Shown piece by piece: positions 1-64,000 of a DNA stretch of 64,000 bases. The translations under genes were made by a program, and so were the position numbers. Location: contig NZ_FOIB01000001.1 of NCBI RefSeq assembly GCF_900111765.1, positions 558,001-622,000 of the forward strand. Reading direction: 5' to 3'. The stretch is from Myxococcus fulvus (GTDB taxonomy: Bacteria; Myxococcota; Myxococcia; Myxococcales; Myxococcaceae). Under the pieces are notes generated by a model. That model ran no database searches and had not been told where the DNA came from. It saw nothing but the letters and a program-made list of their open reading frames with translations. Position 1 is the stretch's first letter. The number at the start of each line of letters is the position of its first letter.

Positions 1-255
1 GCCCGCGCGCGCTTCCGCTTCGCCGACCCCGCCAGGCAGGGGCGCTTCGAGGCGATGATGCGTGACCTCGCGTCCATGCCGCTGCTGGAGGCCACGCGCG
101 CGATGGCCGAGGGCCGCGTGCTGCTCGACGGCGAGCCCTACCGCTGGGAGGCCGACGACATGGTGCTGCCGCTCGAGCCTGGCCCCGTCGACACCGACGC
201 CATCGCCGCCGAGCGCGAGCGCCACCACTTCACCGTGGAGCCGAGGCTCGGCTGA
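1..255 (+). CDS. C-terminal fragment of an unidentified protein (cut by window edge)
   Basis: An open frame enters from the left edge and stops with TGA at 253-255, giving the last 84 residues of a protein whose start lies outside the window. The fragment is rich in Arg, Glu and Asp and ends ERHHFTVEPRLG. I recognise no domain or catalytic motif in it. GC-rich third positions match the neighbouring genes, which supports it being coding. It lies on the same strand as the acyltransferase gene 38 bp downstream and may share a transcript with it. Confidence 0.6.
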   Translation, partial: ARARFRFADPARQGRFEAMMRDLASMPLLEATRAMAEGRVLLDGEPYRWEADDMVLPLEPGPVDTDAIAAERERHHFTVEPRLG

Positions 256-293
256 GTCACCGCGCCTCCGCGCGGACATGGTAGGCAGGAAAC

Positions 294-953
294 GTGGACC
301 TGGACGCGCTCCGCCGTGAGCAGCACAAACGCAGACTCTCCTGGATGCCGTGGCTCTACTTCGTCCTCAAGCCCCGACACCGGGGCTGGGCGGAGGCCTG
401 GCAGCAGGAGGTCCAGGCGCTCCTGATGGAGCTGGAGACGGTCACCATCGCCGAGGGCTGCTTCGTCGCCCCCGAGGCCCGCATCTTCGCCGAGCCCGGT
501 CGCACCGTCGCCCTGGGCCCCGGGTGCAGCATCGCCGCGGAGGCCTTCGTCCACGGGCCCGTCACCCTCGGTCCGCGCGTGAGCCTCAACGCCCGCGTGA
601 GCCTGGATGGCGGCGCGGCCGGCATCCGCGTGGGAGAGGGCACCCGCATCGCCAGCGGCGCCACCCTCTACGCCTTCGACCACGGCCTCGCCCCGGACCG
701 CCCCGTGCGTGACCAGCCCGTCACGTCCCGAGGTATCAATGTGGGCGCGGATGTATGGATAGGTGCCAACGCGGGCGTGACGGATGGCGTCACGATTGGC
801 GACCACGCGGTGGTGGGCATGGGGGCCGTCGTCACTCGCGACGTGCCGCCCTGGGCCATCGTCGGCGGGGTGCCCGCCCGCGTGCTCGGCGACCGCCGCG
901 AGCGCCCCCGCTCGGGGATGCCGGGCGGGTGGGAGCCAGGCGACCAGGGGTGA
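294..953 (+). CDS. Hexapeptide-repeat (left-handed beta-helix) acyltransferase
   Basis: The 219-residue protein begins at GTG 294. After a helical N-terminus of about 45 residues it shows the [LIV]-G-x4 hexapeptide periodicity of a left-handed beta-helix, roughly residues 50-200. The family hallmark is near the end (VWIGANAGVTDGVTIG, then VVGMGAVVTRDVPPWAIVGGVPARV), as in the maltose/galactoside O-acetyltransferase and WbbJ group. It probably transfers an acetyl or acyl group from acetyl-CoA to a sugar, perhaps in polysaccharide or LPS decoration; the acceptor is not evident. FDHGL in the middle is the expected position of the catalytic His. Alternative starts would remove the N-terminal helix. 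Confidence 0.85.
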   Translation: MDLDALRREQHKRRLSWMPWLYFVLKPRHRGWAEAWQQEVQALLMELETVTIAEGCFVAPEARIFAEPGRTVALGPGCSIAAEAFVHGPVTLGPRVSLNARVSLDGGAAGIRVGEGTRIASGATLYAFDHGLAPDRPVRDQPVTSRGINVGADVWIGANAGVTDGVTIGDHAVVGMGAVVTRDVPPWAIVGGVPARVLGDRRERPRSGMPGGWEPGDQG

Positions 954-995
954 ACCTTCTCCGCCTTCATTGACTTCCCGACATTCGCCGGCCCT

Positions 996-3230
996 ATGCT
1001 GGAGGGGAGGTCGCCACCGGGAGGGGCACAGGGTTTGGAGCGGTTTTCACCCGACCCCCCGACGCGGGCGCAGGAGGCCGAAGTGGCAGACGAGCGGCGG
1101 GACGTGGGGCGCGTCGAGGCCCTGGCACAGGTTCCCGAGGCGAGCACGAGCGGCCTGACCGCCCGGCCCGCGTCCACGGATGGCGGAGCCGCGGTGGCGC
1201 GGCGGCTCCAGTCCCTGGAGGGACTGCTCAGCGAGGTGGTCTTCCAGCTCGACGCCCAGGGGCGTGTCACCTACCTGGGGCCCGGGTGGGAGAAGCTCAC
1301 CGGGGCGCTGGGCGTGGTGTCGCAGGGGCATCCGCTGACGGACGTGGTGCATGGCCTGGACCGCGAGAGCGCGCGGCACCTGCTGGAGTTGGTGGCCACG
1401 CAGCAGGTGACGGACGCCCGGCAGGAGCTGCGCCTGTTCGTCGGCGGCGAGTCGCGCTGGGTGGTGCTCACGGCGCGCGGCGTGCCGGGGCAGCCCGGTG
1501 AGGTGGTGGGCACGCTCCTGGACATCGACTCGCGTCGGCGCGCCGAGGAGGCCGTCGCCACGCGCGAGCGCTACCTGGAGACGATGGTGGAGGTGCAGCG
1601 GCGGATGATGCCGCACCAGGACCCTCGGGACTTGTACACGTCCGTCGTCGAGCCGCTGGGGCGCGTGTCCGCGGCATCCCGCGTCTATGTCTTCGAGATG
1701 CACCGCGCGCAGAACGGGGCGCTGCTCGCCTCGCAGCGCGCCGAGTGGTGTGAGCCGGGCATTCCTCCCAACCTGGAGGACCCGAACATGCACGGGCTGC
1801 CGCTCCTGGAGGCGCTGTGGCCCGAGCAGGCCGCGGACCTGATGCGCGGCGAGCCGGTGCAGGGCCTGCCCCAGGACTTCACCGAGGTGCTCACGCCCAT
1901 GCTGGAGGCGCAGGGTGTGCGCTCGGTGCTGCTGTTGCCGCTGCACGTGCATGGGCAGCTCTTCGGCGTCATCGGCTTCGACAACTGCCGGGAGGCGCGG
2001 CCCTGGGGGCCCATCGAGGTGAACCTGTTGTCGGGCGCGGCGGGCACGCTGTCGCTCGCGCTGGAGCAGCGCAACGACAAGGCCCTGCGCGTGCGCACGG
2101 AGACGACGCTGCGGCGCACCGAGGCGGGCGTGCACCTGCTGCTCGAGTCCTTCCCGGACCCGGTGATGGTGCACGTGGGGGACGGGGTGTTGTTGTCCGT
2201 CAATCCCGCGCTGGTGCAGTACCTGGGCTATCGGGACGCGTCGGAGCTGCTCGGGCGGCACGTGCTGGAGCTGGTGCGCGAGGAGGACCGGAGCGCGGCG
2301 CAGCTCTACCTGGGCCAGGCGCTGGAGGGGAAGGGCGCGGCGCGCGCGGTGGAGGTGCCGCTGGTGCGCCGCGATGGCGAGACGGTGGTGGCGGACCTGG
2401 TGACGCTGGCCGTGGTGTTCGACGGGACGCCCGCGTGGGTGACCATCGCGCGGGACTTCACCGAGCGCAAGCGCTCGCAGGCGCAGCTGATGCTCGCCGA
2501 CCGCATGGCGTCCATGGGGTTGCTCGCCGCGGGCATCGCGCACGAGCTGAACAACCCGCTCGCGTATGTGTTGTCCAACCTGGACTTCCTGCACGCGACG
2601 GTGGGCCCGCGCGCGCGGCCGCTGACGCCGGATGACCTGGTGGAGTGTCGCCAGGTGCTGGACGACGCTCGCGAGGGCGCGGAGCGGATGCGGCAGATCG
2701 TCCGCCAGCTGCGCGTCTTCTCGCGGGTGGACGACACGCGCGAGGAGCCGGTGGACGTGCACCGGGTGCTCGACTCGGTGGCGCAGATGGCGGCGAGCGA
2801 GGTGCGGCCCCGTGCGCGACTGGTGAAGACCTACGGCGAGGTGCCGCCGGTGCGTGGCAACGAGGGCAAGCTGTTCCAGGTGTTCCTCAACCTGGTCATC
2901 AACGCCGCGCACGCGATTGAAGAGGGTCAGTCGGAGACGAACGAGATTCGCATCACCACGCGGCCGGACGACGGCGCGCGCGTGCTGGTGGAGGTGCGAG
3001 ACACCGGTGGCGGCATTCCTCCCGAGCACCTGCGCCGCATCTTCGACCCGTTCTTCACGACGAAGTCCGCGGGCATCGGAACGGGACTGGGGCTGTCCAT
3101 CTGCGACACCATCGTCACCGCGCTCGGCGGCCACATCTCCGTCGAGTCGTCCGTGGGCGTGGGCACCACCTTCCGCGTGGCCCTGCACGCCGCGCCCCGG
3201 GGCATCTCCGACGTCCACCGGGGGCTGTGA
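996..3230 (+). CDS. PAS-GAF-PAS hybrid sensor histidine kinase
   Basis: The 744-residue protein has no membrane helix, so it is a cytoplasmic sensor. The order is a disordered N-terminus (1-65), PAS (about 70-185), GAF (about 205-360), a second PAS ending TIARDFTERK (about 375-490), then the kinase core. The dimerisation helix carries the phospho-acceptor in IAHELNNPLAYV at His516. The ATPase domain has the N box (NLVINAAHAI), G1 (DTGGGIPP), F box (FFTTK) and G2 (GTGLGLSI). No receiver domain or response regulator lies next to it, so it is an orphan kinase, common in myxobacteria. The ATG at 996 is used, but a GTG at 1084 is possible and would trim the disordered tail. Confidence 0.93.
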   Translation: MLEGRSPPGGAQGLERFSPDPPTRAQEAEVADERRDVGRVEALAQVPEASTSGLTARPASTDGGAAVARRLQSLEGLLSEVVFQLDAQGRVTYLGPGWEKLTGALGVVSQGHPLTDVVHGLDRESARHLLELVATQQVTDARQELRLFVGGESRWVVLTARGVPGQPGEVVGTLLDIDSRRRAEEAVATRERYLETMVEVQRRMMPHQDPRDLYTSVVEPLGRVSAASRVYVFEMHRAQNGALLASQRAEWCEPGIPPNLEDPNMHGLPLLEALWPEQAADLMRGEPVQGLPQDFTEVLTPMLEAQGVRSVLLLPLHVHGQLFGVIGFDNCREARPWGPIEVNLLSGAAGTLSLALEQRNDKALRVRTETTLRRTEAGVHLLLESFPDPVMVHVGDGVLLSVNPALVQYLGYRDASELLGRHVLELVREEDRSAAQLYLGQALEGKGAARAVEVPLVRRDGETVVADLVTLAVVFDGTPAWVTIARDFTERKRSQAQLMLADRMASMGLLAAGIAHELNNPLAYVLSNLDFLHATVGPRARPLTPDDLVECRQVLDDAREGAERMRQIVRQLRVFSRVDDTREEPVDVHRVLDSVAQMAASEVRPRARLVKTYGEVPPVRGNEGKLFQVFLNLVINAAHAIEEGQSETNEIRITTRPDDGARVLVEVRDTGGGIPPEHLRRIFDPFFTTKSAGIGTGLGLSICDTIVTALGGHISVESSVGVGTTFRVALHAAPRGISDVHRGL

Positions 3231-3432
3231 CGCGCAGTCAGGAGACACGCTGCCTCGCGCGGCGTGTCGTCGGGACCCGAGCAATCCCGCACCGTGACAC
3301 CTCACCCGCGTGGCACATCGTCAGGGCTCCGAGTCATCCTGCTCGGTGATTCACCCTCTCGCGCGGTGTGACGGCGAGGCCCGAGTCATCCTGCTCGGTG
3401 ATTCGTCACCTCGCGCGGCGTGCGGGGACCGT
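3225..3432. repeat. Degenerate 52-bp tandem repeat with hairpin core
   Basis: Units start at about 3225, 3277, 3329 and 3381, exactly 52 bp apart. The copies at 3329 and 3381 are identical over their first 24 bases; the two earlier ones are diverged. Each good copy opens with CCGAG-N8-CTCGG, a 5-bp stem with an 8-nt loop, and has a second conserved block near CTCGCGCGGCGTG. The array begins over the last bases of the histidine kinase gene and ends upstream of the LVIVD lipoprotein. Confidence 0.75.
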
Positions 3433-3658
3433 GCGAGCCGCTGACGGTGGAGCGTGCGCACGTGTCGTGACTCGCAGTCGCGGCGGCTTGCCGTGCAACC
3501 GGGAGACCAGTGGGCCTCCGCACGGGCTCGTTCGCATTGCTCGCGCTTCGTTCCCCATCACGGAGCAACTGTTTCCGCGAGCACCGCGAATCCGACGGGT
3601 CCGCCCCTTTGATTCGTTGCCCGCATTCTCGCGTGGCGTATCCCCTCGAGGTCTCCCG
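3433..3658. other. Intergenic remainder upstream of LVIVD lipoprotein
   Basis: With the repeat array before it, this makes up the 428-bp gap between the kinase and the lipoprotein gene. A reading frame runs through it in phase with the lipoprotein, but its codon use is not typical and no signal peptide could start there. It presumably holds the promoter; I see no clear -35/-10 or -24/-12 match. Confidence 0.4.
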
Positions 3659-5347
3659 ATGCCTTTGTTCCTTCGCTCGTCCTGGGTGCTCTCCGTCACA
3701 TGGGGTCTGCTGCTCTGCGCATCCCCAGGCTGCCGCGACAAGTCAGACCCCACACCCGATGCAGGCTCGCCCGTCGATTCGGGCACCCCCGATGCCGGGA
3801 CACCTCCGTGGGACGGTACGTACACCGTGCTCGAGGAGCTCGGCGACGGCACGGGAGACCCGGGCGTGCTCGCGCCCTGCGACGTCGTCCCCCAGGTGGG
3901 CGAGAGCCCCGCCGGTGGATGCCTGGACCCGTCCGTCTTCGACCTCTCCGCCTGCGACACCTCGACGCTCGCCAACGTCCCGGCGGACGGCATCTTCCAC
4001 ACGCGACTGCGACGGGAGACCGCGCAGCCGGACGGCGGCCTGGTGGGCTCGTACTACACCGTGACGATGGACCTGGTCGGCGACGGCGGCCCCAGCAAGT
4101 TCTACTACGCGCCCGTCACCCACGAAGTGCGCGAAGCGGACCGCCTGCTCCTCGGCGTCCACACCGTGGGCCGCGACGGAGGCAGCACCACCACCGTGCT
4201 GGCCGGCTGCGAGGCGCCCGACCACCGCTCCTTCACGGGCTGCTTCGCCCGATGCACCAACGGCCGGGTGACCCAGCGGGCCACCGCGCACGCCGACCGC
4301 ATGCTGTGGCGCGAGGGCGAAGCCGAGTCCTCCGGTGGCCTCTCGCTCGTGTCCGAGACGTACGTCGCGCAGGGCACCCCGCTGGACATCTACGTCGCGA
4401 AGAACCACGCCTACGTCGTCTCCGCCAACGCGTATCTGCGCCCCGGCAAGCCCGGCGGCATCACCGTCTTCGACGTGACGGACCGGAGCCACCCGGTGCT
4501 GAAGAAGGTCATCAGCCTGCCGGATGACCAGCTCTGGAACAGCGTGTGGGTGAAGGGGGATGCGCTGTACGTCGCCAGCCAGGACACCGGCATCGTGGTC
4601 TTCGACATCTCCGACCCCGCGGACCCGAAGCTCGTGCGCCGCGTGCCCTCCAGCGCGCCCTACGCGGTGCACACGGTGCTGGTGGACGGAGACCGCCTCT
4701 ACGGCATGGGCCTGTGGCCCTCCAGCAACACGCTGGTGTTCGACGTGTCCACGCCGCTCGAGCCCGTGCTGCTCCAGCGGCTCGCCTTCCCCCTGGCCGG
4801 CGCCTACGACGGAGCCCATGACGCCTTCGCCTACCAGGGCCGGCTCTACATCAGCCACTTCGAGGGCGGCCTCAAGGTCGTCGACGTCACGAACCCGGAC
4901 GCCATGCCGCTGCTCGGGACGTACACGTACCCGAACACCACCGCGCACCACAACGCGGTGGGCACCTTCGCCGGGCGCACCCTCGTCTTCGAGGGCGGCG
5001 AGAACCACGGCGCGCACCTGCGCGTGCTGGACGCCACCGACCCGGCCCACATCGTGAAGATTGGCGAGTTCCGGCTCCGGCCCACCACGTCCATCCACAA
5101 CATCCTGCTGGTGGGCTCGCGCCTGTACGTCGCGTGGTACCAGGAGGGCGTGCGGGTGCTGGACGTGTCCAACCCCACGCAGCCCCGGCAGGTGGCCTGG
5201 TACAACACGCACCGCGAGACGGACCCGGAGCGGACCGATGACGTCTTCGAGGGCGCCATCGGCATCCGCATTCCGGGAGACGGCTACGTGTACGTCGTCG
5301 ACACGTCACGTGGCCTGCTCATCCTGAACGAGCTCGCGGGACCCTAA
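3659..5347 (+). CDS. LVIVD-repeat beta-propeller lipoprotein
   Basis: The start at ATG 3659 places a classic signal peptide at the N-terminus (MPLFLRSSWVLSVTWGLLLC), followed by a Cys at residue 25 in a loose lipobox (SPGC). A low-complexity tether rich in Asp, Pro, Gly and Thr follows, so the 562-residue protein is probably an outer-envelope lipoprotein. From about residue 235 onwards there are repeats of the form GDxLYVASxxxGIVVFDISDPADPKLV, matching the LVIVD family of bacterial surface beta-propellers. The N-terminal third carries about eight Cys and looks like a separate domain. The function of LVIVD proteins is poorly known; binding or adhesion is the usual guess. Its stop overlaps that of the convergent gene. 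Confidence 0.82.
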   Translation: MPLFLRSSWVLSVTWGLLLCASPGCRDKSDPTPDAGSPVDSGTPDAGTPPWDGTYTVLEELGDGTGDPGVLAPCDVVPQVGESPAGGCLDPSVFDLSACDTSTLANVPADGIFHTRLRRETAQPDGGLVGSYYTVTMDLVGDGGPSKFYYAPVTHEVREADRLLLGVHTVGRDGGSTTTVLAGCEAPDHRSFTGCFARCTNGRVTQRATAHADRMLWREGEAESSGGLSLVSETYVAQGTPLDIYVAKNHAYVVSANAYLRPGKPGGITVFDVTDRSHPVLKKVISLPDDQLWNSVWVKGDALYVASQDTGIVVFDISDPADPKLVRRVPSSAPYAVHTVLVDGDRLYGMGLWPSSNTLVFDVSTPLEPVLLQRLAFPLAGAYDGAHDAFAYQGRLYISHFEGGLKVVDVTNPDAMPLLGTYTYPNTTAHHNAVGTFAGRTLVFEGGENHGAHLRVLDATDPAHIVKIGEFRLRPTTSIHNILLVGSRLYVAWYQEGVRVLDVSNPTQPRQVAWYNTHRETDPERTDDVFEGAIGIRIPGDGYVYVVDTSRGLLILNELAGP

Positions 5348-6498
5348 CTACAGATGCCCAGGGGTTGTGAGCCCTCCACGCCGAGCAGCGGTATCTTGTG
5401 GGTGATGCCCGCCCACTGCGCGATGGTGATCCACCAGGTCTTCTTGAAGAAGAGCACGCGCACCTTCGCGTAGGCCTTGAGGGTGCCCGACAGCGCGTTG
5501 AGGTCCAGGTCCGTGCGCAGCTTCCAGTCGAGCGAGCACACGGGCCAGAACACCTCGCCGGAGGCGGGGAGCGTGGCGTTGATGAGCGCCAGGCTCCCCT
5601 CCACGCCGATGGCCACGACGATGACGTCCACCGACGCGGACGCGGTGACGTTGGACCAGCCGCCCGGCGTCGCCGACAGCCGCGCCACCGTGGGGCCCAC
5701 CAGCCCGTGCACCGTCAGCTTCACGCCGCCGGACAGCGAGCCCTTCACCGTGACGGGCACCGGCCCAATCATGAACGTCTTGGACGCGGAGAAGAACGTG
5801 CGGCTCCAGTTGATGGGCGGCGGCGCGTACGTGGCGTACAGCGGCGTGGACCAGACCTCCTGACCCACCACGTACAGGGCCGCGGTGCCGCTGTTGTCGC
5901 CCCCGTTCTGTCCCACCACCTGCGCGCGCCCGCGCACCAGGTCATGCTCCGAGGAGAACACCTGGGCGAACAGCTTGCCCTCGGCCACGGCCACGACCTT
6001 CTTGTCCGCGTTGACCGTCGCCGTCTCCGCCGTCAGCACCGCGTTGAGGTGATAGCCCGCGCCGAACAGGTTGTTGCCGAAACGCTCCGTGCGCACGTAG
6101 GACTTGTTGAACGTCTGCGACGGATTGGTCCACGGCATGATTTCCGTGGGCGGCGGCACCATCGGCGTGAAGGCCTCCGGAATCGTGGCCTGCTGGATGT
6201 CGATGTTGTGCGTGAAGTCCGTGGCGTCGTACTGGAGCTGGCCTCCCGTGCGGTTCGTCTCGTCCTGGAGGATGGCGTACTCCTGCGTGACGCTGTAGCT
6301 CGTGCCCGGTGAGAAGGGCGCCACCTGCGTCTCCCAGGGCACCTTGTCATTCAGTTGGTAGCCTGGCGCATACGTGACGAAGGGGTACTTCGATGGCTGG
6401 ACGACGTACGGCGTGGAGTCGACGTAGCTCTGCGCCGCGACGAGCCCTGGAACGACGACCAGCATCAGCGCGAGCGCGCGTGATACCGCCCTGTTCAT
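5344..6498 (-). CDS. Secreted protein of unknown function
   Basis: The 384-residue protein has a clean signal peptide (MNRAVSRALALMLVVVPGLVAAQ, cleavage after VAA), so it is exported. The mature part is rich in Thr, Val, Ser and Tyr with alternating hydrophobic stretches, suggesting a beta-rich fold. There are only two Cys, near the C-terminus. The 3' part (KVRVLFFKKTWWITIAQW) is hydrophobic but broken by charges, so it is not a good membrane helix. I recognise no family. GGGAGG lies just upstream of ATG 6498. It ends on a TAG that overlaps the TAA of the convergent lipoprotein gene, and lies 117 bp downstream of the HEAT-repeat gene on the same strand. Confidence 0.75.
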   Translation of the reverse strand: MNRAVSRALALMLVVVPGLVAAQSYVDSTPYVVQPSKYPFVTYAPGYQLNDKVPWETQVAPFSPGTSYSVTQEYAILQDETNRTGGQLQYDATDFTHNIDIQQATIPEAFTPMVPPPTEIMPWTNPSQTFNKSYVRTERFGNNLFGAGYHLNAVLTAETATVNADKKVVAVAEGKLFAQVFSSEHDLVRGRAQVVGQNGGDNSGTAALYVVGQEVWSTPLYATYAPPPINWSRTFFSASKTFMIGPVPVTVKGSLSGGVKLTVHGLVGPTVARLSATPGGWSNVTASASVDVIVVAIGVEGSLALINATLPASGEVFWPVCSLDWKLRTDLDLNALSGTLKAYAKVRVLFFKKTWWITIAQWAGITHKIPLLGVEGSQPLGICS

Positions 6499-6615
6499 GG
6501 GGACCTCCCAAGGGGTGGATGGAGAGGTCTATTTACTCCGGGTGAAGTCGCGGATGTGATTGAAAGCGGCCGTCTCACCCCGGAGTGAGGGGTTGTGTCT
6601 GACTTCTCACGCTCG

Positions 6616-8577
6616 TCAGGGTTGAGGTGTGGTGGGGGTTTCCACGTAGGTGTTGGCCATGCGTCGCAGGTCCGGGTTCTTCTCGTGCTGGCTCGCCCAG
6701 CGCAGCAGGGCCAGGGCGCCCGGGGTGGCGTGGCGGTGCTGGCCGAGCAGTTGGAGGATGTCGGAGCGCACGCCGTCGGAGGTGTCTTCTCGCAGGGCCT
6801 GTCCCAGCACGGGCAGGAGTAGCGGCTCGAGCGGGCGGAAGCCGCAGGCGAAGACGGCGGCGCGGCGCACCTCGGAGGCGGTGTCGTTCACCAGCCGCTC
6901 CAGGAGCAGCCGGTCCGCCTCCGGGCCGGGGATGTTGCGCAGGGCGACGAGCGCGGCCTCGCGCACCCGGGAGGAGTCGGAGCGCAGGGCCTCGGTGAGG
7001 GTGTCGAGCACGCCCGGCGAGCGGGTGTTGCCCAGCGAGCGCAGGAGCAGGGCGCGCTCTTCGGCGTCGCGCGCGGCGCGGTAGTCGCTCTTCAGCTCCT
7101 GCACGAGCGCCTCCGCGTCGCGGCCCGCGGTGTCGCTCATCTGGAGCGCCGCGTTGCCCAGCGCCAGCGTGGCGGTGCCGCGCAGCTTCGGGTCGTCGGT
7201 GCGCGACAGCTGCCGCAGCGTGTCCACGCCCTCGCGGATGGGGTTGTCCGCCATGCCCAGCGCGGAGACGGCGTCCATGCGCACGTCCGACGTGAGCGCG
7301 GTGTCCCCCGTGGCCTGGACGAGCGCGCGCAGTGACTCCGGCGTGCTCGCCGCGGAGAGCGCGCCCAGCATGGAGCTGGCGGCCAGCGGGGACAGGCCCT
7401 GGGTGCGCAACAGCGCGGGGATGCGCGCGGCCTCCTCGGGGCGCAGCAGCAACAGGGCGCGCAGCTGCTCCAGGGCGCGCGTGCGGGCGTCGTCGCGGGC
7501 CTTCTCGTCGGACGGCAGCGAGAGCAGGTCCGCGAGGATGTCCTCCAGGCGGCGCTTGCCCAGCACCTGCCGGTGGTGCGCGAGCGGGTCCGCCGCCTGT
7601 CCCTGGAAGCTCGCCAGCGCGGCGGCGCGCAGACGCCCGGAGCGCGCGGCGAAGGCGCCCACGAGCGTCGGCTCCTGGCGGCGCTCCAAGAGCCGCAGCG
7701 TCAGCTCCATCGCGTTCGTCACCGTGGGCATGCCCTGGCCGGACTCCACGGTGAGCTGCTCGCGCGACTGGAGCGACTGGAGCCCTCCGTCCTCGCCCAG
7801 CTCGAAGGTGGCGCCCCCGCTGACGCTCATGCGCGGCGACGTCCCGAGCGGCTGGAGCCCCTGGGGCGTGGCCACGGCGGTGTACTCGCGCTTGCGCTTG
7901 TCGAAGCGGCGCTCGCCCTGGCGCTGGTACTCCGCCGAGTACTGGCCGGAGGTGTCCTGCTCCTCGGTCCGCCACGTCGACGTGGGCGCGCCCTCCCGCA
8001 CGAACTGGGACGTGGCCACCACCGAGCGGAGCAGCCCCATCGCCAGCTCGTCCACGCCCTGCTCGAAGTGGGTGAGCGTCACCGCGCCGCGCGCGTCCCG
8101 CGTCACGAAGAAGGGCTGGGACAGCGCCGCCTCCATCGCCTGGCGCGTCTCGGGCGACAGCGCGCCCTGGCCCTCCACGTCGAGCGTGAAGGCGGTGGGC
8201 CTGAGCTGGAAGCGCGCGATGACCTCCGCGCCCTCCACCGAGACGAGGCCCTCGTCCCACTCGCCCTTCAGGGTGATGCGCATGCCGGGCGGCGCGGCGC
8301 CCTGGGGCGCGGGCTGTCCGGTGAAGGACATCGTCAGCCCCAGCGTCAGCGCGTGACGGTGCAGCGTGCCCGGCACCCTGGGCTGTCGACCTTGTGGCGC
8401 GAGGGGCTCGGAGGCCGTCGCGCCGGGGCTCGGGAGGGTGTGCGTCTTCGCGCGGACGTGGGCGGCGGTGGGGTCGGAAGACGTCGTGTCGGTGGCATTC
8501 TTCCACCACACGCCACCCAGTCCCGCCAGGAGCAGGACGGCTGCCAACGCGACGACGTTCAGCCGCTTGCGGCGCAT
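6616..8577 (-). CDS. Membrane-anchored HEAT-repeat protein, vitellogenin/LLTP-like N-terminus
   Basis: Start chosen at ATG 8577, preceded by GGGGGGA; 653 residues. The N-terminus MRRKRLNVVALAAVLLLAGLGGVWW is a signal anchor or uncleaved signal, so the body should be periplasmic. Residues about 70-280 look beta-rich and include GVDELAMGLLRSVV, then EEQDTSGQYSAEYQR (about 205-219), resembling the stretch of animal vitellogenin/MTP N-domains in which a helix is followed by E-x-D-x-x-G-x-C-x-x-x-Y. From about residue 330 to the end there is an alpha-superhelix of HEAT-like repeats (LLRSLGNTRSPGVLDTLTEAL, VREAALVALRNIPG, EVRRAAVFACG), again similar to the large-lipid-transfer-protein helical domain. 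The HEAT call is firm; the lipid-transfer comparison is my inference. Confidence 0.8.
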   Translation of the reverse strand: MRRKRLNVVALAAVLLLAGLGGVWWKNATDTTSSDPTAAHVRAKTHTLPSPGATASEPLAPQGRQPRVPGTLHRHALTLGLTMSFTGQPAPQGAAPPGMRITLKGEWDEGLVSVEGAEVIARFQLRPTAFTLDVEGQGALSPETRQAMEAALSQPFFVTRDARGAVTLTHFEQGVDELAMGLLRSVVATSQFVREGAPTSTWRTEEQDTSGQYSAEYQRQGERRFDKRKREYTAVATPQGLQPLGTSPRMSVSGGATFELGEDGGLQSLQSREQLTVESGQGMPTVTNAMELTLRLLERRQEPTLVGAFAARSGRLRAAALASFQGQAADPLAHHRQVLGKRRLEDILADLLSLPSDEKARDDARTRALEQLRALLLLRPEEAARIPALLRTQGLSPLAASSMLGALSAASTPESLRALVQATGDTALTSDVRMDAVSALGMADNPIREGVDTLRQLSRTDDPKLRGTATLALGNAALQMSDTAGRDAEALVQELKSDYRAARDAEERALLLRSLGNTRSPGVLDTLTEALRSDSSRVREAALVALRNIPGPEADRLLLERLVNDTASEVRRAAVFACGFRPLEPLLLPVLGQALREDTSDGVRSDILQLLGQHRHATPGALALLRWASQHEKNPDLRRMANTYVETPTTPQP

Positions 8578-8698
8578 GAGTCCCCCCGGGACGATTCCTT
8601 GACTTGGGTACGGCACCCAAACCACGCTTGTGATTGCAGGGTCGGGAACGACCAGGTCCCGAGGATATAGCGAAACCCGTCGGTGGGGGGCTGACCCG

Positions 8699-9184
8699 AT
8701 GAAGCCACGTCGCTATCGTCATCTCGCACTCCCGGTGTGCGAGCTTGAAGCGCCCTCGAGGTCGAGGTGGAGCGGGTGGTGGGGAGTCGTCGCCTTGTTG
8801 GGATTGATGGCCTGTGGTTCCCGGGAGCAGGCGCCGCCGCCCCTGGTGCTGGGCGCGAGCGTCCAGTCGATGCGGGGCTGTCCCGCGGCCCGCTCGGCGT
8901 CGGTCCAGGACTCCTGCATGGCGGGCTGTCACCTGGGCTGCGGTGACGGGGTCTGCCAGGACGAGACGGAGGCCACCTGTCCCATCGACTGTTTCTGCGG
9001 AGACGGTGTCTGCACCGCGGAGGATGTGAGCAGCTGCCCCGTGGACTGTGGCTGCCCCGGCTCCTGCGCGGGTGCATGTCACACGGCGACGCTGACCTCG
9101 GCCAGGCACTCCTGCCCGCGTGAAGCGGTCCCCGGACGCCTGCTGCCGGGCGACCCGTTCGCGATTCCCGACCTCCGGCCCTAG
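8699..9184 (+). CDS. Cys-rich lipoprotein with CGDGVC modules
   Basis: ATG 8699 was chosen over an earlier in-frame start because it gives a sensible export signal: a basic N-region, then WWGVVALLGLMAC with a lipobox (LMAC) at about residue 40. The mature part has two clear modules of the form CGDGVC-x(2)-E-x(5)-CPxDC and a partial one, a small disulfide-rich repeat common in myxobacterial surface proteins. The signal N-region is unusually long. It reads divergently from the HEAT protein and is the first gene of a plus-strand run of exported proteins; the next gene starts 8 bp after its stop. Confidence 0.78.
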   Translation: MKPRRYRHLALPVCELEAPSRSRWSGWWGVVALLGLMACGSREQAPPPLVLGASVQSMRGCPAARSASVQDSCMAGCHLGCGDGVCQDETEATCPIDCFCGDGVCTAEDVSSCPVDCGCPGSCAGACHTATLTSARHSCPREAVPGRLLPGDPFAIPDLRP

Positions 9185-9192
9185 GAGCCGTC

Positions 9193-10356
9193 ATGTTCCG
9201 ATACTTCTCTCTCGGGTGGGCCTGCTGCGCGCTGCTGGCGTGCTCGTCCTCCACCATCTCGCCCCGTGGCTTCCCGGACGTCCAGTGGCTGGGCTTCACC
9301 GAGGCGCGGGTGACACACGCCGCGGGCGGCACCCAGGCGCGCGGGCTGCACACGGCCGACGTCGATGGGGACGGCGTGAAGGACCTGGTCCTGGTCGCCT
9401 CGCAGACCGAGCAGGTCTGCATCCTGGACGGAGCGGGGAAGGGCGCCTTCGCCGCGCCCCGCTGTCTGTCAGCGGGCACCACGCCCATGGACGTGGCGGT
9501 CAGCGACGTGAACGCGGACCGTCGTCCGGACCTGCTCATCGTCGGCCACTTCGCCAACGCGTTGACGGTGCGGCTGGGCGCGTCGGACGGCACCTTCCGG
9601 GAGGGTGTGCCCCACTCGCTGGGCAATCACTCGCAGCAGGTGCGCGTGGCGGACCTGGACGGTGACGGGCTGGTGGACGCGATGACGAAGAACGCGGGCT
9701 CGGGGGGCTACTTCAACATCACCTTCCTGAAGGGGAAGGGGGACGGGACCTTCGGCGCGGCGGTGCCCCACTCCGTCACGGGGCTGCCGCGAGATCTGGT
9801 GCTCGCGGACGTGAACGCGGATGGCCGGCCCGACGTGCTGGTGCTCAACACCAACAGCTTCACGGTGGACGTGCTGCTCGCGACGGCGCGCGGTGAGCTG
9901 TCCGCGGCGGCGCCCGTGCGCTTCGCCGGCTCCGCGGACGACGAGCCCTTCCGCCTCGTGTCGATGGACGTGAATGGGGACGGGCTGCTGGACCTGGTCA
10001 TCTCGCACAGCGTCTCGGACTCCGGCTACCTCTCGGTGCACCTGGGTGACGGGCGGGGCGGCTTCACCGAGGCGTCCTCCTTCCCCGCGGACGCGCCGGG
10101 CGAGATGGTGGTCGCGGACTTCAACCAGGATGGTCGCGAGGACGTCGCCTTCGCGGGGCTGGCGGGGGGCGTCTACCTGCTGCTCGGCGAGGAGGCCGGG
10201 CTGCTGGGGGCGCCCTCGCTCGTGGCCGCGGGCACGACGCCTTCATCGCTGGTGGCGGAGGACCTGGACCAGGACGGCTTCCCGGACCTGGCCTGGACGA
10301 CGCGCGACTCGGTGGAGGTGCTCCTGGGCTCCACCGTCCGTGTCCCGCGCCGCTGA
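9193..10356 (+). CDS. VCBS/FG-GAP repeat lipoprotein (beta-propeller)
   Basis: The 387-residue protein starts with a lipoprotein signal (MFRYFSLGWACCALLACSSS, lipobox LLAC). The rest is a series of FG-GAP/VCBS repeats, each with a Ca-binding-type loop such as DVDGDGVKD, DVNADRRPD, DLDGDGLVD, DVNADGRPD, DVNGDGLLD, DFNQDGRED and DLDQDGFPD. Seven such loops at about 45-50-residue spacing predict a seven-bladed integrin-like propeller that binds Ca. It sits 8 bp after the Cys-rich lipoprotein and 33 bp before the next gene, so these are probably one operon. Surface ligand binding is the likely role; the ligand is unknown. Confidence 0.88.
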   Translation: MFRYFSLGWACCALLACSSSTISPRGFPDVQWLGFTEARVTHAAGGTQARGLHTADVDGDGVKDLVLVASQTEQVCILDGAGKGAFAAPRCLSAGTTPMDVAVSDVNADRRPDLLIVGHFANALTVRLGASDGTFREGVPHSLGNHSQQVRVADLDGDGLVDAMTKNAGSGGYFNITFLKGKGDGTFGAAVPHSVTGLPRDLVLADVNADGRPDVLVLNTNSFTVDVLLATARGELSAAAPVRFAGSADDEPFRLVSMDVNGDGLLDLVISHSVSDSGYLSVHLGDGRGGFTEASSFPADAPGEMVVADFNQDGREDVAFAGLAGGVYLLLGEEAGLLGAPSLVAAGTTPSSLVAEDLDQDGFPDLAWTTRDSVEVLLGSTVRVPRR

Positions 10357-10389
10357 GGCTCGCGCAGTGAATCCATCGAGGAGGTTGGC

Positions 10390-10839
10390 ATGAAGCAGCT
10401 CTGGGTCGTCATCTGTCTCGTCACCGCGGGCTTCGCCAGCCCCGCCTGGGCGCAGCTCAGCGGCCGATGCGGTGGGGACGACAACCTCACGCCGCAGCAG
10501 GTCGCCGGACGCAACGCCTGGGCGCGCAAGTGCAACTACATCTCCGCGGCGAAGGAGGCCATCCTCAACGCGGACAACGAGTACCAGGTCTTCGCCAACG
10601 GCTGTTTCCAGTACCCCTGCTCCACGAACAACTGTCAGTACTTCGTGCCCGTGTCGGCGAGCGCGCCGTGCGTGTCCGGGCTCATCAACTTGGGCTCGTG
10701 CGTGGCCCACCGTGAGAGTCTGGCTCCGCGCGAGGGACTGCTCGCCTATCTGGAGACGCTCGAGGCGCCGTGGCCGCCCGCGTGGTTCCGGTTCGCCGCC
10801 GCTCGCGACGCCTCGCGGGACGCGGCGGGCCCGACATGA
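10390..10839 (+). CDS. Secreted Cys-rich paralogue of the Hint proteins, lacking the Hint domain
   Basis: The 149-residue protein has a signal peptide (cleavage after SPAWA) and a domain of about 95 residues clearly homologous to the N-domains encoded at 11602-12438 and 16879-17715. Shared features are AQLSxRC, GRNAWARKC, NADNEYQVFANGCF and the final GLxxLGxCVA. Right after CVA, where the paralogues continue into a Hint domain, this protein switches to an unrelated 42-residue tail starting HRESLAP. Its TGA overlaps the ATG of the next gene (ATGA at 10836-10839), arguing that the reading frame is translated to the end and is not a simple decayed pseudogene. Confidence 0.75.
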   Translation: MKQLWVVICLVTAGFASPAWAQLSGRCGGDDNLTPQQVAGRNAWARKCNYISAAKEAILNADNEYQVFANGCFQYPCSTNNCQYFVPVSASAPCVSGLINLGSCVAHRESLAPREGLLAYLETLEAPWPPAWFRFAAARDASRDAAGPT

Positions 10840-11534
10840 GCGCGGTGAGATGGTTTGCGGTGGTGGCGCTGTGGCTCACGGCCTGTGGGCCCGTCACGCC
10901 GTCGGAGTCGGGTGAGGGGCTCGGCGAGGCCACCCAGGCGCTGCCCTACTGCCACTGTCCGCTGACGCCGTTCCAGGACGCCCCGGACGTCGACCCGATG
11001 TTGCCCCAGTGCGACATCTCCTACTGCGACGTCTGCGGAGACGGCTATTGCGCGCCCTCGGAGAGCCCGTGGAACTGCCCCTACGACTGCGGCCCCGCGA
11101 GCGTGTGCGGCGACGGCGCCTGCAACGGCGGTGAGTTCGAGGGCAACTGCCCGTCGGACTGCTACTGCGGCGACGGCCAGTGCAAGGGCGAGACGGTGTA
11201 CACCTGTCCCGTCGACTGCGGCTGCCCCAACCCCTGCGGTGACGGTGTCTGCGGCGCGGGCGAGTCCACCGCCACGTGCCCCGCGGACTGCGGCACGGCG
11301 TGTGGTGACGGCACGTGCAACGGGACGGAGAGCGTGCACACCTGCCTGGACGACTGCGGCTACTGCGGCGACAGTTACTGCGCCAGCACGGAGAGCTGGG
11401 GCTCGTGCCTGGACGACTGCGGCTTCTGCGGTGACGGGCTCTGCTCCTCCCGGGAATCGCCCTACACGTGCAGCCAGGACTGTGGCTTCGCCGGCTCCTG
11501 CATGCTGCCCCAGTACCCCTGCAACATCCCCTGA
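10836..11534 (+). CDS. Lipoprotein with about seven CGDGxC disulfide modules
   Basis: ATG 10836 overlaps the upstream stop, implying translational coupling, and gives a lipoprotein signal (MSAVRWFAVVALWLTAC, lipobox LTAC); 232 residues. From about residue 55 it is a string of roughly 28-residue modules of the form CGDGxC-x(2)-xE-x(5)-CxxDC, about seven in all. This is the same module as in the 8699-9184 lipoprotein, so the pair brackets the operon. Regular Cys spacing and acidic loops suggest a rigid, possibly Ca-binding surface stalk. No enzymatic motif is present. A strong hairpin follows the gene. Confidence 0.82.
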   Translation: MSAVRWFAVVALWLTACGPVTPSESGEGLGEATQALPYCHCPLTPFQDAPDVDPMLPQCDISYCDVCGDGYCAPSESPWNCPYDCGPASVCGDGACNGGEFEGNCPSDCYCGDGQCKGETVYTCPVDCGCPNPCGDGVCGAGESTATCPADCGTACGDGTCNGTESVHTCLDDCGYCGDSYCASTESWGSCLDDCGFCGDGLCSSRESPYTCSQDCGFAGSCMLPQYPCNIP

Positions 11535-11586
11535 CGTCGTCGGGGAGGCGGGGCTCCGGCGCGATGACCGGAGCCCCGTGACGACG
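11535..11586. terminator. Bidirectional hairpin terminator
   Basis: A perfect 10-bp stem (GGGGCTCCGG at 11550-11559 with CCGGAGCCCC at 11568-11577) with an 8-nt loop lies between two convergent genes. An outer pair of arms, CGTCGTC (11535-11541) and GACGACG (11580-11586), extends it. There is no T-run, as is usual in high-GC myxobacteria. Confidence 0.7.
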
Positions 11587-11601
11587 GGCGGCGCTCGGGG
11601 A

Positions 11602-12438
11602 CTACAGGCCGCCGACGTCGACCTCGTCCCTCAAGGACAGCCGGTAGTCATCCTGCGCCCACTCGTTCTGGAAGCGCACGGAGCCGGTGAGGAAGCCCTC
11701 CGCGTTCATCACGTTCTCCAGCTTCACCTGGCTCTCCGGCCGGACGTTCCACACCTGGCCCTTGAAGCTGAACACGGTGACGCGCGTCAGGTGCAGCGTC
11801 TTGCCGTCGGCGCCCATCAGCGTGTCGCCGGCCTGCAGCGTGCGCGCCTTCACCATCGTCCCGTCGCCGAGCACCATCGGGTGCTCCGCGGTGACCTCCA
11901 GCCGGCGGCCCTCCTTCGTCTCCAGGGCGAAGATGTCCTCCTGCGTGTCACCCGCCACGTAGCTGCGGATGGTCTGCTCGCCGTAGCGCAGGAGCCCCGG
12001 CTCGGAGGTGGGGCTCAGCGCCGTGACGGTGGTGACGCCGGACGCGTACGCCTCCGGAATCGGCAGCATGCGGCCGTCGAAGGCCACCTTCTGGGTGGGC
12101 GTGGTGCAGCCCGCCACGCAGGTGCCCAGCTTGTTCAGGCCGGTGATGCACGCGGAGGCCTCGTCCGCGGGCACGTGGAAGCTGCACGTGGAGCCCGCGG
12201 GCACCGCCGGGTACGCGAAGCAGCCGTTGGTGAAGACCTGGTACTCGTTCTCCGTGTTCAGGTACGCCTCGCGCGAGGCGGTGATGAGGCCACACTTGCG
12301 CGCCCAGGCGTTGCGGCCCCGGGCGAGCTCAATCGTGACGAGCTGGTCGTCCTGGAAGCAGCGCGTGGACAGCTGCGCCAGGGCGGTGCTCGACAGACAC
12401 ACCGAGAAGACTGCGGCTGCGATGAAGACGTTCTTCAT
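11602..12438 (-). CDS. Secreted Cys-rich N-domain + Hint domain protein (copy 1)
   Basis: The 278-residue protein has a signal peptide (cleavage after STALA), a Cys-rich N-domain of about 85 residues, then a Hint (hedgehog/intein) domain. The Hint block A starts at Cys111 in GCTTPTQKV, preceding VAFDG and IPEAYASG. Block B has the catalytic-type His186 in VTAEHPMVL, followed by ARTLQAGDTLMG. Further on, VWNV matches the VYNL strand of Hint folds, and SVRFQNEW stands where the usual terminal His-Asn would be. Hint domains self-cleave at the N-terminal Cys, so the protein may release or lipidate its N-domain in a hedgehog-like way; that is inference. It is last in a minus-strand array after the M4 protease. 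Confidence 0.82.
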   Translation of the reverse strand: MKNVFIAAAVFSVCLSSTALAQLSTRCFQDDQLVTIELARGRNAWARKCGLITASREAYLNTENEYQVFTNGCFAYPAVPAGSTCSFHVPADEASACITGLNKLGTCVAGCTTPTQKVAFDGRMLPIPEAYASGVTTVTALSPTSEPGLLRYGEQTIRSYVAGDTQEDIFALETKEGRRLEVTAEHPMVLGDGTMVKARTLQAGDTLMGADGKTLHLTRVTVFSFKGQVWNVRPESQVKLENVMNAEGFLTGSVRFQNEWAQDDYRLSLRDEVDVGGL

Positions 12439-12487
12439 GGGTTCTCCTTGAGGTGGTGGGTTGGGGACTTGGGCTCGGTGCCGCGTG

Positions 12488-14044
12488 TCAGGGCACGCCC
12501 GCGGCGCTCCAGGCGTCGCGCACCGAGTTCACGACCGAGGCGTCGTACCGGTCCGTCGCGGCCTGCACGGTGTAGGCCTTGGCCTGGGACATGGTCGTCG
12601 TCGACGTGAAGTAGGTCGTCGCGGCGAAGTAGAAGGTCTGCGCCGCGCGGTTCATGCCGATGCCGCCCACGTTGACGCCCGACTTGCCGCGCGGGTGCGT
12701 GCCGCCCGTGACGAGCAGCTTGAAGACCAGGTTGGGGATGCCCGAGTTCCAGTGCACGCCACCGTTGTCGGCGGTGCCCGTGTAGCGCTCGGGGTAGAAG
12801 TCACGCGACGAGTTGTCGCGCGTGGGGTTGTCCATGTAGCGCAGCGCGTCCCCGGAGATGTTCGGCGTCCAGATGTCCTCGCCAATCTTCCAGACGTCCG
12901 CGTCCAGCGCCCCGCCGCGCGCCCAGCTCTCGCAGATGGCCGCCGCGATGTCCGACAGGCTCTCGTTCAGCGCGCCGGACTCGTTGCGGTACACGAGCCC
13001 CGACTCGTACTGCGTCACCGCGTGGGTGATTTCGTGCGACACCACGTCCAAATCCAACCCGAGCTGGCCCGAGTTCACGTTGTCGCCATCCCCGAACACA
13101 ATCTGGATGCCGTCCCAGTACGCATTCACATACGCGGAGCCGTAGTGGACGGTGCTGGTGATGGTGGCGCCCCGGTCGTCGAACGAGTCGCGACCGAAGA
13201 TGGTCTCGTAGCAGGCGTACGTGGTGCCGATGTGGTCGTAGTTCCGGTCGATGTGGGCGTCGCCCGTGGCCCCGCCACCCTCCTGGCGCCGCAGGGTGCC
13301 GGGCGTGGTCCACTGGTTGTTGGCCGAGTGGACGCGCCGGTTGAGCCCTCCGTGGATGAGCGGGTGCACGTCCAGCACGCGGCCCGACGACGCGTCCACG
13401 TAGACGCGGTCCTTCGCGGGCGCGTCCTCGCGGGTGCCCACGCGCAGCACTTCATAGGCGGCCGACAGCGGACCCTCGGCGCCCAGGAAGTAGACGAAGC
13501 GCGGCTCGCCCTCGACCTTCAGCGTCTCCAGGCCCTCCAGCGCCGCGTCGGTGACGGCGTGCAGCGGCAGCCGCGCGAGCGTCGACGGCTCCCCCGCGCC
13601 CCGCGCCGAGCCGTTGGCCGCGTACACGAGGCCCTTGTCATCGACGTGCACCACCAGCTCGCCGCCCTTCACGGGGACACCGTGACGGGTCTGGTCGTAG
13701 CGCACGTGGGTGTAGCCCAGCTCGTCCGTGCGGCTGGTGCGCACGGTGAGCTCCTCGGCACGCAGGCCGAACACGGGGGCGAGTCCCCGTAGCACGGGCG
13801 CGAGCGCGTCCGCCGCCTTCAGCGAGACGAGCGAGCGGTCCACCGTGCCGAGCGTGCCGCGGATGAAGCTCGGGGTGCCGTCCCTGCCCGCGTCGACGAC
13901 TTCCACGCGGCCCAGCGCCGCCAGCGCGGCCTGTCGAGTCTCCGGGGTGTTGTCCCGGGTCGGGTCCACCGGGGCCTCGCCGCAAGCGGCGCCCCACATG
14001 GCACAGCACGCCCCAATCAATCCCAGTTTCCAAGTCCGAGTCAC
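12488..14044 (-). CDS. M4 (thermolysin-family) secreted metalloprotease
   Basis: GTG 14044 is preceded by AAGGAG at good spacing and opens a lipoprotein-like signal (TRTWKLGLIGACCAMWGAAC); 518 residues. The N-terminal about 200 residues are the FTP/PepSY inhibitory propeptide. The catalytic domain has HEITH with His337, Glu338 and His341, and the third zinc ligand Glu361 in GALNESLSD, exactly the thermolysin spacing. The proton-donor His lies in GGVHWNSGIPN. The end VVNSVRDAWSAAGVP matches the thermolysin C-terminus. It should be an extracellular or surface endopeptidase activated by loss of the propeptide. It sits 49 bp upstream of the Hint protein gene. Confidence 0.95.
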   Translation of the reverse strand: MTRTWKLGLIGACCAMWGAACGEAPVDPTRDNTPETRQAALAALGRVEVVDAGRDGTPSFIRGTLGTVDRSLVSLKAADALAPVLRGLAPVFGLRAEELTVRTSRTDELGYTHVRYDQTRHGVPVKGGELVVHVDDKGLVYAANGSARGAGEPSTLARLPLHAVTDAALEGLETLKVEGEPRFVYFLGAEGPLSAAYEVLRVGTREDAPAKDRVYVDASSGRVLDVHPLIHGGLNRRVHSANNQWTTPGTLRRQEGGGATGDAHIDRNYDHIGTTYACYETIFGRDSFDDRGATITSTVHYGSAYVNAYWDGIQIVFGDGDNVNSGQLGLDLDVVSHEITHAVTQYESGLVYRNESGALNESLSDIAAAICESWARGGALDADVWKIGEDIWTPNISGDALRYMDNPTRDNSSRDFYPERYTGTADNGGVHWNSGIPNLVFKLLVTGGTHPRGKSGVNVGGIGMNRAAQTFYFAATTYFTSTTTMSQAKAYTVQAATDRYDASVVNSVRDAWSAAGVP

Positions 14045-14220
14045 GACGCGCTCCTTGTCTTGCGGGTAGGTGCTGCTCTGCATGGCTCCAGCGCGTGCGG
14101 GCCTCCCACGCCTGCGCTCGCTCGGCAGGGCGGAAAGGGACGGACGTGTCGTGTCGTCGTCGGAGGCCGACGGCGCTGGCACTGCGGGACCCATGGGGAT
14201 GGGTCCAGTCCGATGGCGGA

Positions 14221-15018
14221 CTAGAGGTGCGCGGTCATCCGCTGGACCTCGGCGGGGCTGGCCCCCGACTCCGCGAGCCCGGCCATGAGCGCCTCCCTCA
14301 GGAGACTCTTGAGCCGGGGATTGTCGAGCCGTGTGTACGTGTCCACGGCGAGCTGCCGGTCCACCTGCGCCAGGCGGAAGAGCAAATCGTACTTCTCACC
14401 CACCAGCCCCTTCTTCACCGGCTCTGACAGGCCGCTGTCGATGGGGGACAGCGCCAGCGACGTCATCGCGTCGCGGGCGGCGGGCTCGTTCGGCGCCAGC
14501 TCGAAGAGCAGGTCGATCATCGCCATGCGCTCGAGCACGGGCTCCGGCTTGTTCTCCATGAACCGCGCGTCGGCGGGGAGCTGCTGCAGGGCCGTGGGGT
14601 CCGCCAGCTCGCTTCTCAGGCCGTCGATGCGGGAGGCGCCATCGCGCGCCAGCTCCTCGACGAAGACCTCCTTGCGGAAGAACGCGTTGAAGCGCCCGGC
14701 CCGGTACTGACGCGCGGACTGGCGCGCGGCCTCGCGTCGTGTCTTCTGCTCCGCGTCGTCCGTGGGCACAGCCGCCTTTGGGCTCGTGGCCTGGGCCGTG
14801 GGCGCGGCGGGGCGTGGCGCCGGCGCGCGCGTGGCCTGGGGCGCGGTGGGGGACGGGGGCGCGCGGGTCTCGGTCGGCGCGGGCGCGGAGGGCGAGCGCG
14901 GGTGGACGAGCGCATACAGGCCCGTGCCTCCGAGCACGACGAGCGCGAGGCCCGGTCCCATCCATCGCCAGCGTCGGGGAGCTGGGGGCCGGGGATTGTC
15001 GGCGGGAAGTCCGTTCAT
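14221..15018 (-). CDS. Membrane-anchored protein of unknown function
   Basis: ATG 15018 is preceded by AAGGAGTG; 265 residues. A short cytoplasmic tail is followed by one membrane helix (MGPGLALVVLGGTGLYALV, about residues 20-38), then a tether of about 60 residues rich in Pro, Ala and Thr, and a helical domain from about 95 to the end with no Cys. I recognise no family. It lies 20 bp downstream of the M1-type aminopeptidase gene and upstream of the M4 protease, so it may be a periplasmic helper or inhibitor of these proteases, but nothing in the sequence proves that. Confidence 0.72.
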   Translation of the reverse strand: MNGLPADNPRPPAPRRWRWMGPGLALVVLGGTGLYALVHPRSPSAPAPTETRAPPSPTAPQATRAPAPRPAAPTAQATSPKAAVPTDDAEQKTRREAARQSARQYRAGRFNAFFRKEVFVEELARDGASRIDGLRSELADPTALQQLPADARFMENKPEPVLERMAMIDLLFELAPNEPAARDAMTSLALSPIDSGLSEPVKKGLVGEKYDLLFRLAQVDRQLAVDTYTRLDNPRLKSLLREALMAGLAESGASPAEVQRMTAHL

Positions 15019-15038
15019 GGCTCCACTCCTTGAAGGAA

Positions 15039-16778
15039 TCAGAACAGCCAGCGCGCGGGGGCCGGCTCGGCGTCGAGCCCGAGGAAGCGGCGGTTCACCA
15101 CGCGGTTCTCGGGGTCCACCGTCACCTGCACCACCGGCTCCGGGAAGGGCACCGTCACGCTCAGCGTGTCCGACTGCGGCGACAGCCCGTAGTTCAGCGT
15201 CACCAGCCTGCGCTCGGTGGCGCCCTCGACGAGGACGTCCACGGAGACGGGGTAGGCCGTGCCGGACACGGAGCGCTGGACGGCGGTGAGGGTGAGCTCG
15301 CCGTCCTCCAGCGCATGGCTCACCTCGAAGAAGGGCCAGTCCGGGTCTCCGCCGCCGTACACCCACGCGTCGAAGTACGGCCCCAGGTCCTCACCGGAGG
15401 CCTGCTCCAGCGCGGAGCGCAGGTCCGCGACGCTCCGGTCCCCGGGGAAGGACAGGAAGTTCTTGATGGCCTGCAGGACGATGTTCTCGCCCAGCAGCGG
15501 CTCCAACTGGAGGAACAGGAGCATGGGCCCGGTGCCGTAGACGTCCGACGCGTAGGAGAGGAAGACGGGGGCCGGGTCGTCCTCGGGCTGCGGGTAGTAC
15601 GCGGCGGTGCGCGCCAGCCTGTCCCAGTACGCGCGCGTCTGCTCGGCCTCGCCCGCGGGGCGGCCCTGACGCTCGTAGCGGTACGTGAGGTACTCGGCGA
15701 TGGCCTCCTTCCACACGAAGTCGAACGGGCTCGACAGCGTGGTGCGGTTGCCCGCCCACTGGTGCACCACCTCGTGCATCAGCGTGTGCATCGTCATGTT
15801 CGCGTAGTCGCGCCGCAGGTCCGGCAGGTCCTCGCGCAGGATGAGGTTGGCGGGGTGCTCCACGCCCAGCCACTCGGTGGGCGCGCCCGCCACGCGCAGC
15901 TCGGTGCCGTACGGCAGCGGGCCCAGCTCGCCGATGACCCAGTTGAGGTACGCCTTCACGTCCGCGACCACCAGCGACGAGGCGAGCTTGCCGCCGGTCA
16001 CCTCGTGGAAGACGACCTTGAACTTGCTGGACTGCTCGGTGAACGTGCTCGCGCGCCACGCGGGGTTGGAGGCCACCGCGAACGACGAGTACGTGGGGGC
16101 CTTGGTGAGGCCGGTGAGCGTGCACTTCGTGGTGGTGCTGTCGGGGCGCGTGAGCTGTCCCGGGCACAGCACCCGCTCGCCCGCCAGGTGCTTCACGGTG
16201 AAGACGTACTGCGTGAGCTGGTCCGTGCGGTCGTCGCACGGCCCGAAGCGGTCACATGACTCCACCCAGCTCAAGAGATACGAGAAGGTGTTGCCACCCC
16301 TGTCCGTGCGGCGCGAGAAGCCCACCTGGGTGAAGTCGTACGTCTCCAGGGGCACCGTGTAGCGCGCCTCCAGCTTCACCTGGCCCGCGAACTGGCCGCG
16401 GCCGCAGACGCGGAGGCCCTGCTCGGTGGACTCCGAGCGGGTCGGCTCGGCGTCGTTCCAGCGCAGTCCGGTGAGCCCCTGGGGCGCGTTCACCACGAAG
16501 CAGTCACCGCCCGGCGGCGCGACGTCCAGGTACAGCGTGGACTTCGCCTCGCCCGTCTGCGTGGCGAAGTCGTAGTCGTAGCGAGTCACCCGCGCGGAGA
16601 AGTCGCCCTCGGGCCACAGGGGCACGAACGGGTGTGACTGCGCATCGAGCGCGTCGTGGGCTCCCTCCGGCTCCACCGTGGGGCCACAGCCGAGCGCCCC
16701 GAGCGCCCACAATCCCCAACCCACCCGCGTGAGAACACCTGCCAGCTTCTGCGCGGACCATCCTGGGATGCTTCGCAT
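15039..16778 (-). CDS. M1-family (gluzincin) aminopeptidase-like lipoprotein
   Basis: Start at ATG 16778, with a signal ending LWALGALGC (lipobox) so the protein is a lipoprotein; 579 residues. The zinc site is HEVVHQW with His335, Glu336 and His339, and Glu358 after 18 residues, the HExxH-x18-E spacing of M1 enzymes. The substrate-binding GAMEN motif is replaced by GVEHP (in LGVEHPANLI), so exopeptidase specificity may differ. About six Cys in the middle could form disulfides. It lies 20 bp upstream of the membrane-anchored protein gene in the same direction. It probably degrades peptides outside the cytoplasm, consistent with predation. Confidence 0.9.
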   Translation of the reverse strand: MRSIPGWSAQKLAGVLTRVGWGLWALGALGCGPTVEPEGAHDALDAQSHPFVPLWPEGDFSARVTRYDYDFATQTGEAKSTLYLDVAPPGGDCFVVNAPQGLTGLRWNDAEPTRSESTEQGLRVCGRGQFAGQVKLEARYTVPLETYDFTQVGFSRRTDRGGNTFSYLLSWVESCDRFGPCDDRTDQLTQYVFTVKHLAGERVLCPGQLTRPDSTTTKCTLTGLTKAPTYSSFAVASNPAWRASTFTEQSSKFKVVFHEVTGGKLASSLVVADVKAYLNWVIGELGPLPYGTELRVAGAPTEWLGVEHPANLILREDLPDLRRDYANMTMHTLMHEVVHQWAGNRTTLSSPFDFVWKEAIAEYLTYRYERQGRPAGEAEQTRAYWDRLARTAAYYPQPEDDPAPVFLSYASDVYGTGPMLLFLQLEPLLGENIVLQAIKNFLSFPGDRSVADLRSALEQASGEDLGPYFDAWVYGGGDPDWPFFEVSHALEDGELTLTAVQRSVSGTAYPVSVDVLVEGATERRLVTLNYGLSPQSDTLSVTVPFPEPVVQVTVDPENRVVNRRFLGLDAEPAPARWLF

Positions 16779-16878
16779 GGCGTCCTTGTCGTGAGGTGAC
16801 GAGCACGATGAAGCGCGAGAGCCCCGACCCAAAGCCCCCTGGGGGCCCTCGCGCAGGTCCAGACAGGGCTGCGTGTGA

Positions 16879-17715
16879 CTACAGGCCGTCGACGCTGGCC
16901 TCGTCACGCAGCGACAACCGGTAGTGGTCGTCCGCCCACTCGTTCTGGAAGCGCACCGAGCCCGTCAGCAGGCCCTCCACGTCCAGCACGTTCTCAATCT
17001 TCTCCTTGCTGAGCGGCTGCACGTTCCAGGTGGTCCCCTCGTAGCGGAAGACGGAGACGTCCTGGAGCTCCACCTTCTCGCCGCGCACGCCGAGCAGCAC
17101 GTCGCCGGCCTGGAGCGTCTTGGCCTTCACCATCTCACCGGTGGCGAGCACCATGGGGTGCTCGGACGTCACCTCGACGTGGCGGCCGTCCACCGTCTGC
17201 AGCGCGAACACGTCCTCCACCGTCTCGCCGGCGACGAAGGCGCGGATGGCCTGCTCGCCCGTGGTGGGCGCCACCAGCGACGCGTCCTTCGTGAGCGCCG
17301 TCACCGTGCGCACGCCGGACGCATACGCATCCGCGATGGGCCAGTACTCACCGCCGAAGGACACCTTCTCCTTGGCCGTGTAGCAACCCGTCACGCACGT
17401 GCCCAGCTTCACCAGCCCGGGGATGCAGGGCGCGTTCTCGTCCGCGGGGATGAAGAAGGTGCACGTGGCCGTGGGGCCCGTGGCGGCGAAGGAGTAACAG
17501 CCGCTCGCGTACACCTGGTACTCGCCCTCCGCGTTCAGGAAGTCCCGCTTGGCCTGGGTGATGTAGCCGCACCGGAAGGACCAGTTGTTGCGACCCTGGG
17601 ACAGCGTGTACGTGGTGAGCTGGTCGTCGGTGAAGCAGCGCGTGGACAGCTGTGCCGACGCCGTCGTGGAAAGCACCGCGCACGCGAGGACAACCAGATA
17701 CGACAGTCGCTTCAT
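16879..17715 (-). CDS. Secreted Cys-rich N-domain + Hint domain protein (copy 2)
   Basis: The start at ATG 17715 gives a signal peptide (MKRLSYLVVLACAVLSTTASAQ). The mature protein repeats the plan of the copy at 11602-12438, and both are 278 residues long: AQLSTRCF, GRNNWSFRCGY, NAEGEYQVYASGCYSF, then the Hint domain from GCYTAKEKVSFGG. The Hint block B is VTSEHPMVL followed by AKTLQAGDVLLG, and the end is SVRFQNEWADDHYRLSLRDE. The Hint part is more conserved between the copies than the N-domain, suggesting a shared processing module displaying variable N-domains. It is first in the minus-strand array of exported proteins. Confidence 0.82.
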   Translation of the reverse strand: MKRLSYLVVLACAVLSTTASAQLSTRCFTDDQLTTYTLSQGRNNWSFRCGYITQAKRDFLNAEGEYQVYASGCYSFAATGPTATCTFFIPADENAPCIPGLVKLGTCVTGCYTAKEKVSFGGEYWPIADAYASGVRTVTALTKDASLVAPTTGEQAIRAFVAGETVEDVFALQTVDGRHVEVTSEHPMVLATGEMVKAKTLQAGDVLLGVRGEKVELQDVSVFRYEGTTWNVQPLSKEKIENVLDVEGLLTGSVRFQNEWADDHYRLSLRDEASVDGL

Positions 17716-18204
17716 GGCTCGCTCCTGGAGGCTGGGGCTGCTGGGTTTTCGCTGTCCCGGGATATATCGGGGGTTCACTGGCAGTAAAGTGGATTCCCGC
17801 CGAATATGGGATTCCCGGCGGCGAATGTTGGCTGTTATTGATTTGCAGTGTCTGCAGAGGATTCCATCCGCGCGTCGCGGTGCGGGGTGGAGTGTTCGCG
17901 GGTGAAAATCCTGACTTCACGAGGGCTTGTGTGGGCTCCTGACCGGGGGTGGGCGAGGTCTGGGGACGCGCGGACGTCTCAGGGATTGCCGCAGGTACGC
18001 CTCGCGCGGGTCAGGTGCGGGTGGGGCTCGGCGGGGGCTCCATGGTTGTCATTGGGTTGCACTCGTAGTGTGGATTGCGTGTGGCGGTGGGGAGGAGTGT
18101 CGTCCTCCGACGCGAAGTGGCTGGACGGAGGCGGACGGACGCGCGAGTCCTTATGACGAGGCTCCACCCTGGCGAAGGCGACCTCGGGCGCCTTGGAGGA
18201 AGGC
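17716..18204. other. Divergent intergenic region with GGATTCC repeats
   Basis: This 489-bp gap separates the Hint gene and the ceramidase gene, which diverge. The first 150 bp are less GC-rich than the surroundings. GGATTCC occurs at 17791, 17809 and 17859, the first two 18 bp apart and extended to GGATTCCCG. CCGCCG at 17797-17802 pairs with CGGCGG at 17816-17821. These could be regulator sites for the Hint gene. No gene is visible. Confidence 0.45.
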
Positions 18205-20223
18205 ATGCGCGTACACCCGGTCCGGCTGGTGCTGGCATGGGTCCTCGTGTGGGGGACGGTGGCGTGGGGGCAGGGCGCCGCGCCCGGGGACTGCGCGGGC
18301 AACACGCGCTTCCTGGTGGGCGCGGGCCTGGGCGACATCACCGGCCCCGCCGCGGAGGTGGGGATGATGGGCTACGGGCAGCTTTCGCAGCAGACGGCGG
18401 GGCTGCACCAGCGGCTGCGCTCGCGGGCCTTCGTCATCGTCTCGCCGTGCAACGGGCGGCGGGTGGCCATCGTCAGCGCGGACCTGGGGATGATGTTCCA
18501 GGCGGTGAAGACGCAGGTGGTGGAGCGGCTGCGCGCCCGCTTCGGCGCGGTGTATTCGAATGACAACGTGCTGCTCGGCGCCACGCACACGCACTCGGGG
18601 CCGGGCGGCTTCTCGCACCACACCTTCTACAACCTGACGACGTTCGGCTTCGTGCCGCAGAACTTCGAGGCCATCGTCTCCGGCATCGTCACGTCGATTG
18701 CCCGGGCCCACTCGCGGCTGGGGGAGGGGACGCTTCGGCTCGAAGCCGGAGAGCTGCTGGGGGCCAGCCGCAACCGCTCACCGGAGGCCTATCGGCTCAA
18801 TCCGCCCGCTGAGCGCGCTCGCTACGTCCACGACGTGGACACGCGGATGACGCTGCTGCGGCTGACGCGCGCGGAAGGGGGCGACGTGGGGCTCATCAAC
18901 TGGTTCGCCGTGCACGCGACGTCCATGGGCAACGACAACCACCTCATCAGCGGGGACAACAAGGGGCTGGCCTCGTACTGGTTCGAGAAGGCGCACGACA
19001 AGGGAGACACGTTCGTCGCGGCCTTCGCCCAGGCGAACGCGGGGGATGTCACGCCCAACATCCTGGGCGGCACGAATGGCGGTGGGGCCGACGACTTCGA
19101 GGACACGGAGCTGTCCGCGCGCAAGCAGCACGACTTCGCCGCGCGGCTGTGGGCCCGGGCCACGACGCCGCTGCGAGGGGGCGTGGACTTCCGGCACACC
19201 TTCGTGAAGATGGACGCGGTGGACGTGGCGCCCGAGTACGCGGATGGGAAGCCGCGCCGCACGTGTCCCGCGGCGATTGGACTGTCGATGCTGGCGGGCG
19301 CGGAGGATGGGCCCGGCTATGGCGTGGAGGGTGCGTCGTGCGCCGTCATCCATGACCTGTGGAGCCAGTTCACCTGCGCGCTCACCACCACTCCGTGCCA
19401 GGGCGAGAAACCCATCGTGCTGGAGATGGGCGCGATGTTGCCGCACCCGTGGAGCCCGGACGTGCTGCCGCTGCAGTTGGTGACGGTGGGGCCGCTCGCG
19501 CTGGTGGCGGTGCCGTTCGAGGTGACGACGATGGCGGGGCGGCGGCTGCGGCGGACGGTGCTGGAGCGGCTCGGGCCTCGGGGAATCAAGGAGGTGGTCA
19601 TCGTGGGGCTGGCCAACGACTACGCGGGCTATGTCGCCACGCGTGAGGAGTACGCGCGGCAGTCCTACGAGGGGGCGTCGACGCACTTCGGGCCGTGGAC
19701 GCTCGCGGCGCTGCAGCAGGGGTTCGACTCGCTCGCGGTGGGGCTCGGTGAGGGGCACCCCGTACCCGCGGGGCCCCTGCCCACGGACCTGCGCTTCATC
19801 CAGGCGAGCCTCCGGCCCGGCGTGGTGTACGACGACAAGCTGCTCTGGGTGGCGTTCGGTGACGTCATCACGGACGCGAAGGCGTCGTACGCGCGAGGGG
19901 ACCTGGTGAGCGTCACGTTCTGGGGCGCGCATCCGAAGAACGACTTGCGCCTGGAGGGGACGTATCTGCGCGTGCAGCGCAAGGGCTCCATCGGCGCGTG
20001 GGTGGACGTGGCGGATGATGGTGACTGGGAGACGCGCTACCGATGGGAGCGCGAGAGCTGTGTGCCCACGTTGGGGTGCTCGCACGTCACGGTGGAGTGG
20101 CACATCCCGCGCGACGCCGCGCCGGGGACGTACCGCATCCTGCATGAGGGCGAGTGGAAGTCCGGCTGGGATGCGCGCGTGCGCCCGTACTACGGCGCCT
20201 CGCGGGTGTTCACGGTGAAGTGA
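18205..20223 (+). CDS. Secreted neutral/alkaline ceramidase
   Basis: ATG 18205 follows GGAGGAAGG; 672 residues with a signal peptide (cleavage near VAWGQG). The N-terminal catalytic domain begins GAGLGDITGPAAEVGMMGY, the neutral ceramidase opening. Zinc-site motifs are present: THTHSGPGG, and NWFAVHATSM followed by NHLISGDNKG. The C-terminal immunoglobulin-like domain (about 520-670) is complete. The family nucleophile lies in GDVSPN in characterised enzymes; here the motif reads GDVTPN, with Thr283 at that position. The expected reaction is hydrolysis of ceramide to sphingoid base and fatty acid, on prey or self lipids. The gene is monocistronic and overlaps the convergent PilZ gene end by 14 bp. 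Confidence 0.92.
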   Translation: MRVHPVRLVLAWVLVWGTVAWGQGAAPGDCAGNTRFLVGAGLGDITGPAAEVGMMGYGQLSQQTAGLHQRLRSRAFVIVSPCNGRRVAIVSADLGMMFQAVKTQVVERLRARFGAVYSNDNVLLGATHTHSGPGGFSHHTFYNLTTFGFVPQNFEAIVSGIVTSIARAHSRLGEGTLRLEAGELLGASRNRSPEAYRLNPPAERARYVHDVDTRMTLLRLTRAEGGDVGLINWFAVHATSMGNDNHLISGDNKGLASYWFEKAHDKGDTFVAAFAQANAGDVTPNILGGTNGGGADDFEDTELSARKQHDFAARLWARATTPLRGGVDFRHTFVKMDAVDVAPEYADGKPRRTCPAAIGLSMLAGAEDGPGYGVEGASCAVIHDLWSQFTCALTTTPCQGEKPIVLEMGAMLPHPWSPDVLPLQLVTVGPLALVAVPFEVTTMAGRRLRRTVLERLGPRGIKEVVIVGLANDYAGYVATREEYARQSYEGASTHFGPWTLAALQQGFDSLAVGLGEGHPVPAGPLPTDLRFIQASLRPGVVYDDKLLWVAFGDVITDAKASYARGDLVSVTFWGAHPKNDLRLEGTYLRVQRKGSIGAWVDVADDGDWETRYRWERESCVPTLGCSHVTVEWHIPRDAAPGTYRILHEGEWKSGWDARVRPYYGASRVFTVK

Positions 20224-20635
20224 GGGCGTCCTCGGGGGCGTGGGGCCTGGAGAGCAGCTCGCGCAGTCGGGGATGCGGGGGTTGGAGCTGCACGCCGATG
20301 CCCGCCGTGGAGCCCCAGGTGCGGGCGTGCGCGGTGTCGACGTGACGCACCACCTCGCCCTCGCAGGTGAAGTCCTCGCCGTCCAGGCGCAGCGTCAATG
20401 ACAGCCGCGTGAAGAGGGGAGGGAAGGGCTCCTCGCAGCCGAGGAAGAGGCCGCCCTTGCAGACCTCGACGCGGTGGGCCTGGAGGCCCTGTGGATGTTG
20501 GATGCGGACGTCACAGGGGGCGGGAGTCCGCGTGATGGGGTGATGCGGGCTTGTGCGCGAGGCGGCGTGACGACGCGCGGCGGGTGGGCACGGCAGTGCA
20601 TCGGAGTGTTCCGACAGGCAGCGCTCGCAGTGCAT
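20210..20635 (-). CDS. PilZ-like domain protein with N-terminal zinc-knuckle-like motif
   Basis: The 141-residue protein starts at ATG 20635 with GAGG upstream. Residues 3-16 hold CERC-x(3)-H-x(5)-C, a possible small zinc knuckle. The rest resembles a PilZ beta-barrel: VEVCKGGLFLGCEEPFP in the place of the D/N-x-S-x-x-G motif and GSTAGIGVQL near the end. The Ser is replaced by Cys and the Arg-rich RxxxR motif is only loosely present (RRHAASR), so cyclic-di-GMP binding is uncertain. Its 3' end overlaps the ceramidase gene by 14 bp in convergent orientation. Confidence 0.68.
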   Translation of the reverse strand: MHCERCLSEHSDALPCPPAARRHAASRTSPHHPITRTPAPCDVRIQHPQGLQAHRVEVCKGGLFLGCEEPFPPLFTRLSLTLRLDGEDFTCEGEVVRHVDTAHARTWGSTAGIGVQLQPPHPRLRELLSRPHAPEDALTSP

Positions 20636-20874
20636 GGTCACCTCGCTTCCGCGGGGGCGGAGGGTCGACACCTGTCTGTATATCGGGTGCGGGAGCCCGT
20701 GTGACGAGGCCGGCGGGGCACCACGGGCCTTCATGCCCTTGGGATGACGGCTAGCGCACAGAGAGGGGCTCGGGGCCTGGCCCGCATGGGCGGGTGGGCG
20801 TGTCGGCTGCGGGACGTCTGTCTCGCTCGCCTTCGACGGAGGCGGAGCGACTCGGGGCCCGACGGGTGATGACG

Positions 20875-21744
20875 TCAGGTCCTCTCCGGGGATGACCGCG
20901 ACACGGGCTGTCGCTCCAGCAGTCGCTGGTAGGCGAGCACCAGGACGAGCGGGTGCAGGGTCACCGACGCCATGACCATCAGGGTGGCGACGATGTCGGC
21001 GGCGACGGAGAAGGGCGCCGGGAGGTGTTCCGTCGCGTCGGTGAGGAGCGAGCCCACGGTGTCCGTGACGGGCATGAGGACGAGCACTGGGAGCAGGGCG
21101 CCGAGAAGCCTCCTGCGATGGCCTCGGACGAGTTGATAGGAGAGCCGGAGCGCGGCGAGTGGACCCTTGCCGTCCACCGCGACGGCGGCGGGGGCCAGGC
21201 TCGTGCAGAGCGCCATGTAGACGCCTGGCAGCACGAGGAGGAACGAGCCCCCCAGGATGACGAGGAACGTCAACACGTACATCAGGAACAGGAGGGGGAT
21301 GCGCGCGAGGACGACCCATGGGGAGCTGACGTCCAGGGCTGGCAGCCCGGCCTGCTCGCGCAGCCGCCTGGCCACCGCGCGCATGAGGAGGATGCTCAGG
21401 CCGAGTTCCGCCGCGACCAGGGACGTGATGCCGGGCAAGGTGCTCTGGGTGAGGTGGAGGAGGGCCCCGGAGCCCATGAGGCAGAGCCACTGGAGGATGA
21501 AGAGCCCCGCCAGGAGCACCCGGTGCTGGAGCAAAAGCGAGCAGGCATCCCGCAGGAGCCGCGTGGGTGCCATGGCCGTCGGGTCCTCCCGAATCCGACG
21601 TACGCACGGCGCGCAGCGGGTGGCCTCCGGATGGCCGCGACATCCGGTGCAGCCGAAGCTGCCACACCGATCGCAGACGAAGACGGAGTCCTCCAAGGGA
21701 TGCACGGCGCACGTGGGCGCGACTTCGGAGACGGCGGACGACAT
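20875..21744 (-). CDS. Zinc-finger (B-box-like) multi-pass membrane protein
   Basis: The 289-residue protein opens with a Cys/His cluster over residues 12-47 (CAVH, CDRC, CTGC, CAPC), similar to B-box or other small zinc-binding modules common at the head of myxobacterial membrane proteins. It is followed by about six membrane helices, including LLLFLMYVLTFLVILGGSFLLVLPGVYMA and a final AADIVATLMVMASVTL. The LPGVYMAL segment with a following RLSYQLVRGHR resembles the DUF975/glycerophosphodiester phosphodiesterase membrane-domain group. The function is unknown; a role in membrane organisation is only a guess. It stands alone, with 240 bp before the PilZ gene. Confidence 0.75.
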   Translation of the reverse strand: MSSAVSEVAPTCAVHPLEDSVFVCDRCGSFGCTGCRGHPEATRCAPCVRRIREDPTAMAPTRLLRDACSLLLQHRVLLAGLFILQWLCLMGSGALLHLTQSTLPGITSLVAAELGLSILLMRAVARRLREQAGLPALDVSSPWVVLARIPLLFLMYVLTFLVILGGSFLLVLPGVYMALCTSLAPAAVAVDGKGPLAALRLSYQLVRGHRRRLLGALLPVLVLMPVTDTVGSLLTDATEHLPAPFSVAADIVATLMVMASVTLHPLVLVLAYQRLLERQPVSRSSPERT

Positions 21745-21936
21745 GGGACGGCTCGAGGCAAGAGAGCGCCCGGGCCGCTCGAGCGCCCTCGGGCGCCGCC
21801 ACCGTATGAACGGGAGTCCCTCCGCACCGGTCCCTCTCCGGAGGCTCGTCCTCGGGGGCCGCTCCGCCTATCCGCGAGCCGACAGGGCCTACCTGTGCCC
21901 TGTCACCCCGTGGAAGGCCTCACATCGGTGCGGGCC

Positions 21937-23025
21937 TCAGCCCTTCGCCTTGAAGGGCGCCGCGTCGATGCGCACGCCGATGTACGAGGGGAAGCGCGGC
22001 ACACCGTCGTTGGACAGCTCCTGGTAGCGGAACGTGATGAGCGTGCCGATGGCCGGCGGCGAGGCGCGCTCCGCGTCGGAGAAGCCCGTGCCCACGCTGA
22101 AGCGCTTGCCGTTGCGCAGCTCCACCTCGAGCGCGCCCAGCCGCCCCTTGTGCCGGCCCGCGCCCGCGACATGGCCAATCACCACGGCCTCGTCATCCTT
22201 GAAGCTCTTCACCTTCAACAGCGTGTGAGAGCGGCCCACCTCGTAGCGTGAGCCCGGCTGACGCAGCATCAGCCCCTCGCCGCCCAGGCCCTCCACGCGC
22301 TCCAGCTCCGCGCGCAGGTGCCCCGTTCCCTGGCAGCGCTCGTGCGGATGCCACCGCGCGTACTCGGGCTTCGTGTCATCCACCCACTTGCGACAGTGCT
22401 CCAGCCGCTGCTCGAAGGCCGCGTCCACGCTCGGGGCGTCGAACACCACGAAGAGCAGCTCCTTCCAGTCCTGGCTCTTGTCCTGCCGGCGCACCACGCT
22501 CACCGTGCGCTGGAAGCGCTTGCGGCCACCGAACAGCTCACCGTCCAGCGGGAAGTCCGGCAGGCCCGCGGTGAACCAGTCCGGCGCGAAGAACTCATTG
22601 CCCAGGCGCGACCAGAAGCGCTTGCCGTCCCAGTACGCGCGCACGCCGTCGAGCTTCTCGCTCATCCACCAGTCCGTGAGGTCCACGTCGTTCTCCCACG
22701 GATGGGCGAGCAGCAGCGGCGGGGCCTTCTCGGTGGCGTCCTCGCCGGACTCGGCCTCCTTCGCCGTCTTGACGCGGGTGGCCTTGGGGAGGGCTTCGGC
22801 GCCACCGACGCGAGCGGCCTCGGCGTCTTCACCGCGCAGCTTGCGCAGGTGCTTGCAGGTGCGCCGTTCGATGCCGATGGACTGGTTGCGCCACGCGGGA
22901 CAGGAGCACGAGTAGACGCCTCCGGTGTTCTTGAGGATGTAGGGCTTGGCGCCCGAGCCCTTCATCTCCGCCTGCTCACCGTCCGCGAGGTCCGCCACTG
23001 ATATCCCCTCCGTGCCGCGTGTCAT
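21937..23025 (-). CDS. SWIM zinc finger-ATP-dependent DNA ligase
   Basis: Start set at ATG 23025; 362 residues. The N-terminal about 75 residues contain a SWIM-type finger (YSCSCPAW, then CKHL: CxC-xn-CxH). The ligase adenylation domain carries the nucleophile in EKLDGVRAYWDG (K-x-D-G-x-R), with downstream DGELFGG, VFDAP, GEGLMLRQP and LLKVKSFKDDEA, matching motifs III to V. The C-terminal OB fold is complete to YIGVRID. The length is that of a minimal bacterial ATP ligase. It probably seals nicks in repair; the SWIM finger may target particular DNA or partners. No Ku gene is nearby, so a classical NHEJ role is not supported here. Confidence 0.9.
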   Translation of the reverse strand: MTRGTEGISVADLADGEQAEMKGSGAKPYILKNTGGVYSCSCPAWRNQSIGIERRTCKHLRKLRGEDAEAARVGGAEALPKATRVKTAKEAESGEDATEKAPPLLLAHPWENDVDLTDWWMSEKLDGVRAYWDGKRFWSRLGNEFFAPDWFTAGLPDFPLDGELFGGRKRFQRTVSVVRRQDKSQDWKELLFVVFDAPSVDAAFEQRLEHCRKWVDDTKPEYARWHPHERCQGTGHLRAELERVEGLGGEGLMLRQPGSRYEVGRSHTLLKVKSFKDDEAVVIGHVAGAGRHKGRLGALEVELRNGKRFSVGTGFSDAERASPPAIGTLITFRYQELSNDGVPRFPSYIGVRIDAAPFKAKG

Positions 23026-23169
23026 CGCGGCGACCGTGAGGAGAATCGTACCCCTGGGGTCTGACCTTTCCCAAGCGCGGCGGGGCACACCGACGCGCTC
23101 GGGCATGGGGACTCGCGACGTTGGGCGGGAATCCAGGCCTGGGTGGATTGGCTCGGGAGCGCGTGTGCC

Positions 23170-23715
23170 TCAGCGAATCTGGGAGAGCCTGGCCCGGGTG
23201 GTGGCTACATCGAGGAAGTTGAGGGTCGGGATGGGGCCGAGGATGTCGATGCTGGGCGCGATGAAGGTGAACTCGGCGAGCGTTCCCTGGTCGACGCCGC
23301 TGGTGACGACCCCGAGGATGGGACAGATGCCGGAGATGCCGAGCAAGCAGGTGCCCTCGACGACGCTGCTCTGGGAGGTGCCATCCGCGAAGTGGTACGT
23401 GGTCGTGATGGTTCCGTAGTAGCTGGACAGCAGGGTCCCGGCGTTGCCGGTGAGGGAGCCGACGATCTCGACCCACGAGGTCTCAAGGACTTCTTCGCCG
23501 CTGGCGACGTTGACGCCCACGCAGCCAGTGCCCACGCCGCGCACGGTCATCGTGGTGTTCTTGGGTAGCAAGGTGAGGGCGGGGCTGTAGTCGATGCGCC
23601 CGAGCGTGAGGACGCAGTGGCCGGCCTCGACCTCCTGTGCCTGCGCCGCGCCCGGGGACAGGAGGGCCAGGGTGAGCAGAAGCGAGAGGGTCAGTGGCGT
23701 GTTCGAGCGCGACAT
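23170..23715 (-). CDS. Secreted protein of unknown function
   Basis: Start chosen at ATG 23715 for its signal peptide (MSRSNTPLTLSLLLTLALLSPGAAQAQ); 181 residues. The mature domain is rich in Thr, Val, Gly and Ile with four Cys spread along it, suggesting a disulfide-bonded beta fold. No lipobox and no recognisable domain. It reads divergently from gntK across 354 bp and lies 144 bp upstream of the DNA ligase start on the same strand. Confidence 0.68.
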   Translation of the reverse strand: MSRSNTPLTLSLLLTLALLSPGAAQAQEVEAGHCVLTLGRIDYSPALTLLPKNTTMTVRGVGTGCVGVNVASGEEVLETSWVEIVGSLTGNAGTLLSSYYGTITTTYHFADGTSQSSVVEGTCLLGISGICPILGVVTSGVDQGTLAEFTFIAPSIDILGPIPTLNFLDVATTRARLSQIR

Positions 23716-24069
23716 GAGGGTGCTCCGTAGGGGTATGGCGGTCGGTCCGTGGAGTGGACCCACCGGGTCGACCGGAGGGTCGACGTCGGAGGGAATCCTC
23801 GGGCTGTGTGTCGGTGATGACCATGTGACATTGGTACAAGGAGAGTGACCCGGCGGAACGGGTGCGGGCGGGCGCGCTCTTGTCGGCGGCGCGTGCTTGT
23901 GTCTGGCGCTCGGCTGCTCGGGAAGGTGGGGGAACGGCGTGCGACGCTCGGAGTCCCGCGCAGAGAGGACGTGGGGCAGCGGGCATTCGACGCGGGAGGC
24001 AGTGGCGGATGGGCGGCGGGCGTCGCACCATGTCCGGAGGTCCACGTTTCATCGAGGAGGCGTCACGGG
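23716..24069. other. Divergent intergenic region, no gene seen
   Basis: This 354-bp gap separates the secreted-protein gene and gntK. GGGTCGAC is repeated at 23765 and 23777, and a less GC-rich stretch lies near 23815-23845. Open frames crossing it have no ribosome site or family resemblance. It should contain both promoters, but no convincing promoter match is seen. Confidence 0.4.
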
Positions 24070-24555
24070 ATGGTGGTCATCGTCATGGGCGTCTCGGGCG
24101 CCGGCAAGTCGACGGTGGGGCGCGCACTGGCCCAGAGCCTGGGCTGGCGCTTCCTCGACACGGACGACCTGCACTCGGCCGCCAACGTGGCGAAGATGGC
24201 GGCGGGCATCCCGCTGACGGACGAGGACCGCTGGCCCTGGTTGGCGGACGTGCGCGGTGAGCTGGAGCGCTCCCTGGCGCGTGGTGAGGACGTGGTGCTG
24301 GCCTCGTCCGCGCTCAAGCGCACCTACCGCGAGAAGCTGGAGGTGGACCCGGCGCGGACGCGGTGGGTGTTCCTGCATGCGCCGCGCGAGGTGCTGGCGC
24401 ACAGGCTCGCGCAGCGGCATGGGCACTTCATGCCGCCGGAGCTGTTGGCCAGCCAGCTGGCGACGCTGGAGGTGCCCGAGCAGGCGCTGCCCGTGGATGT
24501 CTCGGCGACGCCGGAGGAAGTCGTCGCGCGCATCCGCGAGGGCCTGAAGCTCTGA
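24070..24555 (+). CDS. gntK: Gluconokinase
   Basis: The 161-residue protein starts at ATG 24070, preceded by GAGGAGG. It has the short P-loop kinase form of GntK: Walker A GVSGAGKST at residues about 7-15, then FLDTDDLHSAANVAKMAAGIPLTDEDRWPWL, which is diagnostic for gluconokinase, then SSALKRTYRE and the lid region RLAQRHGHFMPPELLASQ. It phosphorylates gluconate to 6-phosphogluconate using ATP. There is no gluconate permease or regulator nearby, so it stands alone. Its TGA and the stop of the convergent gene both sit inside the palindrome TGACGTCA. Confidence 0.95.
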   Translation: MVVIVMGVSGAGKSTVGRALAQSLGWRFLDTDDLHSAANVAKMAAGIPLTDEDRWPWLADVRGELERSLARGEDVVLASSALKRTYREKLEVDPARTRWVFLHAPREVLAHRLAQRHGHFMPPELLASQLATLEVPEQALPVDVSATPEEVVARIREGLKL

Positions 24556-24557
24556 CG

Positions 24558-25145
24558 TCAGCGCCCCGCGCGGGCGAGGAAGTCGGACGTGCTCTCCAGC
24601 TTCGCGTAGGCCATGCCGAGCGCGGCGAGGAACGCGGCGTGGACCTGGGGCGCGGGCACGCTCACGCCGTTGAGCTCGAGGGCGCGGGCGGCGCAGGCAT
24701 CGTGGAGCACGGTGACGGAGTAGCCGAGGTCCGCGGCCGCGCGCACGGTGGCGTCCACGCACATGAGGGTCATCATGCCGGTCACCACGAGATGCTTGAT
24801 GCCGAGCGCACCCAGCTGCTTCTGGAGGTCCGTCTCGCGGAAGCTGTTGGGGTAGTGCTTGAGGATGACGCGCTCGTCGGGGCGGGGCGCGACGCGTGTG
24901 TGGGTCTCCGAGCCCGGGGTGTTGGGGAGGAAGAAGGTGGCGCCGGGCTGCACGGAGATGTGGCGGACGTGGATGACGGGCAGGTTGTGTTGGCGGAAGT
25001 GGTCGAGGGCCTCGCGGGCCTGGGTGGCGGCGTCGTCGGCGCGGTCCAGCTCGGCGCGGCCGCCGGGGAAGTAGTCGTTCTGGATGTCGATGAGCAGCAG
25101 GGCGGTGGTGGGGTCCAAGGGGTCCTCCATGGGGTGGGGCTTCAT
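24558..25145 (-). CDS. Isochorismatase-family cysteine hydrolase
   Basis: ATG 25145 is used (195 residues); ATG 25130 or a TTG at 25118 after GGAGG are also possible. The core begins TALLLIDIQNDYF with the catalytic Asp, followed by the Lys in ILKHYPNSF and the Cys in VTGMMTLMCVDATVRAAADLGY, completing the Asp-Lys-Cys triad of nicotinamidase/isochorismatase-like hydrolases. The length is normal for the family. The substrate is unknown. It is divergent from a GlxA-type regulator, a common arrangement in which the regulator controls the hydrolase. Confidence 0.9.
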   Translation of the reverse strand: MKPHPMEDPLDPTTALLLIDIQNDYFPGGRAELDRADDAATQAREALDHFRQHNLPVIHVRHISVQPGATFFLPNTPGSETHTRVAPRPDERVILKHYPNSFRETDLQKQLGALGIKHLVVTGMMTLMCVDATVRAAADLGYSVTVLHDACAARALELNGVSVPAPQVHAAFLAALGMAYAKLESTSDFLARAGR

Positions 25146-25222
25146 GGGATGCAATAACCAGACGGGATGCACCGGGCGAGTGCCTGGATTGACAAAATCC
25201 GGGCGGAAAACGACAAGCGGCC

Positions 25223-26200
25223 ATGGCGTCGTCTCCCACTCGAATCGCGGTGTTGTCGCTGGAGGGGTGCGTGGCCTCCAGCGTGATGGGGCCGCTGGAC
25301 GTGTTCGCGATGGCGAACCTGTTGAGCCGGGATGTGGGGATGTCCGCGCCCTTCGAGGCGGAGCTGGTGTCGCCGGGTGGGCGGCCCGCGAAGAGCTTCC
25401 ATGGATTGGAGTTGATGGCGGCGCGGGTGCCGAAGCCTGGGGAGCGCTTCGACGTGGTGTTGGTTCCGGCGATGGTGGGCGGGTTGGAGGAGGTGTTGGG
25501 GGAGCGGGTGCTGACGCGGTGGTTGAAGGCGCAGCACGCGCGAGGGGCGAAGCTGGCGGCGGTGTGCGCGGGGGCGTTCGTGTTGGCGGAGACGGGGTTG
25601 CTGGAGGGGCGTGAGGCGACGACGCACTGGGGGTTGGCGCAGCGCTTCGCGGCGCGTTATCCGGGGGTGAGGCTCAAGCCGGAGTTGTTGTTGGTGGACC
25701 AGGACGACGTGCTCACGGCGGGCGGAATCACGGCGTATCTGGACCTGTGTCTGCATCTGGTGGCGAAGCAGGCGTCACCGGAGCTGGCGGCGTTGTGCGC
25801 GAAGATGTTGTTGGTGGAGCCGGGGCGCAGGTTGCAGGGGCCGTACGCGGTGCACTCGGCGCCGAGGGACCACGGGGATGTGGCGGTGCTGCGCGCGCAG
25901 GAGTGGCTGGAGGCGCACTACCAGGGCCCGGTGACACTGGCGGCGGCGGCGGAGGCCGCGAGCCTGGGGGCGAGGACGTTGCTGCGGCGCTTCCAGAAGG
26001 CGACGGGGGACACGCCGCTGGACTACGTGCAGCGACTGCGCGTCGAGGCGGCCCGGCGGATGCTGGAGACGAGCCCGCGCACCGTGGAGGACATCTCGCA
26101 GGCCGTGGGCTACGCGGACACCACGTCGTTCCGGCGACGCTTCAAGGCGCGCACGGGACTGACCCCGGATGCGTACCGGCGACGGTTCGCGCTGCGGTGA
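25223..26200 (+). CDS. GlxA-family AraC regulator (DJ-1/PfpI + HTH)
   Basis: The 325-residue protein has an N-terminal DJ-1/PfpI domain (about 8-195) with the elbow Cys in LAAVCAGAFVLAE and THWGLAQRF, then a C-terminal AraC/XylS DNA-binding domain (about 220-322) with two HTH motifs ending TTSFRRRFKARTGLTPDAYRRRF. This is the GlxA group of regulators. It probably senses a small ligand through the PfpI domain and controls the divergent isochorismatase-family gene across a 77-bp gap. It starts at ATG 25223. Confidence 0.93.
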   Translation: MASSPTRIAVLSLEGCVASSVMGPLDVFAMANLLSRDVGMSAPFEAELVSPGGRPAKSFHGLELMAARVPKPGERFDVVLVPAMVGGLEEVLGERVLTRWLKAQHARGAKLAAVCAGAFVLAETGLLEGREATTHWGLAQRFAARYPGVRLKPELLLVDQDDVLTAGGITAYLDLCLHLVAKQASPELAALCAKMLLVEPGRRLQGPYAVHSAPRDHGDVAVLRAQEWLEAHYQGPVTLAAAAEAASLGARTLLRRFQKATGDTPLDYVQRLRVEAARRMLETSPRTVEDISQAVGYADTTSFRRRFKARTGLTPDAYRRRFALR

Positions 26201-26234
26201 GCCGCGTCACGCGGGCCGCCATCAAGAATGGAAG

Positions 26235-26259
26235 AAACATTCAAATCATTTGAATGTTT
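26235..26259. promoter_or_regulatory. AT-rich 25-bp perfect palindrome, probable operator
   Basis: AAACATTCAAAT (26235-26246), one central C, and ATTTGAATGTTT (26248-26259) form a perfect 12-bp inverted repeat in a region of otherwise about 70% GC. It lies between the 3' ends of two convergent regulator genes, not upstream of either. The pattern TTCAAAT-ATTTGAA resembles ArsR-type operators. It lacks a T-run, so a terminator is less likely. Confidence 0.6.
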
Positions 26260-26347
26260 GTGCATGCCTCGCCAAGCCGCCTCCAACATCGTTCCTGATG
26301 AGGGCTCGCTCGTATCTTGGGTGCTCGATGCGCACCGCGCGCATGGC

Positions 26348-27307
26348 TCATGGTCGAGGTGGTCGTCGCGTCGCTCTCGAGCGTCGTTTCCCGCGGGCCT
26401 CTCCGGCGGACAGGATGTCGGGGATGCGCGCGGCGAGCAGGTCGATGGCCGCGCGCACCTTCGAAGGCAGGTGCTTGTTCTGCGGCCACACGGCGAAGAC
26501 TTCGTTCCCGTGTCGCCCCTCTTCCTGAAGCAACAGCGTCAGCTCGCCCTTGCTCAATCGCGGCGCGACCAGCCAGCAGGGCAGCCACGCGAGGCCCGCG
26601 CCTCTCACCGTCTCATCAGCGATGGCTTCCAGGTCATCGAAGCGCAGCCTCCCTCGCATCGGCACCAGCCGCTCACCTCCCCGTGGGTCCGGGAACCGCC
26701 AGGGCTTGGCCGTCCCCTGCCGTCCGTAGAGCACGGCCTCGTGCTTCCCCAGGTCCTCGAGGGACTTGGGTCGGCCACGCCTCGCCAGATACTCGGGTGA
26801 CGCGCAGACCACCATGTTCTGCACACCCAGTCTCCGCGCCGTCAGTCCCGCATGGTCCGACAAGGGAGCGACGCGAATCGCCAGGTCGAATCCCTCCTCG
26901 ATGAGGTCCACCACCCGGTCGCTCACCGACAGCTCCACCTCCAGCTCCGGATGCTGTCGCGCCAGCTCCCCGAGCAGCGGCGCCACGCAGTGCCGACCGA
27001 ACAGCACCGACGCCGTCACCCGGAGCCTCCCCGTGGGCGTTCGATGCCCTGAGTCCAGCTCCGCCTCCGCCGCCTCCAGCTCCGCCAACGCCCGCACACA
27101 CCGCTCGTAGAAGACCTGCCCGTCCTCGGTGAGCCCCTGCTTGCGCGTGGTGCGCAGGAACAGCCGCGCCCCCAACCGCTCCTCCAGCCGCGCGATGCTC
27201 TTGCCCACCGCCGACCGCGACAGCCCCAGCCGCTTCGCCGCGAGCGCGAAGCTCCCCGCCTCCGCGGCCTGCACGAAGGTCAGCACTCCACTCAGCCGGT
27301 CCGTCAC
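26348..27307 (-). CDS. LysR-family transcriptional regulator
   Basis: The 319-residue protein has the winged-helix N-terminus of LysR regulators (VLTFVQAAEAGSFALAAKRLGLSRSAVGKSIARLEERLGARLFLRTTR, residues about 8-58) and a substrate-binding domain to the end. Length and layout are normal. It reads divergently from an MDR-family oxidoreductase across 101 bp that hold a LysR-like inverted repeat, so it most likely controls that gene. The C-terminal tail is basic and probably disordered. Confidence 0.94.
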   Translation of the reverse strand: MTDRLSGVLTFVQAAEAGSFALAAKRLGLSRSAVGKSIARLEERLGARLFLRTTRKQGLTEDGQVFYERCVRALAELEAAEAELDSGHRTPTGRLRVTASVLFGRHCVAPLLGELARQHPELEVELSVSDRVVDLIEEGFDLAIRVAPLSDHAGLTARRLGVQNMVVCASPEYLARRGRPKSLEDLGKHEAVLYGRQGTAKPWRFPDPRGGERLVPMRGRLRFDDLEAIADETVRGAGLAWLPCWLVAPRLSKGELTLLLQEEGRHGNEVFAVWPQNKHLPSKVRAAIDLLAARIPDILSAGEARGKRRSRATRRPPRP

Positions 27308-27333
27308 GACATGCCTCCCATTGGCGACTTCCT

Positions 27334-27370
27334 GTCTCCAGTGAAGCCCCCAAAGCTCTCCACTGGGGAC
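27334..27370. promoter_or_regulatory. Candidate LysR operator between divergent genes
   Basis: GTCTCCAGTG (27334-27343) and CACTGGGGAC (27361-27370) form a 9-of-10 inverted repeat with a 17-bp spacer, centred in the 101-bp divergent region. Position and symmetry suit a LysR binding site acting on both promoters. Confidence 0.5.
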
Positions 27371-27408
27371 CCACCTTCCTCCCTATATCCCCCAGGCCCT
27401 CGAATGGC

Positions 27409-28446
27409 ATGACCCTGGAGACAGCAACGATGGATGGCGTGATGAAGCGGTGGGAGCTGCGCAAGCCGGGCCGGGTGAACCTGAAGCTGGCGAGCGTGCC
27501 CATTCCCCAGCCCGGCGCGGGCGAGGCCCTGGTGCGCGTGTCCGCGGTGTCCCTCAACTACCGCGAGAAGCTCTTCCTGGACGCAGGCGGATACTCCGAC
27601 GTGCCGTGGCCCTTCGTGCCCACCTCCGACATGGCGGGAGAAGTGGTGGCCACCGGCACGGGGACCTCACGGGTCCGGGTGGGAGAGCGCGTGCTCGCGG
27701 CCTTCAACACGGACTGGGTGGACGGCCCGCCCCCTCGCGCACCGCGAGCGCTGGGAGGAAGCGTCCCCGGCGTGTTGTCCGAGTACGTCGTGATGCCCGA
27801 GAGCTGGCTCGTCACCGCGCCCAGGACGCTCGATGACGCCCAGGCCAGCACGCTGCCCTGCGCGGGGCTCACCGCATGGACGGCCCTGGTGGAGCAGGGC
27901 GCGCTCAGGCCCGGACAGACGGTGGTGACGCAAGGCACCGGAGGCGTGTCGCTGTTCGCCGTGCAGCTCGCCTCGGCGCTCGGCGCGCGCGTCATCGTCA
28001 CCTCGGGAGACGACGAGAAGCTGGCTCGCGCGAAGACGCTGGGCGCGGCCCACGGCATCCACCGTCGACGCACCCCTGACTGGGAGAAGGAGGTGCTGGA
28101 GCTGACGAGCGGACGTGGCGCGGACCAGGTGCTGGAGCTGGTGGGCGGCGACAACCTGGGGCGCTCCGCCGGCGCCCTCGCGTCGGGCGGACGCATCTCG
28201 CTCATCGGCGTGCTGGAAGGCTTCGACATGCGCTTCCCGGCCCTCCCGCTGCTCCGGAGCCACGGCATCATCCAGGGCGTGCTCGTGGGACACCGCCGGG
28301 GACTCGAGGACCTGGTCCGCGCGGTGGACACGCTGCGAGTAACGCCCGTGATTGACGCGACGTACCCGCTGCGCGACTTCCCCCAGGCCCTGGAGCACCT
28401 GGACCGGGGCGCGTTCGGCAAGCTGGTCATCCGCGTCCGTGAGTGA
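27409..28446 (+). CDS. Zinc-independent MDR oxidoreductase (quinone oxidoreductase-like)
   Basis: The 345-residue protein belongs to the medium-chain dehydrogenase/reductase superfamily. The N-terminal GroES-like domain reads VSLNYREKLFLDAGGY, with Asn-Tyr where zinc enzymes have the ligand Cys, as in zinc-free quinone/crotonyl-type reductases. The Rossmann domain has TQGTGGVSLFAVQLASALGARVI with an NAD(P)-binding glycine motif. It probably reduces an alkene, quinone or carbonyl with NADPH. It is divergent from the LysR gene, its likely regulator. The start at ATG 27409 could instead be ATG 27430, seven codons later. Confidence 0.9.
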   Translation: MTLETATMDGVMKRWELRKPGRVNLKLASVPIPQPGAGEALVRVSAVSLNYREKLFLDAGGYSDVPWPFVPTSDMAGEVVATGTGTSRVRVGERVLAAFNTDWVDGPPPRAPRALGGSVPGVLSEYVVMPESWLVTAPRTLDDAQASTLPCAGLTAWTALVEQGALRPGQTVVTQGTGGVSLFAVQLASALGARVIVTSGDDEKLARAKTLGAAHGIHRRRTPDWEKEVLELTSGRGADQVLELVGGDNLGRSAGALASGGRISLIGVLEGFDMRFPALPLLRSHGIIQGVLVGHRRGLEDLVRAVDTLRVTPVIDATYPLRDFPQALEHLDRGAFGKLVIRVRE

Positions 28447-28591
28447 GCCGGATGCCCAGGCACGGACGGGCCTCACCCGCCAAGAAATCGTTGCTCGCGA
28501 TGCAGTTCGTCGACTCCACCCCTTTCCCCTCAGGCTCTGAACGAAGGTAGGGTGCGGGGACTCTGCCGGCCGGGGGCGAGAGGTTGGCCGC

Positions 28592-29437
28592 GTGAGAGGT
28601 GGTGGGTTCGTGAGACTCGCCGGATTCGTCATTCATGGAAACAACCAGGACACGCTGCCCCGGTGCCTGGAGAGTCTGTTGGCTGTCTGTGATGACGTCG
28701 TGGCCGTGGACTCCATGTCCACGGATGGTTCCTCGGACCTCTCCCGGCGCATGGGGGTGAGGTCCGTGTCGATGGCCTGGGCGGGATATGGCGCCGCCCG
28801 GGCCGCGGCCGTCGCCTCGCTGCGGCCCTCCGATTACGTCTTCTTCCTGGACTCGGACGAGCATCTGGACGCCGACGCCGTGCGAGCCATTGGCGCCTGG
28901 AGGGAGAGCCACCCTCGGGAGGCCGTCTACCGTCTGCCTTTGCGCGACTGGGCCGAGGTCGACGGTCGGCGCTTCCTGTACCGCACGCATTGGCGCTCGC
29001 GCATCCTTCGCAGGGACGTGGCGGCCTGGCGTCCGGAGATGATTGTCCATGAAGCGTTGCCTCGCCGCCGCGCGAAGCGACTCCAGGCGTTCATCGAGCA
29101 CCGATTCGCCACGTCCGTCTCCCTGCGCTCCGCCAAGGAGCACCGCTACGCATTGCTCTGGGCGGTGATGGCGTTCGTGGAAGGGCGCACGTCCAAGCCC
29201 GCGTCGCTCCAGCGCCCCGCGCACCTCCTGCGCGATGGTCTGTTGCATGGAGCGCTGTGGCGCGGCGGATGGAGGGCGCTGAAGCTCGCCTGGGTGGTGG
29301 CCGGATACCATGTGGCGAAGTACCGCTACCTGTGCGAGCTGCGACAGGGCCGCCATCCCGAGCTGGTCCAGGCCTTCAAGGAGCGACGCTTCAGCGAGCT
29401 GTTCCAGCGGGTCCACGCCCTGCGGCTGGCTCCATGA
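28592..29437 (+). CDS. Family 2 glycosyltransferase (WaaE/LPS-core type)
   Basis: GTG 28592 is taken as the start (281 residues); GTG 28610 is also possible. The GT-A fold begins GFVIHGNNQDTLPRCLESLLAVCDDVVAVDSMSTDGS, with the DxD-like motif in YVFFLDSDEHLD. The middle (YRLPLRDWAEVDGRRFLYRTHWRSRILRR and MIVHEAL) matches the WaaE/KdtX group of LPS inner-core glucosyltransferases. A C-terminal amphipathic region rich in Arg and His suggests membrane contact. It probably adds a sugar to LPS or a glycolipid. It is a lone gene, convergent with the kinase downstream. Confidence 0.86.
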   Translation: MRGGGFVRLAGFVIHGNNQDTLPRCLESLLAVCDDVVAVDSMSTDGSSDLSRRMGVRSVSMAWAGYGAARAAAVASLRPSDYVFFLDSDEHLDADAVRAIGAWRESHPREAVYRLPLRDWAEVDGRRFLYRTHWRSRILRRDVAAWRPEMIVHEALPRRRAKRLQAFIEHRFATSVSLRSAKEHRYALLWAVMAFVEGRTSKPASLQRPAHLLRDGLLHGALWRGGWRALKLAWVVAGYHVAKYRYLCELRQGRHPELVQAFKERRFSELFQRVHALRLAP

Positions 29438-29455
29438 CACCGGGGTGGCGCGCGC

Positions 29456-30562
29456 CTACCGGAATGCGGGCCAGGTGAACGACTCGGTGCCGGCCCAACG
29501 CTCCACCAGGCGCTCCTCGAGCGCGTCCAGGGTGCGTGACAGGGCCGGAGTCGGGTCCAGCTTCTCCCGCAGCGCCCGGGCGCGAGCGAGGTGACGCAAG
29601 AGGGCGGCGCGCTCGGAGAACCCGGGCGCCCACTCCCTGTCCCGCTCCAGCGCGCGAGGCGACATCCACTGGAACATGTTCACCGTGCGCGCGGTGGCGA
29701 GCAGCGCGCGGGCACGCAGCCAGGTCGAGTCGATGCGCGCCGCCTCGCACGAGGGCGCCAGGGTGATGCGGTACGTGACGTCCGCGCGCAGGATGAGCTC
29801 ATCGGGCAGCGGCACCACCAGCAGCCACATCAGCGCGTCGTACAGCGCGTGGCGCATGCCGCAGTATTCGAAGTCGAGCAGCCGCGGGCCTCCGGCCGTG
29901 AACAGCGTGTTGCCCGGGGCCATGTCCCCATGGGTGAGCGCGAGGAACGGGCCGGGCTCGGCCAGCTCGCGCGCCACGTGCTCCAGGTCCTCCTGCGTCC
30001 CCGGCTCCAGCTCCGCGTCGACGGCGTCCGTCCACCGTCGCAGCCGGTCCACGTGCTCCAGCAGGTAGCGCGCGTTCTCGATGCGCACGCGCCCGGGCCG
30101 AGGATTCAGCGCGTGGCGGAGCATGTCGAAGTCCCCATGCAGGCCCCAGGTCCGCGCGTGGAGCTGCCCGGTGAGTCGGGCCACGGCGAGCAGCCCGCCG
30201 ATGGCGGCCTCCGGGTCGTCCCCCTGGAGCAGGTCCTCCAGCGTGGGGCCGAGGCCCAAATCCTGGAGCACGAGCAGCCGCGAGTCGACGCTGCCCGCGA
30301 TGAGGCCCGGAGCGAGGGTGAGGTTGTGCCGGCCGAGCAGCTCCAGCCCCGCCCACTCATCCAGCCCGAGCACCAGGTCCTGATGGAAGTGCTTGAGCAC
30401 GACGCTGGTGACGTCTCCGCCGCGCACGCGGGCGCGCACGACGTGGCAGCGGGACTGGGTCCGCAGGACCTGGGGCTCGGTCAGCAGCACGGGGCGTCCC
30501 CAGGCCGCGGAGAGCGAGCGCGCGCCATCGGCGAGCAGCCGCGCCAGGTCCAGGGCGCTCAG
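29456..30562 (-). CDS. APH/choline kinase-family phosphotransferase
   Basis: The 368-residue protein has the aminoglycoside-phosphotransferase fold: the catalytic loop is LTHGDMAPGNTLF (HGD-x4-N), followed by LLDFEYCGMRHALYDALMWLL with the metal-binding Asp. It likely phosphorylates a small hydroxylated molecule; the substrate is unknown. No ATG or GTG lies near the expected N-terminus. The best start is CTG 30562, which overlaps the stop of the upstream gene as CTGA, so start by translational coupling is likely. A GTG further in would remove the first strand. Confidence 0.82.
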   Translation of the reverse strand: MSALDLARLLADGARSLSAAWGRPVLLTEPQVLRTQSRCHVVRARVRGGDVTSVVLKHFHQDLVLGLDEWAGLELLGRHNLTLAPGLIAGSVDSRLLVLQDLGLGPTLEDLLQGDDPEAAIGGLLAVARLTGQLHARTWGLHGDFDMLRHALNPRPGRVRIENARYLLEHVDRLRRWTDAVDAELEPGTQEDLEHVARELAEPGPFLALTHGDMAPGNTLFTAGGPRLLDFEYCGMRHALYDALMWLLVVPLPDELILRADVTYRITLAPSCEAARIDSTWLRARALLATARTVNMFQWMSPRALERDREWAPGFSERAALLRHLARARALREKLDPTPALSRTLDALEERLVERWAGTESFTWPAFR

Positions 30563-31185
30563 GGGAGTCGCTCCACGGTGGCGCCGGCTCTCTCCAGCAG
30601 CTCGCGGTACCACGCGAAGGCGCGCGCGGTGCGGTCTCCCAGGGCCTTGGCGCCCCAGAGCACGGTGAGCGTGCGGCGGGTGTCCGCGTTCGTCTTGGTG
30701 CGCTGCGCGTCCTTCACGGCGTTGGCGCACGGGCCCTCGGCGTCGAAGAGGCACAAGAGGCCCGCCAGGTCGATGCTCTGGCCGGAGGCATTGAAGACGT
30801 ACTGGGCGCCCTCGGGCGCGATGCCGACGCGGAACGGCTGGGTGGCGCGGTCCAGGTCCACGACGCTGATGGGCAGCCCGCTGTGCAGCGACACCGCGTT
30901 GCACGCATCCACGGCGGTGTTGATGCTGCCGAGCGAGCCATCCCCCGCGGCGCGCACCAGGTACTCGGAGGCGGGCTTGCCCCGACCCGTGGGCTTGTAG
31001 CCACCGTGACGGAGCATGTCGCGCACGGCGCCGCGCACGGTGTCGTCGCTGGAGAGCGGCGCGGACGCATCCGACTTCAGCAGCGCCACCAACCACTCCG
31101 GTGAGGGCGATGCGCCCAGCGACGCGGGGAAGACGGTGGTGAAGCTCAGCGTGTCCAGGGACGGATGCGGGTCGACGGTCAGCAC
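30559..31185 (-). CDS. B3/B4 tRNA-binding-domain protein
   Basis: The 208-residue protein matches the stand-alone B3/4 domain otherwise found in phenylalanyl-tRNA synthetase beta chains: PSPEWLVALLKSD near the N-terminus, YKPTGRGKPASEYLVRAAGDGSLGSINTAVDACNAVSLHSGLPISVVDLD in the core, VLWGAKALGDRTARAFAWYRELLERAG at the end. Homologues bind tRNA or act in editing of misacylated tRNA; that role is inferred. GTG 31185 is the likely start. The stop codon is shared with the start of the APH gene, implying a joint function. Confidence 0.8.
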   Translation of the reverse strand: MLTVDPHPSLDTLSFTTVFPASLGASPSPEWLVALLKSDASAPLSSDDTVRGAVRDMLRHGGYKPTGRGKPASEYLVRAAGDGSLGSINTAVDACNAVSLHSGLPISVVDLDRATQPFRVGIAPEGAQYVFNASGQSIDLAGLLCLFDAEGPCANAVKDAQRTKTNADTRRTLTVLWGAKALGDRTARAFAWYRELLERAGATVERLP

Positions 31186-31403
31186 AGCGGGCCACTCTAC
31201 GCCACCCGGCGCGTCGGTGCTGCGCGTCGATGCGCGGAGAGGAATCCGCGGCTCGCCGAGGACGGCGCCTGCTCGCGGGAATCCCAAGGACGGCCGGACG
31301 TTCAGCGCGCCACGGGAGGCCGCCCGTGGCGTGGCGACACCTCGGGCATGCGCTGCTCGAAGTGGCCCTTGTTGGCAGAACCTCGCGGGCCTCGGCAGGC
31401 GCG

Positions 31404-32363
31404 TCACGAGCGCTGTCGGGCGTGTGCGTGACGCCAGTCCCGGGGCGTCATGCCGTACGCCTTCTTGAAGGCGCGGCCGAAGTGGGTGAGGTCGACGAAG
31501 CCCCAACTGAAGGCGATGTCCGCGATGCCGCGCGCGTCCATGTCGGGGTCCTCGAGCGCCTTGCGGCAGCGCTCCAGGCGGCGCGAGAGGACCTGGCGCA
31601 TGAAGCTCTCGCCGCCTTCCGCGAACAGCCCGTGCAGGTAGCGCGTGGACATGCGGAAGTGGGCGGCGGCCGTCGCCGGGCTCAGCGAGGGCTCCGCGAG
31701 GTGGCGCTCGACGTAGACGCGGAGGGCATGCCGCCGGGCCTCGCGCACGCTCGCGGCGTTGGTCTGGATTCTTCGGCCCTGGGTGTTGAAGGCCAGCGCG
31801 AGGAGCTCGAGCAGGTTGTCCGAGACGGAGCCCGCGACGGGCTCGGCGAGCTGGTTCACCGCGAAGGCGCGCAGGTACGCCGAGACCAGGGCACCGACGC
31901 CCTCCCGGGTGTGGAGCACGCTGCCCACCAGGTCATCGGGACGTGAGAGCCGAGGCCGCAGCGTGGAGTAGGGCGCCACGATGACGATGCGGCGGTAGTC
32001 CGCGTCGAACGAGAGCTCCCCTGGTCGGGTCCCATCGAAGAGCTCCACGTCACCCGGGTGGGAGTACCGCTCCTCGCGTCCCTGGCGCAGGCGGCAGACG
32101 CCCTCCACCTGCATGCACAGGTAGTAGCACTCGCGGGGAGCACGGGCGATCTCCGGCTCCCCCCGGTAGACGCTCTGGGCCGAGGAGTGCAGGTACGTCA
32201 CGCCCAGCGGTCCGGCGTCGTGATGGTCGAGCCGCCCGAAGAAGGGACTGGCGGAGGACTTGTGCTCCGTCCTCAGTCCCAGCAGCACCTTGCTCGCCAA
32301 TTCCTGCCAGTACTCATGCCGTTGCTGCTCGGTGACCCCGTCCGTCGAGAAGACTGTGCGCAT
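31404..32363 (-). CDS. AraC-family regulator (FeaR-like)
   Basis: ATG 32363 is used; 319 residues. The N-terminal AraC-binding-like domain (about 1-190) has the FeaR/AraC_binding_2 pattern (YYLCMQVEGVCRLRQGREERYSHPGDVELFDGTRPGELSF). The C-terminal AraC domain (about 215-317) ends IADIAFSWGFVDLTHFGRAFKKAYGMTPRDWR, a textbook second HTH. It faces a small secreted protein gene divergently. Effector unknown. Confidence 0.92.
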   Translation of the reverse strand: MRTVFSTDGVTEQQRHEYWQELASKVLLGLRTEHKSSASPFFGRLDHHDAGPLGVTYLHSSAQSVYRGEPEIARAPRECYYLCMQVEGVCRLRQGREERYSHPGDVELFDGTRPGELSFDADYRRIVIVAPYSTLRPRLSRPDDLVGSVLHTREGVGALVSAYLRAFAVNQLAEPVAGSVSDNLLELLALAFNTQGRRIQTNAASVREARRHALRVYVERHLAEPSLSPATAAAHFRMSTRYLHGLFAEGGESFMRQVLSRRLERCRKALEDPDMDARGIADIAFSWGFVDLTHFGRAFKKAYGMTPRDWRHAHARQRS

Positions 32364-32527
32364 GTGCCGCCCCCAGCTGTCGTGGCTCGCATCCTCGCTC
32401 TCGCATCCGACACCCCCGGCGCCCACGGCCGAATCCCCGTGCGCCGGCGGCCGAGCCCCCCTTCCACCCATTCCCTATACCTGCATCAGACCGACGCCGA
32501 TGCTCGGTCTCTCTCAAGGAGCGTCTC

Positions 32528-33004
32528 ATGAAGCAGTTCCTCGCAGCGTTTGTGCTTTCGATGGCCGTCGCGACCCCTGTCATGGCCCAGGAGGAGGGGC
32601 CGTTCGCCGACACGGCCGCGCTGGTGAGCTATTGGACGGCGCAGAACACCCACAGCTCGCTGACGCAGATTTACGTCAATGGCAAGCGCGTGTATCAGCG
32701 CTCCGGGTTCGGGCCGGCCTTCGTCAAGGAGTACTTCGATTGCCATGACGGCTCGGGCATCAAGACCTTCTGCAACAACATCTTCGATGGCTACTCGACC
32801 GTGGAAGGCACGTACGGGACGTACAGCCCTGGGCTCGCCGTCTACCGCGACGGCGTGCTGTATCGCGCGGGCAGTCCCTTCTCTCGCGTCGACATCAAGA
32901 CCTGCTACGGCGACATGAGCTATTACGGCCCGGTGAGCTACTACATCGTCGAGAGCGTGGTCGACGGCTTCGGCCCGCCGTATCCGGGCAACGACTGCTT
33001 CTGA
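32528..33004 (+). CDS. Small secreted protein of unknown function
   Basis: The 158-residue protein has a signal peptide (MKQFLAAFVLSMAVATPVMAQ) and a Tyr- and Gly-rich mature part with four Cys (two pairs, in FDCHDGSGIKTFC and in CYGDM and the final NDCF), likely disulfide bonded. RBS AAGGAG lies upstream of ATG 32528. I recognise no family. It is divergent from the FeaR-like regulator and convergent with the SUKH protein gene. Confidence 0.7.
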   Translation: MKQFLAAFVLSMAVATPVMAQEEGPFADTAALVSYWTAQNTHSSLTQIYVNGKRVYQRSGFGPAFVKEYFDCHDGSGIKTFCNNIFDGYSTVEGTYGTYSPGLAVYRDGVLYRAGSPFSRVDIKTCYGDMSYYGPVSYYIVESVVDGFGPPYPGNDCF

Positions 33005-33016
33005 CCCGACGTCCCG

Positions 33017-33048
33017 AGCCGCGCCCATACCGTTGAAGGGGCGCGGCT
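33017..33048. terminator. Bidirectional hairpin terminator
   Basis: AGCCGCGCCC (33017-33026) pairs perfectly with GGGCGCGGCT (33039-33048) around a 12-nt loop, between two convergent genes. There is no T-run. Confidence 0.65.
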
Positions 33049-33058
33049 GTCGGGCCGC

Positions 33059-33598
33059 TCAGTCGGGTTCGGACAGTCCGAAGTAGTGGGACAGGTAGTC
33101 GCCGAAGCTCTTGTACTTGAGCCAGAACTCGAAGCGGTTGTGGCAGCCGAGGACGGGGTATTCGCCTCGACGGTTCGCTTTGTGGAAGAGCAGCAGGTGC
33201 TCCTGGCTCCCCGAGGGCAGGAGCTCCAGGGCGAGCGCGTTCGCCATGGTGGGGTCGGGCAAGAGGTCCACCCAGGCCTGGACCAACTGCTCCTCCGTGA
33301 AGGCCGCCGCCGCTGGCGCGGTCTTCGTCATGGTCCGCGACCAACCGGTGAGGATGTCCCGCAGCGGTCGGACCTCCAGCTCGGGTGGGGTGCCTTTCGC
33401 CAGGCGAAACCAGCTCGCATCGAAGGCGAGCCACTCGCGGAGGCTGGGTGGGAGCGGACGCGCGTCCGGGAGGGTGAGCGTGTTGATGGACTGTGCGTCG
33501 AGGGGGCGTGGGTCCTGGTGCTGGTGGAACCAGCCCTTGCCGCGTCCACCGTGTTGTACCAGGTGTTCGATGACCTGCTTCGTCGCGCTCAGGTTCAT
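33059..33598 (-). CDS. SMI1/KNR4 (SUKH)-family protein
   Basis: The 179-residue protein shows the SUKH layout: LPPSLREWLAFDASWF near residue 50, then a C-terminal part HLLLFHKANRRGEYPVLGCHNRFEFWLKYKSFGDYLSHYF, matching the acidic/aromatic end typical of SMI1/KNR4 proteins. Many SUKH proteins are immunity partners of secreted polymorphic toxins, but no toxin gene lies nearby, so this may be an orphan immunity or housekeeping protein. It starts at ATG 33598. Confidence 0.75.
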   Translation of the reverse strand: MNLSATKQVIEHLVQHGGRGKGWFHQHQDPRPLDAQSINTLTLPDARPLPPSLREWLAFDASWFRLAKGTPPELEVRPLRDILTGWSRTMTKTAPAAAAFTEEQLVQAWVDLLPDPTMANALALELLPSGSQEHLLLFHKANRRGEYPVLGCHNRFEFWLKYKSFGDYLSHYFGLSEPD

Positions 33599-33807
33599 GA
33601 CGTCCTCGCTCTACTTCGGAACGCACGACGAGGGGAGAGGGTCTAGCGTGAGTCACTCCGGGCGCGGCGTGAGCTTGGAATTGTGCGCTCACACTCCATT
33701 GGCCCGCACAGGGCGAAGCGCGTGAATCTCGCGTGCTAGGTTCGGCGCCTTCCGAGCTTGAGCGCGCGCGTGTGTGTGTCCGAGGCGTGGCGCAGGGGAG
33801 CAAATCG

Positions 33808-34863
33808 ATGGCAGACGCGAACCAGCGGACGATGCGGGCGGCGCGCTTCGATACGGCGACGAAGACGTTGACGGTGACCACGGTCCCGGTGCCGCAGCCG
33901 GGTCCCGGTGAGGTGCGGGTCCAGGTGAAGGCGTGTGGCATCTGTCTATCGGACGCGCATCTGCTGGACGGCTCGTTGCAGTCGCCGTTGCCGGTGGTGA
34001 CGCCGGGGCATGAGTCCTCGGGAGTCATCGACGCGGTGGGCGTGGGGGTGCCGCGCTGGACGGCGGGGCAGCGCGTGGCCATGGCGGGCGGCAAGCCGTG
34101 TGGACGTTGCGCGAAGTGCTCCAACGGGCAGCCGGCGGAGTGCCTGGACTTCCACATCATGGGCTTCCACTACGACGGCGCGTGGGCGGAGTACGTGGTG
34201 GTGCCTTACTTCGTGTTGTCTGCGATTCCGGACCATCTGCCGTTCGAGCAGGCGGCGATTCTCGCGGACGCGGTGGCGACGCCCTACGCGGGGCTGGTGG
34301 ACCGTGCGCAGCTGCGGCCCGCGCAGTCGGTGGGCCTGTGGGGCATCGGTGGGCTGGGGGTCCACGCGGTGCAGATCGCGCGGATGATGGGAGCGACGCC
34401 GATTCTCGCGTTCGATACGAACGAGGCGGCGCGGAAGCGGGCGCTGGAGTTCGGCGCGGACGTGGCGTTGGACCCGCGTGCGCCGGACGTGCGCAAACAG
34501 ATTCTCCAGCACACGAACGGCATGGGCCTGGACGTGGCGGTGGACCTGGTGGGCGCGAACTCGGTGCTCGCGCAGGCGTCGATGAGCCTCGGGCGGCACG
34601 GGCGCGCGGTGATGGTGGGCCTGTCGCCGGAGCCCATCCAGCTGGGCGCGGGGGTGAACTTCGGTGTGCGCTCGCAGGCGCTGCTCGGCCACCTGGGCTA
34701 CGAGAAGAAGCACCTGGACCAGTTGGTGACGCTGGTGGGCGGCAAGCGCCTGGACGTGTCGCGCTCGGTGACGGCGACGCTGCCGCTCGAGGACGTGGCC
34801 AAGGGCGTGGAGCGGCTGGTGAGCAAGGAAGGCAACCCCATCCGGCTCGTCATCACGCCGTGA
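33808..34863 (+). CDS. Zinc-dependent alcohol dehydrogenase
   Basis: ATG 33808 follows GGGGAG; 351 residues. Catalytic zinc ligands are Cys in CGICLSDAHLLDG and the His-Glu of GHESSG. The four-Cys structural zinc site is CGRCAKCSNGQPAEC. The NAD-binding glycine motif is GLWGIGGLGVHAVQIARMMGA. It is a class III-type MDR alcohol dehydrogenase that oxidises primary or secondary alcohols with NAD. It is divergent from the SUKH gene across 209 bp. Confidence 0.93.
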   Translation: MADANQRTMRAARFDTATKTLTVTTVPVPQPGPGEVRVQVKACGICLSDAHLLDGSLQSPLPVVTPGHESSGVIDAVGVGVPRWTAGQRVAMAGGKPCGRCAKCSNGQPAECLDFHIMGFHYDGAWAEYVVVPYFVLSAIPDHLPFEQAAILADAVATPYAGLVDRAQLRPAQSVGLWGIGGLGVHAVQIARMMGATPILAFDTNEAARKRALEFGADVALDPRAPDVRKQILQHTNGMGLDVAVDLVGANSVLAQASMSLGRHGRAVMVGLSPEPIQLGAGVNFGVRSQALLGHLGYEKKHLDQLVTLVGGKRLDVSRSVTATLPLEDVAKGVERLVSKEGNPIRLVITP

Positions 34864-35064
34864 CCCGGGGCCCCGAATCCGCTCACGGCGGAACGCGGGC
34901 CTCGCCCCATGTAGGTCTCCCTCCCGGCCCAGGGGCGTGCGCCACCCTGGCTGGCCGCCCTCGGGCATGGGAAGCGATTGCCGGAGGTTCGGAACAGTCC
35001 TCCTCTGGCGTCCCCCATGGCATAAGGGCGCCGCGCCCGCTTTCTCCGGGCACCCCCTACGCAC

Positions 35065-36687
35065 ATGATTCGTCTCGACAACATCAGCAAGCAGCACGGC
35101 CAGCAGATTCTCTTCATCGAGGCCTCGGCCGCTCTCCACAAGGGGGAGAAGGTCGGCCTCGTCGGCCCCAACGGCGCCGGCAAGTCCACGCTGTTCCGGA
35201 TGATCACCGACCAGGAACACCCCGACGAGGGCCAGGTGGCCGTCGACCGCGGCGTCACCATCGGCTACTTCAGCCAGGACGTCGGTGAGATGTCGGGCCG
35301 CAGCGCCGTCTCCGAGGTCATGGATGGCGCGGGCCCCGTGAGCACCGTGTCCGCCGAGCTCAAGCAGCTCGAGGCCGACCTGGCCGACCCGGACAAGGCC
35401 GACGAGATGGAGAAGCTCGTCGAGCGCTACGGCCTGGTCCAGGGGCGCTTCGAGGAGCTGGGCGGCTACGCCCTCGAGGGCCGCGCGCGCGAGATTCTCG
35501 CGGGCCTGGGCTTCAGCGAGGAGATGATGGACGGCGACGTCGGCGCCCTGTCCGGCGGTTGGAAGATGCGCGTCGCGCTCGCCCGCATCCTCCTCATGCG
35601 TCCGGATGCGATGCTCCTCGACGAGCCGAGCAACCACCTGGACCTGGAGAGCCTCATCTGGCTCGAGGGCTTCCTCAAGGGCTACGAGGGCGGGCTCCTG
35701 ATGACCTCGCACGACCGCGAGTTCATGAACCGCATCGTCACCAAGATGGTGGAGATCGACGGCGGCACGCTCACCACCTACTCGGGCAACTACGACTTCT
35801 ACGAGCAGCAGCGCGCCCAGAACGAGAAGCAGCAGCAGGCCCAGTACGAGCGCCAGCAGGCCATGCTCGCCAAGGAGCTGAAGTTCATCGAGCGCTTCAA
35901 GGCCCGCGCCTCCCACGCCGCCCAGGTGCAGAGCCGCGTGAAGAAGCTGGAGAAGATTGAAAAGGTGGAGCCCCCCAAGCGCCGCCAGACCGTCCTCTTC
36001 GAGTTCCAGCCCGCGCCCCGCTCCGGTGACGACGTGGTGAGCCTCAAGGCCGTGCACAAGGCCTACGGCTCCAAGCGCATCTATGACGGCATGGACTTCC
36101 TCGTGCGCCGCGGCGAGCGCTGGTGCGTGATGGGCGTCAACGGCGCGGGCAAGTCCACGCTGCTCAAGCTGGTGGTGGGCTCCACGACGCCGGACACGGG
36201 CTCCGTGTCGGTGGGCGGCAGCGTGAAGCTCGGCTACTTCGCCCAGCACGCCATGGACCTGCTCGACGGTGAGCGCACTGTCTTCGAGTCGCTGGAGGAC
36301 GCGTTCCCCCGCGCCGGTCAGGGCTCGCTGCGCGCGCTGGCCGGTTGCTTCGGCTTCTCCGGCGACGAGGTGGAGAAGAAGTGCCGCGTGCTCTCCGGTG
36401 GAGAGAAGGCGCGTCTGGTCATGGCGAAGATGCTCTTCGACCCGCCCAACTTCCTGGTGCTCGACGAGCCCACGAACCACCTGGACATGGCGACGAAGGA
36501 GATGCTCATCACCGCGCTCTCCCGCTACGAGGGCACCATGCTCTTCGTCTCGCACGACCGTCACTTCCTCGGCGCGCTGTCCAACCGCGTGCTGGAGCTG
36601 ACGCCCGAGGGCATCCACCAGTACGGCGGCGGCTACACCGAGTACGTCGCGCGCACCGGCCACGAGGCCCCCGGCCTGCGCACCTGA
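35065..36687 (+). CDS. ABC-F family ATPase (translation factor type)
   Basis: The 540-residue protein has two ABC domains with Walker A GPNGAGKST and GVNGAGKST, signatures LSGGWKMRVALARILL and LSGGEKARLVMAKMLF, and Walker B followed by DEPSNHLD and DEPTNHLD. Both catalytic Glu are present. The interdomain linker (about 240-320) is charged and helical, rich in Gln and Lys, like the P-site tRNA-interaction motif. It has no membrane domain or C-terminal coiled coil. It resembles YbiT/EttA: ribosome-binding factors that resolve translation problems or give antibiotic resistance. Confidence 0.94.
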   Translation: MIRLDNISKQHGQQILFIEASAALHKGEKVGLVGPNGAGKSTLFRMITDQEHPDEGQVAVDRGVTIGYFSQDVGEMSGRSAVSEVMDGAGPVSTVSAELKQLEADLADPDKADEMEKLVERYGLVQGRFEELGGYALEGRAREILAGLGFSEEMMDGDVGALSGGWKMRVALARILLMRPDAMLLDEPSNHLDLESLIWLEGFLKGYEGGLLMTSHDREFMNRIVTKMVEIDGGTLTTYSGNYDFYEQQRAQNEKQQQAQYERQQAMLAKELKFIERFKARASHAAQVQSRVKKLEKIEKVEPPKRRQTVLFEFQPAPRSGDDVVSLKAVHKAYGSKRIYDGMDFLVRRGERWCVMGVNGAGKSTLLKLVVGSTTPDTGSVSVGGSVKLGYFAQHAMDLLDGERTVFESLEDAFPRAGQGSLRALAGCFGFSGDEVEKKCRVLSGGEKARLVMAKMLFDPPNFLVLDEPTNHLDMATKEMLITALSRYEGTMLFVSHDRHFLGALSNRVLELTPEGIHQYGGGYTEYVARTGHEAPGLRT

Positions 36688-36706
36688 GGCACCCGTGAGA
36701 CGGCGG

Positions 36707-36728
36707 GCCGGCTACTCGAACAGCCGGC
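36707..36728. terminator. Hairpin at convergent gene ends
   Basis: GCCGGCT (36707-36713) pairs with AGCCGGC (36722-36728) around an 8-nt loop. It overlaps the last codons of the aldehyde dehydrogenase gene and follows the ABC-F gene stop by 19 bp. It could end transcription from the left. Confidence 0.45.
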
Positions 36729-38151
36729 TCGCCAGTCGCGCCAGCTTGCGCGCCTTGCCCGTGTACGGCGGGAAGAACAGGTGCGCCAGCGACGTGCGCC
36801 CCTGCCGCAGCACCGCGCGCTCGTGGCTGAAGGCCTTGAAGCCCGCCTCGCCGTGGTACGCGCCCAGCCCGCTGGGGCCCACGCCCCCGAAGGGCAGGTG
36901 CGGGTTCACGTTGTGCAACACCACCGTGTTGACGCACGTGCCGCCCGCGCTCGTCTCCTGGAGCAGCCGCTCCACCACCGCGTCGTCCTGGCTGAACACG
37001 TAGAGCGCCAGCGGCTTGCCGCCCGCGCGAACGTGCGTCACCACCTCGTCGAGCGACTCGTACCGGAGCACCGGCAACACCGGCCCGAAAATCTCCTCCT
37101 CCATCAGCGGCGCGTCCGGCGTCACGTCCGCCACCACCGTCGGCGCGATGAAGCGCGTCTCCGCGTCCACGCTCCCGCCCACCACCACCCGCGCGCCCTG
37201 CGCCACCGTGCGGTCCAACAGCCCGCGCACGCGCGCGAAGGCGCCGTCATCCACCATCCGGCAGAAGTCCGCGCTCGCCCGGCGCGCCTCCTCGGTGCGC
37301 CCGTAGAAGCGCTCCACCGCCGCCTTCAGCGCGGCCAGGAACGCCTCCTCCTGGGACGCATGCACCCAGACATGGTCCGGGGCGATGCACGTCTGGCCAC
37401 CGTTGAGGAACTTGCCCCACGCCACCCGCTCCGCCGCCGCCTCCAGGTCCGCGGACGTGTCGAGGATGGCCGGTGACTTGCCACCCAATTCCAACGTCAC
37501 GCCCGCCAGGTGCCGCGCCGCCGCCTCCATCACCCGCCGCCCCACCCGGGGCCCACCGGTGAAGAAGAAGTGGTCGAACGGCAGCCGCAAGAGCGCCTCG
37601 CCCACCTCCGTGCCGCCCTCCACCACGTGGACCTCGTCCTCGGGGAACGTGTCGCGCACGAGCTGCGCCAAAAAGCGCGAGGTGTGCGGCGTCTTCTCGC
37701 TGGGCTTGCAGAGCACGGTGTTGCCCGCCGCCACCGCGTCCACCAGCGGCGCCACCAGCAGGTTGAACGGGTAGTTCCACGGCGCCATCACCAGCACCAC
37801 GCCGCGCGGCTCGTAGCGCACGTGGCTGGAGGTGCCGGTGAGCACCAGCGGCGTCGACACCTTGCGCGGCTTCATCCACCCCTTGAGGTGCTTGCGCACG
37901 TGCTCCAGCTCCATGAGCACGGGCAGCACCTCCGTCGCCTCCACCTCCGCGACCGGCTTGCGGAAGTCCGCGTGGAGCGCCTGGGCCAGGGCCTCGCGCC
38001 GCTCCAGGATGAGGGCCTTGAGCTTCTCCAGGCGGGCAAGCCGCTCGCCCGGGCCGCGCTTGCCCACCTCCCAGCGGCGGGCCCGCAGGCGCTCGAACGC
38101 CTCCCGCAGGCCCTGAGGCACCAGCTCCTCCTCCTGTTTCACCACGCGCAT
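36712..38151 (-). CDS. Aldehyde dehydrogenase (class 3 type), copy 2
   Basis: The 479-residue protein is a full-length aldehyde dehydrogenase. The catalytic Cys lies in FLNGGQTCIAPDHVW, the general-base Glu in TLELGGKSP and the fold signatures are MAPWNYPFNLL, FFTGGPRVGRRV and EEEIFGPVLPVL. The C-terminal tail (LAHLFFPPYTGKARKLARLASRLFE) is the membrane-associating end seen in class 3/fatty-aldehyde type enzymes. It is paralogous to the gene 24 bp upstream, so the two arose by tandem duplication. It probably oxidises fatty or aromatic aldehydes with NAD(P). Confidence 0.94.
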   Translation of the reverse strand: MRVVKQEEELVPQGLREAFERLRARRWEVGKRGPGERLARLEKLKALILERREALAQALHADFRKPVAEVEATEVLPVLMELEHVRKHLKGWMKPRKVSTPLVLTGTSSHVRYEPRGVVLVMAPWNYPFNLLVAPLVDAVAAGNTVLCKPSEKTPHTSRFLAQLVRDTFPEDEVHVVEGGTEVGEALLRLPFDHFFFTGGPRVGRRVMEAAARHLAGVTLELGGKSPAILDTSADLEAAAERVAWGKFLNGGQTCIAPDHVWVHASQEEAFLAALKAAVERFYGRTEEARRASADFCRMVDDGAFARVRGLLDRTVAQGARVVVGGSVDAETRFIAPTVVADVTPDAPLMEEEIFGPVLPVLRYESLDEVVTHVRAGGKPLALYVFSQDDAVVERLLQETSAGGTCVNTVVLHNVNPHLPFGGVGPSGLGAYHGEAGFKAFSHERAVLRQGRTSLAHLFFPPYTGKARKLARLASRLFE

Positions 38152-38175
38152 CCCGGCTCCTCGAGGCTGGCTGCC

Positions 38176-39630
38176 CTATTCCAACAACCGCGTCGCGCGG
38201 GAGGCCCAGTCCTGCGCCTTTCCGCGATACGGCGGGAAGAACACCGACGCGAGCGACTTCATCCATTGAACCGACACGGCCCGCTCATGGCTGAAGGTCC
38301 GGAAGCCGTAGACGCCGTGGTAGTGCCCCAGGCCACTCATGCCCACCCCGCCGAAGGGCAGGTTCGGGTTCGCCACGTGGATGAGGACGTTGTTCACCAC
38401 TGCGCCGCCGGACGTCGTGTTGCGGAACACGTCCTCGATGGCCCGCTTGTCCTGGCTGAAGACGTAGAGCGCGAGCGGCTTCTCCCCCCGCTGGATGTGC
38501 GCGTACACCTCGTCACGCGAGCGGAACGTCATCACCGGCATCACCGGCCCGAAGATTTCCCCCTCCATGATGGGCATGTCCGGCGTCACGCCCGTCAGCA
38601 CGGTGGGCGAGATGTAGCGCGAGGGCCCGTCCGCCACCCCGCCCATCTCCACCTTCGCGCCCGCCGCCACGGTGCGGTCCACCAAATCCTTCACCCGCCG
38701 CCACGCCGCCGGCTCCACCAGCCGGGCGAAGTCGGGGCTCGCCTGCCGGGCCTCTTCCGTCTCACCGTAGAAGCGCGTGATGACCGCCTTCACCGCGTCC
38801 ACGAACTGCTGCTTCTTCGACTCGTGCACGAAGATGTAGTCGGGGGCCACGCACGTCTGGCCGCTGTTGAGGAACTTGCCCCACGTCAGCCGCTCCGCCG
38901 CGGCCTGCACGTCCGCGGACTCGTCGATGATGGCGGGCGACTTGCCACCCAGCTCCAGCGTCACGCTGGCCAGGTGCTGCGCCGCGGCCTCCATCACCTT
39001 GCGGCCGATGCGCGGGTTGCCCGTGAAGAAGAAGTGGTCGAACGGCAGCCGCAGCAGCGCCTCCGCCGTCTCCGCGCCGCCCTCGAACAGCGCCACCTCG
39101 TTCTCCGGGAACACGTCGCGCACCAGCCGCGCCAGGAAGCGCGCGGTGTGCGGCGTCTTCTCGCTGGGCTTGCACAACACGGCGTTGCCCGCGGCGATGG
39201 CGGCGATGAGCGGCGCAAGCAGCAACTGGAAGGGATAGTTCCAGGGCGAGAGCACCAGCACCACGCCGCGCGCCTCGTAGCGCACGTGCGCGGACGAGCC
39301 CGCGAGCAGCATGGGCGTGCCCACGCGCGTGGGCTTCATCCACGACGCCAGGTGCTTCACCGTGTGGTTCAGCTCCTCCAGCGTGGGGTGGATTTCCGTC
39401 AGCTCCACTTCCAGCGCGGGCTTGCGGAAGTCCTGGTGGATGGCCTCGGCCAGCTCATCGCGGCGGGCGATGATGGCCTCGCGCAGCCGCTTGAGCTTCG
39501 CGACGCGCTCGGCCGCGGTGGTGCGCGACAAGGCCCATCGGTTGGCGCGCAGCGAGTCGAACGCGGCCTGGAGGCGCGCGACGTCGACCTGGGGTTTGGA
39601 CTCGGTGGAAACGGGGACGAGCTCCAGCAT
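38176..39630 (-). CDS. Aldehyde dehydrogenase (class 3 type), copy 1
   Basis: The 484-residue protein has the ALDH catalytic Cys in FLNSGQTCVAPDYIFV, the Glu in TLELGGKSPAIID and the signature EGEIFGPVMPVM. The C-terminal end (LASVFFPPYRGKAQDWASRATRLLE) parallels copy 2. It lies 34 bp downstream of the TetR gene, so TetR-ALDH-ALDH is an operon that should respond to an aldehyde or a related hydrophobic compound. It starts at ATG 39630. Confidence 0.94.
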   Translation of the reverse strand: MLELVPVSTESKPQVDVARLQAAFDSLRANRWALSRTTAAERVAKLKRLREAIIARRDELAEAIHQDFRKPALEVELTEIHPTLEELNHTVKHLASWMKPTRVGTPMLLAGSSAHVRYEARGVVLVLSPWNYPFQLLLAPLIAAIAAGNAVLCKPSEKTPHTARFLARLVRDVFPENEVALFEGGAETAEALLRLPFDHFFFTGNPRIGRKVMEAAAQHLASVTLELGGKSPAIIDESADVQAAAERLTWGKFLNSGQTCVAPDYIFVHESKKQQFVDAVKAVITRFYGETEEARQASPDFARLVEPAAWRRVKDLVDRTVAAGAKVEMGGVADGPSRYISPTVLTGVTPDMPIMEGEIFGPVMPVMTFRSRDEVYAHIQRGEKPLALYVFSQDKRAIEDVFRNTTSGGAVVNNVLIHVANPNLPFGGVGMSGLGHYHGVYGFRTFSHERAVSVQWMKSLASVFFPPYRGKAQDWASRATRLLE

Positions 39631-39664
39631 GGTTGGCTCCTCGATGAAATCTCAGGTGGGTGCT

Positions 39665-40345
39665 TCAGCGGGACTCGAGCCCGCGCAAGAGGGTGGTGAG
39701 CGCCGTCGTCAGCTCGGCGGTGAAGTCGATTCGCAAGGGGGCCATGTGCGGCAGGGCGAGCACCTCGCGCGCCACGGGCGCCACGTCCGCCATCTGCCGC
39801 AGGCCCGTCACCAGCGCGTGCAGGTGCACGAGCACGCGGGCGCCTTCACCCGGGTGCAGGAAGGACAGCCGCGACTCGAAGAGCGCGCCCGTGCGCGCCA
39901 TCGCCTCCAACAGCCGCTCCTTGAACCGGCGCGCCTGCTCCACGGAGACGTTCTGCTCCAGCACCGTCTGCAGCATCGCGAGCAGCCGCGTCAGCGACAG
40001 CTCCGGCTCCAGCGACTCGGCCACCGCGCGCGCCAGCCACGGCCCCGTCCACGCACCCTCCACCGTGGCCAGCCGCGCCTCCAGCCGGGCGAACCACGCG
40101 AAGAGCAGGTCCTCCAGGAGCGCCAGGAACAAGGCCTCCTTGGTCGGGAAGTAGAGGAACACCGTCCCCTTGGCCAGATGGGCCCGCTCGGCCACGTCCG
40201 CCATCTTCACCTCGGAGTACGAGGTCGCCTGATAGAGTGCGAGCGCCTCGTCCAGCAGCACCCGCCTGCGCGCCTCCTTGTCCTCGTCCTTGCGCGCGCG
40301 CTTGGGCGCCACCCGCCCCGCCTGCTCCCCGGAATCGCTGACCAT
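39665..40345 (-). CDS. TetR-family regulator of the aldehyde dehydrogenase operon
   Basis: The 226-residue protein has the TetR HTH (EARRRVLLDEALALYQATSYSEVKMADVAERAHLAKGTVFLYFPTKEALFLALL, residues about 24-77) and a ligand domain after it. Two near-identical palindromes sit immediately upstream of its start, so it probably represses its own operon and is released by an aldehyde or fatty compound. It leads the TetR-ALDH-ALDH operon. Confidence 0.93.
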   Translation of the reverse strand: MVSDSGEQAGRVAPKRARKDEDKEARRRVLLDEALALYQATSYSEVKMADVAERAHLAKGTVFLYFPTKEALFLALLEDLLFAWFARLEARLATVEGAWTGPWLARAVAESLEPELSLTRLLAMLQTVLEQNVSVEQARRFKERLLEAMARTGALFESRLSFLHPGEGARVLVHLHALVTGLRQMADVAPVAREVLALPHMAPLRIDFTAELTTALTTLLRGLESR

Positions 40346-40359
40346 CCCTCAGTGGTAGG

Positions 40360-40394
40360 TGACCTCGGGTCATTCGTCAAGTGACCAAAGGTCA
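40360..40394. promoter_or_regulatory. Tandem TetR operators TGACC-N3-GGTCA
   Basis: TGACC-TCG-GGTCA at 40360-40372 and TGACC-AAA-GGTCA at 40382-40394, with centres 22 bp apart (about two helical turns), lie 15-49 bp upstream of the TetR start and within the gap to the divergent PLD gene. They are the obvious binding sites for the regulator. Confidence 0.75.
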
Positions 40395-40436
40395 TTTTGG
40401 TTGGCCGGCACCTGGAGTGTGGTGGGTGGGTGTGAG

Positions 40437-41081
40437 ATGCTGTCCGCCATGCGTCCCATCCAGACGGAGCTGCTGTCCGGAAGCGAGCTATACCGGGAGG
40501 TGGTGCTGGAGAAGCTGCTCCACGCCCGCGAGTCGGTGTGGCTGGCCACGGCGAACGTGAAGGCGATGTACGTGGAGTCGAAGGGGAAGTTCGTGCCGCT
40601 GGTGGACGTGCTGGACGGCCTGGCGGCGCGGGGCGTGTCCCTGCGCCTGCTGCACGCGGAGCTGCCGAGCCGCCCGTTCCGCGCGGCCTTCGACGCCCGG
40701 GCGCGGCTGGTGAAGGGTGGCTTGAATCTGAAGGTCTGCCCCCGCGTGCACTTCAAGGCAGTGGTGGTGGATGGGGCGTGGACCTATCTCGGTAGCGCGA
40801 ATCTCACGGGGGCGGGCCTGGGGGCCAAGGGCGACGCGGTGCGTAACTTCGAGCTGGGGTTCGTGACGGAGGACTTCGACGTCATCGACCGGGTGACGGC
40901 GCTCTACGAGGCGGTGTGGAGCGGGGCCGAGTGCAAGGGATGCAAGCTGCGTCACGTGTGTCCGGACCCGATAATCCCCGCACCCAGGGGGCGGGAGGAG
41001 ATGCGAAGCTCCCGCGGCGCTCCTCGGCTCGGCAAGTCCCGTCGGTTGAGGCGCGCCACCTCGGAGTCGTCACGACGATGA
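40437..41081 (+). CDS. Phospholipase D-like protein with one HKD motif and C-terminal Cys cluster
   Basis: Start set at ATG 40437 (214 residues); ATG 40449 is also possible. One HKD motif is visible, VHFKAVVVDGAWTYLGSANLTG (H-x-K-x4-D and the GSxN segment), so the enzyme likely dimerises to build the active site. Towards the C-terminus there is a Cys cluster (CKGCKLRHVC), unusual in PLD proteins and suggesting a metal site, followed by a basic tail. Substrate unknown: DNA or phospholipid. Its TGA overlaps the ATG of the next gene (ATGA). Confidence 0.8.
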   Translation: MLSAMRPIQTELLSGSELYREVVLEKLLHARESVWLATANVKAMYVESKGKFVPLVDVLDGLAARGVSLRLLHAELPSRPFRAAFDARARLVKGGLNLKVCPRVHFKAVVVDGAWTYLGSANLTGAGLGAKGDAVRNFELGFVTEDFDVIDRVTALYEAVWSGAECKGCKLRHVCPDPIIPAPRGREEMRSSRGAPRLGKSRRLRRATSESSRR

Positions 41082-41683
41082 TGAAGCTCTACTTCGCGCG
41101 GAACACCCGGGCCACCCGGCCCCGGTGGTTGCTGGAGGAGCTGGGCGTTCCCTACGAGCTGGTGCCGGTGGACGTGCTCCAGCGCGAGCACAAGAGCCCT
41201 GAGTACCTGCGCATCCACCCCATGGGCTCCATGCCCGCGCTGGAGGATGACGGGCAGCCCATCTTCGAGTCAGCGGCCATCCTGCTGCACGTCGCGGACA
41301 AGTACCTGGAGCAGGGCTTCGCGCCGCCGCTCGGCTCGCCCGAGCGCGCCGAGTACTACCAGTGGATGTTCTTCTGCATGTCCACCATGGAGCCGCCCCT
41401 GTCCGCGTACTCCGCGCACAGCCGCTTCCTTCCGGAAGAGCAGCAGGTGGTGGGCGAGGCGGAGCGCGGGCGCCGGCGCTTCACGGACATCGCGCGCATG
41501 CTGGAGTCGCGGCTGCAGGGGCGGACGTTCCTGGTGGGCGAGCGCTTCACCGCGGCGGACGTGGTGATGACGTCCATCCTCGAGTGGGGCGGGAGCATGG
41601 GGCTCCTGGAGGACTTCCCCGCGCTTCGCGCCTACGTGGAGCGGCACCTGGCGCGTCCGGCGGCGCGGCGAGCCCGGGAGTAG
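41078..41683 (+). CDS. Glutathione S-transferase
   Basis: The protein is 201 residues from ATG 41078, or 200 from ATG 41081. The thioredoxin-like N-domain starts MMKLYFARNTRATRPRWLLEELGVPYELVPVDV, with the cis-Pro loop GSMPAL and the ESAAI motif. The helical C-domain carries FTAADVVMTSILEW, typical of bacterial GSTs. It is coupled to the PLD-like gene upstream, and the histidine kinase follows 8 bp after its stop. Confidence 0.93.
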   Translation: MMKLYFARNTRATRPRWLLEELGVPYELVPVDVLQREHKSPEYLRIHPMGSMPALEDDGQPIFESAAILLHVADKYLEQGFAPPLGSPERAEYYQWMFFCMSTMEPPLSAYSAHSRFLPEEQQVVGEAERGRRRFTDIARMLESRLQGRTFLVGERFTAADVVMTSILEWGGSMGLLEDFPALRAYVERHLARPAARRARE

Positions 41684-41691
41684 GCGGCCCC

Positions 41692-43044
41692 GTGCATCAA
41701 CCCGTCGTACCCAGTCCCTCGCCCTCGGAGCTCGCGGCCCACGTCGGGGTGAAGCGACGGGGCTTCGTCGTGTCGGCGTGCGTGCTGCTCTTGTCGCTCG
41801 GCACGCACCCGCTGCTCTTCGGCGGCTTCATCCCGGCGGTCATCGTGGTCCACATCGTGTGGGCGGCGGCGCTCGTGGGGACGGCCGCGGCCATGGGCTC
41901 GCGGTGGTTGACGGTGCATCGCGCCAGCGTCCTCACCGGCGTGGCCAGCATGGTGGCGCTGGTGCTGGACATCCACTTCACCGGGGGACTGTCGAGCACG
42001 TTGTTCCCGCTGCTCTTCGCGATGCCGCTCATCATCGCCGTCTTCGCGCCGGGGGACGTGGTGACGGTGTGGGCCTCCGTCGTGCTGACGCTGGTGGGCA
42101 TGCTGGTGGCGTCCTGGCATTCGGACGTCTCCGAGCAGCGGCTCGTCGGACAGGTGACGCTCTTCTTCTTCCTGGCCTGGGTGGCCGTCTTCAGCTGCAA
42201 GCAGTTCCGCCGGATGCGCGACACCGAGCGCGACGCCGTGCACGCGCGGCTGGCGGCGCTGGAGCAGCTGGCGCGCAGCGAGCACCTGCGCGCGGACGCG
42301 GTGCGCAGCCAGGCGGAGATGGAGCGGCTGGCCCTGGTGGGGCGCCTGGCCGCGGGCGTGGCGCACGAGGTGAACAACCCGTTGGCGTACGTGAAGTCCA
42401 ACCTGGGCTACCTCGAGGAGGTGTCGGGCGAGGGCGTGCAGGACCTGGAGGACATGCGCCGGGTGCTGTGGGAGACGCAGCAGGGCGTGCTGCGCATCGA
42501 GCAGATCGTCACGGATTTGCGCCGCTTCTCGCGCGACTCGTCGGACGCGGAGGAGGCGGGCAGCGTGGCGGAGGCGCTCGACGAGGCGGAGCGCCTCGCG
42601 TCGGTGCGGCTGCGCAGCCTGGGGCAGGTGGTGCGCGAGGTGGAGCCGCACCTGGTGCGCGTGCGGCTGGGCCAGCGTCAATTGGTGCAGGTGGTGCTGA
42701 ACCTGCTGCTCAACGCGGCGGACGCGCTGGATGGGGTGCAGCCCTCGCGCGCCGCGCGCATCGTCCTCAGGGCCTCGCGGGTGGAGGGCGGCGTGCGCCT
42801 GGAGGTGGAGGACAACGGGCCGGGTGTCCCGGAGGCCGTCCTGCCGCACCTGTTCGAGCCGTTCTTCACCACCAAGGCCCCGGGCAAGGGCACCGGTCTG
42901 GGCCTGGCCTTGTGTCGCGAGTACCTGGCCCGCGTCGGCGGCACGCTGACGGTGGCCAACTGTCCCGACGGCGGCGCGTGCTTCACGCTGCACCTGCCCG
43001 CCCACCCCGAGAAGAAGCCCCGGCCCGAGGACGCGGGCGGCTAG
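41692..43044 (+). CDS. Membrane sensor histidine kinase
   Basis: GTG 41692 is the likely start (450 residues). Residues about 20-170 form six membrane helices with very short loops, so the sensor is membrane-embedded. A linker coiled coil leads to the dimerisation helix with GVAHEVNNPLAYV (His225). ATPase motifs: N box NLLLNAADAL, G1 DNGPGVP, F box FFTTK, G2 GTGLGLAL. No receiver or response regulator is adjacent. Its stop TAG overlaps the convergent AraC gene stop in CTAG. Confidence 0.93.
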   Translation: MHQPVVPSPSPSELAAHVGVKRRGFVVSACVLLLSLGTHPLLFGGFIPAVIVVHIVWAAALVGTAAAMGSRWLTVHRASVLTGVASMVALVLDIHFTGGLSSTLFPLLFAMPLIIAVFAPGDVVTVWASVVLTLVGMLVASWHSDVSEQRLVGQVTLFFFLAWVAVFSCKQFRRMRDTERDAVHARLAALEQLARSEHLRADAVRSQAEMERLALVGRLAAGVAHEVNNPLAYVKSNLGYLEEVSGEGVQDLEDMRRVLWETQQGVLRIEQIVTDLRRFSRDSSDAEEAGSVAEALDEAERLASVRLRSLGQVVREVEPHLVRVRLGQRQLVQVVLNLLLNAADALDGVQPSRAARIVLRASRVEGGVRLEVEDNGPGVPEAVLPHLFEPFFTTKAPGKGTGLGLALCREYLARVGGTLTVANCPDGGACFTLHLPAHPEKKPRPEDAGG

Positions 43045-43928
43045 GACTTCGCGGGCTCGGTGCCGGTGGGCGCGATGGGCTCCTCGGGGGCCTTGTCCGG
43101 CTCCGACTCCGCCGAGGACTTGCCCAGCTGCCGCTCGCGCCACGCGCTGGGGGACTCGCCCACGAGCTTGCGGAACAGGCTGCTGAAGTGCTGCAGCGAC
43201 GCGCAGCCCACCTCCACCGCGACGGCGGTGAGCTTCATGTCCGTCTCCAAGAGCAGCCCCTGCGCCATGCGCACCTGCACGGCGTTGAGCTCCGCCTGGA
43301 AGGACGTGCCGGCCTCCTTGAGGCGGCGCTGGAGCGTGCGCTCGGACATGCCCATCTCCCGGGCCACGTCCGACAGGTTGATGTCCGGCAGCTTGCCCTT
43401 CATCGCCTGGTGCAGCTCGCGCAAGAGCGGCGACTGGCCGGTGGCCTCGGCCACCAAATCGTTCAGCTTGGAGAGCAGCGGCGCGGCGCGCGCCTCGGGT
43501 TGTCCCAGCCACGCCAGCGCGGCGGCCGGCTCGGTGAAGACCTTGCTGGGGTACGCGCCCGTCAACAGCGTGTAGAAGCCGCCCACCACCGCGCCCGCCA
43601 CGCCCTCCGGACGCACCAGCGCCTGGCGCTGCACCGACGTGCCGAAGGACTTCTCGCGCGTCTGCATGTACTTCACGAGCACCGCGAAGGCCGCGGGGTC
43701 CGCCGCCTCCAGCCGGCGCGCGTCCACCAGCGAGGCATGCGGCGCCGCGGGGGCCAGCTCCACGTCGAGCACGTGCACCAGCCTGCGCACGTGCGCCTCC
43801 GAGGGGCGCCCCCACAAGATGAAGCCGCACAGGTCCGCCGAGGCGTACCAGTGCAGGAACCCTTCCCCGACTAGGTAACGGCCGTGGGGGTCCCGGAAGT
43901 AATCGTCGACGCCGTCTGCCGATCGCAC
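43041..43928 (-). CDS. AraC-family regulator with a DUF-type N-domain
   Basis: The C-terminal part (about 190-275) is an AraC DNA-binding domain (LSDVAREMGMSERTLQRRLKEAGTSFQAELN, then VEVGCASLQHFSSLFRKLVGESPSAWRE). The N-terminal about 180 residues (FRDPHGRYLVGEGFLHWYASADLCGFILWGRP, LVDARRLEAADPAAFAVLVKYM) may be a sensory module. The start is uncertain; GTG 43928 keeps the full N-domain and overlaps the desaturase gene by 58 bp. A CTG at 43863 is another option. Confidence 0.82.
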   Translation of the reverse strand: MRSADGVDDYFRDPHGRYLVGEGFLHWYASADLCGFILWGRPSEAHVRRLVHVLDVELAPAAPHASLVDARRLEAADPAAFAVLVKYMQTREKSFGTSVQRQALVRPEGVAGAVVGGFYTLLTGAYPSKVFTEPAAALAWLGQPEARAAPLLSKLNDLVAEATGQSPLLRELHQAMKGKLPDINLSDVAREMGMSERTLQRRLKEAGTSFQAELNAVQVRMAQGLLLETDMKLTAVAVEVGCASLQHFSSLFRKLVGESPSAWRERQLGKSSAESEPDKAPEEPIAPTGTEPAKS

Positions 43929-44767
43929 GGCTTGGCAGAATAGCGCTTCGCCACGTGGAGCACCCAGCGGGGATTGATGGGCGACAGTCCCGTCACCAGC
44001 TCCGGCCTCACCAGGGCCACGCCCTCCAGCTCCCGGGTGGTGGCCGGCAAGTCCCGCCAGGGCACCTGGGGCTTCACGTGGTGGGCCTGGTGGTAACCCG
44101 CATTGAAAAAGAACAGGTTGTACAGACGGGACGTGGACGTGGTGCCCAACGCACCGCGCTGTGTGGAGTCCGTCTCGAAGTGGGCGGCCAGGTTGAGCCA
44201 GTGGATGCAGAACTGGCCCACCAGCAGCACCCCGAACCACGCCAGGCCCAGGGCAGGCCGCCAGATGATGACCGCCAGCAGGGCCCCATCCACGATGAGG
44301 AAGTCCAGCGCCAGCTCCAGGCGCTGGTTGCGCTTCTTGGCCCAGCGCCAGACGTTGGCCACGGCCTCGAAGGGCCAGAACCAGGGCGTCAGCGCCGAGC
44401 GCAGGCAATAACGCACCACGCCTTCACCGGGCTTGCGCTGGCCCCAGTCGCCCGGGCCGTCGTTGTACCGGTGGTGGTTGAAGTGGTGGATGTAGTAGCC
44501 GCGATAGGGAAACCCACACGCCATGCCCAGCGTCCGGGACACCAGCCAGTGCGCCACGCGCGGCTTCGCGATGCTCACGTGCATGTGGTTGTGCAGGACG
44601 GCGTAGTTCCAGAACATCACCGCCCAGCCCACGGCGCACATGCCCACGCGGCCCCAGGCGCCCAGGTGCTCCCAGCTCCAGAGGAAGGAAGGCAACCAGG
44701 CCCACCACAGCGCGTGTACCGCGAGCTGCGGCAGGTCGAGAGCGGGGGCGGGGAGGGGGCGAGTCAT
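43871..44767 (-). CDS. Membrane fatty acid desaturase/hydroxylase
   Basis: The 298-residue protein has the three His boxes of the integral-membrane diiron family: HNHMH at about residue 59, HHFNHHRYN near 94 and HQAHH near 227. It has about four membrane helices, so it is a normal, somewhat short desaturase-like protein. It likely introduces a double bond or hydroxyl in a lipid or carotenoid-like chain; the exact substrate is unknown. It starts at ATG 44767. Confidence 0.9.
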   Translation of the reverse strand: MTRPLPAPALDLPQLAVHALWWAWLPSFLWSWEHLGAWGRVGMCAVGWAVMFWNYAVLHNHMHVSIAKPRVAHWLVSRTLGMACGFPYRGYYIHHFNHHRYNDGPGDWGQRKPGEGVVRYCLRSALTPWFWPFEAVANVWRWAKKRNQRLELALDFLIVDGALLAVIIWRPALGLAWFGVLLVGQFCIHWLNLAAHFETDSTQRGALGTTSTSRLYNLFFFNAGYHQAHHVKPQVPWRDLPATTRELEGVALVRPELVTGLSPINPRWVLHVAKRYSAKPCDRQTASTITSGTPTAVT

Positions 44768-44962
44768 GGGGCACGAAGCTAGGCCCGCCCCTTTCTCGCC
44801 GCTTCATTCCATGCGCCAAGCGATTGCGAAAACGCGCAACCTCGAGCGTCCTTCGCTGGCATCGCTTTCAACCCGGGTCCACCCCGCCCCGGTGCTGATT
44901 CCGCCCGCGCGCGCCGTCTTCCACGTGACAGGAATGGGCGAGCGCGAGCGGCACCTTCGCGC

Positions 44963-45325
44963 TCACGACTCCAGCGCGTTGGCGACCTGTCCCAGCAAGC
45001 GCAGCCGGGGCGCGTCCAGCTTGCGCACCGTGCGCAAGAGCCGGCGGACCTCGGGACGCTCGCGGTACTCCGGCGGGTCCTCGGCGAGCGTGGGCGCGCC
45101 TTCGACGCCGGCGGTCATGCCCAGCAGCACATCCGAGGAGCAGTTGAGAACCAGACACAGCTTCCTCAGCGTGCGGACGCTGGGGAGCATGTGGCCGCGC
45201 TCCAGCCGCCCGTACACCTCGGTGGCGATGCCCACGCGCTCGGCCACATCGGCCTGGGTGAGCTCCAGCCGCTGCCGCGCCGCGCGAACTGCATTTCCAA
45301 TGATGGTGGCCAATCGTTGTTCCAT
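44963..45325 (-). CDS. XRE-family HTH regulator
   Basis: The 120-residue protein begins at ATG 45325. Residues about 8-65 form a Cro/CI-type HTH (IIGNAVRAARQRLELTQADVAERVGIATEVYGRLERGHMLPSVRTLRKLCLVLN). The C-terminal part (VRRLLRTVRKLDAPRLRLLGQVANALES) is helical and may dimerise. It is a small stand-alone DNA-binding protein; the target is unknown. Confidence 0.9.
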   Translation of the reverse strand: MEQRLATIIGNAVRAARQRLELTQADVAERVGIATEVYGRLERGHMLPSVRTLRKLCLVLNCSSDVLLGMTAGVEGAPTLAEDPPEYRERPEVRRLLRTVRKLDAPRLRLLGQVANALES

Positions 45326-46019
45326 GGCGTGCGGAAACCTGTCGAAAAGAGGGCTTCGCCCCCCGCGCTCGGGCGGAGAGGTTCCGGGGAGAAGTGACTG
45401 CGGGTTCGGTGCCTCGTGGAACACAGACTACGGGTGGGGTCTGACATTCAGGTGCTTCCGGAATGGCGTGCGAAAGCGCTTGAAAAAAGCGTCGCCAGCA
45501 CGCCCCGCGGGAGGCCCTCGGAAGGCCCTTCCGGCGAGGCTCCGGACGTGGTTTCCCGCACGCTCCGGGCGTGCCTCGTGGAGGTGGGCGGTGTCGCGCG
45601 GTCGACACCGCTGGGGCCCGAAAACTCGGCGCGGGGGCGATTTCCACGCGGCGCGTGGGGCAGCCGTGTCGCGCGGGCGCGGACAGTCCTCGCGCACGTG
45701 GCTGTGAGCGTGGGTGAAGCTCACCGCGGGCGTCTGGCTTCGCGTTCGTCCGGTGCTGGACGTCACCGGCCGGACGGCCGCACTCGCGGTGCTGGGGCGC
45801 GGAGGCGGCGTCCGGGCCGTCGGCGAGCGGCGGGAAGCCGGGGCTCACGTCCGAGGCCGAAAATTCGGCCTGCGCGGCGTTGTCAATGGACGGGTGGGGA
45901 GTTCACGGAAAAGCCCTGGTGTTTCCGTGGTTTACGAAGGCGGGACGTCTGACGTAGGGTGGGCCCCCCCGGTGGGTCGGGGGTGCACCGCGTGCCTCGC
46001 GGGGAGGGCCGTTGAGGTC
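45326..46019. other. 694-bp divergent intergenic region with inverted repeats
   Basis: This is the largest gap in the window, separating the XRE regulator and the pom cluster. Frames through it lack codon bias. It contains GGCCGAA/TTCGGCC (45855-45870), CCGA-N4-TCGG near 45618, and the IR at 45904-45929. No RNA gene is visible; promoters for the XRE gene and the pom operon must lie here. Confidence 0.5.
45904..45929. promoter_or_regulatory. Inverted repeat upstream of pomY
   Basis: CACGGAAA (45904-45911) and TTTCCGTG (45922-45929) form a perfect 8-bp inverted repeat with a 10-bp spacer, about 91 bp before the pomY start. It could be an operator or an mRNA leader hairpin. Confidence 0.5.
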
Positions 46020-48032
46020 GTGAGCGACGAGCGTCCGGACGCGCTGCTCAAGAGCGCACTCGAGAAAATTGTCTACTTCGAGGCCCGTGCGGAGCAGTTG
46101 CTCAGCGAGCTGGGGTCGACGCGCGAGGAGATGGAGCACCTCAAGCGCGAGCTCGCGGAGACGCATCAGCGGGAGCTGAAGCTGCGGCGTGAGGTGGCGG
46201 AGCTGGAGGTGCGCGTCGGGCGCGCCCAGGCCGAGCGCGAGGAGTCGGCGCGGCTGACGCAGGCGCTGCGCGGCGAGCGCGACCAACTGATGGACCGGCT
46301 GCTGACGGCGAGCCGGCTGCGGGCCTCCACGCAGGAGCGCGACGACGAGGACGATGACCTGGGGTTCGACCTGGCGTCGTTCATCTCGCAGCTTCGCAGC
46401 GAGGCGCTGCTCAAGAACGAGACGGGCAAGGGCGCGGCGGCGGCGGTGATGGCGATGAAGGTCCCCGTGCGAGCGCCCGCGGTGCCGCTGGCCGAGCCGG
46501 TGGCGAAGGCTCCGCCCGCCGTGGCGTCGAGCGCGCCGCCCGCGTTGCTGGAGCCGCTGCTGGAGGGCTTGTCGCCGGTGGCGCGCGAGGCGCAGCGCTT
46601 CCTGCAGGCGGGGCGGCTGGGCGTGAGCGCGGCGCAGCTGGCGGAGCTGTCCGGGCAGGGTGGGCTGGGGGCTCCGACGGACGAGACGCTGTTCGGGTTC
46701 TCGGTGCGGGAGCTTTCGGCGCAGGACCCCGCGGCGCGCATCCGCGCGGCGGAGCGGCTCAAGGCGCTGTCGCAGCCCGCGGCGGCTCCGGCGTTGGCGA
46801 GCGCGCTGCACGCGGAGACGGACTCGGCGGCGCAGGTGGCGCTGCTCCAGGCGTTCGCGGCGCTGTGCCGCGAGGAGGGCGCGCAGGTGGTGTCGCCGCT
46901 CTTGTCCTCGCCGGTGCCGGAGGTGCGCATCGCGGCGCTCAAGGCGCTGTTGACGCTGGCGCCCCGGGACGCGGCGCCGCACCTGGCGCAGGCGATGAAG
47001 GACCCGGACCGCTCGGTGCGTCGGCGCGCGTCGCTGCTGGCGCTGGGGCTGGAGGGCGAGACGGCGCGCCGGCTGGGCGAGGAGGCCATCCACGACGCGG
47101 ACGCGGAGGTCCGCTCGCTGGCGGCGCTGGCGCTCGGCGCGGGCAGTGGTGAGAACGCGCGGGCCTTGTTGCTGGAGGCGCTCGGGGACCGCGAGACGCG
47201 CGTGCGCAAGGCGGCGGCGCAGAGCCTGTCGCGCATCCTGGGTCAGGATGTGTCCGCCGTCGTCGCACTGGACGACACGCACCGGCGCCGTGAGATTCGT
47301 CGGCTGGCGACGTTGCCGGTGAAGCCCGTGCGCGCGCGGCTCGAGGAGCCGGCGCGAGTGGTGGTCATGGCCTCGGCCCCAGTGGTCACGAATGTGGCGC
47401 CCCCGGTCGTGGTGGCCCAGCCCGTGATGGCCGTGGCGGGAGCCCGTCAGGGCGCGATGGCGCCGCACTCGATGGGGGCTCGTCCCGTCGCGCCGCCGAC
47501 GCACGTGGCGCAGGCCCCGCAGGCCCGTTCCTCGGTGCCTTCGTCGACGCATGTGGCGCAGGCCCCGCAGGCTCGTGCCTCGGTGCCTTCGTCGACGCAT
47601 GGAGTGCAGGCGCCTCAGTCCCGCGCCCCGGTTCCCGCGCAGCCCGTGGCCCGCGCGGCGCCCCAGCCCGTGGCGGCCCCTCCGACGGCGGTCGCCCCGC
47701 AGCGCGCCGCGCCTCCGCCTTCCCGTCCCGCCGCTCCGGCGCCCCGGCTCTCGCCCGTCCAGGCGGCCCTCGTGGCCATGGGCGCCCCGGCGCCGCAGCC
47801 CGCGACGCGCCCCGAGGAGCCCCGGCCCGTCGCCGCGCGCCCGAGCGCCTCTCCCGTCGAGACCCTCTGTGCCCCCATGCTCCACGAGGTCCGCGTGGCG
47901 GTCCGTGGTCGCTCGCTCGCCGAGCTGACGGCCGCCCTGGGGGTGCCCGTCGAGCTCGCTCAGGAAGCAATCACCCTGCTCTCAGCCCGGGGGGCCGTGG
48001 TCCGAAGGGGACACAAATACTTCGCCGCTTGA
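46020..48032 (+). CDS. pomY: PomY, cell-division-site positioning protein
   Basis: GTG 46020 gives 670 residues. The N-terminal about 110 residues are a coiled coil (VSDERPDALLKSALEKIVYFEA onwards), residues about 235-430 are HEAT repeats (PEVRIAALKALLTLAPRDA, VRRRASLLALGLEG), and residues about 440-590 are Pro/Ala-rich and disordered, with a small helical C-domain at the end. In M. xanthus, PomX, PomY and PomZ form a cluster on the nucleoid that finds midcell and stimulates FtsZ ring formation; PomY has this same coiled coil-HEAT-Pro-rich plan. It is the first gene of the pomY-pomZ-pomX cluster. Confidence 0.93.
   Translation: MSDERPDALLKSALEKIVYFEARAEQLLSELGSTREEMEHLKRELAETHQRELKLRREVAELEVRVGRAQAEREESARLTQALRGERDQLMDRLLTASRLRASTQERDDEDDDLGFDLASFISQLRSEALLKNETGKGAAAAVMAMKVPVRAPAVPLAEPVAKAPPAVASSAPPALLEPLLEGLSPVAREAQRFLQAGRLGVSAAQLAELSGQGGLGAPTDETLFGFSVRELSAQDPAARIRAAERLKALSQPAAAPALASALHAETDSAAQVALLQAFAALCREEGAQVVSPLLSSPVPEVRIAALKALLTLAPRDAAPHLAQAMKDPDRSVRRRASLLALGLEGETARRLGEEAIHDADAEVRSLAALALGAGSGENARALLLEALGDRETRVRKAAAQSLSRILGQDVSAVVALDDTHRRREIRRLATLPVKPVRARLEEPARVVVMASAPVVTNVAPPVVVAQPVMAVAGARQGAMAPHSMGARPVAPPTHVAQAPQARSSVPSSTHVAQAPQARASVPSSTHGVQAPQSRAPVPAQPVARAAPQPVAAPPTAVAPQRAAPPPSRPAAPAPRLSPVQAALVAMGAPAPQPATRPEEPRPVAARPSASPVETLCAPMLHEVRVAVRGRSLAELTAALGVPVELAQEAITLLSARGAVVRRGHKYFAA
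47499..47642 (+). repeat. 16-residue tandem repeat in the PomY linker
   Basis: Three in-frame 48-bp units encode THVAQAPQARSSVPSS, THVAQAPQARASVPSS and THGVQAPQSRAPVPAQ. The first two differ at one residue. The repeat lies in the disordered Pro-rich linker, so its length may vary between strains. Confidence 0.8.
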
Positions 48033-48072
48033 GGCAAGGTAGCCGCCCCGTACGTCTTTCGAAGGGTCGTTC

Positions 48073-49032
48073 ATGGAAGCGCCGACATACAGCTCGAAGC
48101 AGGTGGCCGAGATGCTCGGCGTGTCTCCGAAAGCGATTCCGGAGGACGCGAGGAAGGACGTGTACACCCCGGACGACGTCTGGGACCTGCGCACGACGCT
48201 CAACCGCTTCCCGGCCAAGGTGGGCCACCGCCGCCAGCTCTTCCTGAACTTCAAGGGTGGCACCGGCAAGACGTCCCTGTCCACGTCCTACGCGTGGCGC
48301 GTGGCGGAGCTGGGCTACTCGGTGCTCCTCATCGACCTGGACAGCCAGGGCCACGCCACCAAGTGCCTGGGCTACGAGGGCGAGGAGTTCGAGAAGACGC
48401 TGCTCGACGTGCTGGTGCGCAAGACGCCCCTGGTCAAGGTCATCCAGAAGTCCCCGCTGCCCAACCTGGACTTCGTCCCGTCCAACCTCAGCATGTCCAC
48501 CATGGACCTCTCGCTGATGCCCATGGCCGGCCGCGAGTTCAAGCTGCGCAACGCCCTCAAGGACGTGGAGGCGCAGTACGACGTCATCGTCTTCGACGCG
48601 CCGCCGTCCTTCGGCCTGCTCAACCTCAACGCGCTGATGGCCGCCAACGACCTGTTCGTCCCCGTGCTGGCGGACTTCCTGTCGTTCCACGGCCTGAAGC
48701 TGCTGTTCGAGACCGTGCAGAGCCTGGAGGAGGACCTCAACCACGTGCTGGACCACGTGTTCATCGTGGTGAACTCCTTCAACGCCACCTTCAAGCTGGC
48801 GAAGGAGGCGCTGGAGGCGCTCCAGACGCACTACCCGGAGTTCCTGCTGCCGACCATCATCCGGCAGTGCACCAAGTTCGCCCAGGCCTCGAGCGAGGGG
48901 CGCCCGGTCTTCGTCGCGGACCCCACGTCGAAGGGCGCCAACGACATCCAGGCCATGATTGACAACGTCCTGCCGCGCCTCGTCGCCGCGGCCGCCGCCG
49001 CCCCGAAGAAGGGCACCCAGCAGGCTGGCTGA
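48073..49032 (+). CDS. pomZ: PomZ, ParA-like ATPase of the Pom system
   Basis: The 319-residue protein is a ParA/MinD-family ATPase. It has an N-terminal helical extension, then the deviant Walker A KGGTGKTS with the signature Lys61 and Lys66, and switch I Asp90 in IDLDSQGH. The residues studied by mutation in M. xanthus PomZ, namely K66 (ATP binding), D90 (hydrolysis) and K268 (DNA binding), fall at exactly these positions here. PomZ dimers bind the nucleoid and move the PomX/PomY cluster to midcell. It lies 40 bp after pomY and 8 bp before pomX, so one operon is likely. Confidence 0.97.
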   Translation: MEAPTYSSKQVAEMLGVSPKAIPEDARKDVYTPDDVWDLRTTLNRFPAKVGHRRQLFLNFKGGTGKTSLSTSYAWRVAELGYSVLLIDLDSQGHATKCLGYEGEEFEKTLLDVLVRKTPLVKVIQKSPLPNLDFVPSNLSMSTMDLSLMPMAGREFKLRNALKDVEAQYDVIVFDAPPSFGLLNLNALMAANDLFVPVLADFLSFHGLKLLFETVQSLEEDLNHVLDHVFIVVNSFNATFKLAKEALEALQTHYPEFLLPTIIRQCTKFAQASSEGRPVFVADPTSKGANDIQAMIDNVLPRLVAAAAAAPKKGTQQAG

Positions 49033-49040
49033 GATTCGCC

Positions 49041-50255
49041 ATGAAGAAAGCCTTCGAACAGAACGTGTCTCGCGCCAAGCCGCGCCTCCGCCTGGGGGCG
49101 TTCACCGGCGCCGCCGAGCAGCCCGAGCCCACCGAGCCTCCCGAGCAGGCCGCCGACGTCGCTTCCCGCGAGCCGCCGAGCGCCGACCTGTCCGCGGAGG
49201 TCCGCGCCCGCATCGAGCGCGCCCGCGCTCCTCGTCCCACCGCCGCCGAGGCGATGGAGGTGGCGCTGTCCCAGCCCGAGGGGCCGCGCGCGCGGGAGCC
49301 GGTGTTCACCCAGCAGGTCGCCGAGCCGGTGACGTACGCGTCGCCGGAGCCGGAGGCCGCGGTCTACGACGACGGGGTGAGTGAGGCGCCCGTCACCTTC
49401 GCTGCTCCGCCCACCATGGCGTTCCACCTGGACGGCCTCGAGGCCGAGCAGTCGTCGGAGGCGCACCCCATGACGCAGGGCTCTCCCCACGCTTCGCTTC
49501 CCCACGTCACCGCCACCGTCGCGGAGCCCGTGGCCCGCGTCGAGGCGCCGCCGCAGGAGGTGGAGGTGCAGACGCCCGCGCCGCCGCGCGAGGAGGCGAT
49601 GGACTCGGACGCGCGCCGTGAGCGGCTCAAGGCCCGGCTCAAGGCGGTGCGCGAGAATCCGCGTCCGGAGCCCCTGCCGGCCACCGTCGCGGAGGCGGGT
49701 CAGCGCGCGGTCGAGCGCATCACCCACCTGCAGGCCGAGCTGGTGAAGGTGAAGGCGGCGAACCTGTCCCTCACGCAGGAGCTGGAGGTGGCGCGCCGTC
49801 AGGCGGAGAAGGCCACCGAAGAGGCTCGGCTGCGCATGGACGAGGCGCGCCGGCTGTCGGCGGAGATGGAGGGCCGCGTGAAGCTGCTCGCGGACCTGGA
49901 GCGGGAGCTCGCGGCGCTGGAGGGTGAGCGCGACGAGGCGCTCTTGTCCCTCCAGGAGAATCGCCAGGCGCTCCAGGCCTCCGCGAAGGAGCACGAGAAG
50001 CTCGAGGAGGAGGTCGTCCGGGGCAAGCAGGCCCTGGTGGACAGCCTCGCCGAGGAGGAGCGGCTCGCCACCGAGCTCGAGTCCGCGAAGGACGAGTCGA
50101 TGTCGCTGCGCCGCGCGGTGGAGGCGCTGCAGGGAGAGCGGGACGTGCTCGCCCAGCAGGTGGCCTCGCTCACCGCCGAGCGCGCCGAACTGCTCGAGGC
50201 CCGCAAGGCGCTCGAGGCCGTGCACCGCGCGCTGAGCCAGGCCGCGTCGCGCTGA
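49041..50255 (+). CDS. pomX: PomX, coiled-coil scaffold of the Pom system
   Basis: The 404-residue protein starts MKKAFEQNVSRAKPRLRLGA. This N-terminal peptide, with Lys13 and Arg15, is the segment that activates PomZ ATPase in M. xanthus. Residues about 25-190 are Pro/Ala/Glu-rich and disordered; residues about 210-400 are a long coiled coil (HLQAELVKVKAANLSLTQEL onwards) that polymerises into the cluster scaffold. The length equals that of M. xanthus PomX as I recall it. It follows pomZ by 8 bp and ends just before a strong hairpin. Confidence 0.96.
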   Translation: MKKAFEQNVSRAKPRLRLGAFTGAAEQPEPTEPPEQAADVASREPPSADLSAEVRARIERARAPRPTAAEAMEVALSQPEGPRAREPVFTQQVAEPVTYASPEPEAAVYDDGVSEAPVTFAAPPTMAFHLDGLEAEQSSEAHPMTQGSPHASLPHVTATVAEPVARVEAPPQEVEVQTPAPPREEAMDSDARRERLKARLKAVRENPRPEPLPATVAEAGQRAVERITHLQAELVKVKAANLSLTQELEVARRQAEKATEEARLRMDEARRLSAEMEGRVKLLADLERELAALEGERDEALLSLQENRQALQASAKEHEKLEEEVVRGKQALVDSLAEEERLATELESAKDESMSLRRAVEALQGERDVLAQQVASLTAERAELLEARKALEAVHRALSQAASR

Positions 50256-50270
50256 ACGGTCGTGACCACG

Positions 50271-50294
50271 GGGCGCCCCGAGCGTGGGGCGCCC
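50271..50294. terminator. Bidirectional hairpin terminator after pomX
   Basis: GGGCGCCCC (50271-50279) pairs perfectly with GGGGCGCCC (50286-50294) around a 6-nt loop, between convergent pomX and the M48 protease gene. No T-run follows. Confidence 0.7.
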
Positions 50295-50304
50295 GAGCCG
50301 TACG

Positions 50305-51306
50305 CTACTTCCCGTCCTTCGCCACGTTGCTCCGCCCCGCGCCCTTCTTCACCGCGGCGACGAGCTCCGGCTGCAGCGGCGGGCTGCGCAGCCCCTCCAG
50401 CGACAGCTCCGCGAACTCACCCTCGCGCGGCTTCAAGCTCGCGAGGAAGGTCTTCATCCGCTCCTCGCGGTCCGCCTTCTTCGGGTGCCGTGAGCCCAGG
50501 CGTGAGCCGTCCTTCGTCTTGCCGAGGACGGCGATGTACTCCTTCGGGTCGTAGCCGGCCGAAATCATCAGCCGCGCGGCGAGCTGGTCCGCCGCGTACT
50601 CCTGCTCCTTGTCGTTGCCGCTCTCCGCCAGTCCGATGACCTTCTCCGTGAGGTCACCGAGCAGCGCCGTGTCGCTGTCCAGGTCCAGGTTGCCGCCACT
50701 GCCTCCCGCGGCGATGAGCTGACCGGAGCCCGGGACGTTGGCCTCCATCGTCACCGCCACCTTGCACAGGCTCACCTTCGCGGCGTTGTACTGCTGGATG
50801 GAGTGCTTGAGCACCACGTGCGCGATTTCGTGCGCGAGCACGCCCGCGAGCTGGCTCTCGTTGTCCAGCTCCGACAACAGCTTCCGGGTGACGAAGACGT
50901 AGGCCCCGGGCGTGGACACCGCGTTGAAGTTCTGGTCGTCGTTGAGCACGCCGAACGTCCAGTCCAGCGTGGGCCTCGGCGACTGCGCGCCCAGGTTCTT
51001 GCCCACCGTGTTGAGGTACTCGTGCACCGCGTGCACGCTGGTGTCCTTCGCGCCGCCGGTGGTGCCCATGAGCCCCCCGCCGCCCTCCACCCAGTGGACC
51101 GCCATGGCGCTGCCGATGGCGTACTCCTCCTTCACCGTGGGCTCCACATCCAGCTTCGCGCACTCGTCGCGCTGCTTCTGCGAGGCCACCGAGTTGTTGA
51201 CCGTCTTGCCGGCCACGTCCGCCACCTGCGCGAACGTGACGCCCTTGCACGACACCGTCAGCAGCCCCAGGCCCAGCAGCGCCGCCGTCCTCCCGAGCGC
51301 CTTCAT
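50305..51306 (-). CDS. M48-family lipoprotein metalloprotease
   Basis: ATG 51306 overlaps the stop of the upstream gene (ATGA). The 333-residue protein has a lipoprotein signal (LGLGLLTVSC). The zinc motif is HEIAH (VLAHEIAHVVLKH), with the third ligand Glu in EQEYAADQLAARLM. It fits the BepA/LoiP-like peripheral M48 group, acting in the periplasm on envelope proteins, with a role in outer-membrane quality control. Operon order is cyclase-SH3 protein-protease. Confidence 0.93.
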   Translation of the reverse strand: MKALGRTAALLGLGLLTVSCKGVTFAQVADVAGKTVNNSVASQKQRDECAKLDVEPTVKEEYAIGSAMAVHWVEGGGGLMGTTGGAKDTSVHAVHEYLNTVGKNLGAQSPRPTLDWTFGVLNDDQNFNAVSTPGAYVFVTRKLLSELDNESQLAGVLAHEIAHVVLKHSIQQYNAAKVSLCKVAVTMEANVPGSGQLIAAGGSGGNLDLDSDTALLGDLTEKVIGLAESGNDKEQEYAADQLAARLMISAGYDPKEYIAVLGKTKDGSRLGSRHPKKADREERMKTFLASLKPREGEFAELSLEGLRSPPLQPELVAAVKKGAGRSNVAKDGK

Positions 51307-51887
51307 CACGAGCCCCCCTTCGGCTTGCTCTTCGCCCCGCCCGAGCGGGCCGTCGTCTCCGCGCCCACCACCGGGTGCAGCCCCGCCGCCGCGGCGTGCT
51401 TCGCGATGTCCTGGGTGGACACGTCCTTGGCCGCCTTCTCCAGGCTCTGCAGCTGCGCCACCGCCTGCTTGTGCCCGCCGCCCTTCTTGTTGCCGTACGC
51501 GACGGCGCCGGGGCTGAGCGCCTTCACCGCCGCGCCGCTGGAGACGAAGCCCTCCGGGTTCACCTTGCGCTTGCCCTGGTCCCCGACGACGAGCTCCAGG
51601 TTGGGCGCGGTGGTGGACAGGTTGGACTGGAACACGAAGCCGCGCTTGCCCGTGGTCGTCTTCACCTTGTGCCACTGCTTGTTCTTCGCGTCCGCGCCCT
51701 CCCACTTCACCTGCTCGCCCGGCTGGAGGATGACCACCGCGTTCGCCGTGGGCGAGGGGCTCTCCATCACCCGCGTGTTCTTCGCCTTCACGTACAGCGA
51801 GCCCCCCACCGCCACCGCCGAGGACAGGCCCGGCAGCCCCATCATCAGCAACGCGGCCACCCACGCCGCTCTCGTTTTCATCCCCAT
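51306..51887 (-). CDS. Exported bacterial SH3-domain protein
   Basis: AAAGGAG upstream supports ATG 51887 (193 residues); ATG 51881 is also possible. A signal peptide (MKTRAAWVAALLMMGLPGLSSAVA) is followed by an SH3b domain (about 28-95: LYVKAKNTRVMESPSPTANAVVILQPGEQVKWEG, KRGFVFQSNL). The C-terminal half is low in structure, with a Lys/Gly-rich end. SH3b domains often bind peptidoglycan. It is coupled to the M48 gene by ATGA, so the pair may act together at the envelope. Confidence 0.85.
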   Translation of the reverse strand: MGMKTRAAWVAALLMMGLPGLSSAVAVGGSLYVKAKNTRVMESPSPTANAVVILQPGEQVKWEGADAKNKQWHKVKTTTGKRGFVFQSNLSTTAPNLELVVGDQGKRKVNPEGFVSSGAAVKALSPGAVAYGNKKGGGHKQAVAQLQSLEKAAKDVSTQDIAKHAAAAGLHPVVGAETTARSGGAKSKPKGGS

Positions 51888-51902
51888 GACTTCAGACTCC
51901 TT

Positions 51903-54308
51903 TCACTTGTCCAGGCTCGCCACGCCATCGAAGCCAGGCGGTGGCGACTCGGCATACTTCCGACAACGCTCCAGCAGCGCTTTCGTCGGCCCGTCGTCCA
52001 TGTCCTCGGCCGCGAGCCTCTCCAGCGCCGACGCGGCCTCCTCGAAGCGCGCCTCCCGGTAGAGCGCCAGCGCCGCGTGGTAGCGCTCCACCGTCGTCCG
52101 CTTGCGCGCGTCCAGCCCACCCTTGAGCGCGAGCAGCTCGTACACCGTGACGGCCTCCGTCTTGCCGGCCACCCGCACGCGGTCCAGCTCGCGCACCTCG
52201 ATGTGCTCGCGCGCCAGCTCGTACGTGCGCGGGCCAATCATGATGACCGAGCCGTACGCCTTGTTCGCGCCCTCCAGCCGCGCCGCCAGGTTCATCCCGT
52301 CGCCGATGGCCGTGTAGCTGAAGAGCTGCTCACTGCCGAAGTTGCCCACGAAGTTCACCGCGGAGTTCACGCCGATGCGCGTGTAGACGTCCGGCAGCCC
52401 CTTGGCGCGGAACTCCTCGCGCATCGCGTCCACCTCCGCCTTGGCCGCCAGCGCCCCCCGGCACGCGCGCACCGCGTGGTCGTCCTGGCGCATGGGCGCG
52501 CCGAACAGGCACACCACCGCGTCACCGATGTACTTGTCCAGGCACGCGCCTTCCTTCAGCAGCACGCCGCTCACCCGCGTCAGGTACGTGTTGAGGATGC
52601 GCACCAGGCTGCGCGGGTCCTCCTTGAAGCGCTCGCTGAAGGTGGAGAAGCCGCGGATGTCGCTGAAGAACGCGCTGATTTCGACGTTCTCGCCGTCGAG
52701 CTTCGGCAGCTTGCGCTCGGCAATCATCTGCTCCACGAGCTTGGGCTCCATGAAGCGACTGAACGCCGCGCGCACGAACTCCGTCTCGCGGTTGGCCACC
52801 AGGTGGTTGAAGGCCACCGCCGCGACGCCCGCGAGCAGCCCCGCCATGGAGGGCAGCGCCATCAAGAGATGCGAGCCCTTCGACAACACCAGTCCCGCGA
52901 CCAGGTACATGCCCACGGGCAGCACCACCGGCCACGCAATCTCCAGCGGCGTCCAGCGCGTCGTCATCAGCAGCACCACCGACACCAGCGCCACCAGCAG
53001 CGTGAGCCCCAGGTCCACCGCCAGCGGTGTGCGCGTGATGAAGCGGCCATCTCCCAGCAGCGTGTCCAGCACCGACGCCTGCTTCATGACGCCGGGCACC
53101 TCCGCCAGGAACGACGTGGCCTTGATGTCACCCAGCCCCAGCGCCGTGCCGCCGATGACCACCACCTTGCCGCGGAACACCTCCCGCGGCAGCCCCGAGG
53201 GCTGGCCGCTCTCCCGTCGCACCCAGCCGTCCAGCACGTCCAGCAGCGGCACCGTGCGGAAGCGCTCGTGCAGCGGGCCTCCGCCGTAGTCCATCGCCGC
53301 GCCGCCATCCGCGTCCACGCGGTACTGACGTCCACCCACCTTCAGCAGTCCGTCGGAGAGCTCCACCTTCTCGGCGCCGAAGAGCCCCGCGGCCACGCGC
53401 ACCGGCAGCGTCGGGTACGTGTTGACGCCGTCCGAGTACGCGAAGCGCGTGCGGCGCATGAACCCATCCGGGTCCGTCTCCGTGTCCACCAATCCGAAGC
53501 CATCCACCGCGCCCACCAACACCGGAATCGGCGGCACTGGATGGCGCACGGCGCGCGTCCCGTCCGTGTCTCCAGGGACCTGGTGCTCACCCGCCGCCTC
53601 GCGTCCCTCCAGCAGCGGCGGTGCGTGGCCCTGGACCTTCACGGGGAACGCGAGTGCCCGCGCCATCTCCTCGGCCGTGACGGCGGGCAGCACGCGCTCA
53701 TCCGGCGTGTCGGTGAAGGCCTCGCCCGCGTCCTCCGGGAAGGTCTCCTCGCCCACCGAGGGAGCGTCCTCGGGTGTTGCCACGGGCACGGGGGGCGGGG
53801 CGAGCGGGGTCGGCGGCGCCGCGTCGAAGTCCGCGCGGGGCAGGGGGTGCGCGTTGGCGTTGGTGGACACGCCCAGGAAGAACGGGATGCGCGTGTCGCG
53901 CAGCACCTGGGCGAAGGCCAGGTCCGTGGACGCGTCGGAGGAGCGCTCGTCCATCACCGCGTCGAAGACGATGGCGCGCGCGCCCTCCGCCTCCAGCTGC
54001 TCCACCACGCGGGCCCAGAGGTTGCGGCTGTAGGGCCACGTGCCGAAGTTGAGCGTGTAGCGCTCGTTGGCGCGGATGCCGTCCAGCGTGCCCTGGTCGA
54101 TGACCACCACCGACACGGTGGGCGACAAGCCTCGTCCATCCGTGAACGCCGTCAGCGCCTGGTCGTACGCGCCGCGCTCCAGGTCGTCCAGCCAGCCGCC
54201 CCACCACGCCAGCGCGGACAGCACCGTGGACAGCGCCGCGATGCCCAGCATCAACCGCCAGTGGTCACGCCAACGCTGACGGATGATTCTCCCGGTCTCG
54301 CCTGCCAC
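51903..54308 (-). CDS. CHASE2-transmembrane-class III adenylate cyclase
   Basis: GTG 54308 is the likely start; 801 residues. A signal-anchor helix is followed by an extracytoplasmic CHASE2 sensor (about 55-410) that contains a Pro-rich insertion near residue 170, three membrane helices (about 420-520) and the cyclase domain (about 540-700). Catalytic residues are complete: metal Asp550 and Asp596, adenine-specifying Lys592 and Asp670, and Asn673/Arg677 for the transition state, so ATP is the expected substrate. A helical tail of about 80 residues (TPR-like) follows. It is the first gene of the operon with SH3 and M48 proteins, coupling envelope sensing to cAMP. Confidence 0.94.
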   Translation of the reverse strand: MAGETGRIIRQRWRDHWRLMLGIAALSTVLSALAWWGGWLDDLERGAYDQALTAFTDGRGLSPTVSVVVIDQGTLDGIRANERYTLNFGTWPYSRNLWARVVEQLEAEGARAIVFDAVMDERSSDASTDLAFAQVLRDTRIPFFLGVSTNANAHPLPRADFDAAPPTPLAPPPVPVATPEDAPSVGEETFPEDAGEAFTDTPDERVLPAVTAEEMARALAFPVKVQGHAPPLLEGREAAGEHQVPGDTDGTRAVRHPVPPIPVLVGAVDGFGLVDTETDPDGFMRRTRFAYSDGVNTYPTLPVRVAAGLFGAEKVELSDGLLKVGGRQYRVDADGGAAMDYGGGPLHERFRTVPLLDVLDGWVRRESGQPSGLPREVFRGKVVVIGGTALGLGDIKATSFLAEVPGVMKQASVLDTLLGDGRFITRTPLAVDLGLTLLVALVSVVLLMTTRWTPLEIAWPVVLPVGMYLVAGLVLSKGSHLLMALPSMAGLLAGVAAVAFNHLVANRETEFVRAAFSRFMEPKLVEQMIAERKLPKLDGENVEISAFFSDIRGFSTFSERFKEDPRSLVRILNTYLTRVSGVLLKEGACLDKYIGDAVVCLFGAPMRQDDHAVRACRGALAAKAEVDAMREEFRAKGLPDVYTRIGVNSAVNFVGNFGSEQLFSYTAIGDGMNLAARLEGANKAYGSVIMIGPRTYELAREHIEVRELDRVRVAGKTEAVTVYELLALKGGLDARKRTTVERYHAALALYREARFEEAASALERLAAEDMDDGPTKALLERCRKYAESPPPGFDGVASLDK

Positions 54309-54718
54309 GGCCCCCTCTTGCCATGTGTGGGGTGTATCGCGCGTCACACTAGCCCAAGCCCTCGCGTCCTCGCGGCAGACGAGCGTGAAAACAAAAAATC
54401 GCAGGTGAGCCTCGACGCCCGGCTCGCGCGAGCTCCTCCGTCCGCCCTCCAGACGGAGGACGCCCCGTCCTATTCTCGGGCGTCTCACGCGCCAGCCCAC
54501 GAAGGGGCCGCGAGTCGCACACCCGGCGTCTCTCTCCCCGCGGGCGGCGGTGTGGGCAGCGACAGGGCAGCCGAGCCTCTGTCAGTCCCACGCGATGGCG
54601 GGGTGACTTGCTGGCGGGGTTTGCCGGAGTCCCAGTGCGACCGGACCTTACCTCGCAACACGGTGGGCGCGACGCCTTCCGTCCTCCTCTTCTCCGTACG
54701 CGCACAAAGGAGTCCGAC
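54309..54718. other. 410-bp divergent intergenic region, no gene seen
   Basis: This gap lies between the cyclase operon and the ferritin-like pair. It has one A-rich run (about 54389-54396) in otherwise GC-rich sequence. Both promoters must be here, but no confident motif is seen. Confidence 0.4.
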
Positions 54719-55924
54719 GTGGCCCTGGACATCTTCCAACAGAAGGGCGTGCCCCTCGACAAGCAGGTCTTCACCTGGAAGGACCTGGTGCGCAGGCCCT
54801 ACAGCAAGCTGGATGACGACGCCTTCACCCGGGTTCGCGTCATCTACATGAACGGCATCATGGCGGACGCCCTGCGCACCAAGCACATGATGGCGCGCAT
54901 CAACGCGTCGCTGCGCGAGCCGCTCGCCCGCATCCGCCGCGTGGAGCACTTCGAGCAGACGCTCATCAACTGGCTCAACCCCGCGGACCAGAACCCGCTG
55001 GAGACGACGCTCGGCTTCGAGCAGGTCGCCATCGAGGTGACGGCCAGCGTGGCCCTGCGCGAGCCCGACCCCTACCTGGCGCAGACCTACCGCTTCGGGC
55101 TCCTGGAGGACTTCGACCACCTGTATCGCTACTCGGCGCTCTATGACCGGCTCGAGGGCAAGGACCCCAACAACATCACCCAGTCCTATACGGACATCAT
55201 CCCCGGCCGGGCCACGTCCGTGGAGCACCGCCACCCCGTGGATGACCTGCGCCGCCCGTACGACAAGACGCGCGCGCACCCGCTGACGAAGATTCACGCC
55301 ATCAGCATCACCGCGGCGGAGAACCAGACGCACGACTACTACATGACGGTGGGCCCGTTCTTCGCGGACCCGGTCGCGCGCCAGCTCTACGCCGAAATCG
55401 CCGCCATCGAGGAGCAGCACGTCACCCAGTACGAGTCACTGCTCGACCCGGGCGAGACGCTGCTGGAGAAGTGGCTGATGCACGAGGCCGCGGAGGTCTA
55501 CAACTTCTACTCCTGCCTCGAGTACGAGACGAACCCGCGCGTGAAGGAGGTGTGGCAGCGCTTCCTGGACTACGAGCTGGGGCAGCTGCACTTCGTCAAG
55601 GACCTGTTCGAGAACGTCGAGCGCCGGGACGCGGCCGAGGTGCTGCCGAAGACCTTGCCCGAGCCCATCGAGTACAAGCAGCACCGCGAGTTCGTCCGCA
55701 AGACGCTCAGCCAGGAAGAAGACCTGGCCACCAACGGACCGGACTACGTGCGCATGGCGGAGCTGCCGGCGGACCACCGCTCGCGCGTGTACCGCGACCA
55801 GCTCAACTCGGAAGGCTCGCCGTCGGAAATCGTCGCGGCCGGCTACCAATGGACTCCTGGCACGGAGCTCGCCGCGCGCGTGCAGCGCATGGGCTCGGTG
55901 GTCGAGGGAAGGAAGGTTCACTGA
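54719..55924 (+). CDS. Ferritin-like diiron protein of unknown function, first of a pair
   Basis: GTG 54719 follows AAAGGAG at 7-bp spacing; 401 residues. The body is helical with diiron-type motifs: AAENQTHDYY, AIEEQHVTQYE (ExxH), HEAAEVYNFYS and DYELGQLHFVKD, the last with a longer Glu-His spacing than usual. No signal peptide or membrane segment. It probably belongs to the ferritin-like superfamily and may handle iron, oxygen or peroxide. The next gene, also ferritin-like, starts 1 bp after its stop. Confidence 0.75.
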   Translation: MALDIFQQKGVPLDKQVFTWKDLVRRPYSKLDDDAFTRVRVIYMNGIMADALRTKHMMARINASLREPLARIRRVEHFEQTLINWLNPADQNPLETTLGFEQVAIEVTASVALREPDPYLAQTYRFGLLEDFDHLYRYSALYDRLEGKDPNNITQSYTDIIPGRATSVEHRHPVDDLRRPYDKTRAHPLTKIHAISITAAENQTHDYYMTVGPFFADPVARQLYAEIAAIEEQHVTQYESLLDPGETLLEKWLMHEAAEVYNFYSCLEYETNPRVKEVWQRFLDYELGQLHFVKDLFENVERRDAAEVLPKTLPEPIEYKQHREFVRKTLSQEEDLATNGPDYVRMAELPADHRSRVYRDQLNSEGSPSEIVAAGYQWTPGTELAARVQRMGSVVEGRKVH

Positions 55925-55925
55925 C

Positions 55926-56687
55926 ATGAAGAAGACGACCAGTGACATGGGGCTCAACCGCACGGGCATCGCCACGTCGCCCATCGACAGCGCGGACATC
56001 TTCCAACAGGCGCAGGAGCGACTGCCCAGCTCGGCGGGGGACGGCTCGCTGATTCTGGAGGTCCGTCAGCAGTACGCGCGCGAATCCGACGGCCTGGGCA
56101 GCGTGCCGCCACCGGCCAACCTCAAGGGCGTGGCCAAGACGGCGGTGGAGCTGCTCAAGGGCGCCAAGCCCACCGTGTTCCTCGACAAGCTGGGGGAGCG
56201 GCTCGCCTTCGAGCGCTCGGGCTCGCGGCTCTACGAGGGCGCGCTCGCCAAGCTCGACGTCTACGGCACGTGGGAGGGCGGCCCCACCCGCGAGGGCCTG
56301 GAGCGCATCCTCAACGACGAGCTGGCCCACTTCGGCCTCATGTCGGAGACGCTGACGAAGCTGGGCGCGGACCCCACCGCGATGACGCCGTGCGCGGACC
56401 TGGTGGCCGTCACGTCCATGGGCCTGCCCGCGGTGATGGCAGACCCGCGCACCAACCTGCGCCAGTCGCTGGAGGCGCTGCTGGTGGCGGAGCTGACGGA
56501 CAACGCCAGCTGGGAGCTGCTCATCGAGCTGGCGCGCGGCCTGGGCCATGACACGCTGGCGGACCGCTTCCAGCTCGCGCTGGACGCGGAGGCCGAGCAC
56601 CTGACGCTGGTGCGCGGCTGGCTCGCCTCGGGCATCACCCTGGAGGCGCGCGCCGCGCCCGTCGAGCAGGCCGGCGCTCCGGTCTGA
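55926..56687 (+). CDS. Ferritin-like diiron protein, second of a pair
   Basis: The 253-residue protein has a disordered N-terminus (about 1-50) and a four-helix diiron domain. The ligand set looks complete: Glu in FERSGSRLYE, ExxH in NDELAHFG, Glu in LLVAELTDNASWELL, ExxH in AEAEHLTLV. It starts 1 bp after the upstream stop, so the two are translationally coupled and probably form a complex or act in sequence. Its N-terminal region shares DIFQQ with the start of the upstream protein. Confidence 0.8.
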   Translation: MKKTTSDMGLNRTGIATSPIDSADIFQQAQERLPSSAGDGSLILEVRQQYARESDGLGSVPPPANLKGVAKTAVELLKGAKPTVFLDKLGERLAFERSGSRLYEGALAKLDVYGTWEGGPTREGLERILNDELAHFGLMSETLTKLGADPTAMTPCADLVAVTSMGLPAVMADPRTNLRQSLEALLVAELTDNASWELLIELARGLGHDTLADRFQLALDAEAEHLTLVRGWLASGITLEARAAPVEQAGAPV

Positions 56688-56694
56688 CGTCGAC

Positions 56695-57285
56695 TCAGAA
56701 GGACGAGCCCGGCTCCTGGAGGAAGCGTGCTTCCTCGGGAGTCGAGGCCCGTCCCAGCGCGTCGTTGCGGTGCGGGAAGCGCCCGAAGCGCTCGATGACG
56801 TCCCGGTGCCTCCTCGCGTAGTCGAGCGTCTCCACGCTGCCGGAGTGGTGCATCGTCAAGAGCTCGAAGAGGTCCACCGACAGCCGCTGGTCGTACAGCT
56901 CCTCGCTGTGCTCGAACGGCAGGTACATGAACCAGCGCCACACCGAGGGCAGCGTCACGTCCAGCCCCCGGGCCAGCGCGTGGCGAGCCACCGAGCGGGC
57001 CTTCGCATCCGTGGCGAACGCGCGCGGCGTGCCCCGGAAGAGGTTGCGGGGCACCTGGTCCAGCAGCAGCAACAGCGCCAGGCACGTGCGGGCTTCGTTG
57101 CGCCAGGAGTCCAGCTCGCCCGCGGCCGCGCGCTCATGGGCTCCCAGGAAGCGCTCCCTGCACTCCGCATCGAAGGCCGCGTCGCGCTGGAACCAGACGG
57201 CCCGAGGTCGGATGCACGCTGGATTGCGAACCGGGTCCGCCGGCTGACCGAACCAGAAGTCGAGGACTTCCTCCGCACTCACCAT
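56695..57285 (-). CDS. DUF924-family protein
   Basis: ATG 57285 is used; 196 residues. It matches DUF924 along its full length: VLDFWFGQ at the start, WFQRDAAFDAECRERF, LLLLDQVPRNLFRGTPRAFATDAKAR, WRWFMYLPFEHSE and ERFGRFPHRN near the end. The family is all-helical (TPR-like) and has no established enzymatic role. It is divergent from tspO. Confidence 0.92.
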   Translation of the reverse strand: MVSAEEVLDFWFGQPADPVRNPACIRPRAVWFQRDAAFDAECRERFLGAHERAAAGELDSWRNEARTCLALLLLLDQVPRNLFRGTPRAFATDAKARSVARHALARGLDVTLPSVWRWFMYLPFEHSEELYDQRLSVDLFELLTMHHSGSVETLDYARRHRDVIERFGRFPHRNDALGRASTPEEARFLQEPGSSF

Positions 57286-57413
57286 GTCGTTCCTCCCCAA
57301 AGGCTCGATAGAGCGCCCACCCGTCAACAGTCAACGGGGGTGGACCGGAGGGCAGGTCGTTACCACCTTGCAGCGAACACTGCGCCCGCACACCGCGCGC
57401 AAGGAGACAGACC

Positions 57414-57971
57414 ATGCACACCTCGTGGGAGCCCTCGACGCGCACCGTGCCGGGGCCGGTCAAGCGCACCGCCCTCAACCCCACGCTGCGCACCGAGTCC
57501 GTCATCGCGCTGGGCGCGTTCAGCGCGCTCACGCTCGGCGCCGCCGCGCTGGGAGCCCGCCACAGCACCGCCGACACGCGCTGGTATCGCCACCTGCGCA
57601 AGCCGCCCTTCCAACCGCCGCCCTCCGCCTTCGGGCCGGTGTGGACCGCGCTCTATGCGCTCATCGCCGTCTCCGGCTGGCGCGTGTGGACGGCGCCGGC
57701 GGGGCCCTCGCGCTCCCGGGCGCTCGGCTGGTGGGGCGTGCAGCTGGGCCTCAACGCCGCGTGGTCCTGGCTCTTCTTCGGCAGGCACCAGCCCAGGAAG
57801 GCCCTGGCCGACAACCTGGCGCTCCTGGGCAGCATCGGGGCCTACATCGCCGCGACGCGGGAGGTGGACCGGCCCGCCGCGTGGCTGGTCGCGCCCTACC
57901 TGGCCTGGGTGGGCTTCGCCAACGTCCTCAATGGCGAAATCGTCCGGCGCAATCCCTCTTCCGGACACTGA
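57414..57971 (+). CDS. tspO: TspO/MBR family membrane protein
   Basis: The 185-residue protein has five membrane helices and the TspO signatures: WYRHLRKPPFQPPPSAFGPVWTALYALIAVSGWRVW early, WWGVQLGLNAAWSWLFFGRHQP in the middle and YLAWVGFANVLNGEIVRRN at the end. TspO proteins bind porphyrins and affect tetrapyrrole or stress responses. It has an extra N-terminal stretch of about 25 residues. Confidence 0.95.
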   Translation: MHTSWEPSTRTVPGPVKRTALNPTLRTESVIALGAFSALTLGAAALGARHSTADTRWYRHLRKPPFQPPPSAFGPVWTALYALIAVSGWRVWTAPAGPSRSRALGWWGVQLGLNAAWSWLFFGRHQPRKALADNLALLGSIGAYIAATREVDRPAAWLVAPYLAWVGFANVLNGEIVRRNPSSGH

Positions 57972-57994
57972 GAAAGGGCGCCGACGGCCCCGGT

Positions 57995-58025
57995 GGAAAA
58001 TTCGCCGGGAAATCCGGCCGGGAAG
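57995..58025 (+). promoter_or_regulatory. Three GGAA(A/G) motifs at 13-bp spacing upstream of ECF sigma gene
   Basis: GGAAA starts at 57995 and 58008 and GGAAG at 58021, each 13 bp apart, in the short leader before the ECF gene. They recall the GGAA part of an ECF -35 element, but no CGTC element lies 16-17 bp downstream of any, so this is only a candidate regulatory site. Confidence 0.3.
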
Positions 58026-58061
58026 ATGGGGGCGGGGCGTCGTTGAGAAGGGCGACCCGCC

Positions 58062-58718
58062 ATGGATGCTTTCGCCCTGCAACCACCTGTCGCACGCGCC
58101 CGTCGCCCCCGGTCCCGGGGCTTGACGGCCCATGACGCGCCGGTCCAGCCTGCACCCCGCGTGGATAGCGGGCCCCCCTCAACGCCGACCCTGGACAATC
58201 GCTGGTTCTCCGCCTTCGTCCGGACGCACGAGGCGGCGTTGCGCGCCACGGCGCTCCGGCTGTGCGGAAACGCGGCGGAGGCCAACGACCTGCTGCAGGA
58301 CACCTACGAGCGCGGGTTTCGCAACCTGTCTCGCTACCGCCCCGGCACCGACGGGCGCGCGTGGCTGCTCACCATCCTCCACCACATCTTCATCGACAAG
58401 TGCCGCTCCAAGACGCGCGAGCGTCGGGCGGACGTGTCGGCGGAGGAGCTGGAGGAGCGCATCGCCGCGCCGGAGCCGGAGGCCGCCCCCGCGTGGGCCT
58501 CCATCAGCACGGAGCAGCTGCGCGAGGCCCTGACGCGGATTCCGGAGGAGTTCGCGACGGTGTACCGGCTCCACGCCCTGGAGGGGATGCCCTATCAGGA
58601 CATCGCCGAGCGTCTGGGGATTCCCAAGGCGACGGTGGGCACGCGCCTCATCCGCGCGCGCCGCAAGCTGAAGGAGCTGTTGATGCCCGGCGCCACCGGC
58701 AAGGCGGAGGCGTCATGA
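58062..58718 (+). CDS. ECF sigma factor
   Basis: The 218-residue protein has sigma region 2 (WFSAFVRTHEAALRATALRLCGNAAEANDLLQDTYERGFRNLSRYRPGTDGRAWLLTILHHIFIDKCRSKTRERR, residues about 48-123) and region 4 (LREALTRIPEEFATVYRLHALEGMPYQDIAERLGIPKATVGTRLIRARRKLKELL, about 155-208), with no region 3, so it is an ECF factor. An extra N-terminal extension of about 45 residues is disordered. Its TGA overlaps the anti-sigma ATG (ATGA at 58715-58718). Confidence 0.95.
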   Translation: MDAFALQPPVARARRPRSRGLTAHDAPVQPAPRVDSGPPSTPTLDNRWFSAFVRTHEAALRATALRLCGNAAEANDLLQDTYERGFRNLSRYRPGTDGRAWLLTILHHIFIDKCRSKTRERRADVSAEELEERIAAPEPEAAPAWASISTEQLREALTRIPEEFATVYRLHALEGMPYQDIAERLGIPKATVGTRLIRARRKLKELLMPGATGKAEAS

Positions 58719-61699
58719 GCGCCCCGGAGCCCATGGACCCGCACGACCTGGTGCACGCCTTCGCGGATGGCGAGCTGTCCCAGGAGGAGGCGGAGCAGTT
58801 CCGCGAGCACCTGGCCACGTGCGAGGCGTGCCAGGAGGAGCTCGACGACATCCTCCAGCTCCAGGCGCTGGGCAACCGGCTCGGGGTCGAGGAGGCTCGC
58901 GAGGCCCCGCGCGACGTCGCCGCACCCGTGCAGCAGCCCGTGGCGTCCGCGCCCCCGCGCGCGTTTCGTCCCGCGTGGAGCCGCCGCAAGTGGGTGGCCG
59001 CCGCCGCGCTGTCCGGCTCGCTGGCCGCCATCCTGGTGCTGGTGGCGGTGCGCTCGGGGCCGTCGAACGTCCGCGACGATTCGACGCTGCTGGCCCTGGC
59101 GCCCACGCGCTCCATGGAGGCGCGGCTGAGCTGGTCCGGTGCCAGCGCGCACCGTCCCTACGGCGTGCTGCGCTCCGGCGACGAGCGCCCGCGTGAGCTG
59201 GTGCCGCTGCAGGTGCTGGCGAAGCTGGAGGCGCAGGGGGACTTGCAGGGCCTCGCGGTGGGGCACCTCTTGCGAGGTGAGCGCGAGCAGGCGGCCGACT
59301 ACCTCCAGCGCGCGCCCGCGTCGCCCGACGTGGACAGCGACAAGGCGGTGGTGGCGATGACGAAGGGCGAGCTCGAGTCCGCGCTCGTCCTGCTGGACGG
59401 TGTGCTGGAGAAGCACCCGCGTCACCCGCAGGCGTTGTGGAACCGCGCGCTCGTGCTGCGCGAGCTGGGCCTGGACGCGCTCGCGGCCGAGGCGTTCGAC
59501 ACCGTCGTCTCGCTGGGCGAGCCCGGCTGGGCGGAGGAGGCGCGGGAGCGCGCCCTCGTGCTGCGCCGTCAGCTGGAGGGGCGTCGCGGGGCGTGGGACT
59601 CCGCGCAGCAGGCCGGCCGCGCGCTCGCGCTGCAAGGCACCGCGTTCCCGGAGGACGTGGCGCGGGCGGTGCCGGGCACGGCGCGCAACTGGCTCAACAT
59701 CGCGCTGTGGACCGCGCCCTCCGCCGAGCGGGTGCGTGAGCTGCTGCCGCTGGCGAGGGTGCTGGACGCGCGCTACGGCGGCGACACGGTGGTGGCCTCC
59801 GTGGAGCGCGTGGCGGGGCTGGACTTCGCGCGGCGCGCGCCGTTCGCGGCCCGCTTCCGCGAGGTGCTGGAGGGCACCTTCGACAGCGCCTCGCTCGAGC
59901 CGCTGGTGAAGGAGCTGTCCGGCTCGCGGGACCAGGACATCCTGCTGGGCGTGCTGCCGCTGGCGGGCGGGCTGCCGGCGCACATCGACGTGTACGAGCA
60001 GGTGGCGCGCGCGCTCGGTGACTCGTGGCTGACGCTCAACGCGGAGCGCGAGCGCGCGCTGGCCGAGTACGGCAAGGGTGACCTGGCCGGCGCGGAGGCT
60101 CGGCTCCTGCGCGCGGTGGCGGCGTGCGAGGTCGCGAAGGCGGACTACCGCTGCGGCCAGCTGGAGCACCTGCTGGCGCACATCTACAAGGACGAGCACC
60201 GGCTGGTGGAGGCGCGCGAGCACGCGCTGGCGGGCCTGGGCTGGGCGCGGCAGACGCAGGAGTGGACGCTGCAAGCGGACCTGCTGCTGGTGCTGGGCGA
60301 CATGGCGCGCTTCCGCAACGCCTTCGCCCTGACGCGCGCGTACCTGGGCGAGCAGGCCCTGCGCGACAGGGGCTGCGCGGCCGACCGGCACGTGCACGAG
60401 AGCCTGGCGTCGCTGCACGTCTTCGCGCTGCGTCCCCAGGCCGCGCGCGAGGAGCTGGAGAAGGCCCCGGTGTGCGACGTGCCCTTCTTCCTCAACGGCG
60501 CGTTCGTGCTGGCGGACCTGGCGCGGTTGGACCCGAAGCCGGGCGACGTGGAGAAGGTGCGCGAGGGCCTGGCGAAGCTGGACGCCGCGGGCTGGCTGCG
60601 CCCCGGTGAGAAGGTCATGGCCACGCACATCCAGGGCCGCGCCGTCATCGGCTCGGACCGCGCGGAGGGCCAGCGGCTGCTCGGCCAGGCCATCGTCTCC
60701 GGTGAGCTGTTGGGCGCGGCGGACCCCGTCGCCGCCAAGGCGCGCGCGTACAGCTACTCCTCGCTCATCCTGGACGCGGGCTCCACCGGAGACTGGGCGC
60801 GGGCGCTGTCGCTCTTCGCTCAGGAGGCGCGTGTGCCGGCGCCCGAGCGCTGCTCCCTGGGCGTGGAGGTGCACGACGAGCGCACGTTGACGGCCGCGCG
60901 CGGCCCCACAGGTGAGCTGCTGGGTCACCAGGACGCGAGCCGCCGCTCGCCCGACTTCGACGTGGCCTCTCTGGTGCCCGCCTCCGTCATCGCCGCGCTC
61001 AAGCCCTGCGAGCACGTGAGCGTGTTCGCGCGCTACCCCGTGCACGGACAGGCGGGCCTGCTGCCGCCGGACATCGCGTGGAGCTACCACACGGGCACCC
61101 AGGCCCAGGCGCCGAAGGTCTCCGCGCCGCGCCCGCTGGTGGTCTACGACGTGGACGCGCCCGCGTCGCTGAACCTGCCCCGGCTGCGCAGCTGGGAGCT
61201 GTCCGGCGGGCCGTCTCCGCGCCGCGTGGAGCTGACGGGCGCGGCCGCCACGCCGTCGCGCCTGTTGGCGGAGCTGGCGCAGGCCACCGAGGTGGAGATC
61301 CACGCGCACGGCCTGGTGAACCTGGGCGTGTCGGACGCGTCGCTGCTGGTGATGGCGCCGGAGGCGGGTGGCCGCTACGCGCTCACCGCGGGCCAGGTGC
61401 GTCAGCAGAAGCTGCGGGGCGCGCCGGTGGTGCTGCTCGGCGCGTGTCAGGCGGCCCGGACGGCGCCGTACCTCCACGCGCCGTGGAGCCTCCCCGTCGC
61501 CTTCGCCGAGGCGGGCGCGCGCGCCGTCATCGCCTCACCCATCGACATCCCGGACGCCGAGGCCGGGCCCTTCTTCGCGCGGGTCATGGAGCGCATCCGC
61601 GCCGGTTCCACCGCCAGTCTCGCGCTCCGAGACGAAAGGCTGCGCGTGTTGTCCACGCAGCCCGACAGCTGGGTGAAGACGGTCGTCGTCTTCGAGTAG
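58715..61699 (+). CDS. Anti-sigma factor fused to TPR-like region and CHAT caspase-like protease
   Basis: The 994-residue protein begins with a zinc-finger anti-sigma domain (His32, Cys36 and Cys39 in HLATCEAC), as in ZAS proteins. One membrane helix (about 93-114) follows. The long region about 150-760 is TPR-like alpha solenoid (for example NRALVLRELGLDALAAEAFDTVVSL). The C-terminal about 190 residues are a CHAT domain: EVEIHAHG with His865, and VVLLGACQAAR with Cys911, as in TPR-CHAT proteases. The topology puts the solenoid and CHAT domain in the periplasm and the zinc finger in the cytoplasm with the sigma factor. It is translationally coupled to the ECF gene. Self-cleavage or cleavage of a partner would be a way to release sigma; that is inference. 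Confidence 0.88.
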   Translation: MSAPEPMDPHDLVHAFADGELSQEEAEQFREHLATCEACQEELDDILQLQALGNRLGVEEAREAPRDVAAPVQQPVASAPPRAFRPAWSRRKWVAAAALSGSLAAILVLVAVRSGPSNVRDDSTLLALAPTRSMEARLSWSGASAHRPYGVLRSGDERPRELVPLQVLAKLEAQGDLQGLAVGHLLRGEREQAADYLQRAPASPDVDSDKAVVAMTKGELESALVLLDGVLEKHPRHPQALWNRALVLRELGLDALAAEAFDTVVSLGEPGWAEEARERALVLRRQLEGRRGAWDSAQQAGRALALQGTAFPEDVARAVPGTARNWLNIALWTAPSAERVRELLPLARVLDARYGGDTVVASVERVAGLDFARRAPFAARFREVLEGTFDSASLEPLVKELSGSRDQDILLGVLPLAGGLPAHIDVYEQVARALGDSWLTLNAERERALAEYGKGDLAGAEARLLRAVAACEVAKADYRCGQLEHLLAHIYKDEHRLVEAREHALAGLGWARQTQEWTLQADLLLVLGDMARFRNAFALTRAYLGEQALRDRGCAADRHVHESLASLHVFALRPQAAREELEKAPVCDVPFFLNGAFVLADLARLDPKPGDVEKVREGLAKLDAAGWLRPGEKVMATHIQGRAVIGSDRAEGQRLLGQAIVSGELLGAADPVAAKARAYSYSSLILDAGSTGDWARALSLFAQEARVPAPERCSLGVEVHDERTLTAARGPTGELLGHQDASRRSPDFDVASLVPASVIAALKPCEHVSVFARYPVHGQAGLLPPDIAWSYHTGTQAQAPKVSAPRPLVVYDVDAPASLNLPRLRSWELSGGPSPRRVELTGAAATPSRLLAELAQATEVEIHAHGLVNLGVSDASLLVMAPEAGGRYALTAGQVRQQKLRGAPVVLLGACQAARTAPYLHAPWSLPVAFAEAGARAVIASPIDIPDAEAGPFFARVMERIRAGSTASLALRDERLRVLSTQPDSWVKTVVVFE

Positions 61700-61785
61700 C
61701 CCCGTCACCGCCGTCAGTCCTCCACCTCGGCTCGAACGAGCCGAGCACGCTCCACGTGTCTCTTCACACCAAGGAAACCACGCCC

Positions 61786-62394
61786 ATGAAGACGCTTCGC
61801 TCCGCGCTGCTGTGCCTCGTCACGCTGTCCACCTTCGCCGCGTGCGGCGTCGACTCCATCGACCAGGCCTCGCCCGAGACGCTGGAGTCGCTGGGCTCCG
61901 TTTCGCAGCAGGCCGTGCTGCCGCCTCCGCCGATTCCCAACTACTGCCCGGGCACCACCATCCCCGGCACGCCGTGGGGCATCCCCACCGCGCCCACGGC
62001 GCTGTCCAGCATCCCCAACGGCACGCCGATGTATCCAAACAGCGCCTCGCTGCTCAGCGCGTACACCGTCATCGTCACGGACCCGAACGACGCCAACTCC
62101 TTCTACGCCTTCGGCTTCGACGTGCGCGCCCAGCGGCTCATCTTCTGGGTGTCCGGCGCGAAGACGGAGTTGCGCCGCCTCAACAGCCAGCTCGCCACCG
62201 ACATCACCGTGCTGGAGACGTCCAGCGGCATCGACATGGGCTTCTCCTGGGGCTCCAGCGGCCAGGTCGGCGGTCCACTCATCCCCCGGCCGGGTGTGGC
62301 CGAGGGCGCGTGGAAGGTCGCGTTCAACAACTGGGCGCAGCTCGACAACTACCTCATCAGCCCGCCGGCGCCCGGCACCGCCCCCGTTCAGTGA
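61786..62394 (+). CDS. Lipoprotein of unknown function following the CHAT gene
   Basis: ATG 61786 follows AAGGAA; 202 residues with a lipoprotein signal (MKTLRSALLCLVTLSTFAAC). The N-terminal part of the mature protein is Pro-rich (PPPPIPNYCPGTTIPGTPWG); the rest is Thr/Ser/Asn-rich beta-type sequence. I recognise no domain. It lies 86 bp after the CHAT gene on the same strand, so it could be a substrate or sensor partner for the CHAT domain, or a separate sigma target. Confidence 0.75.
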   Translation: MKTLRSALLCLVTLSTFAACGVDSIDQASPETLESLGSVSQQAVLPPPPIPNYCPGTTIPGTPWGIPTAPTALSSIPNGTPMYPNSASLLSAYTVIVTDPNDANSFYAFGFDVRAQRLIFWVSGAKTELRRLNSQLATDITVLETSSGIDMGFSWGSSGQVGGPLIPRPGVAEGAWKVAFNNWAQLDNYLISPPAPGTAPVQ

Positions 62395-62555
62395 CGCAGC
62401 TTCGAGGGGGGAGGCGGATTGAGGGCCAGCACGCCCGCCATGTAGCGCGCCTGTCCCTCCGTGGTGCAGCGGACCTCCTGGATGCGCCCCGCCACCTTCA
62501 CCCGGACCAGCCAACCGTCATTGTCGCGAGTCCAAGCCGGAGTTTCCGTCGTCAT
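62388..62555 (-). CDS. 55-residue protein of unknown function
   Basis: ATG 62555 is preceded by AGGAG at 7-bp spacing. The protein starts MTTETPAWTRDNDGWLVRVKV and ends PPPPSKLRH. The small beta-rich core (GWLVRVKVAGRIQEVRCTTEGQARYMAGVLAL) looks like a stand-alone strand-strand-helix fold. Its 3' end overlaps the lipoprotein gene by 7 bp in convergent orientation. I recognise no family, but ribosome site and codon use support it. Confidence 0.6.
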   Translation of the reverse strand: MTTETPAWTRDNDGWLVRVKVAGRIQEVRCTTEGQARYMAGVLALNPPPPSKLRH

Positions 62556-62711
62556 GTGCCTGCTCCTCTCGGGTTCGACTTCTCTGACGGGATGAAGAGC
62601 ACCCCTCGTGCCAGCGTCTGAAACACCTGAATCCAGGTGCTGGCGCGCACCGGATGCACGGTGGTGGACACGGGGGGCTGTAGTTCTTTCGGAAGCGGGG
62701 GTGGCGGAGCT

Positions 62712-64000
62712 TCAGTGGACGTGGCGCTCCGGCTGGGGAGCGGGCGGGTGAGAGGGGGCTCCCGTCAACAGCGGTAGGGCGACATGGAAGGTGGAGCCTT
62801 CTCCCACCTGGCTCTCCACCCAGATGCGGCCGCCGTGGCGCTCGACGATGTCGCGGCTGATGTACAGGCCCAGGCCCAGCCCGCCATACGAGCGCGAGGA
62901 CACGTTGCGCGCGCGGAAGTAGCGCTCGAAGAGCAGCTTCTGCTGGTCCTCGGGGATGCCGATGCCCGGGTCCTTCACCGACAAGAGCGCCAGCTCTCCG
63001 CGCGTCTCCAGCTTGATGTGGATGACACCACCGTCGGGGCTGTACTTGAAGGCGTTCTCCACCAGGTTGGTGACCACCTGCTCCAGCCGGTACGGGTCCG
63101 CGAACACCTGCACGTCGCGCTCGGGCCGCTCGTAGCGCAGCTCGTGTCCGCCGCGCTGCGCCTCCATCGCCTGCAGCACGTGCTCCACCAGGCTGTCCAG
63201 GCGCGTGGCCTGGGGATGCAGCGCCAGCCGGCCCGCCTCGATGCGGGACGCGTCCAGCAGGTCGTTGATGAGCCCCGTCATGCGCAACAGGTGCTGGCGC
63301 GCGTGGCGCAGGGTGGTGGGGTCCACGCTCTCCCCGCGCTCCAGCCTGCGCTCCAGCGTGGCCAGCCGGAGGCTCAGCGGTGTCAGCGGCGTCTTCAGCT
63401 CGTGCGAGGCGATGGACAGGAAGTCGTCGCGCACGCGGATGGCCTCACGCGCCTCGCGATAGAGCCGCTCTCGCTCCTCCTCGGCGAGCCTGCGCTGGGT
63501 GATGTCCTCCACGAGCACGCCCACGCCCAACAGGTGTCCGTCCGGCGCGCGCACCGGGTAGCAGCTCCCCGTGAGCAGTCGGCGGGGGCCGGGATGGCCC
63601 ACGGCCTGGGTGTCCACCTCCTGGCCCACCACGGGCTCGCCGGTGTCCAATACCTGTTGCAGCATGGCCGTCGCGGCGCGGCCGCCCTCACCCAGCACCT
63701 CGAGGGGCGTGCGCCCCAGGTGGGCCTCCGGGGGCAGGCCGTTGATGCGCGCCAGCCGCTCGTTGACGCGCACGTAGCGCAGGTGCGTGTCGAGGAAGCC
63801 CAGGGCCACGGGCGCGGTCTCGAACAGGGTGATGAGCAGGGCCAGGTTCTCGTCGCGCTGGCGCTCGGCGCGGCGGCGCTCGGAAGCGTCCTCGACCAGC
63901 CCCACGCCGCCCTCCACCTGGCCCGCGTCGTTGTAGCAGGGCGCGAAGCGGATATGGACGGGCGTCACCTTGTGGCTGGTCACCGCGGAGTAGTCCCCCA
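62712..64000 (-). CDS. PAS-domain sensor histidine kinase (5' end outside window)
   Basis: The frame is open to the right edge, so the gene is truncated at its 5' end; 429 residues are visible. Order: the end of a PAS domain (HIRFAPCYNDAGQVEGGVGLVEDASERRRAE), a second PAS (FETAPVALGFLDTHLRYVRVNERLARINGLP, ending VLVEDITQRRLAEEE), then HisKA with SIASHELKTPLTPLSLRL and ATPase motifs NLVENAFKYSPDGG, DPGIGIPEDQQ, FERYF and GGLGLGLYI. It is a cytoplasmic sensor kinase in the visible part. No response regulator gene is visible next to it. Confidence 0.92.
   Translation of the reverse strand, partial: GDYSAVTSHKVTPVHIRFAPCYNDAGQVEGGVGLVEDASERRRAERQRDENLALLITLFETAPVALGFLDTHLRYVRVNERLARINGLPPEAHLGRTPLEVLGEGGRAATAMLQQVLDTGEPVVGQEVDTQAVGHPGPRRLLTGSCYPVRAPDGHLLGVGVLVEDITQRRLAEEERERLYREAREAIRVRDDFLSIASHELKTPLTPLSLRLATLERRLERGESVDPTTLRHARQHLLRMTGLINDLLDASRIEAGRLALHPQATRLDSLVEHVLQAMEAQRGGHELRYERPERDVQVFADPYRLEQVVTNLVENAFKYSPDGGVIHIKLETRGELALLSVKDPGIGIPEDQQKLLFERYFRARNVSSRSYGGLGLGLYISRDIVERHGGRIWVESQVGEGSTFHVALPLLTGAPSHPPAPQPERHVH

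Follow-up and report, generated by a model that had tools for sequence, protein, structure and literature searches.

A DdvS/DdvA-type sigma factor and TPR-CHAT anti-sigma factor pair in Myxococcus fulvus, its predicted regulon, and natural splits among its relatives

The stretch of Myxococcus fulvus DNA analyzed here, a window of 64,000 nucleotides, encodes an ECF sigma factor and, overlapping it, an anti-sigma factor that joins a zinc-finger anti-sigma (ZAS) domain, one membrane helix (TM), a TPR-like solenoid, and a CHAT domain. We read this pair, with a probability of roughly 0.6, as a membrane sigma switch of the DdvS/DdvA type, in which the CHAT domain would cut the anti-sigma factor in trans and the sigma factor would feed both a regulon and a second TPR-CHAT protein. 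The ZAS-TM-TPR-CHAT architecture is not new, and sequence comparison and predicted structure place the window pair among switches of the DdvS/DdvA kind. What is new here is the conservation of a His-Cys dyad, a predicted promoter and regulon, a second TPR-CHAT gene apparently controlled by the same sigma factor, and a sister clade whose anti-sigma factors lack the CHAT domain.

Results

The locus and the anti-sigma protein

The sigma factor gene (58062 to 58718, plus strand) encodes 218 residues with Pfam matches to Sigma70_r2 (E 7e-14) and Sigma70_r4_2 (E 2e-14), and its stop overlaps the start of the 994-residue anti-sigma gene (58715 to 61699, plus strand) in a four-base ATGA; a reading of the letters alone had already described the overlap. 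After a gap of 86 bases follows a gene for a small predicted lipoprotein of 202 residues (61786 to 62394, plus strand). A TspO/MBR family gene lies immediately 5' of the sigma gene (57414 to 57971), its end aligning with sequence that lies before the orthologous sigma genes of Myxococcus and Pyxidicoccus, and a PAS-domain sensor histidine kinase is encoded past the lipoprotein gene (62712 to 63983, minus strand). Sigma factor matches also adjoin the ZAS-CHAT genes of relatives, and the Myxococcus eversor locus is 83% identical to that of the window.

The domain calls of the sequence-only reading held. Its zinc-finger anti-sigma domain, with HxxxCxxC at 32 to 39, coincides with a zf-HC2 match (PF13490, E 1.3e-10) over residues 10 to 40 (58742 to 58834, plus strand), and our own hydropathy scan found one hydrophobic stretch, a single predicted membrane helix at about residues 94 to 112 (58994 to 59050, plus strand), that falls in a low-confidence part of the AlphaFold2 model (residues 60 to 124, pLDDT below 50). 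The long helical-repeat region appears in that model, by DSSP, as a TPR-like solenoid at about residues 165 to 704 (59207 to 60826, plus strand); the Pfam TPR matches fall below the Pfam cut-offs. An alpha/beta domain follows at about 714 to 994, and within it the CHAT match (PF12770, E 1.8e-18) covers residues 838 to 984 (61226 to 61666, plus strand). The CHAT fold, for which that reading had proposed a domain search and structure prediction, is upheld by the Pfam match, by the model, and by a match to the solved structure 8rot. Mean pLDDT is 87.6 for the whole model, which was built from a 51-sequence alignment that includes 50 of the best 80 relatives (78 loci) taken from 137. The Arg-rich flank on the N-terminal side of the membrane helix suggests an N-in, C-out topology, and it is plausible that the TPR-CHAT part is periplasmic.

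Two residues of the CHAT domain, His865 (61307 to 61309, plus strand) and Cys911 (61445 to 61447, plus strand), are kept in 110 of 110 CHAT members (65 with a ZAS domain and 45 in which none was seen), a count that is partly built in for His865, since one search pattern contained H[AT]HG, and is not so for Cys911. A smaller first set gave 26 of 26. Taken together, the Pfam match, the fold match, and this conservation point to a caspase-type fold with a His-Cys pair.

Comparison with known systems

The closest relatives of known structure belong to DdvA. The best PDB sequence match is a 991-residue "CHAT domain-containing protein" (8rot/8rw5; residues 8 to 994, E 5e-128), and the next is the DdvA zinc finger (8rlz, E 8.6e-8). 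Among the matches listed, the closest solved structure to our model is 8rot_A (Z 44.2, 863 aligned residues, 36% identity), titled "Cryo-EM structure of the transmembrane anti-sigma factor DdvA," the match spanning residues 121 to 994. The other fold matches listed include Craspase TPR-CHAT chains (Z up to 23) and separases (Z 16 to 20). DdvS/DdvA of Myxococcus xanthus (8rot, 8rw5, 8rlz) thus shares with the window an ECF sigma factor and an anti-sigma factor of ZAS domain, one membrane helix, and TPR-CHAT, with an alignment over the full length and the same fold. A 2024 study of DdvA reportedly solved this phage-defense switch of the same design and is said to propose autoproteolysis in trans within a dimer, ahead of RseP, while terming the active site of DdvA incomplete; DdvA is said to be a dimer with its active sites facing.

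DdvA differs from the window protein in being a paralogue from another clade of the tree. We considered, and rejected, the possibility that the window protein is the DdvA orthologue: DdvA groups with four other sequences (L220, L232, L180, and L032; support 0.99) outside the window clade. DdvS controls an island of CBASS and type III-B CRISPR genes, according to PMC12288465, whereas the predicted targets of the window sigma factor are genes for lipoproteins, for secreted proteins, and for a second TPR-CHAT protein. Unlike DdvA, moreover, the CHAT domain of the window locus is split off in sister genomes. DdvS turns active once DdvA is inactivated, by a signal described as unknown in PMC4374960; further literature on the subject includes PMC8156234 and PMC11237760.

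Craspase (the TPR-CHAT protein Csx29, Csx30, and CASP-sigma) also couples a TPR-CHAT protease to an ECF sigma factor, and cutting of the inhibitor by Csx29 is proposed to free CASP-sigma (PMC10028731). It differs in being RNA guided and in having a separate protein as inhibitor, whereas the window protein carries ZAS domain, membrane helix, and TPR-CHAT in one chain. Regulated proteolysis of RseA and RsiW resembles the window system in its membrane ZAS anti-sigma factor, the RsiW ZAS domain being a weak sequence match (E 0.027). To our knowledge, RseA and RsiW anti-sigma factors have no protease domain inside them, a difference from the window protein. Separases and bacterial caspase-like proteases share the caspase-type fold with helical repeats, and some of the bacterial enzymes are linked to gasdermins; we know of no connection between any of them and a sigma factor.

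The family in the genome and in the class

The genome that holds the window contains eight strong matches to the family and two weak ones. Four complete ECF-ZAS-TPR-CHAT loci are present (the window, two in tandem on contig C6 [L039:4822-12608], and one on C2), together with three TPR-CHAT genes without a ZAS domain (on C4, at C1:1061034, and on C7) and one ZAS-TPR gene without CHAT (C1:1065812). Tandem pairs of loci also occur in relatives (L170, L179, L181, L193, L198, and L199). With five candidates per genome scored, matches at E <= 1e-10 were found in 67 of 147 genomes and 11 of 48 genera of the class. For ZAS-less tree sequences that start at contig ends (L202, L203, L204, L209, L210, L213, L216, L227, L230, and L231), the apparent absence of the ZAS domain may be an artifact. 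One ZAS-less TPR-CHAT protein (L212:5824) has an N terminus that looks less like a membrane helix than like a lipoprotein signal.

A predicted promoter and regulon

Upstream of the sigma gene lies a predicted autoregulated ECF promoter, GGGAAGA-N14-CGTT (58020 to 58044, plus strand; -35 element 58020 to 58026, -10 element 58041 to 58044). Both elements and their spacing of 14 bases are unchanged at every one of the 17 orthologous sigma genes, those of Archangium and Citreicoccus included, despite differing surrounding sequence. The motif was not found at the paralogous sigma genes of the same genome.

Exact sites track the presence of the locus. The window's own genome holds nine, versus one for a reversed-pattern control. 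Across 24 genomes with the locus there are 230 sites (mean 9.6; reversed control 56), and across nine sigma-less genomes, defined as having no sigma match at E <= 1e-30, there are 14 (mean 1.6; reversed control 23), a difference with a Mann-Whitney p of 1e-5, uncorrected for relatedness and with four genomes left out. Those four (G043, G045, G048, and G077; 3, 5, 7, and 14 sites against 3, 3, 3, and 1 for the control) were set aside because the sigma relative in G045, G048, and G077 has no P0001 homologue beside it and the sigma factor of G043 is only 46% identical. Some genomes have counts near or below the reversed control despite carrying the locus (G044, 5 versus 10; G075, 4 versus 3; G096, 5 versus 3). 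The sigma relatives in G077, G045, and G048 (L145, L146, and L147) are 58 to 63% identical, and no ZAS-CHAT gene was found adjoining them; in G077, with its 14 sites, most of the ten sites fetched precede secreted-looking genes, in what appears to be the same regulon.

A same-strand gene start lies within 250 nt of 61 of 67 fetched sites. Because 969 of 1500 random positions also meet this description, it is a weaker sign of a regulon than the share of sites whose gene looks secreted or lipidated, which, by a home-made rule rather than SignalP, is 49 of 67; the same share is 1 of 14 for the sites of sigma-less genomes and 119 of 1500 for random positions. The corresponding figures are 35 of 60 for held-out sites and 18 of 33 for two held-out genomes (G095 and G108) taken complete except for the sigma and TPR-CHAT sites. 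All sites were fetched, again with the exception of the sigma and TPR-CHAT sites, from G099, G105, G109, G104, G056, G095, and G108; all nine were fetched from G000, eight being counted (the sigma site was left out), and all but the TPR-CHAT site from G084, with the sigma site included. Those from G081 (6 of 8), G082 (4 of 8), G083 (4 of 19), G098, G077, G102, and G097 were picked by eye, some being skipped, and those from G114 came from among the sites listed.

Twenty hand-picked proteins of the predicted regulon included, by Pfam, peptidases of the matrixin/M57, Met-zincin (two, orthologues of each other), M64, neprosin, and subtilase families, with one sigma-54 activator and a weak pectate-lyase match besides; 12 of the 20 had no Pfam family at E <= 0.001. 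A sigma-54 activator-like gene stands 3' of the motif in two genomes (L096:202-1170, by Pfam, and L109, by similarity). The window sigma factor is thus predicted to run lipoprotein and secreted-protein genes, some of them peptidases.

A second TPR-CHAT gene under the same motif

One of the sites in the window's genome stands before the ZAS-less TPR-CHAT gene on C4, about 40 bases 5' of its homologous stretch. In 16 of the 24 genomes with the locus (G000, G099, G097, G105, G102, G098, G104, G109, G120, G055, G056, G108, G081, G082, G083, and G084), judged by coordinates or by fetched sequence, an exact site stands 5' of a TPR-CHAT gene whose match starts after the ZAS domain; for unfetched genes, ZAS absence was read from a match start at residue 78 or beyond. 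The site before the TPR-CHAT gene has one mismatch in G095 and G114, and no exact site was found at the one TPR-CHAT gene examined in G111; G096, G044, and G046 were left out of this check. Of 24 further TPR-CHAT genes that lack ZAS and have 250 nt or more of sequence before them, none has an exact site. The second TPR-CHAT protein seems to have no ZAS domain, so it should not hold a sigma factor, and it keeps the His-Cys pair; for these two reasons we suggest either a feed-forward action on the switch or a role in processing the envelope products of the regulon.

The neighboring lipoprotein

The sequence-only reading had named the lipoprotein next door as a possible partner, and this suggestion gains support from synteny, since 16 of 17 orthologous loci have a homologue behind the CHAT gene, and from the lipoprotein encoded behind the co-regulated ZAS-less TPR-CHAT gene: a core of about 60 residues appears to be common to the two lipoproteins. 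Profiles of these two groups of lipoproteins, searched against downstream lipoproteins only, found 4 of 7 and 6 of 13 members of each other (E 3.5e-7 to 1.4e-4), and hhalign between them gave a probability of 61%; one lipoprotein group, C, matches the others over 23 to 24 columns only. The AlphaFold2 model of the window lipoprotein (pLDDT 60.9) has a disordered N-terminal linker and a beta-beta-beta-alpha-beta-alpha core. Pfam had no match for this protein, and Foldseek, among the matches listed for the model, had nothing at E under 0.001.

These data bear on whether the substrate of the CHAT domain is the neighboring lipoprotein, or the co-regulated secreted proteins, instead of the anti-sigma factor, the fusion coupling processing to expression. 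We judge this improbable, even though the synteny, the shared core, and a predicted regulon of mostly secreted-looking genes all speak for it. Family-wide, only 29 of 64 ZAS-CHAT genes had a lipoprotein found behind them, as did 8 of 46 CHAT genes lacking ZAS and 1 of 25 genes lacking CHAT, and the one candidate cleavage signal failed. The window lipoprotein and its orthologues have an invariant Gln (Q41) in the variable linker, and, with several lipoproteins of the regulon resembling them, a Gln motif was considered as a cleavage signal for lipoproteins across the regulon; a first count gave 7 of 11 in the regulon versus 11 of 38 others (which included orthologues of the window lipoprotein), and a wider set 10 of 16 at sites already seen, but in held-out data the motif occurred in 4 of 11 regulon lipoproteins versus 5 of 22 controls, and we dropped it.

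Anti-sigma factors without a CHAT domain

In six genomes (G081 to G084, G074, and G075), the anti-sigma factor encoded after the orthologous sigma gene has the form ZAS-TM-TPR; it lacks a CHAT domain and stops near residue 550 (at 524 in G082). These six anti-sigma factors form one clade (support 0.92 to 0.93) nested in the window clade, the rest of which is fused except for L144 (G108), where homology ends near residue 290. Because the clade is nested among fused forms, CHAT was probably lost in it. All six genomes encode a separate TPR-CHAT protein. In four of them its gene lies under the same motif; in the other two, G074 and G075, the gene stands divergently beside the sigma gene, and even a search that tolerates two mismatches finds no site before it.

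A second split family comprises 16 CHAT-less anti-sigma sequences in one clade (0.99), all in loci with a ZAS-less TPR-CHAT gene, a neighborhood that is partly built in, 15 of the 16 loci having been fetched by their CHAT gene. One such arrangement occurs in the window's own genome on C1 (L041:4466-10728), where a ZAS-less TPR-CHAT gene and a convergent JmjC/cupin_8 gene precede a sigma gene and a CHAT-less ZAS-TPR anti-sigma gene.

Discussion

The natural splits are the crux of the argument on mechanism. Since six orthologous anti-sigma factors do without it, the CHAT domain appears to be dispensable in cis, and our strongest reason for thinking that it works on the switch, and can do so from another molecule, is that the same parts occur fused, split, and doubled. 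Hence CHAT probably acts in trans. This divides the sequence-only reading in two: its domain calls and CHAT fold stand, whereas the idea that the anti-sigma factor must be cut in cis is weakened by the six orthologues, whose separate TPR-CHAT genes lie under the motif or adjoin the locus.

CHAT-less anti-sigma factors, both the six orthologues and the 16 sequences of the second split family, would also fit a CHAT domain that has no part in sigma release. CHAT might then be a non-proteolytic sensing or dimerization domain, with site-1 and site-2 proteases cutting the anti-sigma factor upon a change of shape in TPR-CHAT. We consider this unlikely, for His865 and Cys911 should have been lost somewhere in a domain of purely structural function, whereas the pair is kept throughout the CHAT members with and without a ZAS domain, the count for His being partly built in.

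In the trans-cutting switch that we favor, the ZAS domain would hold the sigma factor at the membrane until the TPR solenoid, possibly with the neighboring lipoprotein, sensed an envelope signal and the CHAT domain became activated. CHAT would then cut the anti-sigma factor in trans, either within a dimer, on the partner chain, or through a free TPR-CHAT protein, and that cut would start regulated proteolysis and free the sigma factor. The sequence-only reading set this mechanism apart from the usual site-1/site-2 route; CHAT may simply replace or precede the site-1 step. The freed sigma factor would transcribe its own operon and genes for apparent lipoproteins and secreted proteins, peptidases among them; in 16 genomes it would also transcribe the second TPR-CHAT gene, whose product would feed forward on the switch or process envelope products of the regulon.

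More tentatively, the switch may be self-amplifying: a few active CHAT domains would cut anti-sigma factors in trans, the freed sigma factor would make more CHAT, and the cell would commit to secretion. In the sister genera, CHAT would then reside wholly on the free protein, and the anti-sigma factor would be substrate only. We found no description of this variant of the circuit, with a second TPR-CHAT gene under sigma control and CHAT split off in sister genera, in the literature examined on DdvA/DdvS, on CHAT with anti-sigma or ECF factors, on CHAT with Myxococcus, or on caspase-like proteins with anti-sigma and ECF sigma factors; the 2018 and 2024 DdvA papers (Bernal-Bernal) may contain part of it.

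With eight strong matches in a single genome, the DdvA-type family is larger than one defense switch. The natural splits within it offer a direct test of a seemingly open question about DdvA, namely whether the anti-sigma factor is cut by the CHAT domain and, if so, whether in trans. Should the feedback prove real, a caspase-like protease would be under positive control of the very sigma factor that it releases, an arrangement comparable with Craspase, but at the membrane.
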